Virus record (IMG/VR): IMGVR_UViG_3300036790_000159
Span: 1-41,161 of that record
Strand: one strand, 5' to 3'
DNA length: 41,161 bases
Source of the DNA: a virus
Below the pieces are notes generated by a model. It worked only from the letters and a program-made list of their open reading frames with translations. It did not search any database and was not told the DNA's origin. The position numbers and the translations under genes are program-made. Position 1 is the first letter of the stretch. Every line of letters starts with the position of its first letter. This document shows, in pieces, positions 1 to 41,161 of the stretch.

Positions 1-138
1 CTCACATAACCGCGTCTATCGGCTCACATGGCAGTCACTCTGCGGTCACTTGGCAGGCGGTTCGCGGCCATTTCGCACCCGAACTGCACCCGAATTGATA
101 CCCGCTTATTGCGTGTGGAAGCTGGTTCCAATTAGTTG

Positions 139-168
139 TTGACAGATTATGATGGGTTAGGCTACCTT
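139..168 (+). promoter_or_regulatory. Putative sigma70-type promoter
   Basis: TTGACA (139-144), an 18-bp spacer and TACCTT (163-168) lie 53 bp before the AAA+ fragment. The same hexamer pair with a 17-bp spacer occurs inside the insertion sequence at 2408-2436. The -35 is consensus and the -10 weak. Bases 1-138 hold only GC-rich sequence with a short direct repeat (GCACCCGAA twice, near 76-95) and no gene I can support. Confidence 0.4.
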
Positions 169-187
169 TGTATTCGCAATCATCACT

Positions 188-212
188 TGGGCATCGCCCA
201 GCACCGAAAGGA
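188..212 (+). repeat. Duplicated 25-nt leader, copy 1
   Basis: A 25-nt block identical to 2723-2747. It contains the hairpin TGGGC-ATC-GCCCA and ends in the ribosome-binding sequence AAAGGA, 8 nt before the ATG at 221. Both copies sit directly before a start codon, so the block behaves as a transplanted 5' leader. Whether it regulates translation is inference. Confidence 0.8.
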
Positions 213-220
213 CACGTCGC

Positions 221-650
221 ATGGATAATCTATTCGCCTCATCCGCAGCATTCGAGACAGACATCCTCACCGAGAAGTACGTGCCCAGCATGGGGTTCAA
301 GCGGCATCTGGTGTTGATTGATGAGGCCGACCAACTCACCGCCGCCGCGCAACTCTACATGCTCTCAATCCTCGACAGCACACACAGCGCCGCCGCCCGA
401 TACACTCTTCATCCTCACGGCCAATAGCACCGAGAAATTACAAGACCGATTACTCTCACGGTGCATTCCCGTTCAATTTTCGTCGCACGGCCAGTCCACG
501 CAAACGACGGCGCTGCTAGAGCGCGTGTGGAATGCAGAAGCACCTAGCGATGCGCCCCGGCCTAATTTTGGAAGGATAGTAAAAGAAGCGTGCAATAACG
601 TTAGAAAGTCACTGATGCAGTTACAAACTGAATTGCTCTTAGCTGAATAA
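221..650 (+). pseudogene. Clamp-loader-like AAA+ ATPase fragment, truncated and frameshifted
   Basis: Two frames together make one recognisable clamp-loader small-subunit-like C-terminal half. Frame 1 (221-427) carries the Walker B LVLIDEAD. After about base 400 the similarity continues in the +1 frame with LFILTANSTEKLQDRLLSRC, which holds sensor 1 and the SRC arginine-finger motif. The Walker A/P-loop half is missing; the ATG follows the shared leader almost directly. The break lies in a GCC/CCC-rich stretch near 396-403 and looks like one extra base. Intact relatives load sliding clamps on DNA, but without a P-loop this cannot be a functional ATPase. I read it as a remnant. A sequencing error could explain the frameshift but not the missing N-terminus. 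Confidence 0.7.
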
Positions 651-893
651 AAAGAAGGAATCGCAGACATGCAATCACTCCCGAGAAAACGGAAGCCGAG
701 AACTGCCGCCCAACAGGAGCGCCACAAAGCGAACCTCAGAGACCGCACGGAGCGCGGCATCTGCCGCCAGTGTCGCAATCCACGTCATCTCCACTACACA
801 CTCTGCATAGATTGCCGAGATAAGGTCCAGGGCTATAAAAATCCTAATCCGCGTGACCTTGTTAGAGCGCGTGCTTGGCAGAGACAACATACG

Positions 894-901
894 CAAAAAA
901 A
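894..901. repeat. Target site duplication, left copy
   Basis: CAAAAAAA abuts the left end of the insertion sequence. The identical octamer at 2487-2494 abuts the right end. An 8-bp duplication is what IS1595-family elements make. Confidence 0.9.
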
Positions 902-923
902 GGGAATTATCCCTTTTACTCCC
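902..923. repeat. Terminal inverted repeat, left end of IS
   Basis: This 22-bp repeat, beginning GGGAATTATCCC, is an exact reverse complement of 2465-2486. It includes the stop codon (916-918) of the small downstream ORF. Confidence 0.95.
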
Positions 924-1053
924 TGATTATTTTGTTTTCAACGGCTTCCGCCTTTGGCTTCTTCTTACGCTCTCGCGGTGCTTTTGTCTTCACTTCGGGC
1001 CTGTAACGCAGCACTAAATCGACCATCTTCTCGAACGTTTTAGGTGTCTTCAT
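916..1053 (-). CDS. Small basic protein downstream of transposase
   Basis: 45 aa, rich in Lys, Arg and Glu in its second half (RERKKKPKAE). The ATG (1053-1051) overlaps the transposase TGA (1052-1050) as ATGA, which suggests translational coupling. Its stop lies inside the left inverted repeat, so it belongs to the IS. I do not recognise a family. It could be an accessory DNA-binding peptide or an open frame without function. Confidence 0.5.
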   Translation of the reverse strand: MKTPKTFEKMVDLVLRYRPEVKTKAPRERKKKPKAEAVENKIIRE

Positions 1054-1948
1054 TGAATCAGCCTCTCGTATGTCAAACGCTTTCCGTCCATCGCCTTGAT
1101 AAACAGGTCGAGACGGTCAAGGGTGTGCGTATCGACGTTGCCTTCATTGAGCCGGAAAGTGAACTCGTCAACGTAGCGGTGAAGGTGCTTGGAACTGACC
1201 TGGTGGTAAACGCCGTGAACGCCCCGCTTCATTACCGCCCAGACGCTCTCGATAGAGTTGGTGCCAGCCGCGCCGCGCACATACTCGCCCGCGCTGTGGT
1301 TGACGGCCTCATGGTCGAAGAAGATGGGAGGGATACCCGCGTAGGCCGTCGCCTCATCGGTGAACAGGCAAGAACCGACTTCGACATTATCCAATATCGC
1401 CGTCTGAATAGTCTCTTTACCCGTGTTTTTGACGGTCATAGCGATGGTGCGACCGCCGCGCTCACGCAGTCCAAGGACAGCCGTTTTACCGACCGACCCG
1501 CGACCGGCGCGGAGCTTCTTCACCTCATGCTTGTTCTTTTCCCGTCGATTTCAACCATGCCTTGCAACTTCTCCAACTCCCCGCCGCAAGCCTCGCGCAG
1601 CCGATGAAGCATAAACCACGAAGACTTTTGAGTGACGCCGATCTCCTTCGCCAGTTGCATCGAAGAGATGCCTTTGCGGGCGGTAAGCAGCAGGTACATC
1701 GCATACAGCCATTTGTGGAGCGGGATATGCGACCGCTCGAAAATCGTGCCTGTACGAATGGTGAAATCGAGCTGGCATTTGTTGCAGCGGTAGAACTCAC
1801 CCTTGCGTGTGGTGATGCGATCTTGACCGCCGCAGGTAGGACATGTGATGCCTTTAGGCCAGAGACGAGCTTCCAAGTACCGCCGTGCGGCCTCCGCGTC
1901 CGGGATGAGTTGAAACAGTTGGAAAGTGCTGATTGTGGACTTGCTCAT
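1050..1948 (-). pseudogene. IS1595/ISXO2-like transposase, frameshifted
   Basis: The upstream part (1948-1520) has the N-terminal zinc ribbon (CPTC...CNKC) and the helix-turn-helix-like region ending at VEID, the first catalytic Asp. The downstream part continues in the -1 frame (KNKHEVKKLRAGRG onwards) with the second acidic block TDEATAY and the terminal NSIESVW. Family members read EIDETYVGGK here; that E-T-Y-x-G-G-K stretch is absent at the junction (about 1530-1535). I read this as a deletion of roughly 19 nt that removes part of the active site and shifts the frame. The GGGAAAAG at the junction is in the wrong phase for a -1 slippery heptamer. Predicted inactive. Confidence 0.88.
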
Positions 1949-2032
1949 AGCTGCAATCCTTCGCCGGGTTACGTACCGGCCCCACCTACCACAGCGGACG
2001 CACCGCTTACCGTTGGAACGGCGCAGCGGAGC

Positions 2033-2371
2033 TTAGAGGCCGAGAAGGGCGGCCAGACGGCGGCGCGACTTGGCGTACATGCGAGTTTTTTCGCTGGCAA
2101 AAGCGGTGCCGAGAGCGCGGATGTTGATGGGCTTGGAAAGGTCATCGAACAACCGATTGAGCTGCTTTACGTGGATACCGTGGCAGAAGACATCCAAGTG
2201 GTTCCCGTGCAATGTAATAGCGTCTTCCGCGCCCACATAGCTGTAAATGTCGGCGCGGCCATCACGGAAGGTCTCACGGCTGACAAGGCGAAGGCCCGTA
2301 CCAATCAAGCTGCTGTGAATCGTGGGCGTGACGCCTTTAGGGCAGGTCTGATTCGTGTATGTGTATACCAT
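2033..2371 (-). CDS. IS passenger protein, unknown function
   Basis: 112 aa from ATG at 2371, chosen because GGAG lies 7 nt upstream. The same frame stays open further upstream to 2449, without a ribosome-binding site. It lies wholly inside the IS, upstream of and codirectional with the transposase, behind the promoter at 2408-2436. No motif I recognise; the C-terminus is basic (KSRRRLAALLGL). Some IS1595-group elements carry passenger genes, so a passenger or regulatory role is plausible but unproven. Confidence 0.6.
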   Translation of the reverse strand: MVYTYTNQTCPKGVTPTIHSSLIGTGLRLVSRETFRDGRADIYSYVGAEDAITLHGNHLDVFCHGIHVKQLNRLFDDLSKPINIRALGTAFASEKTRMYAKSRRRLAALLGL

Positions 2372-2407
2372 TTTACTTCTCCAATGACGCTGGTTGCGTC
2401 TAAAAAT

Positions 2408-2436
2408 AAGGTACTTGACTCCCGCACTAATGTCAA
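2408..2436 (-). promoter_or_regulatory. Promoter-like sequence inside IS right end
   Basis: On the minus strand: TTGACA (2436-2431), a 17-bp spacer and TACCTT (2413-2408). It points at the 112-aa passenger and transposase. Spacing and -35 are ideal, the -10 is weak. It begins 28 bp inside the right inverted repeat, as expected for an IS promoter. Confidence 0.5.
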
Positions 2437-2464
2437 GCCTTTTCTTCAACTATTTTTCAGCTAC

Positions 2465-2486
2465 GGGAGTAAAAGGGATAATTCCC
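2465..2486. repeat. Terminal inverted repeat, right end of IS
   Basis: Exact reverse complement of 902-923. It is followed at once by the right copy of the octamer duplication. Confidence 0.95.
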
Positions 2487-2494
2487 CAAAAAAA
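2487..2494. repeat. Target site duplication, right copy
   Basis: CAAAAAAA, identical to 894-901. Confidence 0.9.
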
Positions 2495-2700
2495 GCGCGC
2501 TTTACGGCAATGCCTGCGCATGTTGCGGCGAGGATAATCCGTTTTTTCTCACCATCGACCACAAACACAGCAATGGAAGCGCCGATCCGCGAGTACGGGG
2601 GAAAAGTGGATACCGCATCGCTGGACTCGGCTGGTATCTGAAAATAATCCGGCTCAACTTCCCCGACGATTTTCAAGTGCTGTGCTGGAACTGCAATCAA
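2494..2700 (+). pseudogene. 3' part of the zinc/HNH-type protein, beyond the IS
   Basis: In the frame beginning AGC at 2494 the sequence reads SALYGNACACCGEDN, then FFLTIDHKHSNG, then FPDDFQVLCWNCNQ. This is the CxCCGE...TIDH...N-G...FQVLCWNCN pattern of small phage HNH/zinc proteins. There is no start codon; it is the displaced second half of the gene begun at 669. The usual tail after CWNCN is missing: at 2701 the sequence changes to the region carrying the duplicated leader and the cyclase, with the frame open into it. The gene therefore lost its end at a module junction and its middle to the IS. Confidence 0.75.
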
Positions 2701-2722
2701 GAAATTCGCTTAACTAACCGCA

Positions 2723-2747
2723 TGGGCATCGCCCAGCACCGAAAGGA
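2723..2747 (+). repeat. Duplicated 25-nt leader, copy 2
   Basis: Identical to 188-212, including the TGGGC-ATC-GCCCA hairpin and the AAAGGA ribosome-binding site, here 7 nt before the cyclase ATG at 2755. Flanking sequence differs apart from a shared GCAATCA slightly upstream of each copy. It marks a likely recombination junction and may also act as a translational leader. Confidence 0.8.
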
Positions 2748-2754
2748 ATTTACC

Positions 2755-3384
2755 ATGACGAATCTACCCTCCACCCTCCCCGCCGCTCACGACATCATCC
2801 GCCAGCTCGAGGCCAAAAACGAACAGCTCGAAATGATCGCCCGTATCGACCCCATCACCAACATCTGCAACCGCCGCGCCTTTGAAGAAAGGCTGTCGGC
2901 GGCGTTCCTCTCGGCGCGGCGCAGCTCGTCGCCGCTGGCCGTCGTCGTCATCGACCTGGACAACTTCAAGCGGCGAAACGATACCCTTGGCCACATTGCC
3001 GGCGATCATTGTCTGGGCGCGTTCGCTGCCCGTCTCGGTTCTCTCACTCGTGCCGGCGACACCGTGGCGCGGATCGGCGGCGAAGAGTTCGCCATCCTCC
3101 TGCCCGATGCCAGCGAAGATGAGGCCGCCCAGCTCTGCCGCCGCATCGCGGAGAGTGTCCGCTATGGCTGCTGCGCTGGCGAACCTTTGACGTTCTCCGC
3201 TGGCGTGGCCATGCTGGACTCCACCATGCTCCACCCATCCACCATCGTCGATAACGCCGATCGCGCCATGTACCGGGCAAAGGAGTCCGGCAAGAACCGC
3301 GTGTGCGTCCACCAGTCAGCCGTCCGCCGCGCCGTCGATGGTGGTCTCTTCCAGCGCCTCACCCGTCACATCCAGTCCCTCTAA
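2755..3384 (+). CDS. Diguanylate cyclase (GGDEF domain)
   Basis: 209 aa, essentially a single GGDEF domain after a short N-terminal helix (residues 12-29). Visible motifs: IDPITNICNRRAF (31-43), the metal-binding VVIDLDNFKRRND (64-76), GHIAGD (79-84), active site GGEEF (108-112), an RxxD inhibitory site (R99-D102) five residues before it, FSAGVA, and ADRAMYRAKESGKNRV. All residues expected for making c-di-GMP from two GTP are present, and the I-site predicts product inhibition. There is no sensor, receiver or membrane domain, so activity would follow expression and feedback. The start is set by AAAGGA in the duplicated leader. Unusual on a phage-like element; it may push the host toward a sessile state or affect cyclic-dinucleotide defence (inference). 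Confidence 0.93.
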   Translation: MTNLPSTLPAAHDIIRQLEAKNEQLEMIARIDPITNICNRRAFEERLSAAFLSARRSSSPLAVVVIDLDNFKRRNDTLGHIAGDHCLGAFAARLGSLTRAGDTVARIGGEEFAILLPDASEDEAAQLCRRIAESVRYGCCAGEPLTFSAGVAMLDSTMLHPSTIVDNADRAMYRAKESGKNRVCVHQSAVRRAVDGGLFQRLTRHIQSL

Positions 3385-3423
3385 CCGCAGGGCGACGCGT
3401 CAGCCGCCCACAAAGGATCTCCA

Positions 3424-3607
3424 ATGGCAAACGAAATTGAAGAATTGAAACCTATCGGACGCAATCCGCGAAGCAAAGATGCATCTGGACATGGTGCTTG
3501 CGCCTTATGCCCTCGCCATCGGTCGACCAGTCGACTACCTCGATTATGGCCATGTACAGAGTGCGAGGCTCTTTCTGCAAAAACTATTGGAGGCGAACCG
3601 TGGCTAA
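3424..3607 (+). pseudogene. Small phage protein with an apparent +1 frameshift
   Basis: ATG 3424 has a good ribosome-binding site (AAAGGA). After MANEIEEL the zero frame becomes nonsense. Skipping one A in 3448-3450 gives a coherent 60-aa protein: NLSDAIREAKMHLDMV, then IGRPVDYLDYGHVQSA, then LFLQKLLEANRG. Its TAA (3605-3607) overlaps the GTG start of the next gene, as is typical for this genome. An internal ATG at 3479 could give a 42-aa product but has no clear ribosome-binding site. Either a natural indel or a one-base sequence error in GAAAC. Confidence 0.55.
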
Positions 3608-4031
3608 GTTCAAGGTCAAAGTAAAACTAATCGCCGCCGTCGACTACGAAGTCGAAGTGGAAACCGCAGACGAAGCAAGGGCCGAAAATGTCGCTTCCGG
3701 GGCATGGCGCGAGATGCTGCCTGAAGATTTTCAGGTAGAGAAGGGCTATATCACCAAGGTGGAGACTGAAGCCGAGCAGCTCACCGCGGACTGTCCGGGC
3801 TGCGGCATCGAGCACATCATTCAGCACGACGACTTGCCAATCTGCTATTGCAACCAATTCGGTCACAATCCGTACGCTGCAATGAGAAACCCTCCAACAC
3901 GCAACTACACAAGCCGCCCTCATCTCATCGTCAACGGCGTTTGCACACCTGAGCCGTGGTGGTGGGATGACAACGAATATTGCGCTGTCTGCGGTGCGAA
4001 GATGGAAGCGGAGGATAAAGCCAATGGCTGA
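3600..4031 (+). CDS. Zinc-ribbon phage protein of unknown function
   Basis: 143 aa from GTG 3600 with GGAGG 6 nt upstream; a longer frame open from 3498 lacks a ribosome-binding site. The N-terminus is a beta-rich segment (KFKVKVKLIAAVDYEVEVETADEA is split here as two blocks around residues 3-12 and 13-26) like those in small phage accessory proteins. The C-terminal two-thirds carries CPGC, CYC and CAVC cysteine sets that could hold one or two zinc ions. It heads a run of four overlapping plus-strand genes. Not recognised further. Confidence 0.75.
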   Translation: MAKFKVKVKLIAAVDYEVEVETADEARAENVASGAWREMLPEDFQVEKGYITKVETEAEQLTADCPGCGIEHIIQHDDLPICYCNQFGHNPYAAMRNPPTRNYTSRPHLIVNGVCTPEPWWWDDNEYCAVCGAKMEAEDKANG

Positions 4032-4236
4032 CATCGATGCTTCTCTCGAATCGTTGAAGCAACCCGAATACCTCGGCGATGGCCTCTATGTGTCGTGGGA
4101 CGGCTGGCAGATACGCCTCTACGCTCACAACGGCGTCGAAGCTACAAACGAAGTCTTTCTCGAACCTGAGGTCCTGGTCGCGTTCCTTCGATACACCCAA
4201 AACCTGAAACGAAAGGTCGACGATGCCATCCCCTGA
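4024..4236 (+). CDS. Small phage protein, unknown
   Basis: 70 aa. ATG 4024 lies inside the end of the previous gene (8-nt overlap) with GGAGG 10 nt upstream, so the two are probably coupled. Acidic, with a YVSWDGWQIRLY segment resembling small early phage proteins. No enzymatic motif. Confidence 0.7.
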   Translation: MADIDASLESLKQPEYLGDGLYVSWDGWQIRLYAHNGVEATNEVFLEPEVLVAFLRYTQNLKRKVDDAIP

Positions 4237-4537
4237 TTTCACACTCGCCCAGGCTGACGATCTGGCGAAATACTTTCTCGGCAAAGACTGGTTCGGCGTC
4301 CAGCTCCGGGGCCAGGTCATGCTCTCCAGTAACGGGCACGGCGTCGGCATCGGCAATAGCTGGCGCGAGGCATTTCGCAGCGTCCACGTCAATCTCCCGC
4401 TGCGTCCGCAGTACGTGGCCAAGAGTTGCAGCGTGATGATGGGCGAAAAGGCCGTCTGCACGGCTGTCAGCGAAACGATGGCCAAGCGGATCGCCGCCGC
4501 GCTCAACAATCACATCCCAGATAGGAGGGGTATTTAA
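4223..4537 (+). CDS. Small phage protein, unknown
   Basis: 104 aa, overlapping the preceding gene by 14 nt. Mixed alpha/beta composition with no cysteine cluster or nucleotide-binding motif. The context (four small coupled genes) suggests an early or accessory phage function. Function unknown. Confidence 0.7.
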   Translation: MPSPDFTLAQADDLAKYFLGKDWFGVQLRGQVMLSSNGHGVGIGNSWREAFRSVHVNLPLRPQYVAKSCSVMMGEKAVCTAVSETMAKRIAAALNNHIPDRRGI

Positions 4538-4861
4538 ATGAATAACTCGCCGCACATCACTCCCGAAGAGTGGGAACGGATTCGCAAATATATTGCGGAT
4601 GGTCCCGATCATGTCCGCCTCGAAACGGATGAAAACGGAACAGCAGTCGTCTTTAGCGGGGAAGTCTCGGGCATGATGCACCCGCGCGCCTATCTTCAAA
4701 TCATGGAAGACGACTATCAGGATTTGGACCTAACGCCGGTCGACATCCTCAAGCACGTCAGCAACGCGACAGCTCCCGACGCGCTTATAGGCAATATGCC
4801 AGGCTCTCTGCGCGGCGCGAATCTGTTGCCGTACAAGCCTAAACCGCCCGAAACCGAATAG
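4538..4861 (+). CDS. Small acidic phage protein, unknown
   Basis: 107 aa with a strong AGGAGG ribosome-binding site 10-15 nt before the ATG. Acidic; starts with an ITPEEWERIRKYI helix and ends in a Pro/Lys tail. Last gene of the plus-strand run; a hairpin follows and the convergent minus-strand operon ends at 4893. Confidence 0.75.
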   Translation: MNNSPHITPEEWERIRKYIADGPDHVRLETDENGTAVVFSGEVSGMMHPRAYLQIMEDDYQDLDLTPVDILKHVSNATAPDALIGNMPGSLRGANLLPYKPKPPETE

Positions 4862-4868
4862 TGTAAGT

Positions 4869-4885
4869 GTGTAAGGTTGTTACAC
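4869..4885. terminator. Weak hairpin between convergent operons
   Basis: GTGTAA-GGTTG-TTACAC forms a perfect 6-bp stem in the 31-bp gap between convergent genes. No U-run follows on either strand, so it is a weak or factor-assisted terminator candidate. Confidence 0.3.
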
Positions 4886-4892
4886 CAAGCCT

Positions 4893-5222
4893 CTAGCGCC
4901 GCCGCTGGGGGCTTTCTGCTGCCATCCACAGCTCAGGGTGTGCCTTGGCGTCCGCAATGGCCTCCAGCAGCCCTTTCTGCCTCGCGTCGTCGCGCTCCCA
5001 CTCCAGGTCCTCGCGCAGCTTGGGCGGCGTGATCTTGGCGAAGTGTGCCGCCTCCCACCAGGTGAAGCCGTACCATTCCGCCTCACCCTCCCACTGCATC
5101 CAGATCCCGCTCTCGTAGATCGCCACCCTCACCCATCCCTGATAGTGGTGCGTCGGGCCGTCGACCGTCGTCCGGAACTGTGCCAGGCATTCCTCCGCTG
5201 GCAGTCGACTAGGTTCGCGCAT
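4893..5222 (-). CDS. Trp-rich phage protein, unknown
   Basis: 109 aa, last gene of the 10090-4893 operon. The ATG (5222) overlaps the upstream stop by 14 nt. Rich in Trp and Glu in its middle, with a KLREDLEWERDDARQKGLLEA helix near the C-terminus (21 residues in all, split in reading as KLREDLEW and ERDDARQKGLLEA). No known domain recognised. Confidence 0.7.
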   Translation of the reverse strand: MREPSRLPAEECLAQFRTTVDGPTHHYQGWVRVAIYESGIWMQWEGEAEWYGFTWWEAAHFAKITPPKLREDLEWERDDARQKGLLEAIADAKAHPELWMAAESPQRRR

Positions 5223-5370
5223 GGCTCTCGATGACAGTGTGAAGTTCTATGGCGGCATGAAGCTGCCGCGACTGTTCTTTAGACAAGTAATCGCCCACAG
5301 CTTCGTCCATGACGGCATTGATAAATTCGATGAGCTTATTTACGAGATTGTCGCTGATCGGCTCACTCAT
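5209..5370 (-). CDS. Short helical phage protein
   Basis: 53 aa. Its ATG overlaps the upstream stop as ATGA and its TAG overlaps the next ATG, so it fits the operon exactly. Amphipathic helical sequence (NLVNKLIEFINAVMDEAV, then LSKEQSRQLHAAIELHTVIE). No family recognised. The opposite strand has a 54-codon frame, but it has no partner genes on that strand. Confidence 0.65.
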   Translation of the reverse strand: MSEPISDNLVNKLIEFINAVMDEAVGDYLSKEQSRQLHAAIELHTVIESHART

Positions 5371-5663
5371 TTTGATTTCTCTTTCTCATAAAACTTTTTC
5401 ACGGTTTCCTCGTCCTCGTCGTAGATACCCACTGCATTGCCATCCTTGTCAGAGCCTAAGTGCCAGCTCACAGACTGGCCGATGGTCACCTTTTCGGTGC
5501 GAATCCTGATGCGCTGGGTTGGATCGGGATGCGGAACTATTCCCACTGAACCGCTGACATTGATCCACATAAGCGTGTCTTTCAGTGTTTCTCCCATCCA
5601 GCTGCGGTTCCATTCCTTAGACCGCCGCAGTGCGATCGTCATCAACCGCGATGGTTGTCTCAT
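5367..5663 (-). CDS. Phage protein, unknown
   Basis: 98 aa from ATG 5663, chosen because it overlaps the upstream TGA as ATGA; the frame is open further upstream to 5723. Central beta-strand-rich segment, acidic segment YDEDEETVKKFYEKEKSK at the C-terminus. Function unknown. Confidence 0.65.
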   Translation of the reverse strand: MRQPSRLMTIALRRSKEWNRSWMGETLKDTLMWINVSGSVGIVPHPDPTQRIRIRTEKVTIGQSVSWHLGSDKDGNAVGIYDEDEETVKKFYEKEKSK

Positions 5664-5887
5664 TGTTTGCCATCCGGTGGCTCGATCTTGGACCAGTGCG
5701 TTACCTGAAATCCCGGAGCGCATCCGTCATATCTCCATCCCGGCGTTTCGTAATCGTAGTAGCCAACACCATAGCTATCGGCGTAAGGATTGTTGGTTCG
5801 TATCCAGACAGATTCAGTAGCGGGGCCATTCAGCTCCATATCTGGCATCTCACCGTCAAGATTAGGGTCGTACTTAATCCAGTTCAT
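5660..5887 (-). CDS. Small phage protein, unknown
   Basis: 75 aa, bounded by ATGA overlaps on both sides. Aromatic-rich (Trp, Tyr) with SVWIRTNNPYADSYGVGYYD. The composition resembles small proteins of phage early operons. No motif. Confidence 0.65.
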   Translation of the reverse strand: MNWIKYDPNLDGEMPDMELNGPATESVWIRTNNPYADSYGVGYYDYETPGWRYDGCAPGFQVTHWSKIEPPDGKQ

Positions 5888-6216
5888 GCGAATAACTCCA
5901 TCGTCTGTCTCTCAGCTCGTCGTCGGCGCTGCCGGCTTTCGAGTCTGTGCTTCACGTCATACCGGTTGTGGTGAAGCTGGCAACCGGCTAAAAGGTTCTC
6001 CTCGCGGCAATCCTCTTCCTTATGGTTCAGGTGCGCCACGGTAAGCACAACGATCACGCCGGTATAGGGATGCCGCTGGCCATGCCTGGCGGTGCAGCGT
6101 TCGCCGTCCAGCGTCTCGAACTCGCAGCGGCCCTCCGCGCGCTCAAACCGGATGCGATCACTAATCGTTGGCCAGTCCTTCGGATACTTCCGCTTATTTT
6201 CCTTGAGGATCGGCAT
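5884..6216 (-). CDS. HNH-type nuclease-like protein
   Basis: 110 aa. The core reads RCEFETLDGERCTARHG, then VLTVAHLNHKEEDCREENL, then GCQLHHNRYD. This matches small phage HNH proteins with the ...VAHL-x-H...NL...C-x-x-CH-x-R-YD pattern, although the usual CxxC pairs are spaced differently and one Cys is replaced (CQLHH). It may be a nicking HNH endonuclease, or a zinc protein that assists the terminase or degrades host DNA. It overlaps its neighbours by ATGA downstream and 23 nt upstream. Confidence 0.7.
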   Translation of the reverse strand: MPILKENKRKYPKDWPTISDRIRFERAEGRCEFETLDGERCTARHGQRHPYTGVIVVLTVAHLNHKEEDCREENLLAGCQLHHNRYDVKHRLESRQRRRRAERQTMELFA

Positions 6217-6529
6217 AGGTATTCGTCCAAACCTGCGTATGGAGACTCACGGCCCAAAGCGCAATTCGCATGTGCTCCTCGGCATGTTCCTGTATCCAAC
6301 CCGCAGCTTTTTCCGGAATCTCGTCGATGTCCTTTTGCGCTGCAAACGATCCGCTGCTGTAGCGGGTATTGTCGTAGCCAGAATCCCTCGTCGCGCACGC
6401 GCCACACACGTATTTTCGGTTGTAAGCGGAGACATCGACCAGGTGAAAATAGAGAGATTGCGGGAAGGTCGAGATAAACGGCATCGGCGGCCACATCAGC
6501 ACATATTGAACTACCGTAAGTGTTCTCAT
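6194..6529 (-). CDS. Phage protein with CxxC, unknown
   Basis: 111 aa. The ATG overlaps the upstream TGA as ATGA. One CGAC pair, a predicted helix EEHMRIALWAVSLHTQVW near the C-terminus and an aromatic N-terminus. It overlaps the HNH gene start by 23 nt, so the two are likely coupled. Not recognised. Confidence 0.65.
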   Translation of the reverse strand: MRTLTVVQYVLMWPPMPFISTFPQSLYFHLVDVSAYNRKYVCGACATRDSGYDNTRYSSGSFAAQKDIDEIPEKAAGWIQEHAEEHMRIALWAVSLHTQVWTNTYADPQGK

Positions 6530-7161
6530 CTATGTAGTCCGATCTCCAGTTCACCGAAAAACAGATGGCAAGCTCCGCAGTATCTCTGCTCTATGTCGTT
6601 CTTGTTGTAACTCACCGCGTCGCACTTCGGGCAAGTAAAACTCGGTGGAAGACTCGCCTTGTCCGTGAGAGGCCGCTCGCTCTGCGGAAAATGAGTGCGG
6701 TAGATGTCGCCAAATTCCTGCATAGTGCGCTTCGATAGTTCAATGATCTGCTTATCGGTTATCTTCTTTATCTCCTGCACATGGTGACGTGTACGACTTC
6801 CTCCAGTCGCGGCTGCCAGTCGATCGGCGGTCTCGGGGTCGACCTTGCAAATCATCGCCTGGGCTTCTTTGTAAAACTCCTGCTGGCACTCGTCTTTGAA
6901 GCAATAGCGGAACATCGCGGTCGCCCACCCTCCCCCCTGGGTGATGGGGTTGTTGCAGTTCGCGCAAATCAGGCCCTCGACGATATTGGCCTTTAGGAAC
7001 AGCATCCACGCCAGGTTCCGCGCTTGATCTGGCGAAAACACAATATGCCCGCAGCCCTCGGCGTCGGGTTCTAGGTCCGGGTGATTGATAACGATGTTCT
7101 GGCCGTCCTCCGTCATTGCAACGATTAGCTCTTTGGCTCCGGGTTTGATTGGATCGGCCAT
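6526..7161 (-). CDS. Double zinc-ribbon phage protein
   Basis: 211 aa. Two zinc-binding regions: CANC plus C...C in the middle (ICANCNNPITQGGG and CFKDEC), and CPKC...CGAC near the C-terminus. The N-terminal part has a beta-rich segment (ELIVAMTEDGQNIVI). Looks like a nucleic-acid or protein-binding accessory factor. The TGATG junction with the upstream gene indicates coupling. Confidence 0.7.
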   Translation of the reverse strand: MADPIKPGAKELIVAMTEDGQNIVINHPDLEPDAEGCGHIVFSPDQARNLAWMLFLKANIVEGLICANCNNPITQGGGWATAMFRYCFKDECQQEFYKEAQAMICKVDPETADRLAAATGGSRTRHHVQEIKKITDKQIIELSKRTMQEFGDIYRTHFPQSERPLTDKASLPPSFTCPKCDAVSYNKNDIEQRYCGACHLFFGELEIGLHR

Positions 7162-7364
7162 CAGACCTCCTGCTCCTCGAGCGTTAGGTCACGGATTTCT
7201 TTTCCCGTCGCTTCAAGATCATCAGCAGCCTCGTCCGCAGCCATTAAAAACTCCGGCGTTTGAACGTCTTCGTTTACCAGATTCCGAATCTCTCTCGCCT
7301 GGGCAAGACAAAAATCTGCTGCCTTCTCGATAAATTCATTCACCTTGATGGCTCTGTCTGACAT
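7161..7364 (-). CDS. Short acidic helical protein
   Basis: 67 aa from ATG 7364, with AGGAG about 8 nt upstream; a TTG one codon earlier is also possible. Helical and acidic throughout. It shares an A with both neighbours through TGATG junctions. Unknown function. Confidence 0.65.
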   Translation of the reverse strand: MSDRAIKVNEFIEKAADFCLAQAREIRNLVNEDVQTPEFLMAADEAADDLEATGKEIRDLTLEEQEV

Positions 7365-7954
7365 CAACTTTTCTCCTTTTCTCCAAACATCTTTCGGGCA
7401 TTGTCTTCGCCGGTCTGTCCCATGCGATCGCGCTCGAACTCCTCGCGTGATTCACCCTCTAGGAAGGTTTGCCGAATCGGGGCGGCCAGGTCGATCCGCA
7501 GCATCACATGCGCGCGCTCGTCGCCCTTCGCCGTGAAACCATTCGCCTTGCAGTCGAGCACCTTGCCGTCGATCGCGCCGCGCTCGATGGCGTCGGCGAG
7601 CTGCCGCAGGCCTGCGGCAAGGTTCTTGTCGAGCGCCGCCTGGATCTCGTCGGGGGTAAAGATGACAATCTCGCGCCGGGGCGTCGGCCCTCGCATAATC
7701 GCGAGTGCGGATTCTATCGTTGGCCTGTCGATTTGGTGCATACGGGCTAGCGCGGCCACTTTATCCCCGTCAAAGATGAGTGTCGCCAGCAACCACATCG
7801 CATACTGATTCGATACGCTGTAGGTCACTTCTCCACCGGCCCAGCCCTCGGCCACCATCTCAAGGGTTGAATCTCGAAGACTCTCCGCACTCTGCGTTTT
7901 CTGAGCCACAATTCTCGCTAATATCTTCCGTTCTTCATGTGTCAAATCCTTCAT
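7364..7954 (-). CDS. Phage protein, unknown
   Basis: 196 aa. N-terminal helical region (EERKILARIVAQKTQ), then IFTPDEIQAALDKNLAAGLR, then a beta-rich segment with a Lys/Arg-rich tail. A short gap separates it from the upstream gene. No known catalytic motif. Position behind the SMC-like ATPase suggests an early DNA-related or accessory role, which is only inference. Confidence 0.7.
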   Translation of the reverse strand: MKDLTHEERKILARIVAQKTQSAESLRDSTLEMVAEGWAGGEVTYSVSNQYAMWLLATLIFDGDKVAALARMHQIDRPTIESALAIMRGPTPRREIVIFTPDEIQAALDKNLAAGLRQLADAIERGAIDGKVLDCKANGFTAKGDERAHVMLRIDLAAPIRQTFLEGESREEFERDRMGQTGEDNARKMFGEKEKS

Positions 7955-7958
7955 CGCT

Positions 7959-8207
7959 CTACCTCAACCAAAGACAAACATACTGCGGGTTCTGATAAAA
8001 ACGGCTGTCGATCGCGGCCATGATTGTGCCAGTGGTCACATCCTTGCCGATGCTCCATATCCAAGCATCGTTGGCCGCGTCGCAGTAGTCTTTGCCGTCC
8101 TCGTAGCTATCCAGAACAAAGAGGCCAACCCCGATGGAGTGGCCTATCTTGTTCACGTCGACGCACTCGCCCAGGTCCAGCTTCTCGCGCATTCGCAGGT
8201 TCTTCAT
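7959..8207 (-). CDS. Small phage protein, unknown
   Basis: 82 aa with ribosome-binding sequence GAAAGGAA before the ATG; the ATG overlaps the upstream stop as ATGA. Asp/Cys/Trp-containing, ends YVCLWLR. Not recognised. Confidence 0.65.
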   Translation of the reverse strand: MKNLRMREKLDLGECVDVNKIGHSIGVGLFVLDSYEDGKDYCDAANDAWIWSIGKDVTTGTIMAAIDSRFYQNPQYVCLWLR

Positions 8208-8374
8208 GCTTTCCTTTCGGGTGGATCGATCCGGATCAATGCGATTAATTCTTTGACCAAGTTCTGCAAGGCAGGATTCGGAATGCTCTTGATCTCGTCG
8301 GCAATTCGAGTAGCCATCTTGAATACTTCAGCTACTTCTGCGCCTGTCGCAGTCCCATAGTCCGGCTTCTTCAT
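8204..8374 (-). CDS. Short helical protein, unknown
   Basis: 56 aa. The start at 8374 is fixed by the ATGA overlap with the upstream gene and by GGGAG upstream; the frame is open to 8509 but without signals. Sequence is mainly one long amphipathic helix (AEVFKMATRIADEIKSI). Confidence 0.6.
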   Translation of the reverse strand: MKKPDYGTATGAEVAEVFKMATRIADEIKSIPNPALQNLVKELIALIRIDPPERKA

Positions 8375-8676
8375 CTCCCAACTCCCTCGTCCGGTGGTAG
8401 CTCTGGCTCCGTGGGGTTGCCGTGGAGCGCCCACTCTCCGTTTCTCATATCGATAAACCAGATGCGTCCCTGTTGGTCGACGCCATACAAGGTTCGATCG
8501 GTGAAGCAAAGGTTAGACATCCGCACGATCAATCCGGCTTCGCCGTCTTCCATGACGCGCTCGACCTTCTCTGCCAATTTTCGAAGGCGTCGAGCAATGA
8601 TTTCGCAAACGTCTCCATTGCCTACCGCAAAACTAGAAAGCTGGTATATCTCGTCGATAATTTCATCGCGCTGCAT
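8371..8676 (-). CDS. Phage protein, unknown
   Basis: 101 aa from ATG 8676 with GGAGG 6 nt upstream; a TTG at 8682 is the alternative. Helical N-terminus, then a beta segment LYGVDQQGRIWFIDM that looks like a single propeller-type strand pair. Overlaps the SMC-like gene by 14 nt. Confidence 0.65.
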   Translation of the reverse strand: MQRDEIIDEIYQLSSFAVGNGDVCEIIARRLRKLAEKVERVMEDGEAGLIVRMSNLCFTDRTLYGVDQQGRIWFIDMRNGEWALHGNPTEPELPPDEGVGR

Positions 8677-10090
8677 TTTCAACCTCCACGTCGTCGCCCG
8701 AGGCCTCGCCGTCTTCCATAATCACGCTTACCTTCCCATCCGTCTCCACGCGCTCCATCAGCACCTGGAAATTATTCGCCTCGGCCAGCTCGTCGATCAG
8801 CTTCAGGCTGTCGGCATCCAACAGGCTGCCGTCGCGGATGCAGAGCAGCCGCACTTTAGGATTGGCGGCCATGCCCAGCGCCATGCTCACGCGAATCTGC
8901 TCGGCATTCGACGCCTGATTCAGCGGCAAACCGTTGTAGACCACTTCACCATGCCCGATGGAAAGCTTCTCAATCGGCATCTGGGCGCGCGCGATCGCGG
9001 CAGCGCGCTCGAGGTCGCGCTCCTTCATGCGCTTGTCGATCGCCGTCCAGTTCTCGTCCTCGGCGTCGAGATCCTTTTCGAGCTGGCGATAGTTCGCCGC
9101 CCGCTGGATGGCCGCGTTGGTCTCGTTCGCCCTGGTCAGCTCGGCGGCGACGGCGGCGGTGTCGATCTCGTCGCCCACCACGATCGCCTCTGCCTGCTTC
9201 AGAAGCTGCTGCCAGAGTCCATTTTTATGGGCTTTCGCGTTGACGGTGTAGGTTCGCGATTTTCCGTCCATGCCTTCGGCCTGTGAAATCATCTCGCGGA
9301 TCTGTTCGTCGATTTTTGCTGCGCTCTCCAGAGCGGCAACCTGCCGCCTCAACAGACTTTCTTGCTCCACGCGGCGCGCAGCGACCCCGCTGTTGTGCGT
9401 AGCCGCATTTCGCAGCTTCTCGGTAATCGCGGCCACGTCGATCGCGTCTACCGGCAAATCCGCCGCAGGAACAGCCATCGCAGCTAACCGGCTCTTCAAC
9501 GCATCCACCGCTCGCCCGGCCTCCCGCCGCAGGTCGTAGTCGGCCTTCTGCAGCGCGTCCAGCGCATCGATGTCAATGTCGAACTTGACCAGGCCGCGCA
9601 GCTCCTCGAGCTGCTCGTCGTCGCCCATGCGTGTAAACGCCATCGGATCGAATCCGAACTTGCCCAGCAGCTTGTCCAGTAGAACCTGGGGGCTGGGGAA
9701 GGCCTCGCCGCGCTTGCCGGTGACCAGCAGCTTCGACAGATAGGTATTGTCCTTCGTGCTCTTCTCTTCGTCGACCACGGTAAACTGCCGCGTGATGAGG
9801 AAGTCGCCGATGTCGACCTTGACGCTTCCGGTGCGCTGTCCCTTGCGGATGGGGTAGCGCGGGATCATCGACGTTCCCGTCAGCGCCCACGCCACGGCGT
9901 CGAGCACAGAGCTCTTGCCCTGGCCGTTCTTGCCGGCGATGACGATGGTGTTGCCCTTGGGCTTGATGTGCGCGAATCGCACGCGCTTGATGTTCTCGAT
10001 GCGCATCTCGAGGATGTGCATGTTGTCGCTGCTCGACTCCACAATCGCGTCTACGATCGCGTGCCGCTCTTCCTTCGGAATCCGTGCCAT
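8663..10090 (-). CDS. SMC/RecF-like AAA ATPase
   Basis: 475 aa. Walker A GKNGQGKSS lies at about residues 53-61, followed by the head-domain pattern DAVAWALTG. A central Ala/Glu-rich coiled-coil region spans roughly residues 170-370. The C-terminal head has NQASNAEQIRVSMALGM at the signature position and LLCIRDGSLLDADSL at the Walker B/D-loop position. This is the RecN/SMC/Rad50-type fold shrunk as in many phages, probably acting in phage recombination or DNA end processing. AAGGAG precedes the ATG. It heads the early operon behind the palindromic region at 10101-10157. Confidence 0.85.
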   Translation of the reverse strand: MARIPKEERHAIVDAIVESSSDNMHILEMRIENIKRVRFAHIKPKGNTIVIAGKNGQGKSSVLDAVAWALTGTSMIPRYPIRKGQRTGSVKVDIGDFLITRQFTVVDEEKSTKDNTYLSKLLVTGKRGEAFPSPQVLLDKLLGKFGFDPMAFTRMGDDEQLEELRGLVKFDIDIDALDALQKADYDLRREAGRAVDALKSRLAAMAVPAADLPVDAIDVAAITEKLRNAATHNSGVAARRVEQESLLRRQVAALESAAKIDEQIREMISQAEGMDGKSRTYTVNAKAHKNGLWQQLLKQAEAIVVGDEIDTAAVAAELTRANETNAAIQRAANYRQLEKDLDAEDENWTAIDKRMKERDLERAAAIARAQMPIEKLSIGHGEVVYNGLPLNQASNAEQIRVSMALGMAANPKVRLLCIRDGSLLDADSLKLIDELAEANNFQVLMERVETDGKVSVIMEDGEASGDDVEVENAAR

Positions 10091-10100
10091 CGTGCGTCTC

Positions 10101-10157
10101 CTTTGACATCTTTATTTCGTACCTAGACAATATAGGGAGAATAAAAAGATGTCAAAG
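10101..10157. promoter_or_regulatory. Palindromic promoter/operator before the early operon
   Basis: Perfect 13-bp inverted arms (10101-10113 and 10145-10157, CTTTGACATCTTT) flank a core whose 25 bp (10114-10138) match 23 of 25 bases at 37169-37193. Each arm holds TTGACA. On the minus strand TTGACA, 17 bp and TATTGT give a promoter toward the SMC-like gene. On the plus strand TTGACA with a 15-bp gap to TAGACA points antisense into the tail-fibre 3' end. The core CCTAGA-CAA-TATAGG is a near palindrome, likely a repressor site. Confidence 0.6.
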
Positions 10158-10166
10158 GATAAGATT

Positions 10167-12749
10167 TTACGGCACGTTGCACGATAGATCGAACGTCTCA
10201 CCGCCCACAGCAGCGGAGTGGTGCAGCGTCACCGATCCCGCGCCGGGCGTCGTATACACTCCCGTCAGTGCCGACGCGCCGGTGTTGGTCGCCTGTGCCG
10301 AACAGTGGTTCGAGCTGGTCAGGTTGGTGACGGAGAGCGTATCGCTGGTCCCGCTCGTCGTTGCTGTCGTCGTTCCCTGGTACTTCATCGCGACGGCGGC
10401 ATTCGTTACCCCGGTCGTAAACTGCGCGATCTGAATCGTGTTATTTCCCGTCGGCCCGAGGGAGCACTGCACCAGCGCCGCCGAGTAGGGCGATGCCATT
10501 CCTGTCCAGTACGCATTGATCTGGAACTGTCCCGTCTCTGTGGTTGTGCTCACGTTGGCGTGCGAGATCTTGATGGCGAACGAAGTCGAGCTTGCGCTTT
10601 GCACAATACCGGAGAGAAGATTCAGGAAAGTCGAAGTGGGAAATCCGGTGATGTAAACCGGATTGCCGTTCACCAGCGTGTTGGTCGCGGTGAAGGTGAC
10701 AATATCGGAAGCGATCGAATAGGCCGTGATGGTTCCGGTCGCGCCGGCGGCGATTCCGTTGATGTTGTCTGCGTTGTTATAAGCAGTGAACGTGACAGGG
10801 TTTGTATCTCCCGTCGACTTGAAAAACCAGACTTGATAGTCATAAGTATTTGCTTTGCAGAGAACTAGTCCCTGCGTCGCTGGGCCGAGTGCGGTGCTGA
10901 TGTAGTTCACATTGATACCGCGATTCGGATTGAAGACCGGGGCGCTCACTCCGGTGTTGTTTGTCTGATTTTCGTACGAGATCCCGCCTTTAGGCCGGAA
11001 GAACCCGAACGGCTTTTGAAAGTCTCCGTTGCTCCACCATAGATCATGGCCGCATGCAAAAGCGGCCTGGTTCGTCGGAGGCTGGATGCCCGGCGAAAGC
11101 GGGCAGATCTCGTAGTAGTTCGATCCGAAGGCCCGCCCTACGTAAGAGCTGATGGTCGGGTCGTATCCCAGGTCGATTCCGGTATAGGTGCCCGCTCCAT
11201 TCGGAGGGATGGTCCCGCTGGTGAGAAGTCCTCCAGGATTCAACCCCGTCGTGCTCGGCGATCCCACCGTATTGAAGTTGTTGTAGCCCAGAATGTTCGC
11301 AGGCGCATAGTTCTGCGTCTGAACGATCGGGACAGCGAAGAAGTTGTGATTGCCCGAGACCCCTTGATTGAAGTAACTAAAATTATTCGCAGTGGCAAAG
11401 TTCTCAATCGTCATCGCGTAGTGGAAGTGGCCGCCTCCAGGTCCGCTGTTGGGATGGTAGCCGACAGCTTCGTTCGGATTCACCGGACCCAGGTTCTGCA
11501 TGTCGGTGGAATCGTTGACGCCGGGGTTTGCGCCCGTCTGTCCCGCTCTCATCGGAATATAGAGCGAGTTCCATCCGTCCGACGTAAATTGATTGGCCAC
11601 CGTCTGCGACAGCGTATCGAAGGCTGCGGTGGCGGCGGCGTTCGTGTTGCCGTTCGTCATGATCGTGCCCAACGTCCAGAAGTTCGGCGAGTTGGCATTC
11701 AATCCTGCGCCATTGGTGTCCGCATCCCAGATCGAGACCGTTCCGGCTGAGGTCGTAGTCGCGTCCGTCTTCGTGACCGTGAGGCTTACCGTCGCTCCGT
11801 TGGTGTTGGCATACTCCTTCCGGTAAAAGGTGCAGGTAGCGCCGTTGTGGGTGAGGATTGCCTGCCCGTCATTGCCGATCGGGCTGATAGTGTCGACCAC
11901 GGTGCTGCCCAGCGTGACGGTGAACTGTGCCGACGTGAACGCATCGCAGGCCGCGAACATCAGTCCCACCTGGGTTCCTGCGTTCGTAAAGTTGAAGGTC
12001 AATGTAGAATTTTGCGTCGTCGTCTTCATGCCGATCGCCGGCAGAGTGGTGTCCTGGAAGGTGGTGGTATCGGCTGCAAATCCGCTGCTGGTCGCAGAAG
12101 ACGCATCAATCACGCCGCCTGACGGAATCGTTACCCAGCCGATGATCGCATTGAGATCTTCGGAGCCGTTCGCCAGGCATCCTGCGGTGTCGCCGCAATA
12201 TTGCGCGTCGTTCGAAAAGACCTCGCCCATGCCCAGGGGAAGGCGGAACGTCGAATTTTTCGGAAATTTCCTTACAACCTGTTCGGTGATATCAGCAGAT
12301 TGCGCGCCGCCGATGCCCCACGCCTGCAGGTTGTTACCGGAGTCGGTGGCCAGGATGTCGACGTAGCTGTTGCCGTTGATGACGCTGCCCGTCCCTGCCG
12401 TGATCGATGTGCCAAACATATACACCGGCCCGTTGAGCACGGCAGCGGGTCCGGCAGGCCCGGTCGGTCCGGTTGGTCCGGTGGGGCCTGCTGGCCCTTG
12501 TCCTCCGCCCCGGATCGCCCATCCATCGTTTCCGCAGGTATAGAAGGTGTTTGGCGTCACCGCCGTATCGGTGTAGAGCTGCCCGTAGTTCGTCGAGCCG
12601 CAGGCAACACTCATTGCGGTCGGTGTGCCTGCTCCCGTCGCCTGCGGCCAGTTGATCCCTGTATTGGGGTTGATCTTCTGCTGGCCCATCGCGGACGCGC
12701 ACAAAGCCGCGCCAATCACCATCATCCGTACTTTAGAAACAAAGCGCAT
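10167..12749 (-). CDS. Tail fibre / receptor-binding protein with collagen-like and SGNH-like regions
   Basis: 860 aa, last gene of the late operon. A signal-peptide-like N-terminus (Arg/Lys, then VIGAALCASAMG) is followed by a segment around NPNTGINWPQATGAG and a short collagen-like run (GPAGPTGPTGPTGPAGP, about residues 84-101). Next is an SGNH-hydrolase-like start, MFGTSITAG, with GTS in place of GDS, and later GYHPNSGPGGGHFHYA, which resembles the His block but lacks the usual Asp three residues before His. The C-terminal part is Thr/Ser/Gly-rich beta structure as in fibres. It probably binds or deacylates a surface glycan. The signal-like N-terminus is odd for a virion protein. Confidence 0.75.
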   Translation of the reverse strand: MRFVSKVRMMVIGAALCASAMGQQKINPNTGINWPQATGAGTPTAMSVACGSTNYGQLYTDTAVTPNTFYTCGNDGWAIRGGGQGPAGPTGPTGPTGPAGPAAVLNGPVYMFGTSITAGTGSVINGNSYVDILATDSGNNLQAWGIGGAQSADITEQVVRKFPKNSTFRLPLGMGEVFSNDAQYCGDTAGCLANGSEDLNAIIGWVTIPSGGVIDASSATSSGFAADTTTFQDTTLPAIGMKTTTQNSTLTFNFTNAGTQVGLMFAACDAFTSAQFTVTLGSTVVDTISPIGNDGQAILTHNGATCTFYRKEYANTNGATVSLTVTKTDATTTSAGTVSIWDADTNGAGLNANSPNFWTLGTIMTNGNTNAAATAAFDTLSQTVANQFTSDGWNSLYIPMRAGQTGANPGVNDSTDMQNLGPVNPNEAVGYHPNSGPGGGHFHYAMTIENFATANNFSYFNQGVSGNHNFFAVPIVQTQNYAPANILGYNNFNTVGSPSTTGLNPGGLLTSGTIPPNGAGTYTGIDLGYDPTISSYVGRAFGSNYYEICPLSPGIQPPTNQAAFACGHDLWWSNGDFQKPFGFFRPKGGISYENQTNNTGVSAPVFNPNRGINVNYISTALGPATQGLVLCKANTYDYQVWFFKSTGDTNPVTFTAYNNADNINGIAAGATGTITAYSIASDIVTFTATNTLVNGNPVYITGFPTSTFLNLLSGIVQSASSTSFAIKISHANVSTTTETGQFQINAYWTGMASPYSAALVQCSLGPTGNNTIQIAQFTTGVTNAAVAMKYQGTTTATTSGTSDTLSVTNLTSSNHCSAQATNTGASALTGVYTTPGAGSVTLHHSAAVGGETFDLSCNVP

Positions 12750-13512
12750 AAACCGTATCTCCTGCCTGCGTGCTGAAATTTAAAGTGATGATTTCGCTGT
12801 TATCGCCGCTGATGGTGTATTCCGTCGTCGGCTGCAGCGTCCCGTTATAGGCTGCCGCCACAACCTTGCCCGGCGCGACGTAGACCGTTCCGGGGATGTC
12901 TCCCGTACATGCGACGTATTGCAGCATCGATGCGCCCGGTGCCAGCGACGAAGGAATAACGACCGTGCAGAGTGCGCTCACGACGTCGCCGGCCTGCGTC
13001 GCGAAAGTGAGATTGATCTGTTTGCCGCCGTTGCTGAGGGTGTAATCGATGCCCAAACGCTGCGCGACCCCGTTATAAAGCGCCATCACCACGATGCCCG
13101 GCGCGGTATAAGTCATGCCCGGCACCGCGCCGGTGCAATCGGCGAACGCGATGCTGTTGGTGGGTACGATCTGCGGTGCGCTGCTCAGGTCGATCTGCTG
13201 TGTGCCGGTGAACTGATACGCGCCCGTCTGCAGGATGTTGCCGTCCCCATCGAGCAGCGTGATGGCGTAGTAGGTGCCCAGCGGGTTAATAACGTCGTTT
13301 CCCCAAAGTGTGGTGGTCACGCCCGTTCCAATGTCATAGAAATCTTCAGGCCCGCTGCGCACGATGTTTGAGGTTCCCACGATGCAGGGCAACACCAGGC
13401 CGAACCCGGCCAGCGCGATCCGCAGCACCGCGGGGCTTGCCGTGCTTCCTGCCGTGGCACCGGCGATGTCCTGCAAATTGGCGGTCAACGTGATCTGGGG
13501 AGTAAGGGGCAT
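12733..13512 (-). CDS. Fibre-associated structural protein with internal duplication
   Basis: 259 aa, beta-rich. The C-terminal half is a tandem duplication of about 57 residues: CTGAVPGMTYTAPGIVV...TQAGDVVSALC, then CTGDIPGTVYVAPGKVV...TQAGDTVYALC. It lies just upstream of the fibre gene and overlaps its start by 17 nt, so it is probably a tail-fibre connector or virion decoration protein. No catalytic motif. Confidence 0.7.
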   Translation of the reverse strand: MPLTPQITLTANLQDIAGATAGSTASPAVLRIALAGFGLVLPCIVGTSNIVRSGPEDFYDIGTGVTTTLWGNDVINPLGTYYAITLLDGDGNILQTGAYQFTGTQQIDLSSAPQIVPTNSIAFADCTGAVPGMTYTAPGIVVMALYNGVAQRLGIDYTLSNGGKQINLTFATQAGDVVSALCTVVIPSSLAPGASMLQYVACTGDIPGTVYVAPGKVVAAAYNGTLQPTTEYTISGDNSEIITLNFSTQAGDTVYALCF

Positions 13513-13521
13513 AGGGGAGGG

Positions 13522-13968
13522 TTATTCAAAAAACATGATAAGGCCCATCGTCGCGTTGCTTGGGTGATTTTCTTTGTCGCCGGCGATGTTGTCCTTGAAC
13601 CATTGCCGCATCGGTTTGTTGAGAAAATACCAGTAGAAACAGGGGCGCTCTTTCTCGCACAACGTATCTTCCAAAGTTTGGCCTTCCTCGTAGCCTGCGG
13701 AGCTGTGCCCAAAATAGATGTCGTCTACGTCATGCAGCAGTCGCTGGTAGGCGCGGTTGCTGGTGTCGATCGGCGCGGGTTCGGTCGGTTCGTTGGCGCG
13801 GGTTTCGTCCGCGCTCTCGATCACGTCCATCCACTCGCCCCATCCGGCGCGGACGCGATTACGCAGGCAATAGCAAACGGCCTTCATCTGCTCAAGACTT
13901 CCCTTCGGCCCAACCTCCTGCACGGCATACCGCACCAGCATCACGCGGTCCACGTCTTTCTGTATCAT
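13522..13968 (-). CDS. Possible cell-wall hydrolase (endolysin candidate)
   Basis: 148 aa from ATG 13968, fixed by the ATGA overlap; a GTG at 14004 also opens the frame. LEQMKAVCYCLRNRVRAG resembles the AVA-x-V-x-x-NRV core of SleB-type hydrolases, and the C-terminal half is aromatic (FYWYFLNKPMRQWF). No signal peptide. Its place among late genes before the fibre fits lysis. I see no complete catalytic set, so a purely structural or unknown role remains possible. Confidence 0.4.
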   Translation of the reverse strand: MIQKDVDRVMLVRYAVQEVGPKGSLEQMKAVCYCLRNRVRAGWGEWMDVIESADETRANEPTEPAPIDTSNRAYQRLLHDVDDIYFGHSSAGYEEGQTLEDTLCEKERPCFYWYFLNKPMRQWFKDNIAGDKENHPSNATMGLIMFFE

Positions 13969-14201
13969 CTCCGGTGTCCTCTCAACTCGCAGCGATGAGG
14001 CCACGCGTTATCGATGTTGATCGCGTGGCGATTCTTATCTCGGTACGACGCAAGGCACCGCGCGCACATTCTGAATTCCTCTTCCCGCCAGCCATCAGCT
14101 CCAGTGTCGCGGTACACGCGATAGATATGTGTTGCGCGACGCGGGCAGCACACGCAGGTTTTATCCAGTCCGTACACTCTTCGACATAGGAACCGTGTCA
14201 T
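13965..14201 (-). CDS. Small cysteine-rich (zinc finger) protein
   Basis: 78 aa with CVCC and CARC pairs about 29 residues apart, typical of a zinc-bound treble clef or ribbon. Strongly basic. ATGA overlaps on both sides. Function unknown. Confidence 0.65.
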   Translation of the reverse strand: MTRFLCRRVYGLDKTCVCCPRRATHIYRVYRDTGADGWREEEFRMCARCLASYRDKNRHAINIDNAWPHRCELRGHRR

Positions 14202-14449
14202 GCCAGATTCACCTTCTTTTTCTGGTTGTCACGGATAAATTCACTCAAGAGAAACGCCTGATGGCTCTCCCACCCCGCATCGAAACCAGTACAAAACATT
14301 TTTCTCGCTGCGTCGATTTGCTTATAGGTCAGTCCTGCATTAACAAAATTCGGAAGGCATTGTGTCCGCCAGAGCTTATCTCTCTGCTCTTCTCTCGCCC
14401 GGTCCGCATCCGCCTGAATCCGTCTCTCTTCTTTCTCGAAGGCTGCCAT
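14198..14449 (-). CDS. Small helical phage protein
   Basis: 83 aa, charged helix at the N-terminus (EKEERRIQADADRAREEQ), then a segment with two Cys and FDAGWESHQAF. Joined to its neighbours by ATGA and TGATG junctions. Not recognised; no membrane segment, so not a holin. Confidence 0.65.
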   Translation of the reverse strand: MAAFEKEERRIQADADRAREEQRDKLWRTQCLPNFVNAGLTYKQIDAARKMFCTGFDAGWESHQAFLLSEFIRDNQKKKVNLA

Positions 14450-15519
14450 CAGTTCACCGTCTCTCCGTTACGCCGCATGTACAACTGCTGCAGATACCAC
14501 TCTGCCGCCGGCCCGGTGCCCAGCGGAAACGCGCGGTGCGCCTCCTCCTCGGTAATCGCCCGCGCTCGAATCATCGTCAACAGCGCCGTGCGCCAGCCCA
14601 CATACTTTGCCGAGGTCGGCACACCGAACTCGTCGAATCCCATAATCATCCACTCGGTGCCCAGCGGTGCCTGCAGGGTGCCTACTCTCAGAAACTCCGG
14701 AACCTCGGTCTCGTAGGCCTCGCGCTCTAACAGGATCTCGCTCGCGGTCTGGATCATGTCGCCGGCCAGGTGAAAGCTCTTGTCTGCTTCGGCGTTGTAC
14801 TTTGCCTTGCGCAGCCGCTTGGCCTTCACCAGCTCGCCCTCTGCCGCGTCCTTCATCTCGCCGGCCTTCACCTGGGCGTAGTCGTGCTGGATCGCGGTCT
14901 GTCCGTTCCACAGCGGGTTGCGTACCACCAGCGCCAGCAGACCGCTCTTGCCGTTGGCGCTCACCTTCACAATGCGGTCGTCTTTCAGGAGGACGCGGTC
15001 CCTGCGGCCCAGCGCCTCGCACAGACGTTCGTGGAACTGCCATGGACTCAGCACCTCGCCGCGCCTCATCTCCTCGTTCTCGCGGCCCTCCCAGCGTTCC
15101 TGCCCCTTCCACTTGTTGCTCGCCTGCTCATTCGCCAGCAGCTCGTGGATCCGCCAGCGCATCTCGACCTCTTCCTCCGGTGTCTTGACGCTCTCGATCT
15201 CGCGCTCCAGCCGCTCCATCGCCTCCAGGACGCGCGGATGCCGCCCCAGCTCGTTCATCTGCCGGGTCGCCTGTTCTTCCTTGTGCCAGTCCTCGAAGCT
15301 GGGCGCAGCGCCCACCGCGACGCCATCCATACCCATACCCAGCGCCAGGCCCAATCCGTCCAGCGCCTTCTCGTCACTGGCGCGGGTGTCGGCGACGTAG
15401 CGGCCACCGTCGATCTCTTCCGCCGCCTTGCGGATCTCCGCCTCGGCCGGGTGAGCCTTCGGTGCGCTCTGATGACGACGTGCAATGTGCAGGGCTGCGC
15501 TCTGTGGCTTGTGGCTCAT
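14449..15519 (-). CDS. Late phage protein, unknown
   Basis: 356 aa. The N-terminal 150 residues are charged and helical (Glu/Arg-rich, possible coiled coil around EAMERLEREIES). The C-terminal half is mixed and ends in an LYMRRNGE segment. It sits between the ejection proteins and the fibre module, so a virion or assembly role is likely by position. No motif recognised. Confidence 0.65.
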   Translation of the reverse strand: MSHKPQSAALHIARRHQSAPKAHPAEAEIRKAAEEIDGGRYVADTRASDEKALDGLGLALGMGMDGVAVGAAPSFEDWHKEEQATRQMNELGRHPRVLEAMERLEREIESVKTPEEEVEMRWRIHELLANEQASNKWKGQERWEGRENEEMRRGEVLSPWQFHERLCEALGRRDRVLLKDDRIVKVSANGKSGLLALVVRNPLWNGQTAIQHDYAQVKAGEMKDAAEGELVKAKRLRKAKYNAEADKSFHLAGDMIQTASEILLEREAYETEVPEFLRVGTLQAPLGTEWMIMGFDEFGVPTSAKYVGWRTALLTMIRARAITEEEAHRAFPLGTGPAAEWYLQQLYMRRNGETVN

Positions 15520-15686
15520 AGCTTCTTCTCTCCATTCTGGTCACATCCGCGCCATAGATGCAGCGGCATGTCGGTATACCATCTTCGGCATGACGGGCAT
15601 TCCTCCTTCGGCAATAGAATGTCCGGTTCGCCGGCGGGTGGTCGCTCGTTGCCTTCGTAGACTTTTCCATTGCTCACGACGCTCAT
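15516..15686 (-). CDS. Short CxxC protein
   Basis: 56 aa from ATG 15686, set by the ATGA overlap with the Tad2-type gene. One CPSC pair and a later Cys (RGCDQ) with an intervening His suggest a small zinc site. The frame is open upstream but the longer version would lie inside its neighbour. Confidence 0.6.
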   Translation of the reverse strand: MSVVSNGKVYEGNERPPAGEPDILLPKEECPSCRRWYTDMPLHLWRGCDQNGEKKL

Positions 15687-15943
15687 AGAACCGTCCAGTC
15701 CTCGGCCAGCATATCTGTCTGCGAGGCCAGCCACGGCACCACGGTGCCCTGCACGGTTTTCATAGCGATATACGCCTGATAGGGCACCAAAGCGTCTTCG
15801 CCCCACTCGGCTTTCGCTACGGAGGTACGCGCGGGATATTGCCCTTCAGGGACGTAATACAAAAACATCCCTTTGCCATTCCATCCCTGTCTCGCTACTT
15901 TTCTTCCGATCTTCAGTGCTTCGATTGCGTCTCCAAAATTCAT
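15683..15943 (-). CDS. tad2: Thoeris anti-defence 2 (Tad2)-like protein, DUF2829
   Basis: 86 aa covering the whole family: MNFGDAIEALKIGRKVARQG at the N-terminus, then WNGKGMFLYYVPEG, YQAYIAMKT, and VVPWLASQTDMLAEDW at the C-terminus, all hallmark DUF2829 blocks. Characterised Tad2 proteins form tetramers that sequester gcADPR signals made by Thoeris TIR enzymes, and some also bind cyclic dinucleotides of CBASS. The start at 15943 follows GAGGAG. It lies between the last ejection-protein gene and a 56-aa gene in the late operon, an unusual place for an early-acting anti-defence protein. The family call is strong; the target system here is unknown. Confidence 0.88.
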   Translation of the reverse strand: MNFGDAIEALKIGRKVARQGWNGKGMFLYYVPEGQYPARTSVAKAEWGEDALVPYQAYIAMKTVQGTVVPWLASQTDMLAEDWTVL

Positions 15944-15945
15944 TG

Positions 15946-18162
15946 TTATTTCTCCTCTGTTTTGTCTTCCTGCGGCGGTTGGTTCTCCTGAATGATCGCA
16001 GATGAGATTAACCCAGCGGCCACCTTCGGCGTCACATTGTTTCGCACGGCGTAGTCGACCAGCTGCCCGATGCGCGGATTGGTCGCCGCCTGCTGCAACA
16101 TCCATCGCTCGGCCTGTGCTCCGGCATAGGCTCCAACCACCGAACCCGGATAACCGTGAGTAGCATAACCAATCCCCGCACCGATCGCCCCTCCCACCTT
16201 ACCGTGCGCCAGATTGTGCAACACGCTCGTGCTCATGCCCTTGAATCCGCTGGCACCTTTGGGCGTATTCAGCAGGCTCGACATGCGGGTCATGTTCTCC
16301 ATGCCGTCCTTGCCGATCACGCTCTCGATGCGGTCTGCGCCGTACTGGTTGATAAGCCGGTTCAAACCGTTCTGCAGCCGTACCCCGCTCAACACGCGGC
16401 CACCGGCTACCTCTGAGGCATAGCGTTCATTCACGTTGGCAGCATGTTCCACCGCGCTGTGCAGGCCGTCGAGCACCATTGACTTCGACCAGAGCGTCGA
16501 CGCCTGGGCGCGCTCGCCGTGCGTGATTCCATCCGAGTTGTCGATGATGCCTCGAATCTGTCCCTCTAGCTGATACTGCTTGGTGAAGTCTCCGCGCTTG
16601 CCGGCTGCGGCACGTTCGCGGTTGAGCCGTCCGAACTCGCCGTCAGAAACCGCGTCGAGCTTCTGATAGATCGGCGTGGCCGCGTTCTGCAACTGGTCGG
16701 CTGCATCCCCAAAGGTCTGCACGGCCTGAGCGCCGCGCAGCGCATCGACCGGCTTGAAATTCGGCAACGTTCGCTGGTAGGTGTGGTACATATCCAGCTG
16801 TTCCTGCAGATTGTCGCGCGCCTCGGTCTGCGCCCTGAGCACCGCGGGACTGGTATCGGGGTGGGGATTATCCACGATATCGTTCAACCGGCTTAAATGC
16901 GCCTGTGCCGCCTCCGGACCTGCGGCGACGAGATCTCCTCCACCAGTCACGCTTGTACTTCCTGCGGTCTGTCCCGGCTTCAAATCGGTGAGGTACTGCA
17001 ATATCGGCTCTTTGTGCGTCGGCCCGGTAAACGGCTCCTGGTCATGGACGAGCGGCAACGGCTCTTCGTCGCCATACTTGAAGGCTCCCTCGTTGTACGG
17101 CTCGGTCTTCGCAGCGGTCGCCGAACCTTTACCGGGAACGTACTCGCTTCCAATCTGTTTCACGCGCGGGTCATTACCTCCGGGTATCGACTCTTCCGTT
17201 GTTCCGGTGCCTTCGATGGTGAAGGGATAAGGCCGCGCGTCCTCGGGCGCTGAGAGAAGACGCGCGGGATTCGTGATCTGGTTGGCCACCACGCGGCCCT
17301 TGTTGGCTTCTTTGAGTGCGTCCTGCGTGGCGTTCCGCGCAACGTTCCTAAACACCCTCGGTGCTGACGCCTGCTGCGAGGCTGCGACTTCGGGAACCTC
17401 GTTCACCTTCACATCGCCGCGCGGTCCTGTGCCTGGTCGCTGCGAGGAAAGCGTCTGCACCTTCTCGCCGGCGATGTCCTCGGTTGCCGGCGCTGTACGT
17501 TCGGCAAACTCTGCCGTCTTGCCCAGCGCGCCTTCGAGTGCTCCTCCGGTGACTCCGGTGACAGCTCCACTGGCTAGCGCGGTCGGTGCGTCCGCTCCAT
17601 GCGCCGCCGCCTGCGCTGTGCCCAGACCCAGATTCTTCAGTCCGGCCTGTACCACTGCGGCGATGCGCGGGTATTTCTCCATCGTCTTCATCACCGGAGC
17701 CAGATGGGCTAGCTTTTCACCTACGCTCATTCCCTTTACGGCCTCGTCGCCCAGCATGAACTCCGCGATATTCTCCAGTCCATAGCCCGTTTTTCCTGCA
17801 ATCGTGTCCGGGATCGGGGCGGCGGCGGCAGCATCCACTTTACTCTTGACTCCTGGGACCAGATCCAGCGCACTCGTTGTTTTGCCGTCCATCGGGGCGA
17901 AGAGCTTGGCCAACGTGGATAGAGTCTCAGCGCCGCCCTTTTTCAAGCCCTGCCATGCCTCGCTTGTCTGCTGTCCCAGGGAGTCTTCATCGGGCGCGGA
18001 CATGGCTGGACTGGGTGAACTGGCGAGCTGAGCGCCGGCTGGAAGCGGCGGCAGCCCTCCGTTACTCGACGTCGTTGGTGGAGGCGTAGGCGTGGAGCTG
18101 CTGAGTGTCGCGCCTGCAGGCAGCGGCGGCAACCCTCCTACTGGTGTTGCGCTGGAACCCAT
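15946..18162 (-). CDS. Large internal (ejection-type) virion protein
   Basis: 738 aa, Ala/Gly/Pro-rich. The N-terminus contains two copies of a GGLPPLPAGA motif separated by Pro/Thr/Ser linkers, then helical regions and Gly/Ala stretches (GAIGAGIGYATHGYPGS) that could be membrane-interacting. It follows a 649-aa and a 207-aa protein in the order of T7 gp14-gp15-gp16, so I infer it forms part of the DNA-ejection apparatus. No lysozyme motif seen. It overlaps the upstream gene by 25 nt. Confidence 0.65.
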   Translation of the reverse strand: MGSSATPVGGLPPLPAGATLSSSTPTPPPTTSSNGGLPPLPAGAQLASSPSPAMSAPDEDSLGQQTSEAWQGLKKGGAETLSTLAKLFAPMDGKTTSALDLVPGVKSKVDAAAAAPIPDTIAGKTGYGLENIAEFMLGDEAVKGMSVGEKLAHLAPVMKTMEKYPRIAAVVQAGLKNLGLGTAQAAAHGADAPTALASGAVTGVTGGALEGALGKTAEFAERTAPATEDIAGEKVQTLSSQRPGTGPRGDVKVNEVPEVAASQQASAPRVFRNVARNATQDALKEANKGRVVANQITNPARLLSAPEDARPYPFTIEGTGTTEESIPGGNDPRVKQIGSEYVPGKGSATAAKTEPYNEGAFKYGDEEPLPLVHDQEPFTGPTHKEPILQYLTDLKPGQTAGSTSVTGGGDLVAAGPEAAQAHLSRLNDIVDNPHPDTSPAVLRAQTEARDNLQEQLDMYHTYQRTLPNFKPVDALRGAQAVQTFGDAADQLQNAATPIYQKLDAVSDGEFGRLNRERAAAGKRGDFTKQYQLEGQIRGIIDNSDGITHGERAQASTLWSKSMVLDGLHSAVEHAANVNERYASEVAGGRVLSGVRLQNGLNRLINQYGADRIESVIGKDGMENMTRMSSLLNTPKGASGFKGMSTSVLHNLAHGKVGGAIGAGIGYATHGYPGSVVGAYAGAQAERWMLQQAATNPRIGQLVDYAVRNNVTPKVAAGLISSAIIQENQPPQEDKTEEK

Positions 18163-20087
18163 TGGCCATTCCTCACTACAAGCGTTGTCTTACCGTCTGC
18201 GGCGGTCGCCGTAGGCTCTCCCGGCTTGATGATCGCCGCTTGTCCAGCTCCGCCCGCTCCCAGCTGCTCTCCTACCATGCGGGCGTGGAAGCGCGGATCG
18301 AGGGCGGCGCGTGCTGCGATCGCGTCTTTGTCGACGTTGGGCAACGGAGCTTCGTAATATTTACTAGGCGCGGCGTTCTTCCACTGCTGCTCGTAGCTGT
18401 CGAACTTGTCTCCCATCGATTGCGCCTGGGTAATGATTGCGCCATGCCTTCCGCCTGGCGCCTGCGATGTCAGCGTCGACTTGATGTTATTAATCGCAGG
18501 GATGGTGGTGTCGCCATAAAAACCCGCAAGCTCGGTGGAGAGGGTATCGGCCTTGTTCATGTACTTCACATACGCAGGCGTTCCGGGCACGTGGCTGGCT
18601 ACGGTGTTGAGCGCATCCAGTTCCTTCAAGTGTTTCAAGGCCGTGCCTCCTGCATTCAGCGCCGCTCCTGCCGTGCCTTTTTTGGTGCTGGTGAACTCTT
18701 TATAAACCGATGGATAGGCCGCCGCCTTGGAGCCATCGAAATCGGGATACTTCGCCGTTACAGCGGTCAGCAGCTCGGGGTTGCGCGAGAGAAGGTATGC
18801 CATCCGTTCGGGAGCGATCTTGCCGGTTCCGATGGAATCGACGAGCGGCGATGCCCCTCCCTTTCCGTCGCCCGTCAACGTCCGGTCCTTCGCTGCCGTC
18901 GCTTCGCTGGCGTCGGCCCGCGCATTGTTGGCGCGGATCTCGCTCGGCGTCTTCGCTGCGGTCGCGCTTGCTGCTCCGGCTTCGGCATTATTTTTTGCGA
19001 TCTCGCTCGGTGCCTTGGCTGCGGTCGCTTTCGCCTCATCCGTCTGCGCCTGTTTCTGTGCAAGGTTCGCCTGGTCGAGCTTGAACTTCTGCGCGGCGTT
19101 GGCGGCTGCGGTCTCATAGTCGTCGACTTCGCCGGCAGTCAGAGGTTCGCTGCTCTTGTGCTCGACATACTGGCCCGTCGTGCTGTCGAAGGTATGAAAG
19201 GCGGTCCCCGCCGGCTCGATCGTCTTGCGGTATCCATCCGGCATCTTGAAGACGCGGATTCCAGCTGCGGTGCCGTCCGGGTTGTAGTGTGGAAGGATCT
19301 CGATCTGATGACCCTGAATCATCGACTGCATCACATTGGGGTCGACCTTCAGAATCTTATCGATGTCGTTCGGGTTGGCGGCGGTTCCCAGCAGTGTCGC
19401 GCCGTCCACCTTCATCAGCCTGTCTTCCTGTCCCTGCGCGAACTCCACATCGTGCTGGGTGGCCTCGTGCTGCATGGCGGTCAGATGCCACGCCTGCTCT
19501 GCGGTGTTCATCCGCAGCTGCTGATAGTTGGCGTTGGCAAGCATCTGTTTCTGCAGCGCCGGTGTCTGCGCCGCCGCATCCTTCGCCTGCTGCTGGCCCT
19601 GGTCGAACCCTGCCGCTGCCGCAGCTCCGGGGTTGCGTCCCTTTCCCGCCGCGAATCCCTTCGCCGCCCCTCCGATCAGGCCCGCGCCGATCCGCACCCA
19701 TTGCTGGCCTCGGCTCATCGTCTGCTGCTTCACATACTGGTTGCCCTCGGGGTCGGTGCCCATCTCCGGCTTGGTCTTGCCGACCAGCGCATCGGCGATC
19801 GAATCCACCACTCCCATAATCCCCGGAGCTTTTTGCGAGGTCACCACCACCGGCTGCGTCGGTGCCGGGGCTGCCGGAGGGGTAGAAGCTGCCGCCGCAG
19901 TCGTGGAACCGGGTGCCACCGTCGCCGCTGGCGTCGTGCCAGGGGATTGGGCCGGCTGCGAACTGCTGGGGGGCTGTGGGGCCACTGGTGCGGATTGGGG
20001 TGGCGTTGCCGCCGCGTCCCACCCGCTGGCGGCTGCCGCCGCTTCCATCTGCCCTGCCGCCTGTACTCCCGATGTCGTTCCGCCCAT
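18138..20087 (-). CDS. Internal (ejection-type) virion protein with coiled coil
   Basis: 649 aa. Pro/Ala/Thr-rich N-terminal 80 residues, an amphipathic/glycine segment (IGAGLIGGAAKGFAAGKG), then helical domains. The middle has two near repeats, AAKAPSEIAKNNAEAGAASA and AAKTPSEIRANNARADASEA, pointing to an extended coiled coil. Composition and position match gp15-like core/ejection proteins. GGAG lies before the ATG. Confidence 0.65.
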   Translation of the reverse strand: MGGTTSGVQAAGQMEAAAAASGWDAAATPPQSAPVAPQPPSSSQPAQSPGTTPAATVAPGSTTAAAASTPPAAPAPTQPVVVTSQKAPGIMGVVDSIADALVGKTKPEMGTDPEGNQYVKQQTMSRGQQWVRIGAGLIGGAAKGFAAGKGRNPGAAAAAGFDQGQQQAKDAAAQTPALQKQMLANANYQQLRMNTAEQAWHLTAMQHEATQHDVEFAQGQEDRLMKVDGATLLGTAANPNDIDKILKVDPNVMQSMIQGHQIEILPHYNPDGTAAGIRVFKMPDGYRKTIEPAGTAFHTFDSTTGQYVEHKSSEPLTAGEVDDYETAAANAAQKFKLDQANLAQKQAQTDEAKATAAKAPSEIAKNNAEAGAASATAAKTPSEIRANNARADASEATAAKDRTLTGDGKGGASPLVDSIGTGKIAPERMAYLLSRNPELLTAVTAKYPDFDGSKAAAYPSVYKEFTSTKKGTAGAALNAGGTALKHLKELDALNTVASHVPGTPAYVKYMNKADTLSTELAGFYGDTTIPAINNIKSTLTSQAPGGRHGAIITQAQSMGDKFDSYEQQWKNAAPSKYYEAPLPNVDKDAIAARAALDPRFHARMVGEQLGAGGAGQAAIIKPGEPTATAADGKTTLVVRNGQWVPAQHQ

Positions 20088-20089
20088 TG

Positions 20090-20713
20090 CTATGCTCCAA
20101 AAATTCCGCCGGGGTTCTCACCGACGACTGCGCCGGCAACCGAACTTCCAGCTCCAATTGCTGCGTTGAGCCAGCTGTCGTCTTCGCTGGCGATTTGCGA
20201 GGCCGTGGTTCCTGCCGCCGATCCGGAGCTGGTCTCGTTCGACTCGTAGCCCAGCGGGTTCTCTCCGGAGGCGATCGTCTCCAGTCCCTGGCCCGCGTTC
20301 TCCCACTCGTTGTAGCCCTGCGAATAATCGGCGGCCTCGATCTGACTCTCCTGCGACGATTCCTCCTTGGCCGCACTGGTGGCGATATTGGACTGGATCG
20401 CGGAGGACGCTCCGGTCGGCAACGGATTCGTGCCGCCGCCCTGCGCTGCCTCCGTCTCGCCCACCGCGCGCGCCGCGTCGCCGTAGTTTTCGGCGGTCCC
20501 TTCTTCCGCCGTCGCGCTCAGCTCCGATTCCTCTTCGGGGCTGAAGCCCTTCTGGTCTGGGCCTTTCGCATAGATCGATTGAAACTGCGAAACCATCGGG
20601 GCAAAGATGGCCTGCTGATTGGCGTACTGCTCCGAGGTCAACTGCGAAGCCTGCTGATAGGCCGCCAGCTGGGCGTCGCCAAGTTCGGTCTGTTGCATCG
20701 TTGGACCCGACAT
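20090..20713 (-). CDS. Internal virion protein, gp14-like by position
   Basis: 207 aa, acidic and Gln/Glu/Ala-rich with a hydrophobic glycine segment at the C-terminus (AAIGAGSSVAGAVVG). Size, order and amphipathic composition match the smallest podovirus ejection protein. AGGAG precedes the ATG. No sequence motif gives a firmer call. Confidence 0.6.
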   Translation of the reverse strand: MSGPTMQQTELGDAQLAAYQQASQLTSEQYANQQAIFAPMVSQFQSIYAKGPDQKGFSPEEESELSATAEEGTAENYGDAARAVGETEAAQGGGTNPLPTGASSAIQSNIATSAAKEESSQESQIEAADYSQGYNEWENAGQGLETIASGENPLGYESNETSSGSAAGTTASQIASEDDSWLNAAIGAGSSVAGAVVGENPGGIFGA

Positions 20714-20722
20714 CGGCGTCTC

Positions 20723-20989
20723 CTATCTCTTCTTCGTCATCATGGAATAGCCGGGATGCTCACCGATGGCGTCGTGGCCCTTGGCCTCACGCTTGCCGCC
20801 TCTGCCCGCGTGGTCCTTGTGTTTCGCGGCGATTGCTTTCATGTTCTTCGCAAATTGCGCTTTTTTTGCCATCTTGCCACCCTTCTTAAGGCCGGCTGCA
20901 ATCTTCTTCGTCGTCGCCTTCCCGAACGATCCTTCGGTGCCCTTGGCCTTCATCTTTGCGTCCGCTTTCTGTATCCACTTACCTGCCAT
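20723..20989 (-). CDS. Small Lys-rich late protein
   Basis: 88 aa, very basic. It begins MAGKWIQKADAKMKAKG, a start seen in many short phage proteins of unknown role encoded between tail and ejection genes. GAGGAGG ribosome-binding site. Possibly DNA-binding inside the capsid. Confidence 0.7.
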   Translation of the reverse strand: MAGKWIQKADAKMKAKGTEGSFGKATTKKIAAGLKKGGKMAKKAQFAKNMKAIAAKHKDHAGRGGKREAKGHDAIGEHPGYSMMTKKR

Positions 20990-20999
20990 CGTGCCTCCT

Positions 21000-21479
21000 C
21001 TATGAAGCCTTTTGCGCGTCGGACTCGGTGCCCTTCAGCGTGTAGATTTGTCGCTCCCCGTCCTTCACAAAACCCATCCGCTTCTCCGTGAACCCGATCA
21101 GGTCCTCGTTCTTGCTCATGAAATACAAGGTCGTGAATCCGTTCATGGGCAACGCTTTTTTCAGCCACGCAAAGCCCGCGTCCAGTCCCCTCACCACTCT
21201 CGCCTTCGAGACGATGCCGCACTCCCGATCGAACTGCAGCGAGATCTCGATCTCGTCGCTCGTGTGCCGGATCGACTTCACAAAAAACAGAATGCCGATT
21301 GCGTCCTGCAACACATAACTGTTGACCACGTTATTCTGGTCAATCCAGTAGTCCGGATACTGCATCTCCCATTTGTGATCGGGGTCCATCATGTTCCACA
21401 GCCGCGCCAGTGGCTTATCGTCCGGTGTCGCAGGACGAAACGTATAACCGTCGAACTTGTACACCGGAAGAGTTGTCAC
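21000..21479 (-). CDS. GNAT-like protein
   Basis: 159 aa from GTG 21479 with GAGG upstream. N-terminal FDGYTFRPATPDDKPLARLW and C-terminal FTEKRMGFVKDGERQIYTL fit the first and last strands of an acyl-CoA N-acyltransferase fold. The central pyrophosphate-binding Q/RxxGxG/A motif is not visible, so enzymatic activity is doubtful. GNAT-like proteins often accompany virion genes in podoviruses; the role is unknown. Confidence 0.55.
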   Translation of the reverse strand: MTTLPVYKFDGYTFRPATPDDKPLARLWNMMDPDHKWEMQYPDYWIDQNNVVNSYVLQDAIGILFFVKSIRHTSDEIEISLQFDRECGIVSKARVVRGLDAGFAWLKKALPMNGFTTLYFMSKNEDLIGFTEKRMGFVKDGERQIYTLKGTESDAQKAS

Positions 21480-21500
21480 ATTCGTTCCTCGTGCCCTTAC

Positions 21501-21516
21501 TTCATGAATTCATGAA
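21501..21516. repeat. Perfect 16-bp palindrome between late genes
   Basis: TTCATGAATTCATGAA is self-complementary and lies in the 38-bp gap between the giant tail gene and the GNAT-like gene. No U-run follows. It could be an operator or RNA-processing hairpin; function unknown. Confidence 0.5.
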
Positions 21517-21517
21517 A

Positions 21518-24500
21518 TCATGATTTTGCAACCTGCTCCTCACGCTCGTTGTGGTCTCGCGCGTAGATACCCCAATCCAGCAATTCATCTCCAACCGTCT
21601 GTGTACCATAATCGAACTTCGTCAACAGAGAATCGCTCAGCGTATTCGCTCCGCTCTGTTTCAGCACATACCTGTCGCTGTAGACGCTCACGCTCGGCGG
21701 TGTTCGCGCCGGATCGTTGCTCTTGTCGTCGAGCTTCAGTGCGCGGTAGGGTCGCTTCGTGCTGGGTCTGATCTCGCCCAGCAACACACTTATCACTGGC
21801 CGCGCTCCCACTGCTACGGACTTCGTGCTGACGTGTACCGTCTCGGCCCACTGGCCCGTCGAGCAAAGCTGGTTGACGCCTTTGGCGTCCCAGCTCGGGT
21901 ATCCGGTTCCGTCGTCGCTGTACACCGCGTCGCTGTCGTCGCGGCAAAGGATCGGCCCCGGTGTCCCTGCAGGCGGCCCGATCAGCAGCTGGGTCACGCC
22001 TGGCGACGTCTCCATCGCCTGCACGGCGCTGGTGCCTCCTACGATCGCCCGGCGCGGGTGCCACATCAAACCGCTCTCGGGCGGCGACACGGCGGACATG
22101 CGGAACCATCCCACCGCGCCATCGGCCACATACAGCGCATTCTCTTCCGTGCTCTGGTTGTTCCAGCTTACAAACGCGGTCGCGGAGCTGTAGAGCGATT
22201 GGCTGATTCCGCCCGTCGTCACCTTGCGGAACTGGTCGCCGATCGGGAAACCGATCTCCGTATATCCGGTGTTGGGATTGAACGGATATTCAATCGCGAT
22301 CGAGCTGACCTTCAGATTCGCTTCGAGCACAAACATCATCGTGCCCTGGATGCACACGCAGTTGTATCCGAACACGTTCACATTGTTGTAGTAGCTGGTC
22401 GCATAGAAAGGATCGCTCGTCGTCCCGCTGCCCAGGATGATCTGTATCCCGGAGCTGGTGAAGACGATCAGGCCACCGTCCTGCACCGTCACCGGAACGA
22501 TGTCATACACCTTCCCCAGAAAGGGAATGGTGTTAAGCGGGGGCTGGGTGGTGTTGCCGTTGGCCGCGAGCGTGTCCGGTCCTCCGGAGTAGCGCGCCAG
22601 ATTGCCGTCCGCCCACCATTGCCGCTGAAACGCATAGCACATCGGAAGGCTGGTTGGCGTCGGCGGATTGTTGGTGCCGTTGATGGGAGCCGGGATCAGT
22701 GGATCGAGCGCGGCAAGCCCAAGGATCGACGTGTCGGCGATGCCGGCCTCTCCATAGCTGAAAGAGTCGGTCAGCCCATCTGCCGGGATCTGGTCCTCGA
22801 GGACGAGCGTCGGCTTTCCCTGCGCCGTGCGCCAGATCCATACCTGGTCGATCTGCGTATCTGAGAACATTCCCGGCGATGTGGCCGCGACCATCAGCGT
22901 GGGGTCAAGGACCGCTGGCGTCGTTCCCAGGATGCCTCCGTAGACGATCCCCAGCGGAGCAGCGGTGCTCAGGCTTCCGTCGACGCCATGCAGGCTGTAG
23001 GAGTACTGCAGCGTCTGATACGTCAGCGCCACACCGGAGCCTCCGGTCGAGATGCACACCCACGTCAGGCCGCCATCGGTGGTATTGTCGCCCAGCGCCG
23101 TTCCCCAGGTCGGCTGCGTGACCCCACTGGTGCCTCCGATACCACTAAAGAGCCATTGCAGGTTATTGTTCGAGTCGATCAGGCAGGAGCCGGTCACGCC
23201 GGCGTTGGCGGCGTCGGCCTGCCACTCGCCCGGCTGTCCGAGGTTGTACCAGGTCAACCCTCCATCCTTGGTGACGGCGTTCGCCCCTCCCGGCGTCGCT
23301 ACCCCTGTCGCCACCGGAGAGAGCGGTGTGCTGTCCCAATAGCCGGGCGTGGGGTCCACGTCTCCACCGCTCAGCATCTCGTAAAACCATCCCGGTGGAA
23401 CGGAGAAAGTGAATCCCAACTGGCCGTTGCTTCCGGAGCCGGCCTTGTCGGTCGCCGTAAACGTCGTTCCCCAGGTGTTGATCGTGGGAGGACTGGTGGG
23501 GCCGATCAGCAACTGAAACCAGGCGACCCCGCCGCCGGCTACGACGTTTCCATATCCAGTGTGCAGGGCGACATTCGCGCTGAGGTTCTGATAGATCGTG
23601 CCGAAGGTGTTGGCCAGTGGCGTCGGCGTTCCCGTCAAGTTAGTCGCTACCAGCTGTGCGGCTGCGGGCGCGACGCTCCACTGCGGATAGAGCGGCCCGC
23701 TCCGGTTGGTTCCCGTTGTCGACGCCACCACCTCGATGTTGCCATTCGAATCGAGCAGGCTGGTGTACTGCGGAAAGGCCATATTGGGCTGCCAGAATCG
23801 CCCCGTTACCGGCGTCAGCGTCGGCGGCACCAGCGGCGCGGTCAGCCCTGTATTCTGGACGGCGGTCCCATAGCACTTCCATTGCTGGCCGCTGTCCTCG
23901 GTCACTGCCAGGCGCGTCGCATCGAACGCTGGCGAGCTGCCGCCTGTAGTCCCGTTCCCGGTCGTCGCGGAACCGGTGTCCGGCGTATAGTCCTGCGCAG
24001 TCCCGCTGGTGAAGTTCACCTGGAAGATGCCCAGCGTGGAACTCAGCACATTGGCCACCGTCAGCGTCTCTCCATTCAGCACCGTATCCGTGGTGAGTCC
24101 GGAGAAGGTCATCTCGACGCCAACGAGATTTGCGAAGTTGATCGGAACCTGAGCCGGATTGACGTACAGCAGATGCTGCCACGAAGATCCGCTGCCCGAT
24201 ACCGCCGAGGCCACGATCGGCACGGTGATGCCGCCCAGCGCCATGTAAAGCGTGCCTGGCTCCGCGCCCTGATTGATGAGCGTTCCCGGCGTCACAATCT
24301 GGCTCGCCTGCCATACTCCGGGGAACAACCATTTTTTTTGATCGACGCCATTGCCCACGTAGAACTGCGCGTTAGGCAGTCCCAGCATCCGGTTCACGCC
24401 CGCGCCGGCGCTCTTCGTAAACAGCGCGGTCTTTTGTCCGGGTGTGGCGTCGTAGAGCGTACCGTCGCTGCCATCGCCCAGCAGACGAATCACTTCCACA

Positions 24501-24802
24501 TTGTTGCGCAGCAGCTTCCACGAGTAGTAGCTCTCCATCGCCGGAAAGGTCTCTGCATTGAAGACGATCGAGCCGGGGCTGCGCTTGTCCGTCAGGTCGA
24601 CGCTGATCTCGCGGTTGATGCCGTCAAGGATCGAATCGAAGCGGCTGCCCGAATAGAACTTCGCATAGATGTACGGAACCGCCGCATCTCTGTAGGGGCT
24701 GCGCTGGGTCCATAGCCCGGTCATCTGGCGCGCACCCATGCTCAGCGCGGCGTACTTGGTCGGGTTGGCCACCGCGCCTGCGGCTGCGATCGGTCCCGGC
24801 AT
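21518..24802 (-). CDS. Giant tail protein (putative tail nozzle)
   Basis: 1094 aa, the largest gene. The N-terminal 110 residues are conserved-looking (TGLWTQRSPYRDAAVPYIYA, then RFDSILDGINREIS). The rest is Gly/Thr/Pro-rich beta structure with repeated 'GGLTWxxL/I' blocks (e.g. TKDGGLTWYNLGQ and TTDGGLTWVCIS), as in propeller or beta-helical tail proteins. The position after two adaptor-like genes and before ejection proteins matches podovirus gp12/tail-nozzle placement. Start at 24802 directly abuts the upstream gene. Confidence 0.65.
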   Translation of the reverse strand: MPGPIAAAGAVANPTKYAALSMGARQMTGLWTQRSPYRDAAVPYIYAKFYSGSRFDSILDGINREISVDLTDKRSPGSIVFNAETFPAMESYYSWKLLRNNVEVIRLLGDGSDGTLYDATPGQKTALFTKSAGAGVNRMLGLPNAQFYVGNGVDQKKWLFPGVWQASQIVTPGTLINQGAEPGTLYMALGGITVPIVASAVSGSGSSWQHLLYVNPAQVPINFANLVGVEMTFSGLTTDTVLNGETLTVANVLSSTLGIFQVNFTSGTAQDYTPDTGSATTGNGTTGGSSPAFDATRLAVTEDSGQQWKCYGTAVQNTGLTAPLVPPTLTPVTGRFWQPNMAFPQYTSLLDSNGNIEVVASTTGTNRSGPLYPQWSVAPAAAQLVATNLTGTPTPLANTFGTIYQNLSANVALHTGYGNVVAGGGVAWFQLLIGPTSPPTINTWGTTFTATDKAGSGSNGQLGFTFSVPPGWFYEMLSGGDVDPTPGYWDSTPLSPVATGVATPGGANAVTKDGGLTWYNLGQPGEWQADAANAGVTGSCLIDSNNNLQWLFSGIGGTSGVTQPTWGTALGDNTTDGGLTWVCISTGGSGVALTYQTLQYSYSLHGVDGSLSTAAPLGIVYGGILGTTPAVLDPTLMVAATSPGMFSDTQIDQVWIWRTAQGKPTLVLEDQIPADGLTDSFSYGEAGIADTSILGLAALDPLIPAPINGTNNPPTPTSLPMCYAFQRQWWADGNLARYSGGPDTLAANGNTTQPPLNTIPFLGKVYDIVPVTVQDGGLIVFTSSGIQIILGSGTTSDPFYATSYYNNVNVFGYNCVCIQGTMMFVLEANLKVSSIAIEYPFNPNTGYTEIGFPIGDQFRKVTTGGISQSLYSSATAFVSWNNQSTEENALYVADGAVGWFRMSAVSPPESGLMWHPRRAIVGGTSAVQAMETSPGVTQLLIGPPAGTPGPILCRDDSDAVYSDDGTGYPSWDAKGVNQLCSTGQWAETVHVSTKSVAVGARPVISVLLGEIRPSTKRPYRALKLDDKSNDPARTPPSVSVYSDRYVLKQSGANTLSDSLLTKFDYGTQTVGDELLDWGIYARDHNEREEQVAKS

Positions 24803-25507
24803 CTATCGTCCCCGCCCTGCCGCGCCGTTCTTGGCCATGTCCTGGCTGCGCTGCACCGTGCGCGTCGTATTCATAAACTGGTTGTAAAACATGTCCTTCG
24901 CCTGCGCGTCGAGGCCGTCCTGGGTGGCGAGACACTGTGCAATCCATTCCGACCGCCAGATGGAGAAACGTGAGTCATTCACCAGCAACGCGCCCTCGCT
25001 CAACATGCCCTTATTGAATAAGTAACCGAAGTAGTCACTTAATGGACTGAACGTATCGGCGGGGCTTGTGATGAGCGGCGCTGCATTCTGCAGGTCAAGA
25101 TAGGCTGTATAGCTGGCATCCGGAATGGAATTCACACGAAAGGTAATATTGCCTTCGTTGTCGTCGTACTGCGCTGCGATCTGGTTAGGCGTCCTCTGGT
25201 AGCTCACCTTGGCCAGCGCCGTCGCTCCTTTCAATTCGAGGATGGAGCCGGTCGAGTCCTGAAGCCATTGCGTTTCAATAAACCCCATATTCGGCACAGA
25301 TTGGGTGTAGTCGGTGCCTCCCGCCGTAGTGATGGGGAAGCTAAAATTGGTGCGGTTCTGTCTCCAGACGAACGGCGCTCCCATCATCGTGCCCAGGACG
25401 TTGTTCGCCATCGTCACGCCGGGTTCCATGTTGTTGACATTCAGGCGCTGGTTATCGATCAGCGACTGCACAAAGGTCATGGAGGCCTGGATACTCAGCG
25501 TGACCAT
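24803..25507 (-). CDS. Adaptor (gp11-like) head-tail protein, copy 2
   Basis: 234 aa from ATG 25507, overlapping the upstream stop as TAATG. N-terminal helix, central beta region, and a C-terminal helix bundle with FSPLSDYFGYLFNKGMLSEG and RSEWIAQCLATQDGL, resembling the tail-tubular adaptor that binds the portal. The C-terminal pattern recurs in the preceding gene, so the two look like tandem diverged copies. Confidence 0.6.
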   Translation of the reverse strand: MVTLSIQASMTFVQSLIDNQRLNVNNMEPGVTMANNVLGTMMGAPFVWRQNRTNFSFPITTAGGTDYTQSVPNMGFIETQWLQDSTGSILELKGATALAKVSYQRTPNQIAAQYDDNEGNITFRVNSIPDASYTAYLDLQNAAPLITSPADTFSPLSDYFGYLFNKGMLSEGALLVNDSRFSIWRSEWIAQCLATQDGLDAQAKDMFYNQFMNTTRTVQRSQDMAKNGAAGRGR

Positions 25508-26511
25508 TAGTTCCACCCATACGGGTTATCCGCTGTGCGCGGTGCGCTCGATCCCCACTTCGGCTCGACGACACTTCCGGCCGGCAACAGCGCATACACA
25601 TTCAATTCGCGGTCGCCCTGTTTCTTGGGTTCCTTCATCCACGCCGGCTCACCGTTTTTGTCTCTCTCCGTCAGAATCTCGCCGCGTTTCGTATCGTTCG
25701 GGTTTGGACTATTCAGCAGACACATGGCCTGCAGGCCGCGAAAGAAAAACCGGCTGAAGCTGTCGGGGATTGGATCGAGAAGCTGTTGCATGGTAGTAAA
25801 ACGCGGAGGGTCCAGTTGGTAGTAGGGGCGGATCTCCAGCGTGGGTCCCGCAGCGGAAGGCAGCCGGTCGATGCGAAATCCCTGCGACGTGGGGCTGACG
25901 CACGTCCAGGTCACGGTGCCGTCTTCAACCGTCTCTCCTTCGTCACTGTTGGCTGGCAACTCTGGCGCGGTGCTTCCGGTAGTGCCGAATACGGTGACGA
26001 TGAGGATGTTTCCGTTCGCATCCCGCATATTCAGGATCGGGTTCTGTCCTCCTGGTGCGCTCGTGCCCAGCAGCGGATAGATGACAACATCCGCACCGGG
26101 CCAGATCGCGATCTCCAGCTCGTTGTTGTACATCCAGCACAGGTTTTGCGGCCACCATCGGCTAAGGTTCGAGCGGCTGAGGCCTCGCCGCCACTTGATG
26201 TTGTCCATCGGCTTGGGCAGGTAGGTGTTATTTACGTCGATCACGTCGCCGTCTTCGCCCCACCCGATCGGGCCGGCTGTCTGCGCGAGCTGGGGATAGT
26301 CCTGCTGAAAGCTGTTGGTGTAGAACGGCGCGGCATAGGCCCGGTTCCACTTCTGGTTGTAGCGTTCGCAGACAATATCCGCCATCACCTCGCTCGCGCA
26401 TTCGAGGGCGAGTTGGTCGCCATAGCCGCTGGGGCCTCCCCTGGGGTCGGGAATTCCCTTCGCGGCGATGACGTTGAAGACATTGGCCAGCTTGATGGTG
26501 GAGTTACCCAC
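25507..26511 (-). CDS. Adaptor-like head-tail protein, copy 1
   Basis: 334 aa, GTG start at 26511 behind GAAGGGG. A helical N-terminus (EVMADIVCERYNQKW), an inserted beta domain around residues 150-215 (a bacterial-Ig-like or carbohydrate-binding-like segment), then the C-terminal FTTMQQLLDPIPDSFSRFFF pattern shared with the next gene. Probably part of the neck or tail attachment. Confidence 0.55.
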   Translation of the reverse strand: MGNSTIKLANVFNVIAAKGIPDPRGGPSGYGDQLALECASEVMADIVCERYNQKWNRAYAAPFYTNSFQQDYPQLAQTAGPIGWGEDGDVIDVNNTYLPKPMDNIKWRRGLSRSNLSRWWPQNLCWMYNNELEIAIWPGADVVIYPLLGTSAPGGQNPILNMRDANGNILIVTVFGTTGSTAPELPANSDEGETVEDGTVTWTCVSPTSQGFRIDRLPSAAGPTLEIRPYYQLDPPRFTTMQQLLDPIPDSFSRFFFRGLQAMCLLNSPNPNDTKRGEILTERDKNGEPAWMKEPKKQGDRELNVYALLPAGSVVEPKWGSSAPRTADNPYGWN

Positions 26512-26514
26512 GCT

Positions 26515-26703
26515 TTAGACCCCTTCGCCTTCTTCGGCTTCCGGTTGGACTTCCGGTTCGGGTTCTAAATGGATGCCATGCGTCCGCAGTTTGGCTCCGA
26601 GAAACTGTAATGCTCTCTCGATCCGGGCCACGCGCTTCTCTAGCGTGAGCGGCTCATCCTTTTTCTTTGGCTTCGTTTGCTTGGATGTTTGCTTTGTCGT
26701 CAT
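26515..26703 (-). CDS. Small Lys/Glu-rich protein
   Basis: 62 aa: a Lys/Thr-rich N-terminus, a helix LEKRVARIERALQFLGAKLR and an acidic tail. Could be a small virion or chaperone factor. It ends 4 bp before the adaptor gene start. Confidence 0.55.
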   Translation of the reverse strand: MTTKQTSKQTKPKKKDEPLTLEKRVARIERALQFLGAKLRTHGIHLEPEPEVQPEAEEGEGV

Positions 26704-26712
26704 CGCGCCTCC

Positions 26713-27357
26713 TCAGGCTTCATACATCAAAGTTGCCGAACGCAGCTGCGCGCTCGGAACGACTGCGTTGGTCGCGATCGTCACCGACAGCGTAGCGGCG
26801 GCGGTCAGGTTCACCGCAGACGACACTGCCGTGTTGGTGTCGAGATACACGGCCACCGCGGCTGCAGCCACCGTCCCGATGTTCGCCTCTACTCGCCCAT
26901 GAGATTCGATGGTTGCGGTCGCGCCCAGCGTCACCACCGTCAGTTCGAACTCGAAGTGAATGGGCAGGTTCGTACTGGCTGCGGTGTTCGTCGCCGCCGT
27001 TGTAATCGTGCAGAGCGTCACACCGCCCAGAATGAGCGCGAGATTGATCGCGGCCACATTGGTAGCGGTGGTCGAGTAGATCAAAACCCCCTTCACGCGC
27101 AGCTTGCGTCCGGTCACATTCAAAGCGCCGGCGCCGAAGATAAAGCTCAGCAGCGTCTGCGCGTTTTCGATGGCCGTCAGCGCGGTCTGCGCGGGCAGCA
27201 CCAGGGGCGCTCCCATCGCCAGCATCAGCTTGCGACCGTTGGCGCTCCCGCTCGAATACATCACGCCGTTGGTCTGGTCGAGCGCAATGCATTTCTGGTT
27301 GAAGGAGTTCACTCCACTGGCACTTGGCGGTCCGTAGGTTACCCAATCTGCACCCAT
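26713..27357 (-). CDS. Virion structural protein, probably capsid decoration
   Basis: 214 aa, Ala/Thr-rich beta sandwich-like sequence, no charged helices, GAAGGAAAC ribosome-binding site. Its position two genes after the major capsid protein suggests a decoration or head-completion role. No specific family recognised. Confidence 0.55.
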   Translation of the reverse strand: MGADWVTYGPPSASGVNSFNQKCIALDQTNGVMYSSGSANGRKLMLAMGAPLVLPAQTALTAIENAQTLLSFIFGAGALNVTGRKLRVKGVLIYSTTATNVAAINLALILGGVTLCTITTAATNTAASTNLPIHFEFELTVVTLGATATIESHGRVEANIGTVAAAAVAVYLDTNTAVSSAVNLTAAATLSVTIATNAVVPSAQLRSATLMYEA

Positions 27358-27437
27358 TGTTTCCTTCTCTCTGCCCCGCTCGCGCGGCGCGAATCATATA
27401 CGAAATAAACATCAAACCATGTCGAAAAACAGGAAAC

Positions 27438-28100
27438 TTATGCTACGGCCTGAGGATAGAAGTCGCTCGGGCGACGGCGATACACCGGCATCCCCTTGTG
27501 GTCTTTCACTTCAAAGGTGTTGCCGCAGTCCATCGTGCTCGAATACTCGTCGGACTTCGACTCCTCGCTCTTCTCCAGCAGGTCAGCGAATGCCGCCGTA
27601 TCGGCCTGCCACTTCGTCACGCGCGCCTTCGCCTGTTGCTCGTTCTCCATCTTGCCGGTGCGGAAGTCTTTCTGAGGCTCGGGGTTCTGGTCGTAGGGAT
27701 GTGGACTGAAGACGGCAAGCCGGCAGATTGCGCAGTGGATCAGAACGGTGAATCCGTCCATCATCCGGACCTTCTTCAACGTCGTATCGCCCTTGCCCTT
27801 GTAGATGTTCTTCGGGCTGGCTCCCTGTTTGTGCGCGCACTTCCTGGCTACTGCGGCGCGTCCGCGCCACTTGCTGGCCAGTTCGCTCTGGCGTTGCGCG
27901 TTCTGCGTGGATTTGGATCTCTCCTGCGCCTCGAACTTTTCTAGCGCGCGCCTGGCGAGTTTCATGTTCATCAGCGCCGTTTTGAGTTGGACCTCTTCGA
28001 GCTGCTGCTGCATCGTCTTTTCTGCCATACCATCCTCCTCGAGAGACACGCTCCGCAGAGCACCGTTCTCCACAACGCTTTTTTTAGATTTTCTCGCCAT
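27438..28100 (-). CDS. Late protein with zinc-like Cys pair
   Basis: 220 aa from ATG 28100 (GAGG upstream). Basic helical N-terminal half (KLARRALEKFEAQERSKS), then CAHKQG...HCAICRL, a possible zinc site, and a C-terminal aromatic segment. Directly downstream of the capsid gene. Function unknown; an internal or assembly protein is possible. Confidence 0.6.
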   Translation of the reverse strand: MARKSKKSVVENGALRSVSLEEDGMAEKTMQQQLEEVQLKTALMNMKLARRALEKFEAQERSKSTQNAQRQSELASKWRGRAAVARKCAHKQGASPKNIYKGKGDTTLKKVRMMDGFTVLIHCAICRLAVFSPHPYDQNPEPQKDFRTGKMENEQQAKARVTKWQADTAAFADLLEKSEESKSDEYSSTMDCGNTFEVKDHKGMPVYRRRPSDFYPQAVA

Positions 28101-28187
28101 ACTGAAACCTCGCCCATTCCCCCGGATGCTCCACTGGCCATCCGGGGCTGCCACTAGCTGCTGTGTTGGATCAATGTGCTGCTCTTT

Positions 28188-29450
28188 TTAACTCGTCATC
28201 GGAACGGCTTCCGCGATCCGCATACGGCTGGTCACGTCGGGCGGTGGCCCGATGCCCAGAACGCAGTTGTATCCGGTCCCGGCCTGGATGAGCTGGTTGG
28301 CGTCATAGGCAGTTCGCGCTGTGAACTTCTCAGCCCACAGATCGAGGTTCTGCCATTTGTGGCCGGGCTTGGTCAGTTTGCCGTGAGGGAACTGAATGAA
28401 GATCATGCCGTCCATACCCGCGAGATAGGTACTGATCGCGGTTTCGCCAGAACTCAGATAGTTCGCGGTCTGGGTCTGGTTGGTGCTCTTTCTCCAGTGG
28501 CAGCCAAACAACTCCAGCGTACGTACCGGAGCTTCGCCGTCGTCGCCGTCCAGCGGCTCCAGCTTCAACTGGCCCGCGTCGGTGTGCTTCCAGATGTCGA
28601 CGATGGAGTTATTGGAGTCGTCGAGCATCAGGTCCGAGACGAAGAAAGGATGAATGCTTCCGTTGTAGAAGCCATCCTTCATCTGCGGGACTTCGGCACC
28701 TTCGAGCGAACCCGGCATCTGCTCGATGATGTTCTTGGTGAACGCATAGGGGCTGGTGGTCGCGTCCTGGTTGGCCGTCCGCGTGTCCATCGTGCGCAGA
28801 TAGTCCATCTGGTACATGATGAGGTCGTCGATCGTCAGCGCGAGCTGGTAGGCCATGATGCGCCTGTTCTCGACCAGATCGTCCGAGATCGAGGTCAACG
28901 CCGCGAAGTCGGAGATGGTGTTGAAGTTCGCCCATTGCCCGACGACGATATCCTTGAAATTGACGTTGATGACTTCGGGCGGCCCAGGTGTGCCCTCGGT
29001 CTGCGGGGTGATGTCCGGTCCCAGCGGAATCGACATGAAGTTGCGCCAGGTCTGACCGCTCTTCTCGGGCAGGTCCATGTGGCTGCACATCAGCAGCTTG
29101 TTCGTCTTGGCGTACAGCCACTGCATGAAGACGCGGTTGTAATACACCGTCAGACGCGCCTGCGGCATGTTGGCAGAGGTCTGAGCGGCCTGCGTTGCTC
29201 CACCCTCGCCGTAGGCTGGTGAATGCGCTGCCTGCGCTCCCATCGCCATCGCCGTGGCTCCGGTCGCCATCAGCGCCGCCGCACATGCGATCAGCAGCTG
29301 CAGCAATGGCCACAGAATGTACTTAAACAGAAATGCAGCGATACCGTCCTGAGTTCGGCTCTGCATCCCGATCGGGCGGAACTGCCTGCTTGTTCCGCTC
29401 ACCCATTGCTTCTTTCGCTTCCACATCCGGTACGTCATTGTCTGACGCAT
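28188..29450 (-). CDS. Major capsid protein, N4-gp56-like, with hydrophobic N-terminal extension
   Basis: 420 aa. From about residue 96 the sequence has the N4-gp56-type start (LTVYYNRVFMQWLYAKTNK, then TWRNFMSIPLG) and the later FNTISDFAALTSISDDLVEN block. The start at 29450 has a strong GGGGGAG ribosome-binding site. It gives about 80 extra residues: a basic stretch, a hydrophobic segment (FKYILWPLLQLLIACAAALM) and an Ala-rich AQA-like cleavage context. An internal ATG at residue 68 (MAMGAQAAHS) with GGAG upstream would give a normal-length coat protein. The virion role is strong; the extension needs explaining. Confidence 0.85.
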   Translation of the reverse strand: MRQTMTYRMWKRKKQWVSGTSRQFRPIGMQSRTQDGIAAFLFKYILWPLLQLLIACAAALMATGATAMAMGAQAAHSPAYGEGGATQAAQTSANMPQARLTVYYNRVFMQWLYAKTNKLLMCSHMDLPEKSGQTWRNFMSIPLGPDITPQTEGTPGPPEVINVNFKDIVVGQWANFNTISDFAALTSISDDLVENRRIMAYQLALTIDDLIMYQMDYLRTMDTRTANQDATTSPYAFTKNIIEQMPGSLEGAEVPQMKDGFYNGSIHPFFVSDLMLDDSNNSIVDIWKHTDAGQLKLEPLDGDDGEAPVRTLELFGCHWRKSTNQTQTANYLSSGETAISTYLAGMDGMIFIQFPHGKLTKPGHKWQNLDLWAEKFTARTAYDANQLIQAGTGYNCVLGIGPPPDVTSRMRIAEAVPMTS

Positions 29451-29467
29451 GTTGCGCTCCCCCAGCG

Positions 29468-30292
29468 TCAGGCCGTGGCCTTCGCTGACGGGTAGTAGAA
29501 CTCACAGGCCTCCGCATAGTCCTTGTCGCCGCTGCGAATTAACGCCTCGGTCTTGGATAGGCTCATCCTGTCGATCTGCTCCCGCGTGTATTTGAGTGTC
29601 CTTGTCTGGACGCCCTGGGTAGGGGTGCGGAAGTTGGTGCTTCGCGTTCCTGTCCCACTGCGTCTGCCTCGGCTCGTCTCGACACGCTGGACCTGATTCT
29701 CGTCAGGAAACGCTGTGACGTTCTGTGTTCCTTCACCGGGATCTTCGACCAGATCCCCGGTTTCCAACATCTGGTGAAAGCACTGCGTTATCATCTCTTT
29801 CGAGATGAGGGCGACATCGCCATTCACCAGCCTTCCCAACCGCGTCGCCAACAGTGATCGATTCGGCTTGCAGTTGTAAAAATCCGGGGTCTCCCTGGCC
29901 CACTCGTCGGCCCGTATTTTGAAGGCATCCATCGCCATCTGGCGAAGATCCATGCCAGTCGCGTCCTGTACCAACCTGGTTACTGCCTCTGCTGCCTTCG
30001 CCGGGTTCTGCAGGTCTGTGGTTGCCTGCATGGTCTCGTCGGCGGTCATACGCTTGCGTGGTGCGATGGGAGAGGGAATGGTGACGGTGCCCTGCGGAGG
30101 AGCTGCCGCGCGCCGCGCCAGGGCTTGCTGCGCATGCATGTTGTTTAACGCGATCTTGTCATTTACTTCATTCTCGGTTTTGCCGTAGTAGTAGATCGGG
30201 TTGGTACCGTCTTCCATGTCGAGTACGCGGCAGAAGGTGCCAGGCTCGACAGGCTTACCGTTTGGGCGCGTTGTTACCCATTCCATCCTCAT
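29468..30292 (-). CDS. Putative scaffold protein
   Basis: 274 aa directly upstream of the capsid gene. Acidic/basic mixed helical sequence with Ala/Gln-rich N-terminal part and a Lys/Arg/Gly-rich linker (ETSRGRRSGTGTRS). The position between portal and capsid is the usual one for scaffolding proteins. The ATGA overlap joins it to the upstream gene. Not certain from sequence alone. Confidence 0.45.
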   Translation of the reverse strand: MRMEWVTTRPNGKPVEPGTFCRVLDMEDGTNPIYYYGKTENEVNDKIALNNMHAQQALARRAAAPPQGTVTIPSPIAPRKRMTADETMQATTDLQNPAKAAEAVTRLVQDATGMDLRQMAMDAFKIRADEWARETPDFYNCKPNRSLLATRLGRLVNGDVALISKEMITQCFHQMLETGDLVEDPGEGTQNVTAFPDENQVQRVETSRGRRSGTGTRSTNFRTPTQGVQTRTLKYTREQIDRMSLSKTEALIRSGDKDYAEACEFYYPSAKATA

Positions 30293-30690
30293 TGTTCGTT
30301 CTCCAGCTCGGCCAGTTCCATGTTCACAGCTACTTCCAGTTCCGCTACGACGCGACGAAATATTTTCACATACGCCCAGGCAACTGCGACTTCATCCCGT
30401 TTCGTCAGCGGGTCTTCCTGAGATAGAGTTATAGCGCGTTTCTGGTGAAAATGAATAGCTTTTTCAGCGAAAAAAAGATACAACTTCTGTCCCGGCATCT
30501 CCCAGAACTCCTTCAGGTCCAGCCTTTCCGCGCGGCTGAGATCGCGCTCTGGATCGTCATGCGCTCTCCGCTCGGCCGGCGCAGGCCTCGGCCTCGTCGT
30601 CTCCGGATCGCGTCCATCGCGCAGCGCGGCCAGCTCCGGCGTCAGTGGCTCTCCGCGTAAAAACTTCTCGTGTGCGGTAAGGTCAGGCAT
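30289..30690 (-). CDS. Late phage protein, unknown
   Basis: 133 aa from ATG 30690; the frame is open upstream to 30723. Charged N-terminal half with a Pro/Arg-rich linker and a helical C-terminus (VAWAYVKIFRRVVAELEVAV). Between portal and scaffold; may take part in head assembly. Confidence 0.55.
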   Translation of the reverse strand: MPDLTAHEKFLRGEPLTPELAALRDGRDPETTRPRPAPAERRAHDDPERDLSRAERLDLKEFWEMPGQKLYLFFAEKAIHFHQKRAITLSQEDPLTKRDEVAVAWAYVKIFRRVVAELEVAVNMELAELENEQ

Positions 30691-30935
30691 CTCCACTCTT
30701 CTCCGGCAGTGCTGGCTGCCCACCTTCCAGTTTCATCGGCTTTTCCTTCACGATCTTCGTCTCCATGCGAATCAGCGTACCACGCCATCAGGTGGCCCAA
30801 CTCCTGAATCGTCATGGTTACGTTGTCGCGATCGTGCAACGTCGACCACGCTTTAAATCCCTCGCTCAGCGGCTTGCGAATAAAATCCTTCGCCAGCTCG
30901 ATCTCCATCCAATCGACATCGTTCGGCCGAATCAT
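30642..30935 (-). CDS. Small phage protein with overlapping 3' end
   Basis: 97 aa, GGGGAGAGC ribosome-binding site before ATG 30935. The first 60 residues look like a real small phage protein (EIELAKDFIRKPLSEGFKAW, then VTMTIQELGHLMAWYAD). The last third overlaps the next gene by 49 nt and is low quality. An alternative frame in the same stretch (30766-30683) encodes METKIVKEKPMKLEGGQPAL and ends 7 nt into the next gene. The true C-terminus is uncertain. Confidence 0.5.
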   Translation of the reverse strand: MIRPNDVDWMEIELAKDFIRKPLSEGFKAWSTLHDRDNVTMTIQELGHLMAWYADSHGDEDREGKADETGRWAASTAGEEWRCLTLPHTRSFYAESH

Positions 30936-30944
30936 GCTCTCCCC

Positions 30945-33158
30945 TTACACTCCAGTCTGCAGCTCGTTTATGTCAGTGTTGCGCTCCAGCCGGCCCTCGG
31001 CCTCCTCGAACTCCTGCGGACCCTCCAGCCGTTCGGCTGCCTTGTCTGCGGCGGCCTTCACCACCGCCAGCTGGGTATCGGCGGTTCCCTTGGCGTCGAT
31101 GGCCTGCAGCTTGTTCTTCCCGCGCAGCTGCTCGATCGCCGCCGCGCTCTGCGTCCTCTGCGCTGCCGGGTTCGTCGCCTGCACCTGTTGCAGCTGCTGG
31201 GGCGTGAGGTCGACGATGATGTCCTCGGCTCCCTGCAGCTCGCTCACGCGCATAAAGATCTTCTCGATCGCGGCGAAGTTGATCGTCTGTCCCTTCTGGT
31301 GCATAAACTCCATCAGTTGCGGCTGCTGCAGCAGCTGCAGCATGAACGGGATCAGTTGCTGGATGGAGGCCTTCGCCTGCAGCTTCTGACCCGCGAGAAT
31401 CTTGATGTTGAACTCCGCGCAGATCAGTCTCTCGGGGTCGATCTTGTTGATGATCGTGTCCGCATATTTTTTGCTCAGGATGCGGCGGATCTCGGCGATC
31501 GGCATCTTGGTCTGAATGATCCACCACAGAAATCGATACCAGCGCGTCAGTATGCCCTCGATGTGCGAGATAGGCTCGGCCACATTGTCGTCGGCCTTGT
31601 TTCCCAGGCGGTTGACGCCCGTTGCCGTCTTCAGCGCGGTCGAACCGGGGCCGGTGTTGCCCTGCATCGTGGTTGAGTTTGCGCCCACCAGGTCCTCGCC
31701 GCCGCGATTTGCAATGTCGCTGTAGATCTGCATATTTGCGGGATGAATCTCTGGCCGTTGGATGTACTGAAAGGCCTTTCCTACATCGCCGCTTGGACCG
31801 GGGTTGACTCCCCATAAAGTTCCCAATCCCATCACCACATTTTGCGTTGGCTCGTTCCCGCTTCCGTTGTCATACAGCAGCGGAGGGTCGCCCCAATATC
31901 CCAAAAGCTGCAGCATTTTATTTAAAATTCCCTGAGACATGCGCTGGTCTCCGGAATTGAGCCTGCCGATGCCCATCCCATAGCCGCTGTTGTCGATGTT
32001 CCACCAATTGCCGGCGACGCCCAGAGCGAAGTCCTGCAGATCATGGTCTCCGTTGCGAATCGTCTTACGTCGGCCCTGATAGCAAAGCACCTCGATGATC
32101 TTCTCTTTGGTTGAATACTTCAGCCGCATGAGAGGCCGCAGGGTCGGGTCGGCGTTGGTCTGCTCGTGTTCGCCCTGCGCGTGGAAGACGACCGCAGAAT
32201 TAGACTCCATGCTTTCGGAGGTTGTCGATGCTGCCGGTGCGTCGCCCAGCGGGTTCTCAAAAAAGAATTGCTTTAGCTCGTCGTCGCTGGGGATGTCCTT
32301 ATAGCAATCCATTCCGCGAAGCTGCTGCAGGTTCTGCAGGTTCGGGTAGTCGATATCTATCTTTCCAAATGCGCTCAACTCCGGGCGGTTGGGTGTGCGC
32401 CAGGCTGGGTCATAGAGCGTCGTTCCCAGCTTGCGATATTCGAAGTATGGCCACGTCTCTTTCACCGTGTCGATGACGACTTCAAACTGGTCGCTTTCCC
32501 AGGTGTTGACGACCTTGGGCGGTCCGATCGGCATCGGAATCTCTTCCGGCTGCTTTTTTCGTTTCCTCGTCTTGTAGACGGTCTCCTTCTCTTCATACCC
32601 CATATCGCCCAGCCCCGTCCCCTGCAGGACGAGACAGTCGATCAGCAGCCCCATGTTGTATTCAAGATCTGCGCGTTCGCTGAGGACGCTGAAGAGTTCG
32701 GTGATGGCGTCGGTGTAAATCTCCGAGTCGTCATCGCCTGCGAGCTGGCCGCGAGGCTCTAACAGAAACGGTGTCTGGTCGGCGAAGATGCCGCGCTTGA
32801 TCTGCGTCGCCATCGTGTTCGAGTTCTTGGCTACGTTGAACCGCGAAATGCGCTGTGTCCCTCCACTGCCTCCGCGCCAATTGCTATCGAAGTTGGGGCT
32901 TTGCTTCAGGTAGTCGATCAGCTGCCACTCGGCCAGCCATGCATTCTCGTCCAGCCATGCCACCCACGCCTGATAGTTCTCGTAAACCAGCGTCGCCGCC
33001 GCATCGTCGTCATAGCTGGTCTCTGCGCCGTCTTTGCCGAGCTTGGCCTGTGACTGCGCGATGCGCGGCGTCATCTCGTTGCCGAGTGGCATCCCATCGC
33101 CGCCAGGTCGCGCCGCTACATCGTCACCCTCACGCTCGATATCCAGTTCTTCAGCCAT
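30945..33158 (-). CDS. Portal protein
   Basis: 737 aa. Order and content fit a podovirus portal: N-terminal acidic region, helices around WLDENAWLAEWQLIDYLKQSPNFDSNW, SRFNVAKNSNTMATQIKRG, the wing domain, a stem/tunnel-like helix region near ILTRWYRFLWWIIQTK, and a Gln-rich C-terminal coiled coil (QQLIPFMLQLLQQPQLMEF). It follows the terminase and a small zinc gene. Forms the dodecameric DNA channel at the capsid vertex in this family. Confidence 0.85.
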   Translation of the reverse strand: MAEELDIEREGDDVAARPGGDGMPLGNEMTPRIAQSQAKLGKDGAETSYDDDAAATLVYENYQAWVAWLDENAWLAEWQLIDYLKQSPNFDSNWRGGSGGTQRISRFNVAKNSNTMATQIKRGIFADQTPFLLEPRGQLAGDDDSEIYTDAITELFSVLSERADLEYNMGLLIDCLVLQGTGLGDMGYEEKETVYKTRKRKKQPEEIPMPIGPPKVVNTWESDQFEVVIDTVKETWPYFEYRKLGTTLYDPAWRTPNRPELSAFGKIDIDYPNLQNLQQLRGMDCYKDIPSDDELKQFFFENPLGDAPAASTTSESMESNSAVVFHAQGEHEQTNADPTLRPLMRLKYSTKEKIIEVLCYQGRRKTIRNGDHDLQDFALGVAGNWWNIDNSGYGMGIGRLNSGDQRMSQGILNKMLQLLGYWGDPPLLYDNGSGNEPTQNVVMGLGTLWGVNPGPSGDVGKAFQYIQRPEIHPANMQIYSDIANRGGEDLVGANSTTMQGNTGPGSTALKTATGVNRLGNKADDNVAEPISHIEGILTRWYRFLWWIIQTKMPIAEIRRILSKKYADTIINKIDPERLICAEFNIKILAGQKLQAKASIQQLIPFMLQLLQQPQLMEFMHQKGQTINFAAIEKIFMRVSELQGAEDIIVDLTPQQLQQVQATNPAAQRTQSAAAIEQLRGKNKLQAIDAKGTADTQLAVVKAAADKAAERLEGPQEFEEAEGRLERNTDINELQTGV

Positions 33159-33360
33159 TTTCTCTCTCTTCGTTGAGCTGCTGGATCACATCCTGAAGCT
33201 GGCCAACTCTTTCATCTTCCGACATCAAAAACCACCACTTACAAACAGGCTTCGTTTCTTCGGGATCGTCTCTATCGCCAAAGTGCGCTTTCGCCTGCTC
33301 GCGATCGGTAGTAACAAAATCGCAGTGATAGCACCGCCAGTAGTCCACTAGCTCAACCAT
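33151..33360 (-). CDS. Small zinc-finger protein
   Basis: 69 aa from ATG 33360. WRCYHCDFVTTDREQAKAHF is a single C2H2-like finger (CxxC...H), followed by a helical tail LQDVIQQLNEE. 8-nt overlaps with both the terminase and portal genes. May be an assembly or DNA-binding factor. Confidence 0.7.
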   Translation of the reverse strand: MVELVDYWRCYHCDFVTTDREQAKAHFGDRDDPEETKPVCKWWFLMSEDERVGQLQDVIQQLNEERENG

Positions 33361-35050
33361 CGAGGCCACCAGGCAGTGGGAGCAACCAGTTGTGTGTCGT
33401 CGTCTTCTCCATCGCCTGCTGGTGTGCCATTGCTTTCTTTTTCACCTTCTCGTCGACGATTGGAGTGCCCTGCAGGTTCAAAAGCCAGTTGATCGTAGCA
33501 TCGTCGCCGCGCATCCGCTGATACTCAATCTCTTCATCCTCGAGCGCAGCGCGCATCTGAGACATTGGCACCAGGTTCCCCAGCTTCGACACGCACTCGA
33601 TGATGCCATTCTCCTCGATCAGACCGAAGTAGACGAACTGTTTTTTGCATTCGCTGCCTTTGGTCATGCCGCGCGCGAAGATAATCCGTCCAACCTTCAA
33701 CAATGGTTCCATCTGCTTGATTGCGCTGTTGCGCAGATTTTCGTTGTCTTCAAAGTCGCTCCACTGGATACGTAGGCTGACGTTCTTTCTTGCCGCCTCG
33801 TTGCGGATGTGGGGCGTAAAGGCATCGCATCCGGGGGTATTCAGGATCATCATTCCATCGGCCTGCAGCTGCCGGTGGATCTTCACCATACGCTCGGCCT
33901 GGTGGCTGGGCGTCCCGCCGATCTGCCAGCAGTCGATCACGTACACCTTGCCATCGATGATCCGCGCCGCCGCGCCCTCCATCAGCTTGCTCGTCGCCGG
34001 CTTCGAGCCATACTGCAGACGCCAGCACACAAACGTCTCGCCACCATAGGGTGGGATGCGCTCGATGTCGGCCTCGCACGTTCCATACAGCTTCTCGTCG
34101 AAGATGGGCGTGTGGCCACCCTGCGGATCGTTCTGCTGCTGGCACATGAACGTCTCGTAGTTCTCGTAGAACATCCCGCGCAGCCGTTTGTACGTCATGC
34201 CTGGGAGTTCGGAGAACGGCAAAATCACTTCATCCTCGGGCGGGAACTCTCCGAGTAGAAGTCGCGAGCTATCCTTGCGAATAATCGAGTGTCGAATCAG
34301 AACGTCCCACTCGTCGGGGTCCATATCGTTGAGTCGGACGCCATAGAGGTCGAAAGGGTGATATCGGGTACCAACGAGATACAGGTAGCCACCCGGAACG
34401 AGAGTGTTTTTGTTCGTGTCGAAAGTGTCGATTACACCTTGTCGGGCGTCTGCGGTGGCGCGGATACCGCTGTTCTTGGTCGCCACCATGTCGTCGCAGT
34501 TGAGCAGCCACGGATGCCATCCTGACTGTTCTGTGAGGGGCGAAGTAAACGAAATCGTGTCATCGAGCGCGTTGCGATCATGGGTCGCCGTGTTCCACGT
34601 TTCCTTAGCTGTAAATGGTTCTTTGTCTGTGACTAGCTCGGGAAAGCAAAGCTGAAACCGGGTTGGATTCTCAAACCTCGGACAATAGAAATAATTCGCG
34701 GTGCCTTTCGAGATTTTCTTCGCGAGAGGTTGGGTCGCCGTCTGATTCAATATGGTGATGAATTTTGGGAACCCCGCAATCCACTGCACCTTATCCACGC
34801 GGTTCCATGTGGTCTTGTAGGTAAAGCGCGGATCGAAGTGCATCAGCTTTTTTTTCGGGCGCTGCTCCTCGATGGGTAAGAGAGGATTTTTCCTGCCATA
34901 GAGATCCGCGACTGGCTTATGCAGGACGGGATGGAACTCCCAGCCCAGCATCCGGCCTGCAAAGAATGGATCGGTAATGAAGCGATGCCGCAAATCTGCG
35001 CGATAAGCGGCATCCTGAACAATGCGTTCGTGATCGTCTGGCTCGATCAT
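33353..35050 (-). CDS. terL: Terminase large subunit
   Basis: 565 aa from ATG 35050; the frame continues to 35131 but that part overlaps the preceding gene. FDPRFTYKTTW is the variant Walker A (R-x-x-Y-K-T-T) of Terminase_6-type packaging ATPases, LLNCDDMV the Walker B. The nuclease half has the conserved ARIIDGKVYVIDCW and later acidic clusters. The full-length frame is intact. It packages DNA into the prohead through the portal encoded downstream. No small-subunit gene is evident nearby; the 102-aa protein upstream is too unlike. Confidence 0.88.
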   Translation of the reverse strand: MIEPDDHERIVQDAAYRADLRHRFITDPFFAGRMLGWEFHPVLHKPVADLYGRKNPLLPIEEQRPKKKLMHFDPRFTYKTTWNRVDKVQWIAGFPKFITILNQTATQPLAKKISKGTANYFYCPRFENPTRFQLCFPELVTDKEPFTAKETWNTATHDRNALDDTISFTSPLTEQSGWHPWLLNCDDMVATKNSGIRATADARQGVIDTFDTNKNTLVPGGYLYLVGTRYHPFDLYGVRLNDMDPDEWDVLIRHSIIRKDSSRLLLGEFPPEDEVILPFSELPGMTYKRLRGMFYENYETFMCQQQNDPQGGHTPIFDEKLYGTCEADIERIPPYGGETFVCWRLQYGSKPATSKLMEGAAARIIDGKVYVIDCWQIGGTPSHQAERMVKIHRQLQADGMMILNTPGCDAFTPHIRNEAARKNVSLRIQWSDFEDNENLRNSAIKQMEPLLKVGRIIFARGMTKGSECKKQFVYFGLIEENGIIECVSKLGNLVPMSQMRAALEDEEIEYQRMRGDDATINWLLNLQGTPIVDEKVKKKAMAHQQAMEKTTTHNWLLPLPGGLDG

Positions 35051-35054
35051 TCGA

Positions 35055-35363
35055 CTACATCCCCGCTGAGGGAGCCGCTGCTGCATCGGGCGCTGCGCCG
35101 CCAGCGCCTGGCTCCCCATCGGGTGCAGCACCCGCGTCAGCAGCGGGCTGATTCATCGAGAATTGATCGCCGACGTGTTCTCCGGCCTCATCCGGGGATG
35201 AACTGACCGCCATATTTTTGCGCTCCGGCTCGGTCTTATCGTCACCCTTTTTGGCCTTGTAGGTGTGGTGATGGATGATGTGGCCGTCTTCGGTCTCTTC
35301 GCTGCGGATCTCATGCAGATGTTTCTTCTTGGGCTTCTCTTCGCCTTTTTTCTCTTCGGCCAT
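35055..35363 (-). CDS. Small His-rich late protein
   Basis: 102 aa with an AGGAGAG ribosome-binding site. Lys/Glu-rich N-terminus, then the conserved-looking HLHEIRSEETEDGHIIHHHT and an Ala/Gly/Pro-rich tail. Similar short proteins with a clustered HHH occur next to packaging genes in other phages. May bind metal or DNA; role unknown. Confidence 0.65.
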   Translation of the reverse strand: MAEEKKGEEKPKKKHLHEIRSEETEDGHIIHHHTYKAKKGDDKTEPERKNMAVSSSPDEAGEHVGDQFSMNQPAADAGAAPDGEPGAGGAAPDAAAAPSAGM

Positions 35364-35382
35364 CGTCTCTCTCCTGAAAAGT

Positions 35383-35404
35383 GCGGGGCTGTTTCCAACC
35401 CCGC
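35383..35404 (-). terminator. Hairpin in late-operon leader
   Basis: GCGGGG (35383-35388) pairs with CCCCGC (35399-35404) around a 10-nt loop. On the minus strand it is followed by ACTTTTC, a short U-run. It lies between the first virion gene and the terminase-side genes, so it may be a partial terminator or attenuator rather than a full stop. Confidence 0.4.
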
Positions 35405-35472
35405 GATTGCTCCGCCTACGGAGTATTTAACGTGCGTCACGTATCGCACAGGGCGGCTTTTGCAATTTCGTT

Positions 35473-36102
35473 CTAACCCGCACTGTACTTCTGCACATTC
35501 ACTGTAGTCAGTGTCCCGGCAGTCGCTCCGCTCGAGGTGAAGGTGAGGGTGAAGCTCGGCAGGTTCGATACAGTGGGAGGGTTCGCGGAGGGATTGCCCT
35601 GGTTGAGAAATCCGCTCGGGAAGTTTGAAAGCGTCACGGCGGCCACGATGGCTTTGTTGACGTAGAACTCTATCTTGCCGGATAGAACTCCATTCACCGA
35701 GTTGAAGATCAGAGTGGCATGCGCGTACCAGCTCGCCGTCGCGGTGGCTTGTGCGATGGCTCCGCTCGTACCCAGGAGCGTATTGCTTCCGATCGTCTCG
35801 CTGCTGCCTTCGTAGACCTTGATGATGATGTTACCGCTGGCCGTGGTCTCGATGACTCCCGAGGCCCACAAGTCAAACGGGGTCTGCTCGATCTGCGTGT
35901 CGGGAGGGATCTGGATCGAAAGGGGCACCGCAGCATTCGGGGCACTCGGTGCGATGGTCTCTGTGGCCGCCGCCAGGGTGAACTGTACGGGCAATACGCC
36001 CGCCAGCGTCTGGGTCTGGGTCGCCTGCTGGTTAAGAGGGATTTGGTTCGCTACACTGGCGGCTCCGGAAGTCGGGCCATAGGGACGATCTGACAAAGCC
36101 AT
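35473..36102 (-). CDS. Virion structural protein, beta-rich
   Basis: 209 aa, first gene of the late operon, with AAGGAGAG before the ATG. Ser/Thr/Ala-rich beta sequence (IIIKVYEGSSETIGS, then KIEFYVNKAIVAAVTL). Resembles phage minor structural or decoration proteins; it could also be a fibre-type lectin fold. No motif gives a firm name. Confidence 0.55.
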   Translation of the reverse strand: MALSDRPYGPTSGAASVANQIPLNQQATQTQTLAGVLPVQFTLAAATETIAPSAPNAAVPLSIQIPPDTQIEQTPFDLWASGVIETTASGNIIIKVYEGSSETIGSNTLLGTSGAIAQATATASWYAHATLIFNSVNGVLSGKIEFYVNKAIVAAVTLSNFPSGFLNQGNPSANPPTVSNLPSFTLTFTSSGATAGTLTTVNVQKYSAG

Positions 36103-36147
36103 ACTTGCTCTCCTTGAACGGCTGCATATTGTTGCACATTCTCGGCA

Positions 36148-36176
36148 AGTCTACTCCCCGCGCCTTTTTCGTCCAA
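36148..36176 (-). promoter_or_regulatory. Putative late-operon promoter
   Basis: On the minus strand: TTGGAC (36176-36171), a 17-bp spacer, TAGACT (36153-36148). It sits 46 bp before the first virion gene ATG and just after the upstream gene's stop. Hexamers deviate from consensus, as expected for a regulated promoter. Confidence 0.4.
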
Positions 36177-36371
36177 TCAATTCTTTTTTTCGGGCATTCT
36201 ACGCAGTGCGCCGCGCTTGACGATGGCCGTGAAGCCATCCTCGAAGCGAACCTGCACGTCCCCGATGGTGTTTCTCACCCCGATGATCTCGCACCGCTTG
36301 CCCTTGCGATCGAAGCGATCCCAGCGCATCACATGCGGAAACGGTTCAGCTTCTGGGGGTAGTGGCCTCAT
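36177..36371 (-). CDS. Small basic protein with KOW-like strand
   Basis: 64 aa; ATGA overlap with the upstream gene. GKRCEIIGVRNTIGDVQVRF is reminiscent of an SH3-like or KOW-like beta barrel. Conserved-looking but unnamed. Confidence 0.6.
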   Translation of the reverse strand: MRPLPPEAEPFPHVMRWDRFDRKGKRCEIIGVRNTIGDVQVRFEDGFTAIVKRGALRRMPEKKN

Positions 36372-36706
36372 CTTTGTCTGTACTCCGCGAAGGCCTCGGG
36401 TGTGGGATCGCCGCCGCTAGCCTTCCAATCCAACTTCCATTGCTCGAAGGCCTCGGGGTAGATCAGGTCCGGGCGCTTGCGCTCCATCGTACGAAATCGT
36501 TTATAGGCCTCGCGCTCTTCCGGAGTGCTCGGCCGACGGCAGTAGCGGCAGTCTTTTTTGTCGGTGATGGCTTGGAGCTGGGCGTGTCTTAGCTTCTGAT
36601 GCTCCTTACTGCATGTGATCGCGCCGTACTTGAGACGATCCGTTGGAACTTCGGCAGCACAGACGATGCAATGTGTTTTGATATCGTCGTAAGTTTTTCT
36701 AGCCAT
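36368..36706 (-). CDS. Zinc-finger phage protein
   Basis: 112 aa with CIVC, C...(CSKEH) and CRYC sets that could form one or two zinc sites. Basic N-terminus. Overlaps rusA by 8 nt. Position in the rusA operon suggests a role in DNA metabolism or regulation. Confidence 0.65.
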   Translation of the reverse strand: MARKTYDDIKTHCIVCAAEVPTDRLKYGAITCSKEHQKLRHAQLQAITDKKDCRYCRRPSTPEEREAYKRFRTMERKRPDLIYPEAFEQWKLDWKASGGDPTPEAFAEYRQR

Positions 36707-37175
36707 TTCTTTCCTCTCTGTGAAACATGTCGCGCATTCGTTCGGCTAGGGTGCGTCTCTGCTGGCAGATCGAAGCAATGATGAGTGTTCCCGCCTTGTC
36801 TCGATAGCGGTCCTCTACCTCGATGTGCCACTTCCGCACTCGCGCGTCGGAATGGATGATTACCGCGTTCACTAAGCTGTCCGCGATGCACTTCCAATTA
36901 TTGTCTCCGTCGCCTCTTTCGCCTTTGCCCAGAAACACCGTGACGGTCAACGCATAGCGAATTTTGTTTTTTTCGGCGGCTGTCAGCGGCACCAGCGATT
37001 GCCCTCTCGCAAAGATCGCGATCGCATCTCGAAATGCTTTAGCTTCGTCCGTCAGCGCAAAACTCAGTCTGGGGCCGTTACTCGTGCGCAATGTAATAGG
37101 TCTTTTGTAGTGATTAACAGATGGCGGTGTAAGAGGAATCTCTAATATGATCGACTTGACACTCTGGAATTTCAT
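36699..37175 (-). CDS. rusA: RusA-family Holliday junction resolvase
   Basis: 158 aa. N-terminal EIPLTPPSVNHYKR, FALTDEAKAFRDA, and the diagnostic GDGDNNWKCIADSL (RusA D-x-D-N...K...D-x-L), then KWHIEVEDRY. All catalytic acidic residues of RusA appear present. It would resolve four-way junctions during phage replication or packaging. The start ATG lies 8 nt after a TATATT-like -10 with no ribosome-binding site, so the mRNA may be leaderless. Confidence 0.9.
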   Translation of the reverse strand: MKFQSVKSIILEIPLTPPSVNHYKRPITLRTSNGPRLSFALTDEAKAFRDAIAIFARGQSLVPLTAAEKNKIRYALTVTVFLGKGERGDGDNNWKCIADSLVNAVIIHSDARVRKWHIEVEDRYRDKAGTLIIASICQQRRTLAERMRDMFHREERNG

Positions 37176-37193
37176 ACCTATACAATATAGGGA
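37156..37193. promoter_or_regulatory. Divergent promoter with palindromic operator
   Basis: Plus strand: TTGACA (37156-37161), 17 bp, TATACA (37179-37184), then the ATG at 37193. Minus strand: a TATATT-type -10 just before rusA. The palindrome CCTATA-CAA-TATAGG (37177-37191) overlaps both. The 25 bp at 37169-37193 recur at 10114-10138 with two mismatches, so this is a strong repressor-site candidate. Confidence 0.7.
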
Positions 37194-37450
37194 TGAAAAA
37201 GAAAAGTGTGAGAAAAAAGAAAGTTATTAAAAAAAAGATGAAGAAGGTTGGCAGGCCTAGGGGCACCAAGACCTACGTGGAGTTGGGTCTTCAGGCTACT
37301 CCGGAGGAACGTGACCTAATTGATAAGGGGGCTACAGCTGAGGCTCAACGCCTCGGGTGGCGTACAAAATCGCGCAATAATTTCTGTTTGCGCGCAGCTC
37401 TGGCGGCGGCCAAAAAGGAATTGCGCGATGCCGGTGAGGATGTGGCCTAG
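37193..37450 (+). CDS. Putative ribbon-helix-helix regulator
   Basis: 85 aa. Very Lys-rich N-terminal tail (residues 1-18), GRPRGTKTYVELGLQATPEE with a possible ribbon strand, then two helices (RDLIDKGATAEAQRLG; RNNFCLRAALAAAKKEL). Compatible with a CopG-like DNA-binding fold. It lies directly under the divergent palindromic operator with no ribosome-binding site, fitting an autoregulated repressor. Fold and role are inference. Its TAG overlaps the convergent gene's TAG through CTAG. Confidence 0.5.
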   Translation: MKKKSVRKKKVIKKKMKKVGRPRGTKTYVELGLQATPEERDLIDKGATAEAQRLGWRTKSRNNFCLRAALAAAKKELRDAGEDVA

Positions 37451-38010
37451 GACGCTCTCTTTGCTTCCATGGTCTCCAGCTCCGCGAACATGCGTTTCAC
37501 GTCTTCGCCTCCCTCGTCGATTTCATCCTTTCTGACTGGCTCATACTCACGCGCGAATCCCTCCAGGTCGTCGTCGAGGATTCGCGCCACGAGATACAGA
37601 GTCTTCACCAGCTCCTCAATCGTTTCAAAATCTATTTCCAGGTGGCCGCGCTCGATGCGCAGCGCATCGGGTATCCCCGCGATGCTGACTGGTGGCGTGT
37701 CGCGCCGCACCATGCTGCGTACCGATCGGCGAGATGGCGCTTTCTTCTCCGCTCTTAGCCGGCGCATCAGGGTAGTTACGTCGTCGGACTCGGAAACTTT
37801 GTCCAGGAACGCCAACAAGCCCTCGCGTTCGGCCAGGTAGCCGGTGTTGACCTTCAAGGTGGGCACGATCTCCAGCAACCTCGACGCCGCGCCCTGCTGG
37901 ATCTGGAACAACGCCTCCAGCTCTCCGCGCGTGTAGTGCGACCTGACCGAGTTCGCCACCGACCTGCGGATCTCATGCAGTCGCGGGAGCCATGTGATCG
38001 GTCGCGCCAT
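37447..38010 (-). CDS. Helical protein, possible DNA-binding, unknown
   Basis: 187 aa. N-terminal IRRSVANSVRSHYTRGELEALFQIQQGAASRLLEIVP (read as two helices, roughly residues 14-30 and 31-50) looks like a helix-turn-helix with a 'Q-x-x-A-A-x-R-L-L' recognition helix. The rest is charged and helical. I vaguely recall similar proteins in acidobacterial genomes but cannot name a family. Ribosome-binding GGGAAGGG. Confidence 0.6.
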   Translation of the reverse strand: MARPITWLPRLHEIRRSVANSVRSHYTRGELEALFQIQQGAASRLLEIVPTLKVNTGYLAEREGLLAFLDKVSESDDVTTLMRRLRAEKKAPSRRSVRSMVRRDTPPVSIAGIPDALRIERGHLEIDFETIEELVKTLYLVARILDDDLEGFAREYEPVRKDEIDEGGEDVKRMFAELETMEAKRAS

Positions 38011-38073
38011 CGTTCAAAGTCCCTTCCCCTGGCTAAGATGCTATCCTTCGCGCCTGACGGGGATTAGTAAAAG

Positions 38074-38115
38074 CTCTTACCATAACCCCCTAAGAGGCGA
38101 TTTTTCCCTCTTTTT
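38074..38115 (+). terminator. Competing hairpins before parA
   Basis: TAAGAG (38091-38096) can pair with CTCTTA (38074-38079). Alternatively AAGAGG (38092-38097) can pair with CCTCTT (38107-38112), which is followed by TTT. The two folds exclude each other, as in attenuators. It may shield parA from read-through. Weak evidence. Confidence 0.35.
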
Positions 38116-38123
38116 GCCATTGT

Positions 38124-38225
38124 ATTACGCGGCGTAATCTCCACGGTATAGGTTACCGTAATCTCCACGGTAGAACCTCTGTATGCACTACCGTAAGCTC
38201 TACGGTGTGGCATATCGTAATCTCA
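38124..38225 (+). repeat. Repeated palindromic sites before parA (parS/operator candidate)
   Basis: CGTAATCT-like elements begin at 38133, 38157, 38192 and 38216, i.e. spaced 24, 35 and 24 bp. The middle two are palindromes, TACCGT-N7-ACGGTA (38154-38172) and TACCGT-N6/7-ACGGT (38189-38206). The first overlaps the palindrome ATTACGC-G-GCGTAAT (38124-38138). Such arrays serve as plasmid centromeres and as operators for partition proteins. No ribosome-binding site precedes parA. Confidence 0.7.
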
Positions 38226-38989
38226 TGCCAATCATCCTCGCTATCGCGAACCAAAAAGGCGGCTGCGGAAAGACCACCACCACCATGAACCTCGCGGGAG
38301 GACTCTCGCGGGCGAAGTACCGCGTCCAGGTCGTCGACGCCGATCCGCAAGCCAGCGCGACCGTATGGAGTCTCGCGCGAGGGCAGGGAAAGCTGCCGTT
38401 TGAAGTCGTGCCGGCGCGACAGCTCAAATGGCGATTCTCGGCGCTCATGGGTGCCGAGGAGGAGTTGGTGCTGGTCGATTGTCCTCCCGGCATCACCGAC
38501 GTTGAGACCCTTACAGGGAAGGCCTGGCAGACCGAGGCGGCGAAGTTTGCGCGTGCGGTGCTGTCGGGGGCCGACGCGATCCTGGTCCCGCTCAGGCCGT
38601 CGACGCTCGACTTCTCGGCGGCGGCCAGCTTCGTTCGTCTCCTGGCGCGGGAGAAGATGCCCGAGACCAAGGTTGCTGTCCTGATCAACGCTCGCAAGAA
38701 TACGGTGCTTGGTCGTCAGGCCCGAGACTCCGCAGCGGTCCTCTTCGCGCCGATCGCTGGTACCTGGGTTCTTGAGTCCACCATCGGCGATCGCGCTCCC
38801 ATCACGGAAGTATCCGGGTCCGGTGAAACCATCTTCGACTATGCTCCCCGTCATGCAGCGGCGAAGGAGTACGTCGAGCTAACCAAGGAGATTCTGCAAT
38901 GGCTAAAAAACGCGCCCCACTCGCCGCACACGCTCTCGACGACGCCCATGTTGACCTTACCCCCATCCGAGACCGACGAGCGCCTGTAG
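38225..38989 (+). CDS. parA: ParA-family partition ATPase
   Basis: 254 aa from ATG 38225. Deviant Walker A NQKGGCGKTTTT (residues 9-20), Walker A' VVDADPQ, Walker B LVLVDCPPG, and the later PLRPSTLDF and INARK blocks. Small ParA without an N-terminal helix-turn-helix, as in type Ib systems that use a small partner. The frame is open upstream to 38183 with no better start. It overlaps the downstream gene by 91 nt. Segregates the plasmid together with its partner and the repeats upstream. Confidence 0.9.
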   Translation: MPIILAIANQKGGCGKTTTTMNLAGGLSRAKYRVQVVDADPQASATVWSLARGQGKLPFEVVPARQLKWRFSALMGAEEELVLVDCPPGITDVETLTGKAWQTEAAKFARAVLSGADAILVPLRPSTLDFSAAASFVRLLAREKMPETKVAVLINARKNTVLGRQARDSAAVLFAPIAGTWVLESTIGDRAPITEVSGSGETIFDYAPRHAAAKEYVELTKEILQWLKNAPHSPHTLSTTPMLTLPPSETDERL

Positions 38990-39303
38990 AGGCTCCTGAT
39001 GCGTCGGAACAGTGGGAAGATTACAACAACGCCGTCCGTATCCCCCTTCCGGAGCCGTCGACGGTGCCCCGCGCCTTCCACGCGTCTCCTTTGCCGGTCG
39101 ATGAACCTGGGGCGTCGATCCTCGATCGCTTTCCGTCCCTTCGGCCTGGGGCGAAGCGTGAGCGCATGGTGCCGTATCCTATCCGGTTGCCAGTGGCCCA
39201 GATCGGCGAGCTGGAGCGCCTGAAGGCCGAGCGGGGCATCATCCCTGCGGAGTTCATTCGCGACGCCGTGGCGAGCTGCCTGGCGCTTTTACGACAGAGC
39301 TAA
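38899..39303 (+). CDS. Small ParB-type partner, ribbon-helix-helix C-terminus
   Basis: 134 aa. ATG 38899 has AAGGAG 8 nt upstream, so independent initiation is credible. The N-terminal 85 residues are flexible (Pro/Ala/Asp-rich); the C-terminus PYPIRLPVAQIGELERLKAE followed by EFIRDAVASCLALL fits a ribbon-helix-helix. Small RHH proteins bind the centromere in type Ib partition systems. The 91-nt overlap with parA contains A-AAA-AAC in frame for -1 slippage, which would fuse the two proteins. Confidence 0.7.
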   Translation: MAKKRAPLAAHALDDAHVDLTPIRDRRAPVEAPDASEQWEDYNNAVRIPLPEPSTVPRAFHASPLPVDEPGASILDRFPSLRPGAKRERMVPYPIRLPVAQIGELERLKAERGIIPAEFIRDAVASCLALLRQS

Positions 39304-39308
39304 AAAGT

Positions 39309-39330
39309 GGGGTACTCACCCGAGTACCCC
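39309..39330. terminator. Strong hairpin after the partition genes
   Basis: GGGGTACTC-ACCC-GAGTACCCC, a perfect 9-bp stem 6 bp after the stop codon. No U-run follows directly; a U-run terminator follows at 39346. Confidence 0.5.
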
Positions 39331-39345
39331 TAGTCTGCCTTGGTT

Positions 39346-39369
39346 CTCTCGTCTTTGGGAGAGCTTTTT
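39346..39369 (+). terminator. Rho-independent terminator of the partition operon
   Basis: CTCTC (39346-39350) pairs with GAGAG (39359-39363), followed by CTTTTT. The U-run overlaps the stop codon of the convergent small membrane protein. Confidence 0.6.
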
Positions 39370-39511
39370 ACCGAAGCTGTTTTGCCTCGCGTTCTTCGCG
39401 GGCGGAGCGCAGCTCAGTCCGAATATCTTGAAGCGTCCGCAATAGGTCACTTGCAAACAGGATGACGATGAAGCATCCCAATCCTTTCAGTACATCGCTT
39501 ATGATCGCCAT
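39368..39511 (-). CDS. Small single-helix membrane protein coupled to repA
   Basis: 47 aa. The ATG overlaps the repA stop as TGATG. Hydrophobic GLGCFIVILFASDLL (about residues 10-24) followed by a charged helix (TLQDIRTELRSAREEREAKQ). It is too short to be a conventional holin and is tied to replication genes, so a membrane-anchored replication or maintenance factor is one possibility. Unknown family. Confidence 0.55.
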   Translation of the reverse strand: MAIISDVLKGLGCFIVILFASDLLRTLQDIRTELRSAREEREAKQLR

Positions 39512-40521
39512 CAGCCAAGGTCCATCTTCTCAGCGCGTGGCGCGATAGCGGGTTTACTGACGTGGATCTCGATGCCGCCGCCCTGCTTGGGGTAACCAAA
39601 CTTGAGTCCTGGGTGTGCGAGCTTCACTTTCCGCATCGCTTTTTGAATATTTTTCTTAAGGTCTTTGGTGGTGGTGTAGTCACATCCGAGCTGTTGGCCT
39701 AGCATTCTCCACGTAAGCAAATGTTTGTACTTTTTACGCTGCTTGAGATTCGCGCCGATGTAGTTGCAGAGCATGTACAGGTCCAGCGCCAGCGGTGATT
39801 TTCGCAACATCGCTACAGCTCGCATATCGCACGGAACAACGCTCTCCATGATGGCGGCGAAGAAGTCGCGACTAAGGTCGATGTAGCTTCCCCACAGTAC
39901 TGGTTTCCCCGGCTCTCTGTCGTTCCAGCGCAGATGAATTTCGGATGTCACTGGATACGATTGGCTGCTTTCGGTGAGGATGGGTTTTCCGTCGATTACC
40001 TCGTGTGTGTGTTGGTAAAAGACGATGTGAGCTGCGAAGAGGCGGCGTGCCTGGTCTTTCATTCGCGTGGCGTCTCCGCGCACTCCACGACTTGATGTTT
40101 CTAGGTCCAGCTTTTCGACAAATTCGGTTAAGCAGTGCCCTAGATGAAGCCTGCGGATTCCGGTGCGTTTGGCTTCTGTCACAGCCCAAATAAGGATCAG
40201 GCGCGGCATGATGCCGTAGGGATAGCCCATTGACCGATTATTGAGATCGTCCCAGCCAGGCTGTATCCGAAGTGTGTACTTGCCATTTCGCCGTTTCCAT
40301 ACCGGCGCATCGCCGGGGTTGGTGTGCGGCAGTGTGCATTGGATGAGGAAACGCGCTAGGTATGCGGGATCGCCCAGCGGGTCTTCTTTGATCGCTGCGG
40401 CCTTCTCGACGAGTTTTAACGCCGCTTTTGATGCTTGTTTGGCGGCTGCTGAGGATTCGATTCGTTCGCGGAGGCCCATTGTTTCGGCTACATCTGGCAG
40501 TGAGGCGGGGAGGTCGTTCAT
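39511..40521 (-). CDS. repA: RepA-type plasmid replication initiator
   Basis: 336 aa. The central block YGIMPRLILIWAVTEAKRTG, then LHLGHCLTEFVEKL, then RMKDQARRLFAAHI is the signature of the plasmid RepA/RPA initiator family. The C-terminal half has winged-helix-like segments (RSPLALDLYMLCNYIG-like; RMLGQQLGCDYTTTKDLKKN). It would bind the iterons lying upstream at 40638-41006 to start replication. The start follows a long leader with a weak GAGA ribosome-binding site and the operator-like block at 40573-40597. Confidence 0.85.
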   Translation of the reverse strand: MNDLPASLPDVAETMGLRERIESSAAAKQASKAALKLVEKAAAIKEDPLGDPAYLARFLIQCTLPHTNPGDAPVWKRRNGKYTLRIQPGWDDLNNRSMGYPYGIMPRLILIWAVTEAKRTGIRRLHLGHCLTEFVEKLDLETSSRGVRGDATRMKDQARRLFAAHIVFYQHTHEVIDGKPILTESSQSYPVTSEIHLRWNDREPGKPVLWGSYIDLSRDFFAAIMESVVPCDMRAVAMLRKSPLALDLYMLCNYIGANLKQRKKYKHLLTWRMLGQQLGCDYTTTKDLKKNIQKAMRKVKLAHPGLKFGYPKQGGGIEIHVSKPAIAPRAEKMDLG

Positions 40522-40572
40522 AAGTTTTTCAATCTCAAGTCCTTATGACATGCCACCTTACATCCTTTTTTT

Positions 40573-40597
40573 ATTTTGTATACATATTTTATAGGGA
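40573..40597. promoter_or_regulatory. Operator-like block before repA
   Basis: This 25-bp block aligns with the operator at 37169-37193 at 17 of 25 positions, including the ATTT start and TATAGGGA end. It sits about 52 bp before the repA ATG. GTATAC hexamers flank the area (40578-40583 and near 40614). A weaker third member of the proposed regulon. Confidence 0.4.
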
Positions 40598-40637
40598 CAT
40601 AATAGGCGAAAGCGTATACAAGGCGAATACTTTTCGA

Positions 40638-41046
40638 CCGCTGAAACGGTACCCCCTCCCGCGATGATCTCCCTTACCCTAGCGGTCATTCGCACAATTT
40701 TGCATGTTTGTGGTTTCGCTTTTCTTACCCCTATTCATCCTATGAAAATAGTTTTGCACCGGGCCGTGTGGATCGCGAAAGTTTTCCTCGGTGAAACGCT
40801 CCCCCCTCATGAAAGCGAATAGAAAGAGAATTATTTTCTACCGGTGAAACGCTCCCCCCTTCCACTATAAAACCCTGTATTGGTGCGTCTATTCATCTGT
40901 TTTTTCTGTGTTATATTTTCGCTTTTCTATCCCCTTGGATGTTATTTTCTCAGTGTTTTGTCCCCGGTGAAACGCTCCCCCCTAATACCGGTGAAACGCT
41001 CCCCCCAAGTACCATGTAGTTATGGCATGTAGTTAAACCATGTAGT
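40638..41046. other. Iteron replication origin
   Basis: Four exact copies of an 18-bp iteron beginning CGGTGAAACGCT and ending in six C lie at 40789, 40842, 40965 and 40989. A degenerate copy is at 40638-40659. An AT-rich stretch (about 40861-40960) separates the second and third copies and could be the unwinding element. Three CATGTAGT-headed 13-mers follow at 41013, 41026 and 41039 in exact 13-bp register. This fills the only gene-free stretch over 300 bp (40522-41161); no ORF here looks real. Confidence 0.85.
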
Positions 41047-41161
41047 CCTACGGGGCAGGATTTCGGTGGAAATGTGCAAAACCCGTTGCCACTTCGTTAC
41101 GTCCCCCAGGCGCTCCTACCCTTCCTTCTCCGTCCCTTTCCCTCTCAGACTGGTGTAAACG

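Follow-up and report, generated by a model that had tools for sequence, protein, structure and literature searches.

GGDEF proteins without a sensory part are known from phages. Pseudomonas phage YuA encodes a sensor-less, GGDEF-only protein (review PMC10333796), and SP15_150 of Bacillus phage SP-15, whose gene of 552 nt is taken up mostly by the GGDEF domain, is also short and sensor-less. Cyclases are found on other mobile elements as well. Experiments with DgcK and DgcL of the SXT/R391 ICEs and with Dgc137 of a Vibrio island demonstrated that these cyclases alter biofilm and motility (PMC10672970), while 6 to 10% of plasmids carry c-di-GMP turnover genes, including those for GGDEF proteins (PMC10333796), and a Mu-like marine virus encodes a cyclase (PMC7785012). 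Among cellular enzymes, DgcB of Caulobacter (PDB 6ttr) has a similar architecture, a coiled coil plus GGDEF.

Here, we analyzed a stretch of viral DNA of 41,161 nucleotides (hereafter the window), a metagenomic contig with linear ends from IMG/VR (IMGVR_UViG_3300036790_000159) that belongs to a family of soil phages of approximately 40 kb. The sensor-less GGDEF protein that it encodes is only ~34% identical to the SP-15 protein, and the locus differs from those of YuA and SP-15 by a carrier from a RepA phage-plasmid family, by a leader shared with other genes and by a measured purifying selection. Like the cyclases of ICEs, islands, plasmids and the Mu-like virus, it would be expected to alter biofilm formation and motility of the recipient, although its host phylum and type of element are different. 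Sensor-less phage GGDEF proteins and plasmid cyclases are thus already known and the window provides a clean new example, to which it adds direct evidence of selection and an unusual leader. On balance, we favor the reading that the gene encodes a working, sensor-less, early, constitutive and feedback-limited cyclase of Acidobacteriaceae phage-plasmids, which would raise the c-di-GMP level of the host.

Sequence and predicted structure of the cyclase

The cyclase gene has 209 codons with zero internal stops, and its ATG is preceded, at seven bases, by a GAAAGGA ribosome site. The product matches the full Pfam GGDEF domain (PF00990, profile positions 2-161 of 161) with an E-value of 1.8e-42 and 145.3 bits, the curated cut-off of this family being 23.8 bits. 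This score, together with the selection described below, ruled out a chance ORF. All motifs are complete (DLDNFKRRND...GHIAGD, RAGD, GGEEF, AKESGKNR), and the catalytic and GTP-binding set comprises GGEEF, Asp67, Glu110, Asn75, Asp84 and Lys176. By analogy with PleD, we take Asp67 and Glu110 to be metal ligands and Asn75 and Asp84 to contact the guanine, and Lys176 was assigned in the same way. The RxxD inhibitory site, which is common among GGDEF cyclases but not universal, is represented by RAGD at residues 99-102. Every signature residue is invariant across the four complete phage copies, which are 61-98% identical, and the RxxD site is present in all four.

The AlphaFold2 model (mean pLDDT of 82, from an input alignment of only four sequences) starts with a long helix at residues 8-28 that leads into the GGDEF fold, and ends with two C-terminal helices of low confidence. 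Using this model, Foldseek retrieved solved diguanylate cyclases, including WspR and DgcB (TM 0.78/0.85, 28% sequence identity), and a sequence search of the PDB returned GGDEF enzymes at 1e-28 to 1e-16. Neither the Pfam scan nor the predicted model revealed a sensory domain, the N-terminal helix being the only element besides GGDEF. The initial annotation, which had described intact GGEEF, metal-binding and RxxD residues and no sensory domain, therefore agrees with the motifs, their invariance in four phages and the model.

With GGEEF, both metal ligands and the putative guanine-binding Asn75 and Asp84 all intact, we consider it very unlikely that the protein is something other than a c-di-GMP synthase in vivo, such as a binder of c-di-GMP or GTP or a Hypr-type maker of another cyclic dinucleotide, even though many GGDEF domains are degenerate receptors and the cyclase activity is itself a prediction from the sequence. 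Hypr enzymes presumably carry Ser instead of Asp at the guanine-selecting position, which we take to be Asp84 in the window cyclase. This residue is Asp and not Ser in all four phages, which ruled out a Hypr-type (cGAMP synthase) product.

The carrier, its host and the distribution of the cyclase

The features identified in the window are listed in Table 1. The block of phage genes on the minus strand is supported by profile matches as well as by collinear relatives. A RusA protein is also encoded, and no integrase was found among the window proteins scanned. RepA homologues were present in eight relatives. Considering its packaging and structural genes, its RepA_C initiator and its iterons, the carrier is probably a phage-plasmid with plasmid replication, a more precise description than the phage-like element originally proposed. 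A word search of open-access literature, judged by title and abstract, yielded no paper on phage-plasmids of Acidobacteria. The window also encodes a Rad50/SbcC-like AAA ATPase (8663-10090) with no visible nuclease partner.

Table 1. Coordinates of the features in the window.
Feature	Position	Strand	Evidence or remark
Leader before the clamp-loader gene, 25 nt	188..212	+	Perfect repeat of 2723-2747
AAA+ sliding-clamp-loader gene remnant	221..650	+	Intact in G001 and others
HNH endonuclease gene, 5' part, probably interrupted by the IS	669..901	+	TSD position, likeness to the G001 HNH gene
IS1595-family (ISXO2-like) element	902..2486	-	22-nt terminal inverted repeats, TSD
Frameshifted IS1595 transposase, two pieces	1050..1948	-	Zn ribbon 1520-1948, DDE domain 1050-1523
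HNH endonuclease gene, putative 3' part, directly upstream of the cyclase leader	2487..2721	+	Translation resembles the G001 HNH protein
Cyclase leader: 5-bp hairpin TGGGC-ATC-GCCCA, then GCACCGAAAGGA ribosome-binding site	2723..2747	+	
Stand-alone GGDEF diguanylate cyclase gene (predicted), 209 aa	2755..3384	+	Pfam GGDEF, phage homologues, AlphaFold2/Foldseek
Small left-arm genes following the cyclase, function unknown	3424..4861	+	Partly conserved in the family
Major head protein	28188-29450	-	PHROGs 4.2e-8
Portal/head-tail adaptor	30945-33158	-	PHROGs 3e-10
Large terminase	33353-35131	-	PHROGs 9.1e-19
RepA-type plasmid replication initiator	39511..40521	-	Pfam RepA_C 4.4e-17
Iterons CGGTGAAACGCTCCCCCC	40639..41006	+	Four perfect 18-nt copies and one degenerate

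Searches with the cyclase and the portal protein provided nine relatives that show full or partial collinearity with the window, and the leader pattern recovered two further contigs, bringing the set to eleven. The host is probably a member of the Acidobacteriaceae, as suggested by three affinities: the IS1595 transposase is closest to Acidobacteriaceae genomes, a portal relative with 48% identity is located in an Acidobacteriaceae genome, and the closest plasmid RepA proteins include that of Granulicella tundricola (40-41%). In two relatives, G003 and G014, the structural proteins are only 30-35% identical to those of the window and yet its left-arm genes are shared at 60-78%, suggesting that the early region and the structural genes move separately.

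The cyclase is carried by the window, G001, G002 and G003, and by G005, in which the contig end cuts the gene. It is absent from G006, G007, G008 and G014, and G009 retains only a fragment, still reading RIGGEAFAIILPNTSE. Its presence is therefore patchy on the phage tree, and the gene is dispensable within the family, since several close relatives either lack it or have it only in decayed form. When the phage copies were placed in a tree together with 34 GGDEF domains from Acidobacteriaceae, they formed one clade with a support of 97/99 and a long stem. The best bacterial GGDEF matches in 250 Acidobacteriaceae genomes were 41-47% identical, which ruled out a recent pick-up from the host, and a pattern scan of bacterial genomes found nothing closely related to the cyclase. 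Phage and plasmid collections contained many GGDEF matches, all of them below 60% identity. The closest bacterial GGDEF domains found belong to Acidobacteriaceae cyclases of 482 aa (L083-L092, for example), labeled GAF/PAS-GGDEF from inspection of their sequences, with 42-47% identity over the domain and the preceding helix. Since GGDEF is the C-terminal part of these proteins, the phage protein, which forms a separate clade, resembles such a domain without its N-terminal sensory part of ~300 residues.

Broken neighbors and selection on the cyclase

Several genes next to the cyclase are broken. Aligned with intact copies from relatives (Pfam AAA 1.1e-13, DNA_pol3_delta2 2e-9), the clamp-loader remnant shows an internal deletion of ~220 nt and a 4-nt insertion. 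The IS1595 element, which has perfect terminal inverted repeats and is flanked by an 8-bp duplication (CAAAAAAA, at 894-901 and 2487-2494), appears to sit inside an HNH endonuclease gene. Its transposase, recognized by Pfam as a Zn ribbon (1.9e-9) and a DDE domain (3e-34), is not only frameshifted but has lost the stretch around the first catalytic residue. A second ORF inside the element (2033-2449, 138 aa) had no match in 22 related transposase loci, nor in Pfam. Part of the damage to these genes could in principle be a metagenome assembly error.

The cyclase gene itself is under purifying selection in the most recent comparison available. Between the window and G001, we counted 20 synonymous and 6 nonsynonymous changes, for a dN/dS of 0.093 (p 5e-8, three quarters of the changes being expected to be nonsynonymous), and similar values were obtained for the terminase (0.09) and the portal (0.11). 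The values were less strict with the more distant G002 and G003 (0.23 and 0.46), comparisons in which many synonymous sites have already changed more than once. The initial annotation had taken the contrast between an intact cyclase and broken neighbors to suggest selection; the clamp loader, the HNH gene with its IS and the transposase bear out the contrast, and the dN/dS of 0.09 with G001 and the signature residues invariant in four phages bear out the selection.

The shared leader and the proposed function

The cyclase is preceded by a leader of 25 nt, of the general form TGGGC-NNN-GCCCAGCACCGAAAGGA, which occurs twice in the window (0 expected from shuffles). An alignment of 23 copies from the phages examined showed that 22 of them directly precede an ORF start, and the genes behind them encode the clamp loader, an ArdC-like antirestriction protein, the cyclase and small proteins, some of membrane-like sequence. 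We observed the leader in the window and in G001-G003, G006-G009, G014 and G015. In IMG/VR, the strict pattern matched exactly only in contigs of this phage family, and relaxing it brought in G003 and a single short contig (G015), whereas 12 related bacterial genomes contained no copy with up to 2 mismatches allowed. Rfam gave no meaningful match for the leader. Copies differ in the three loop bases, and in the cyclase leader of G003 the closing pair becomes U-A; 96.8% of pairs are kept, with only one double change, and the 81-nt fold was no better than shuffles (z -0.8). These data are suggestive of an RNA hairpin, the double changes being too few for proof. A promoter scan before the cyclase gave no more matches than chance and none that was convincing. 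As the IS also lies between the cyclase and the upstream operon, its expression in the window genome is uncertain.

The leader also coincides with a boundary. The window and G001 are ~47% alike just before the leader, 95% over a block that opens with the first base of the leader and closes shortly after the cyclase gene, and less than 60% thereafter, which indicates that the cyclase was exchanged as a unit of leader plus gene. Across the phage family, the leader may be both a regulatory element and a recombination boundary, and such leader-bounded exchange illustrates legibly how cassettes are shuffled in the early regions of phages. The limits of this block, the patchy presence of the gene on the phage tree and the HNH genes that adjoin the cyclase in both the window and G001 could also be accounted for by a passenger gene, a mobile GGDEF cassette passed among these phages when copies of the leader recombine, perhaps aided by HNH, with little benefit to the phage. 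We find this explanation improbable, however, because the strong purifying selection on the recent branch and the catalytic residues kept invariant over 61-98% identity argue for a protein that has been useful to its carrier over time. A broader scheme, in which the hairpin would be a phage-wide regulatory and recombination unit that marks exchangeable early cassettes (those for the clamp loader, ArdC, the cyclase and small membrane-like proteins), keeps their translation in step and allows phage-plasmids to trade genes for control of the host, with the cyclase as one cassette setting host c-di-GMP to stabilize the plasmid state, is put forward only as a long shot.

The ArdC-like protein (ArdcN 8.2e-34, MPTase-PolyVal 3.4e-37), composed of ArdcN and a zincin metallopeptidase, is encoded in the early region of G002 (1175-2059) and in the left arms of G006, G007 and G008. 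The cyclase has its leader and its left-arm position in common with ArdC and the clamp loader, which suggests that the three are co-expressed early, and c-di-GMP made early could, in step with ArdC, disturb an immune or surface-receptor pathway of the host and not its lifestyle. Yet no ArdC gene was found in the left arm of the window, the timing of expression is itself inferred and a defense target is purely hypothetical, so that this role seems doubtful to us.

Under the favored reading of a constitutive cyclase acting on the host, the enzyme would form a homodimer through its N-terminal helix, which precedes the GGDEF domain in the monomer model. It would make c-di-GMP from GTP as soon as it is translated, with no input signal, either soon after entry or while the plasmid is being maintained. 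Product inhibition through the RxxD site would set a ceiling, in place of switching by an input signal. The raised c-di-GMP level would then render the host sessile, exopolysaccharide-producing and less motile, a state that may help the carried element to persist or keep superinfection in check. Provided that the enzyme is active, this would be a natural case of a phage-plasmid setting c-di-GMP in a host from a common, little-studied soil phylum. A small, soluble and sensor-less cyclase with a conserved active site and I-site is also well suited for testing whether the cyclases of mobile elements serve the element or the host. Rfam detected no c-di-GMP riboswitch in the window and no PilZ receptor was matched among the proteins scanned; as no receptor was found in the window, c-di-GMP more likely acts on the host than in a switch of the phage itself, such as the choice between lysis and maintenance that the initial annotation had raised along with host motility and biofilm. 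The genomes of the likely hosts each contain at least 13 GGDEF matches, suggesting that a c-di-GMP signal would have receivers there.
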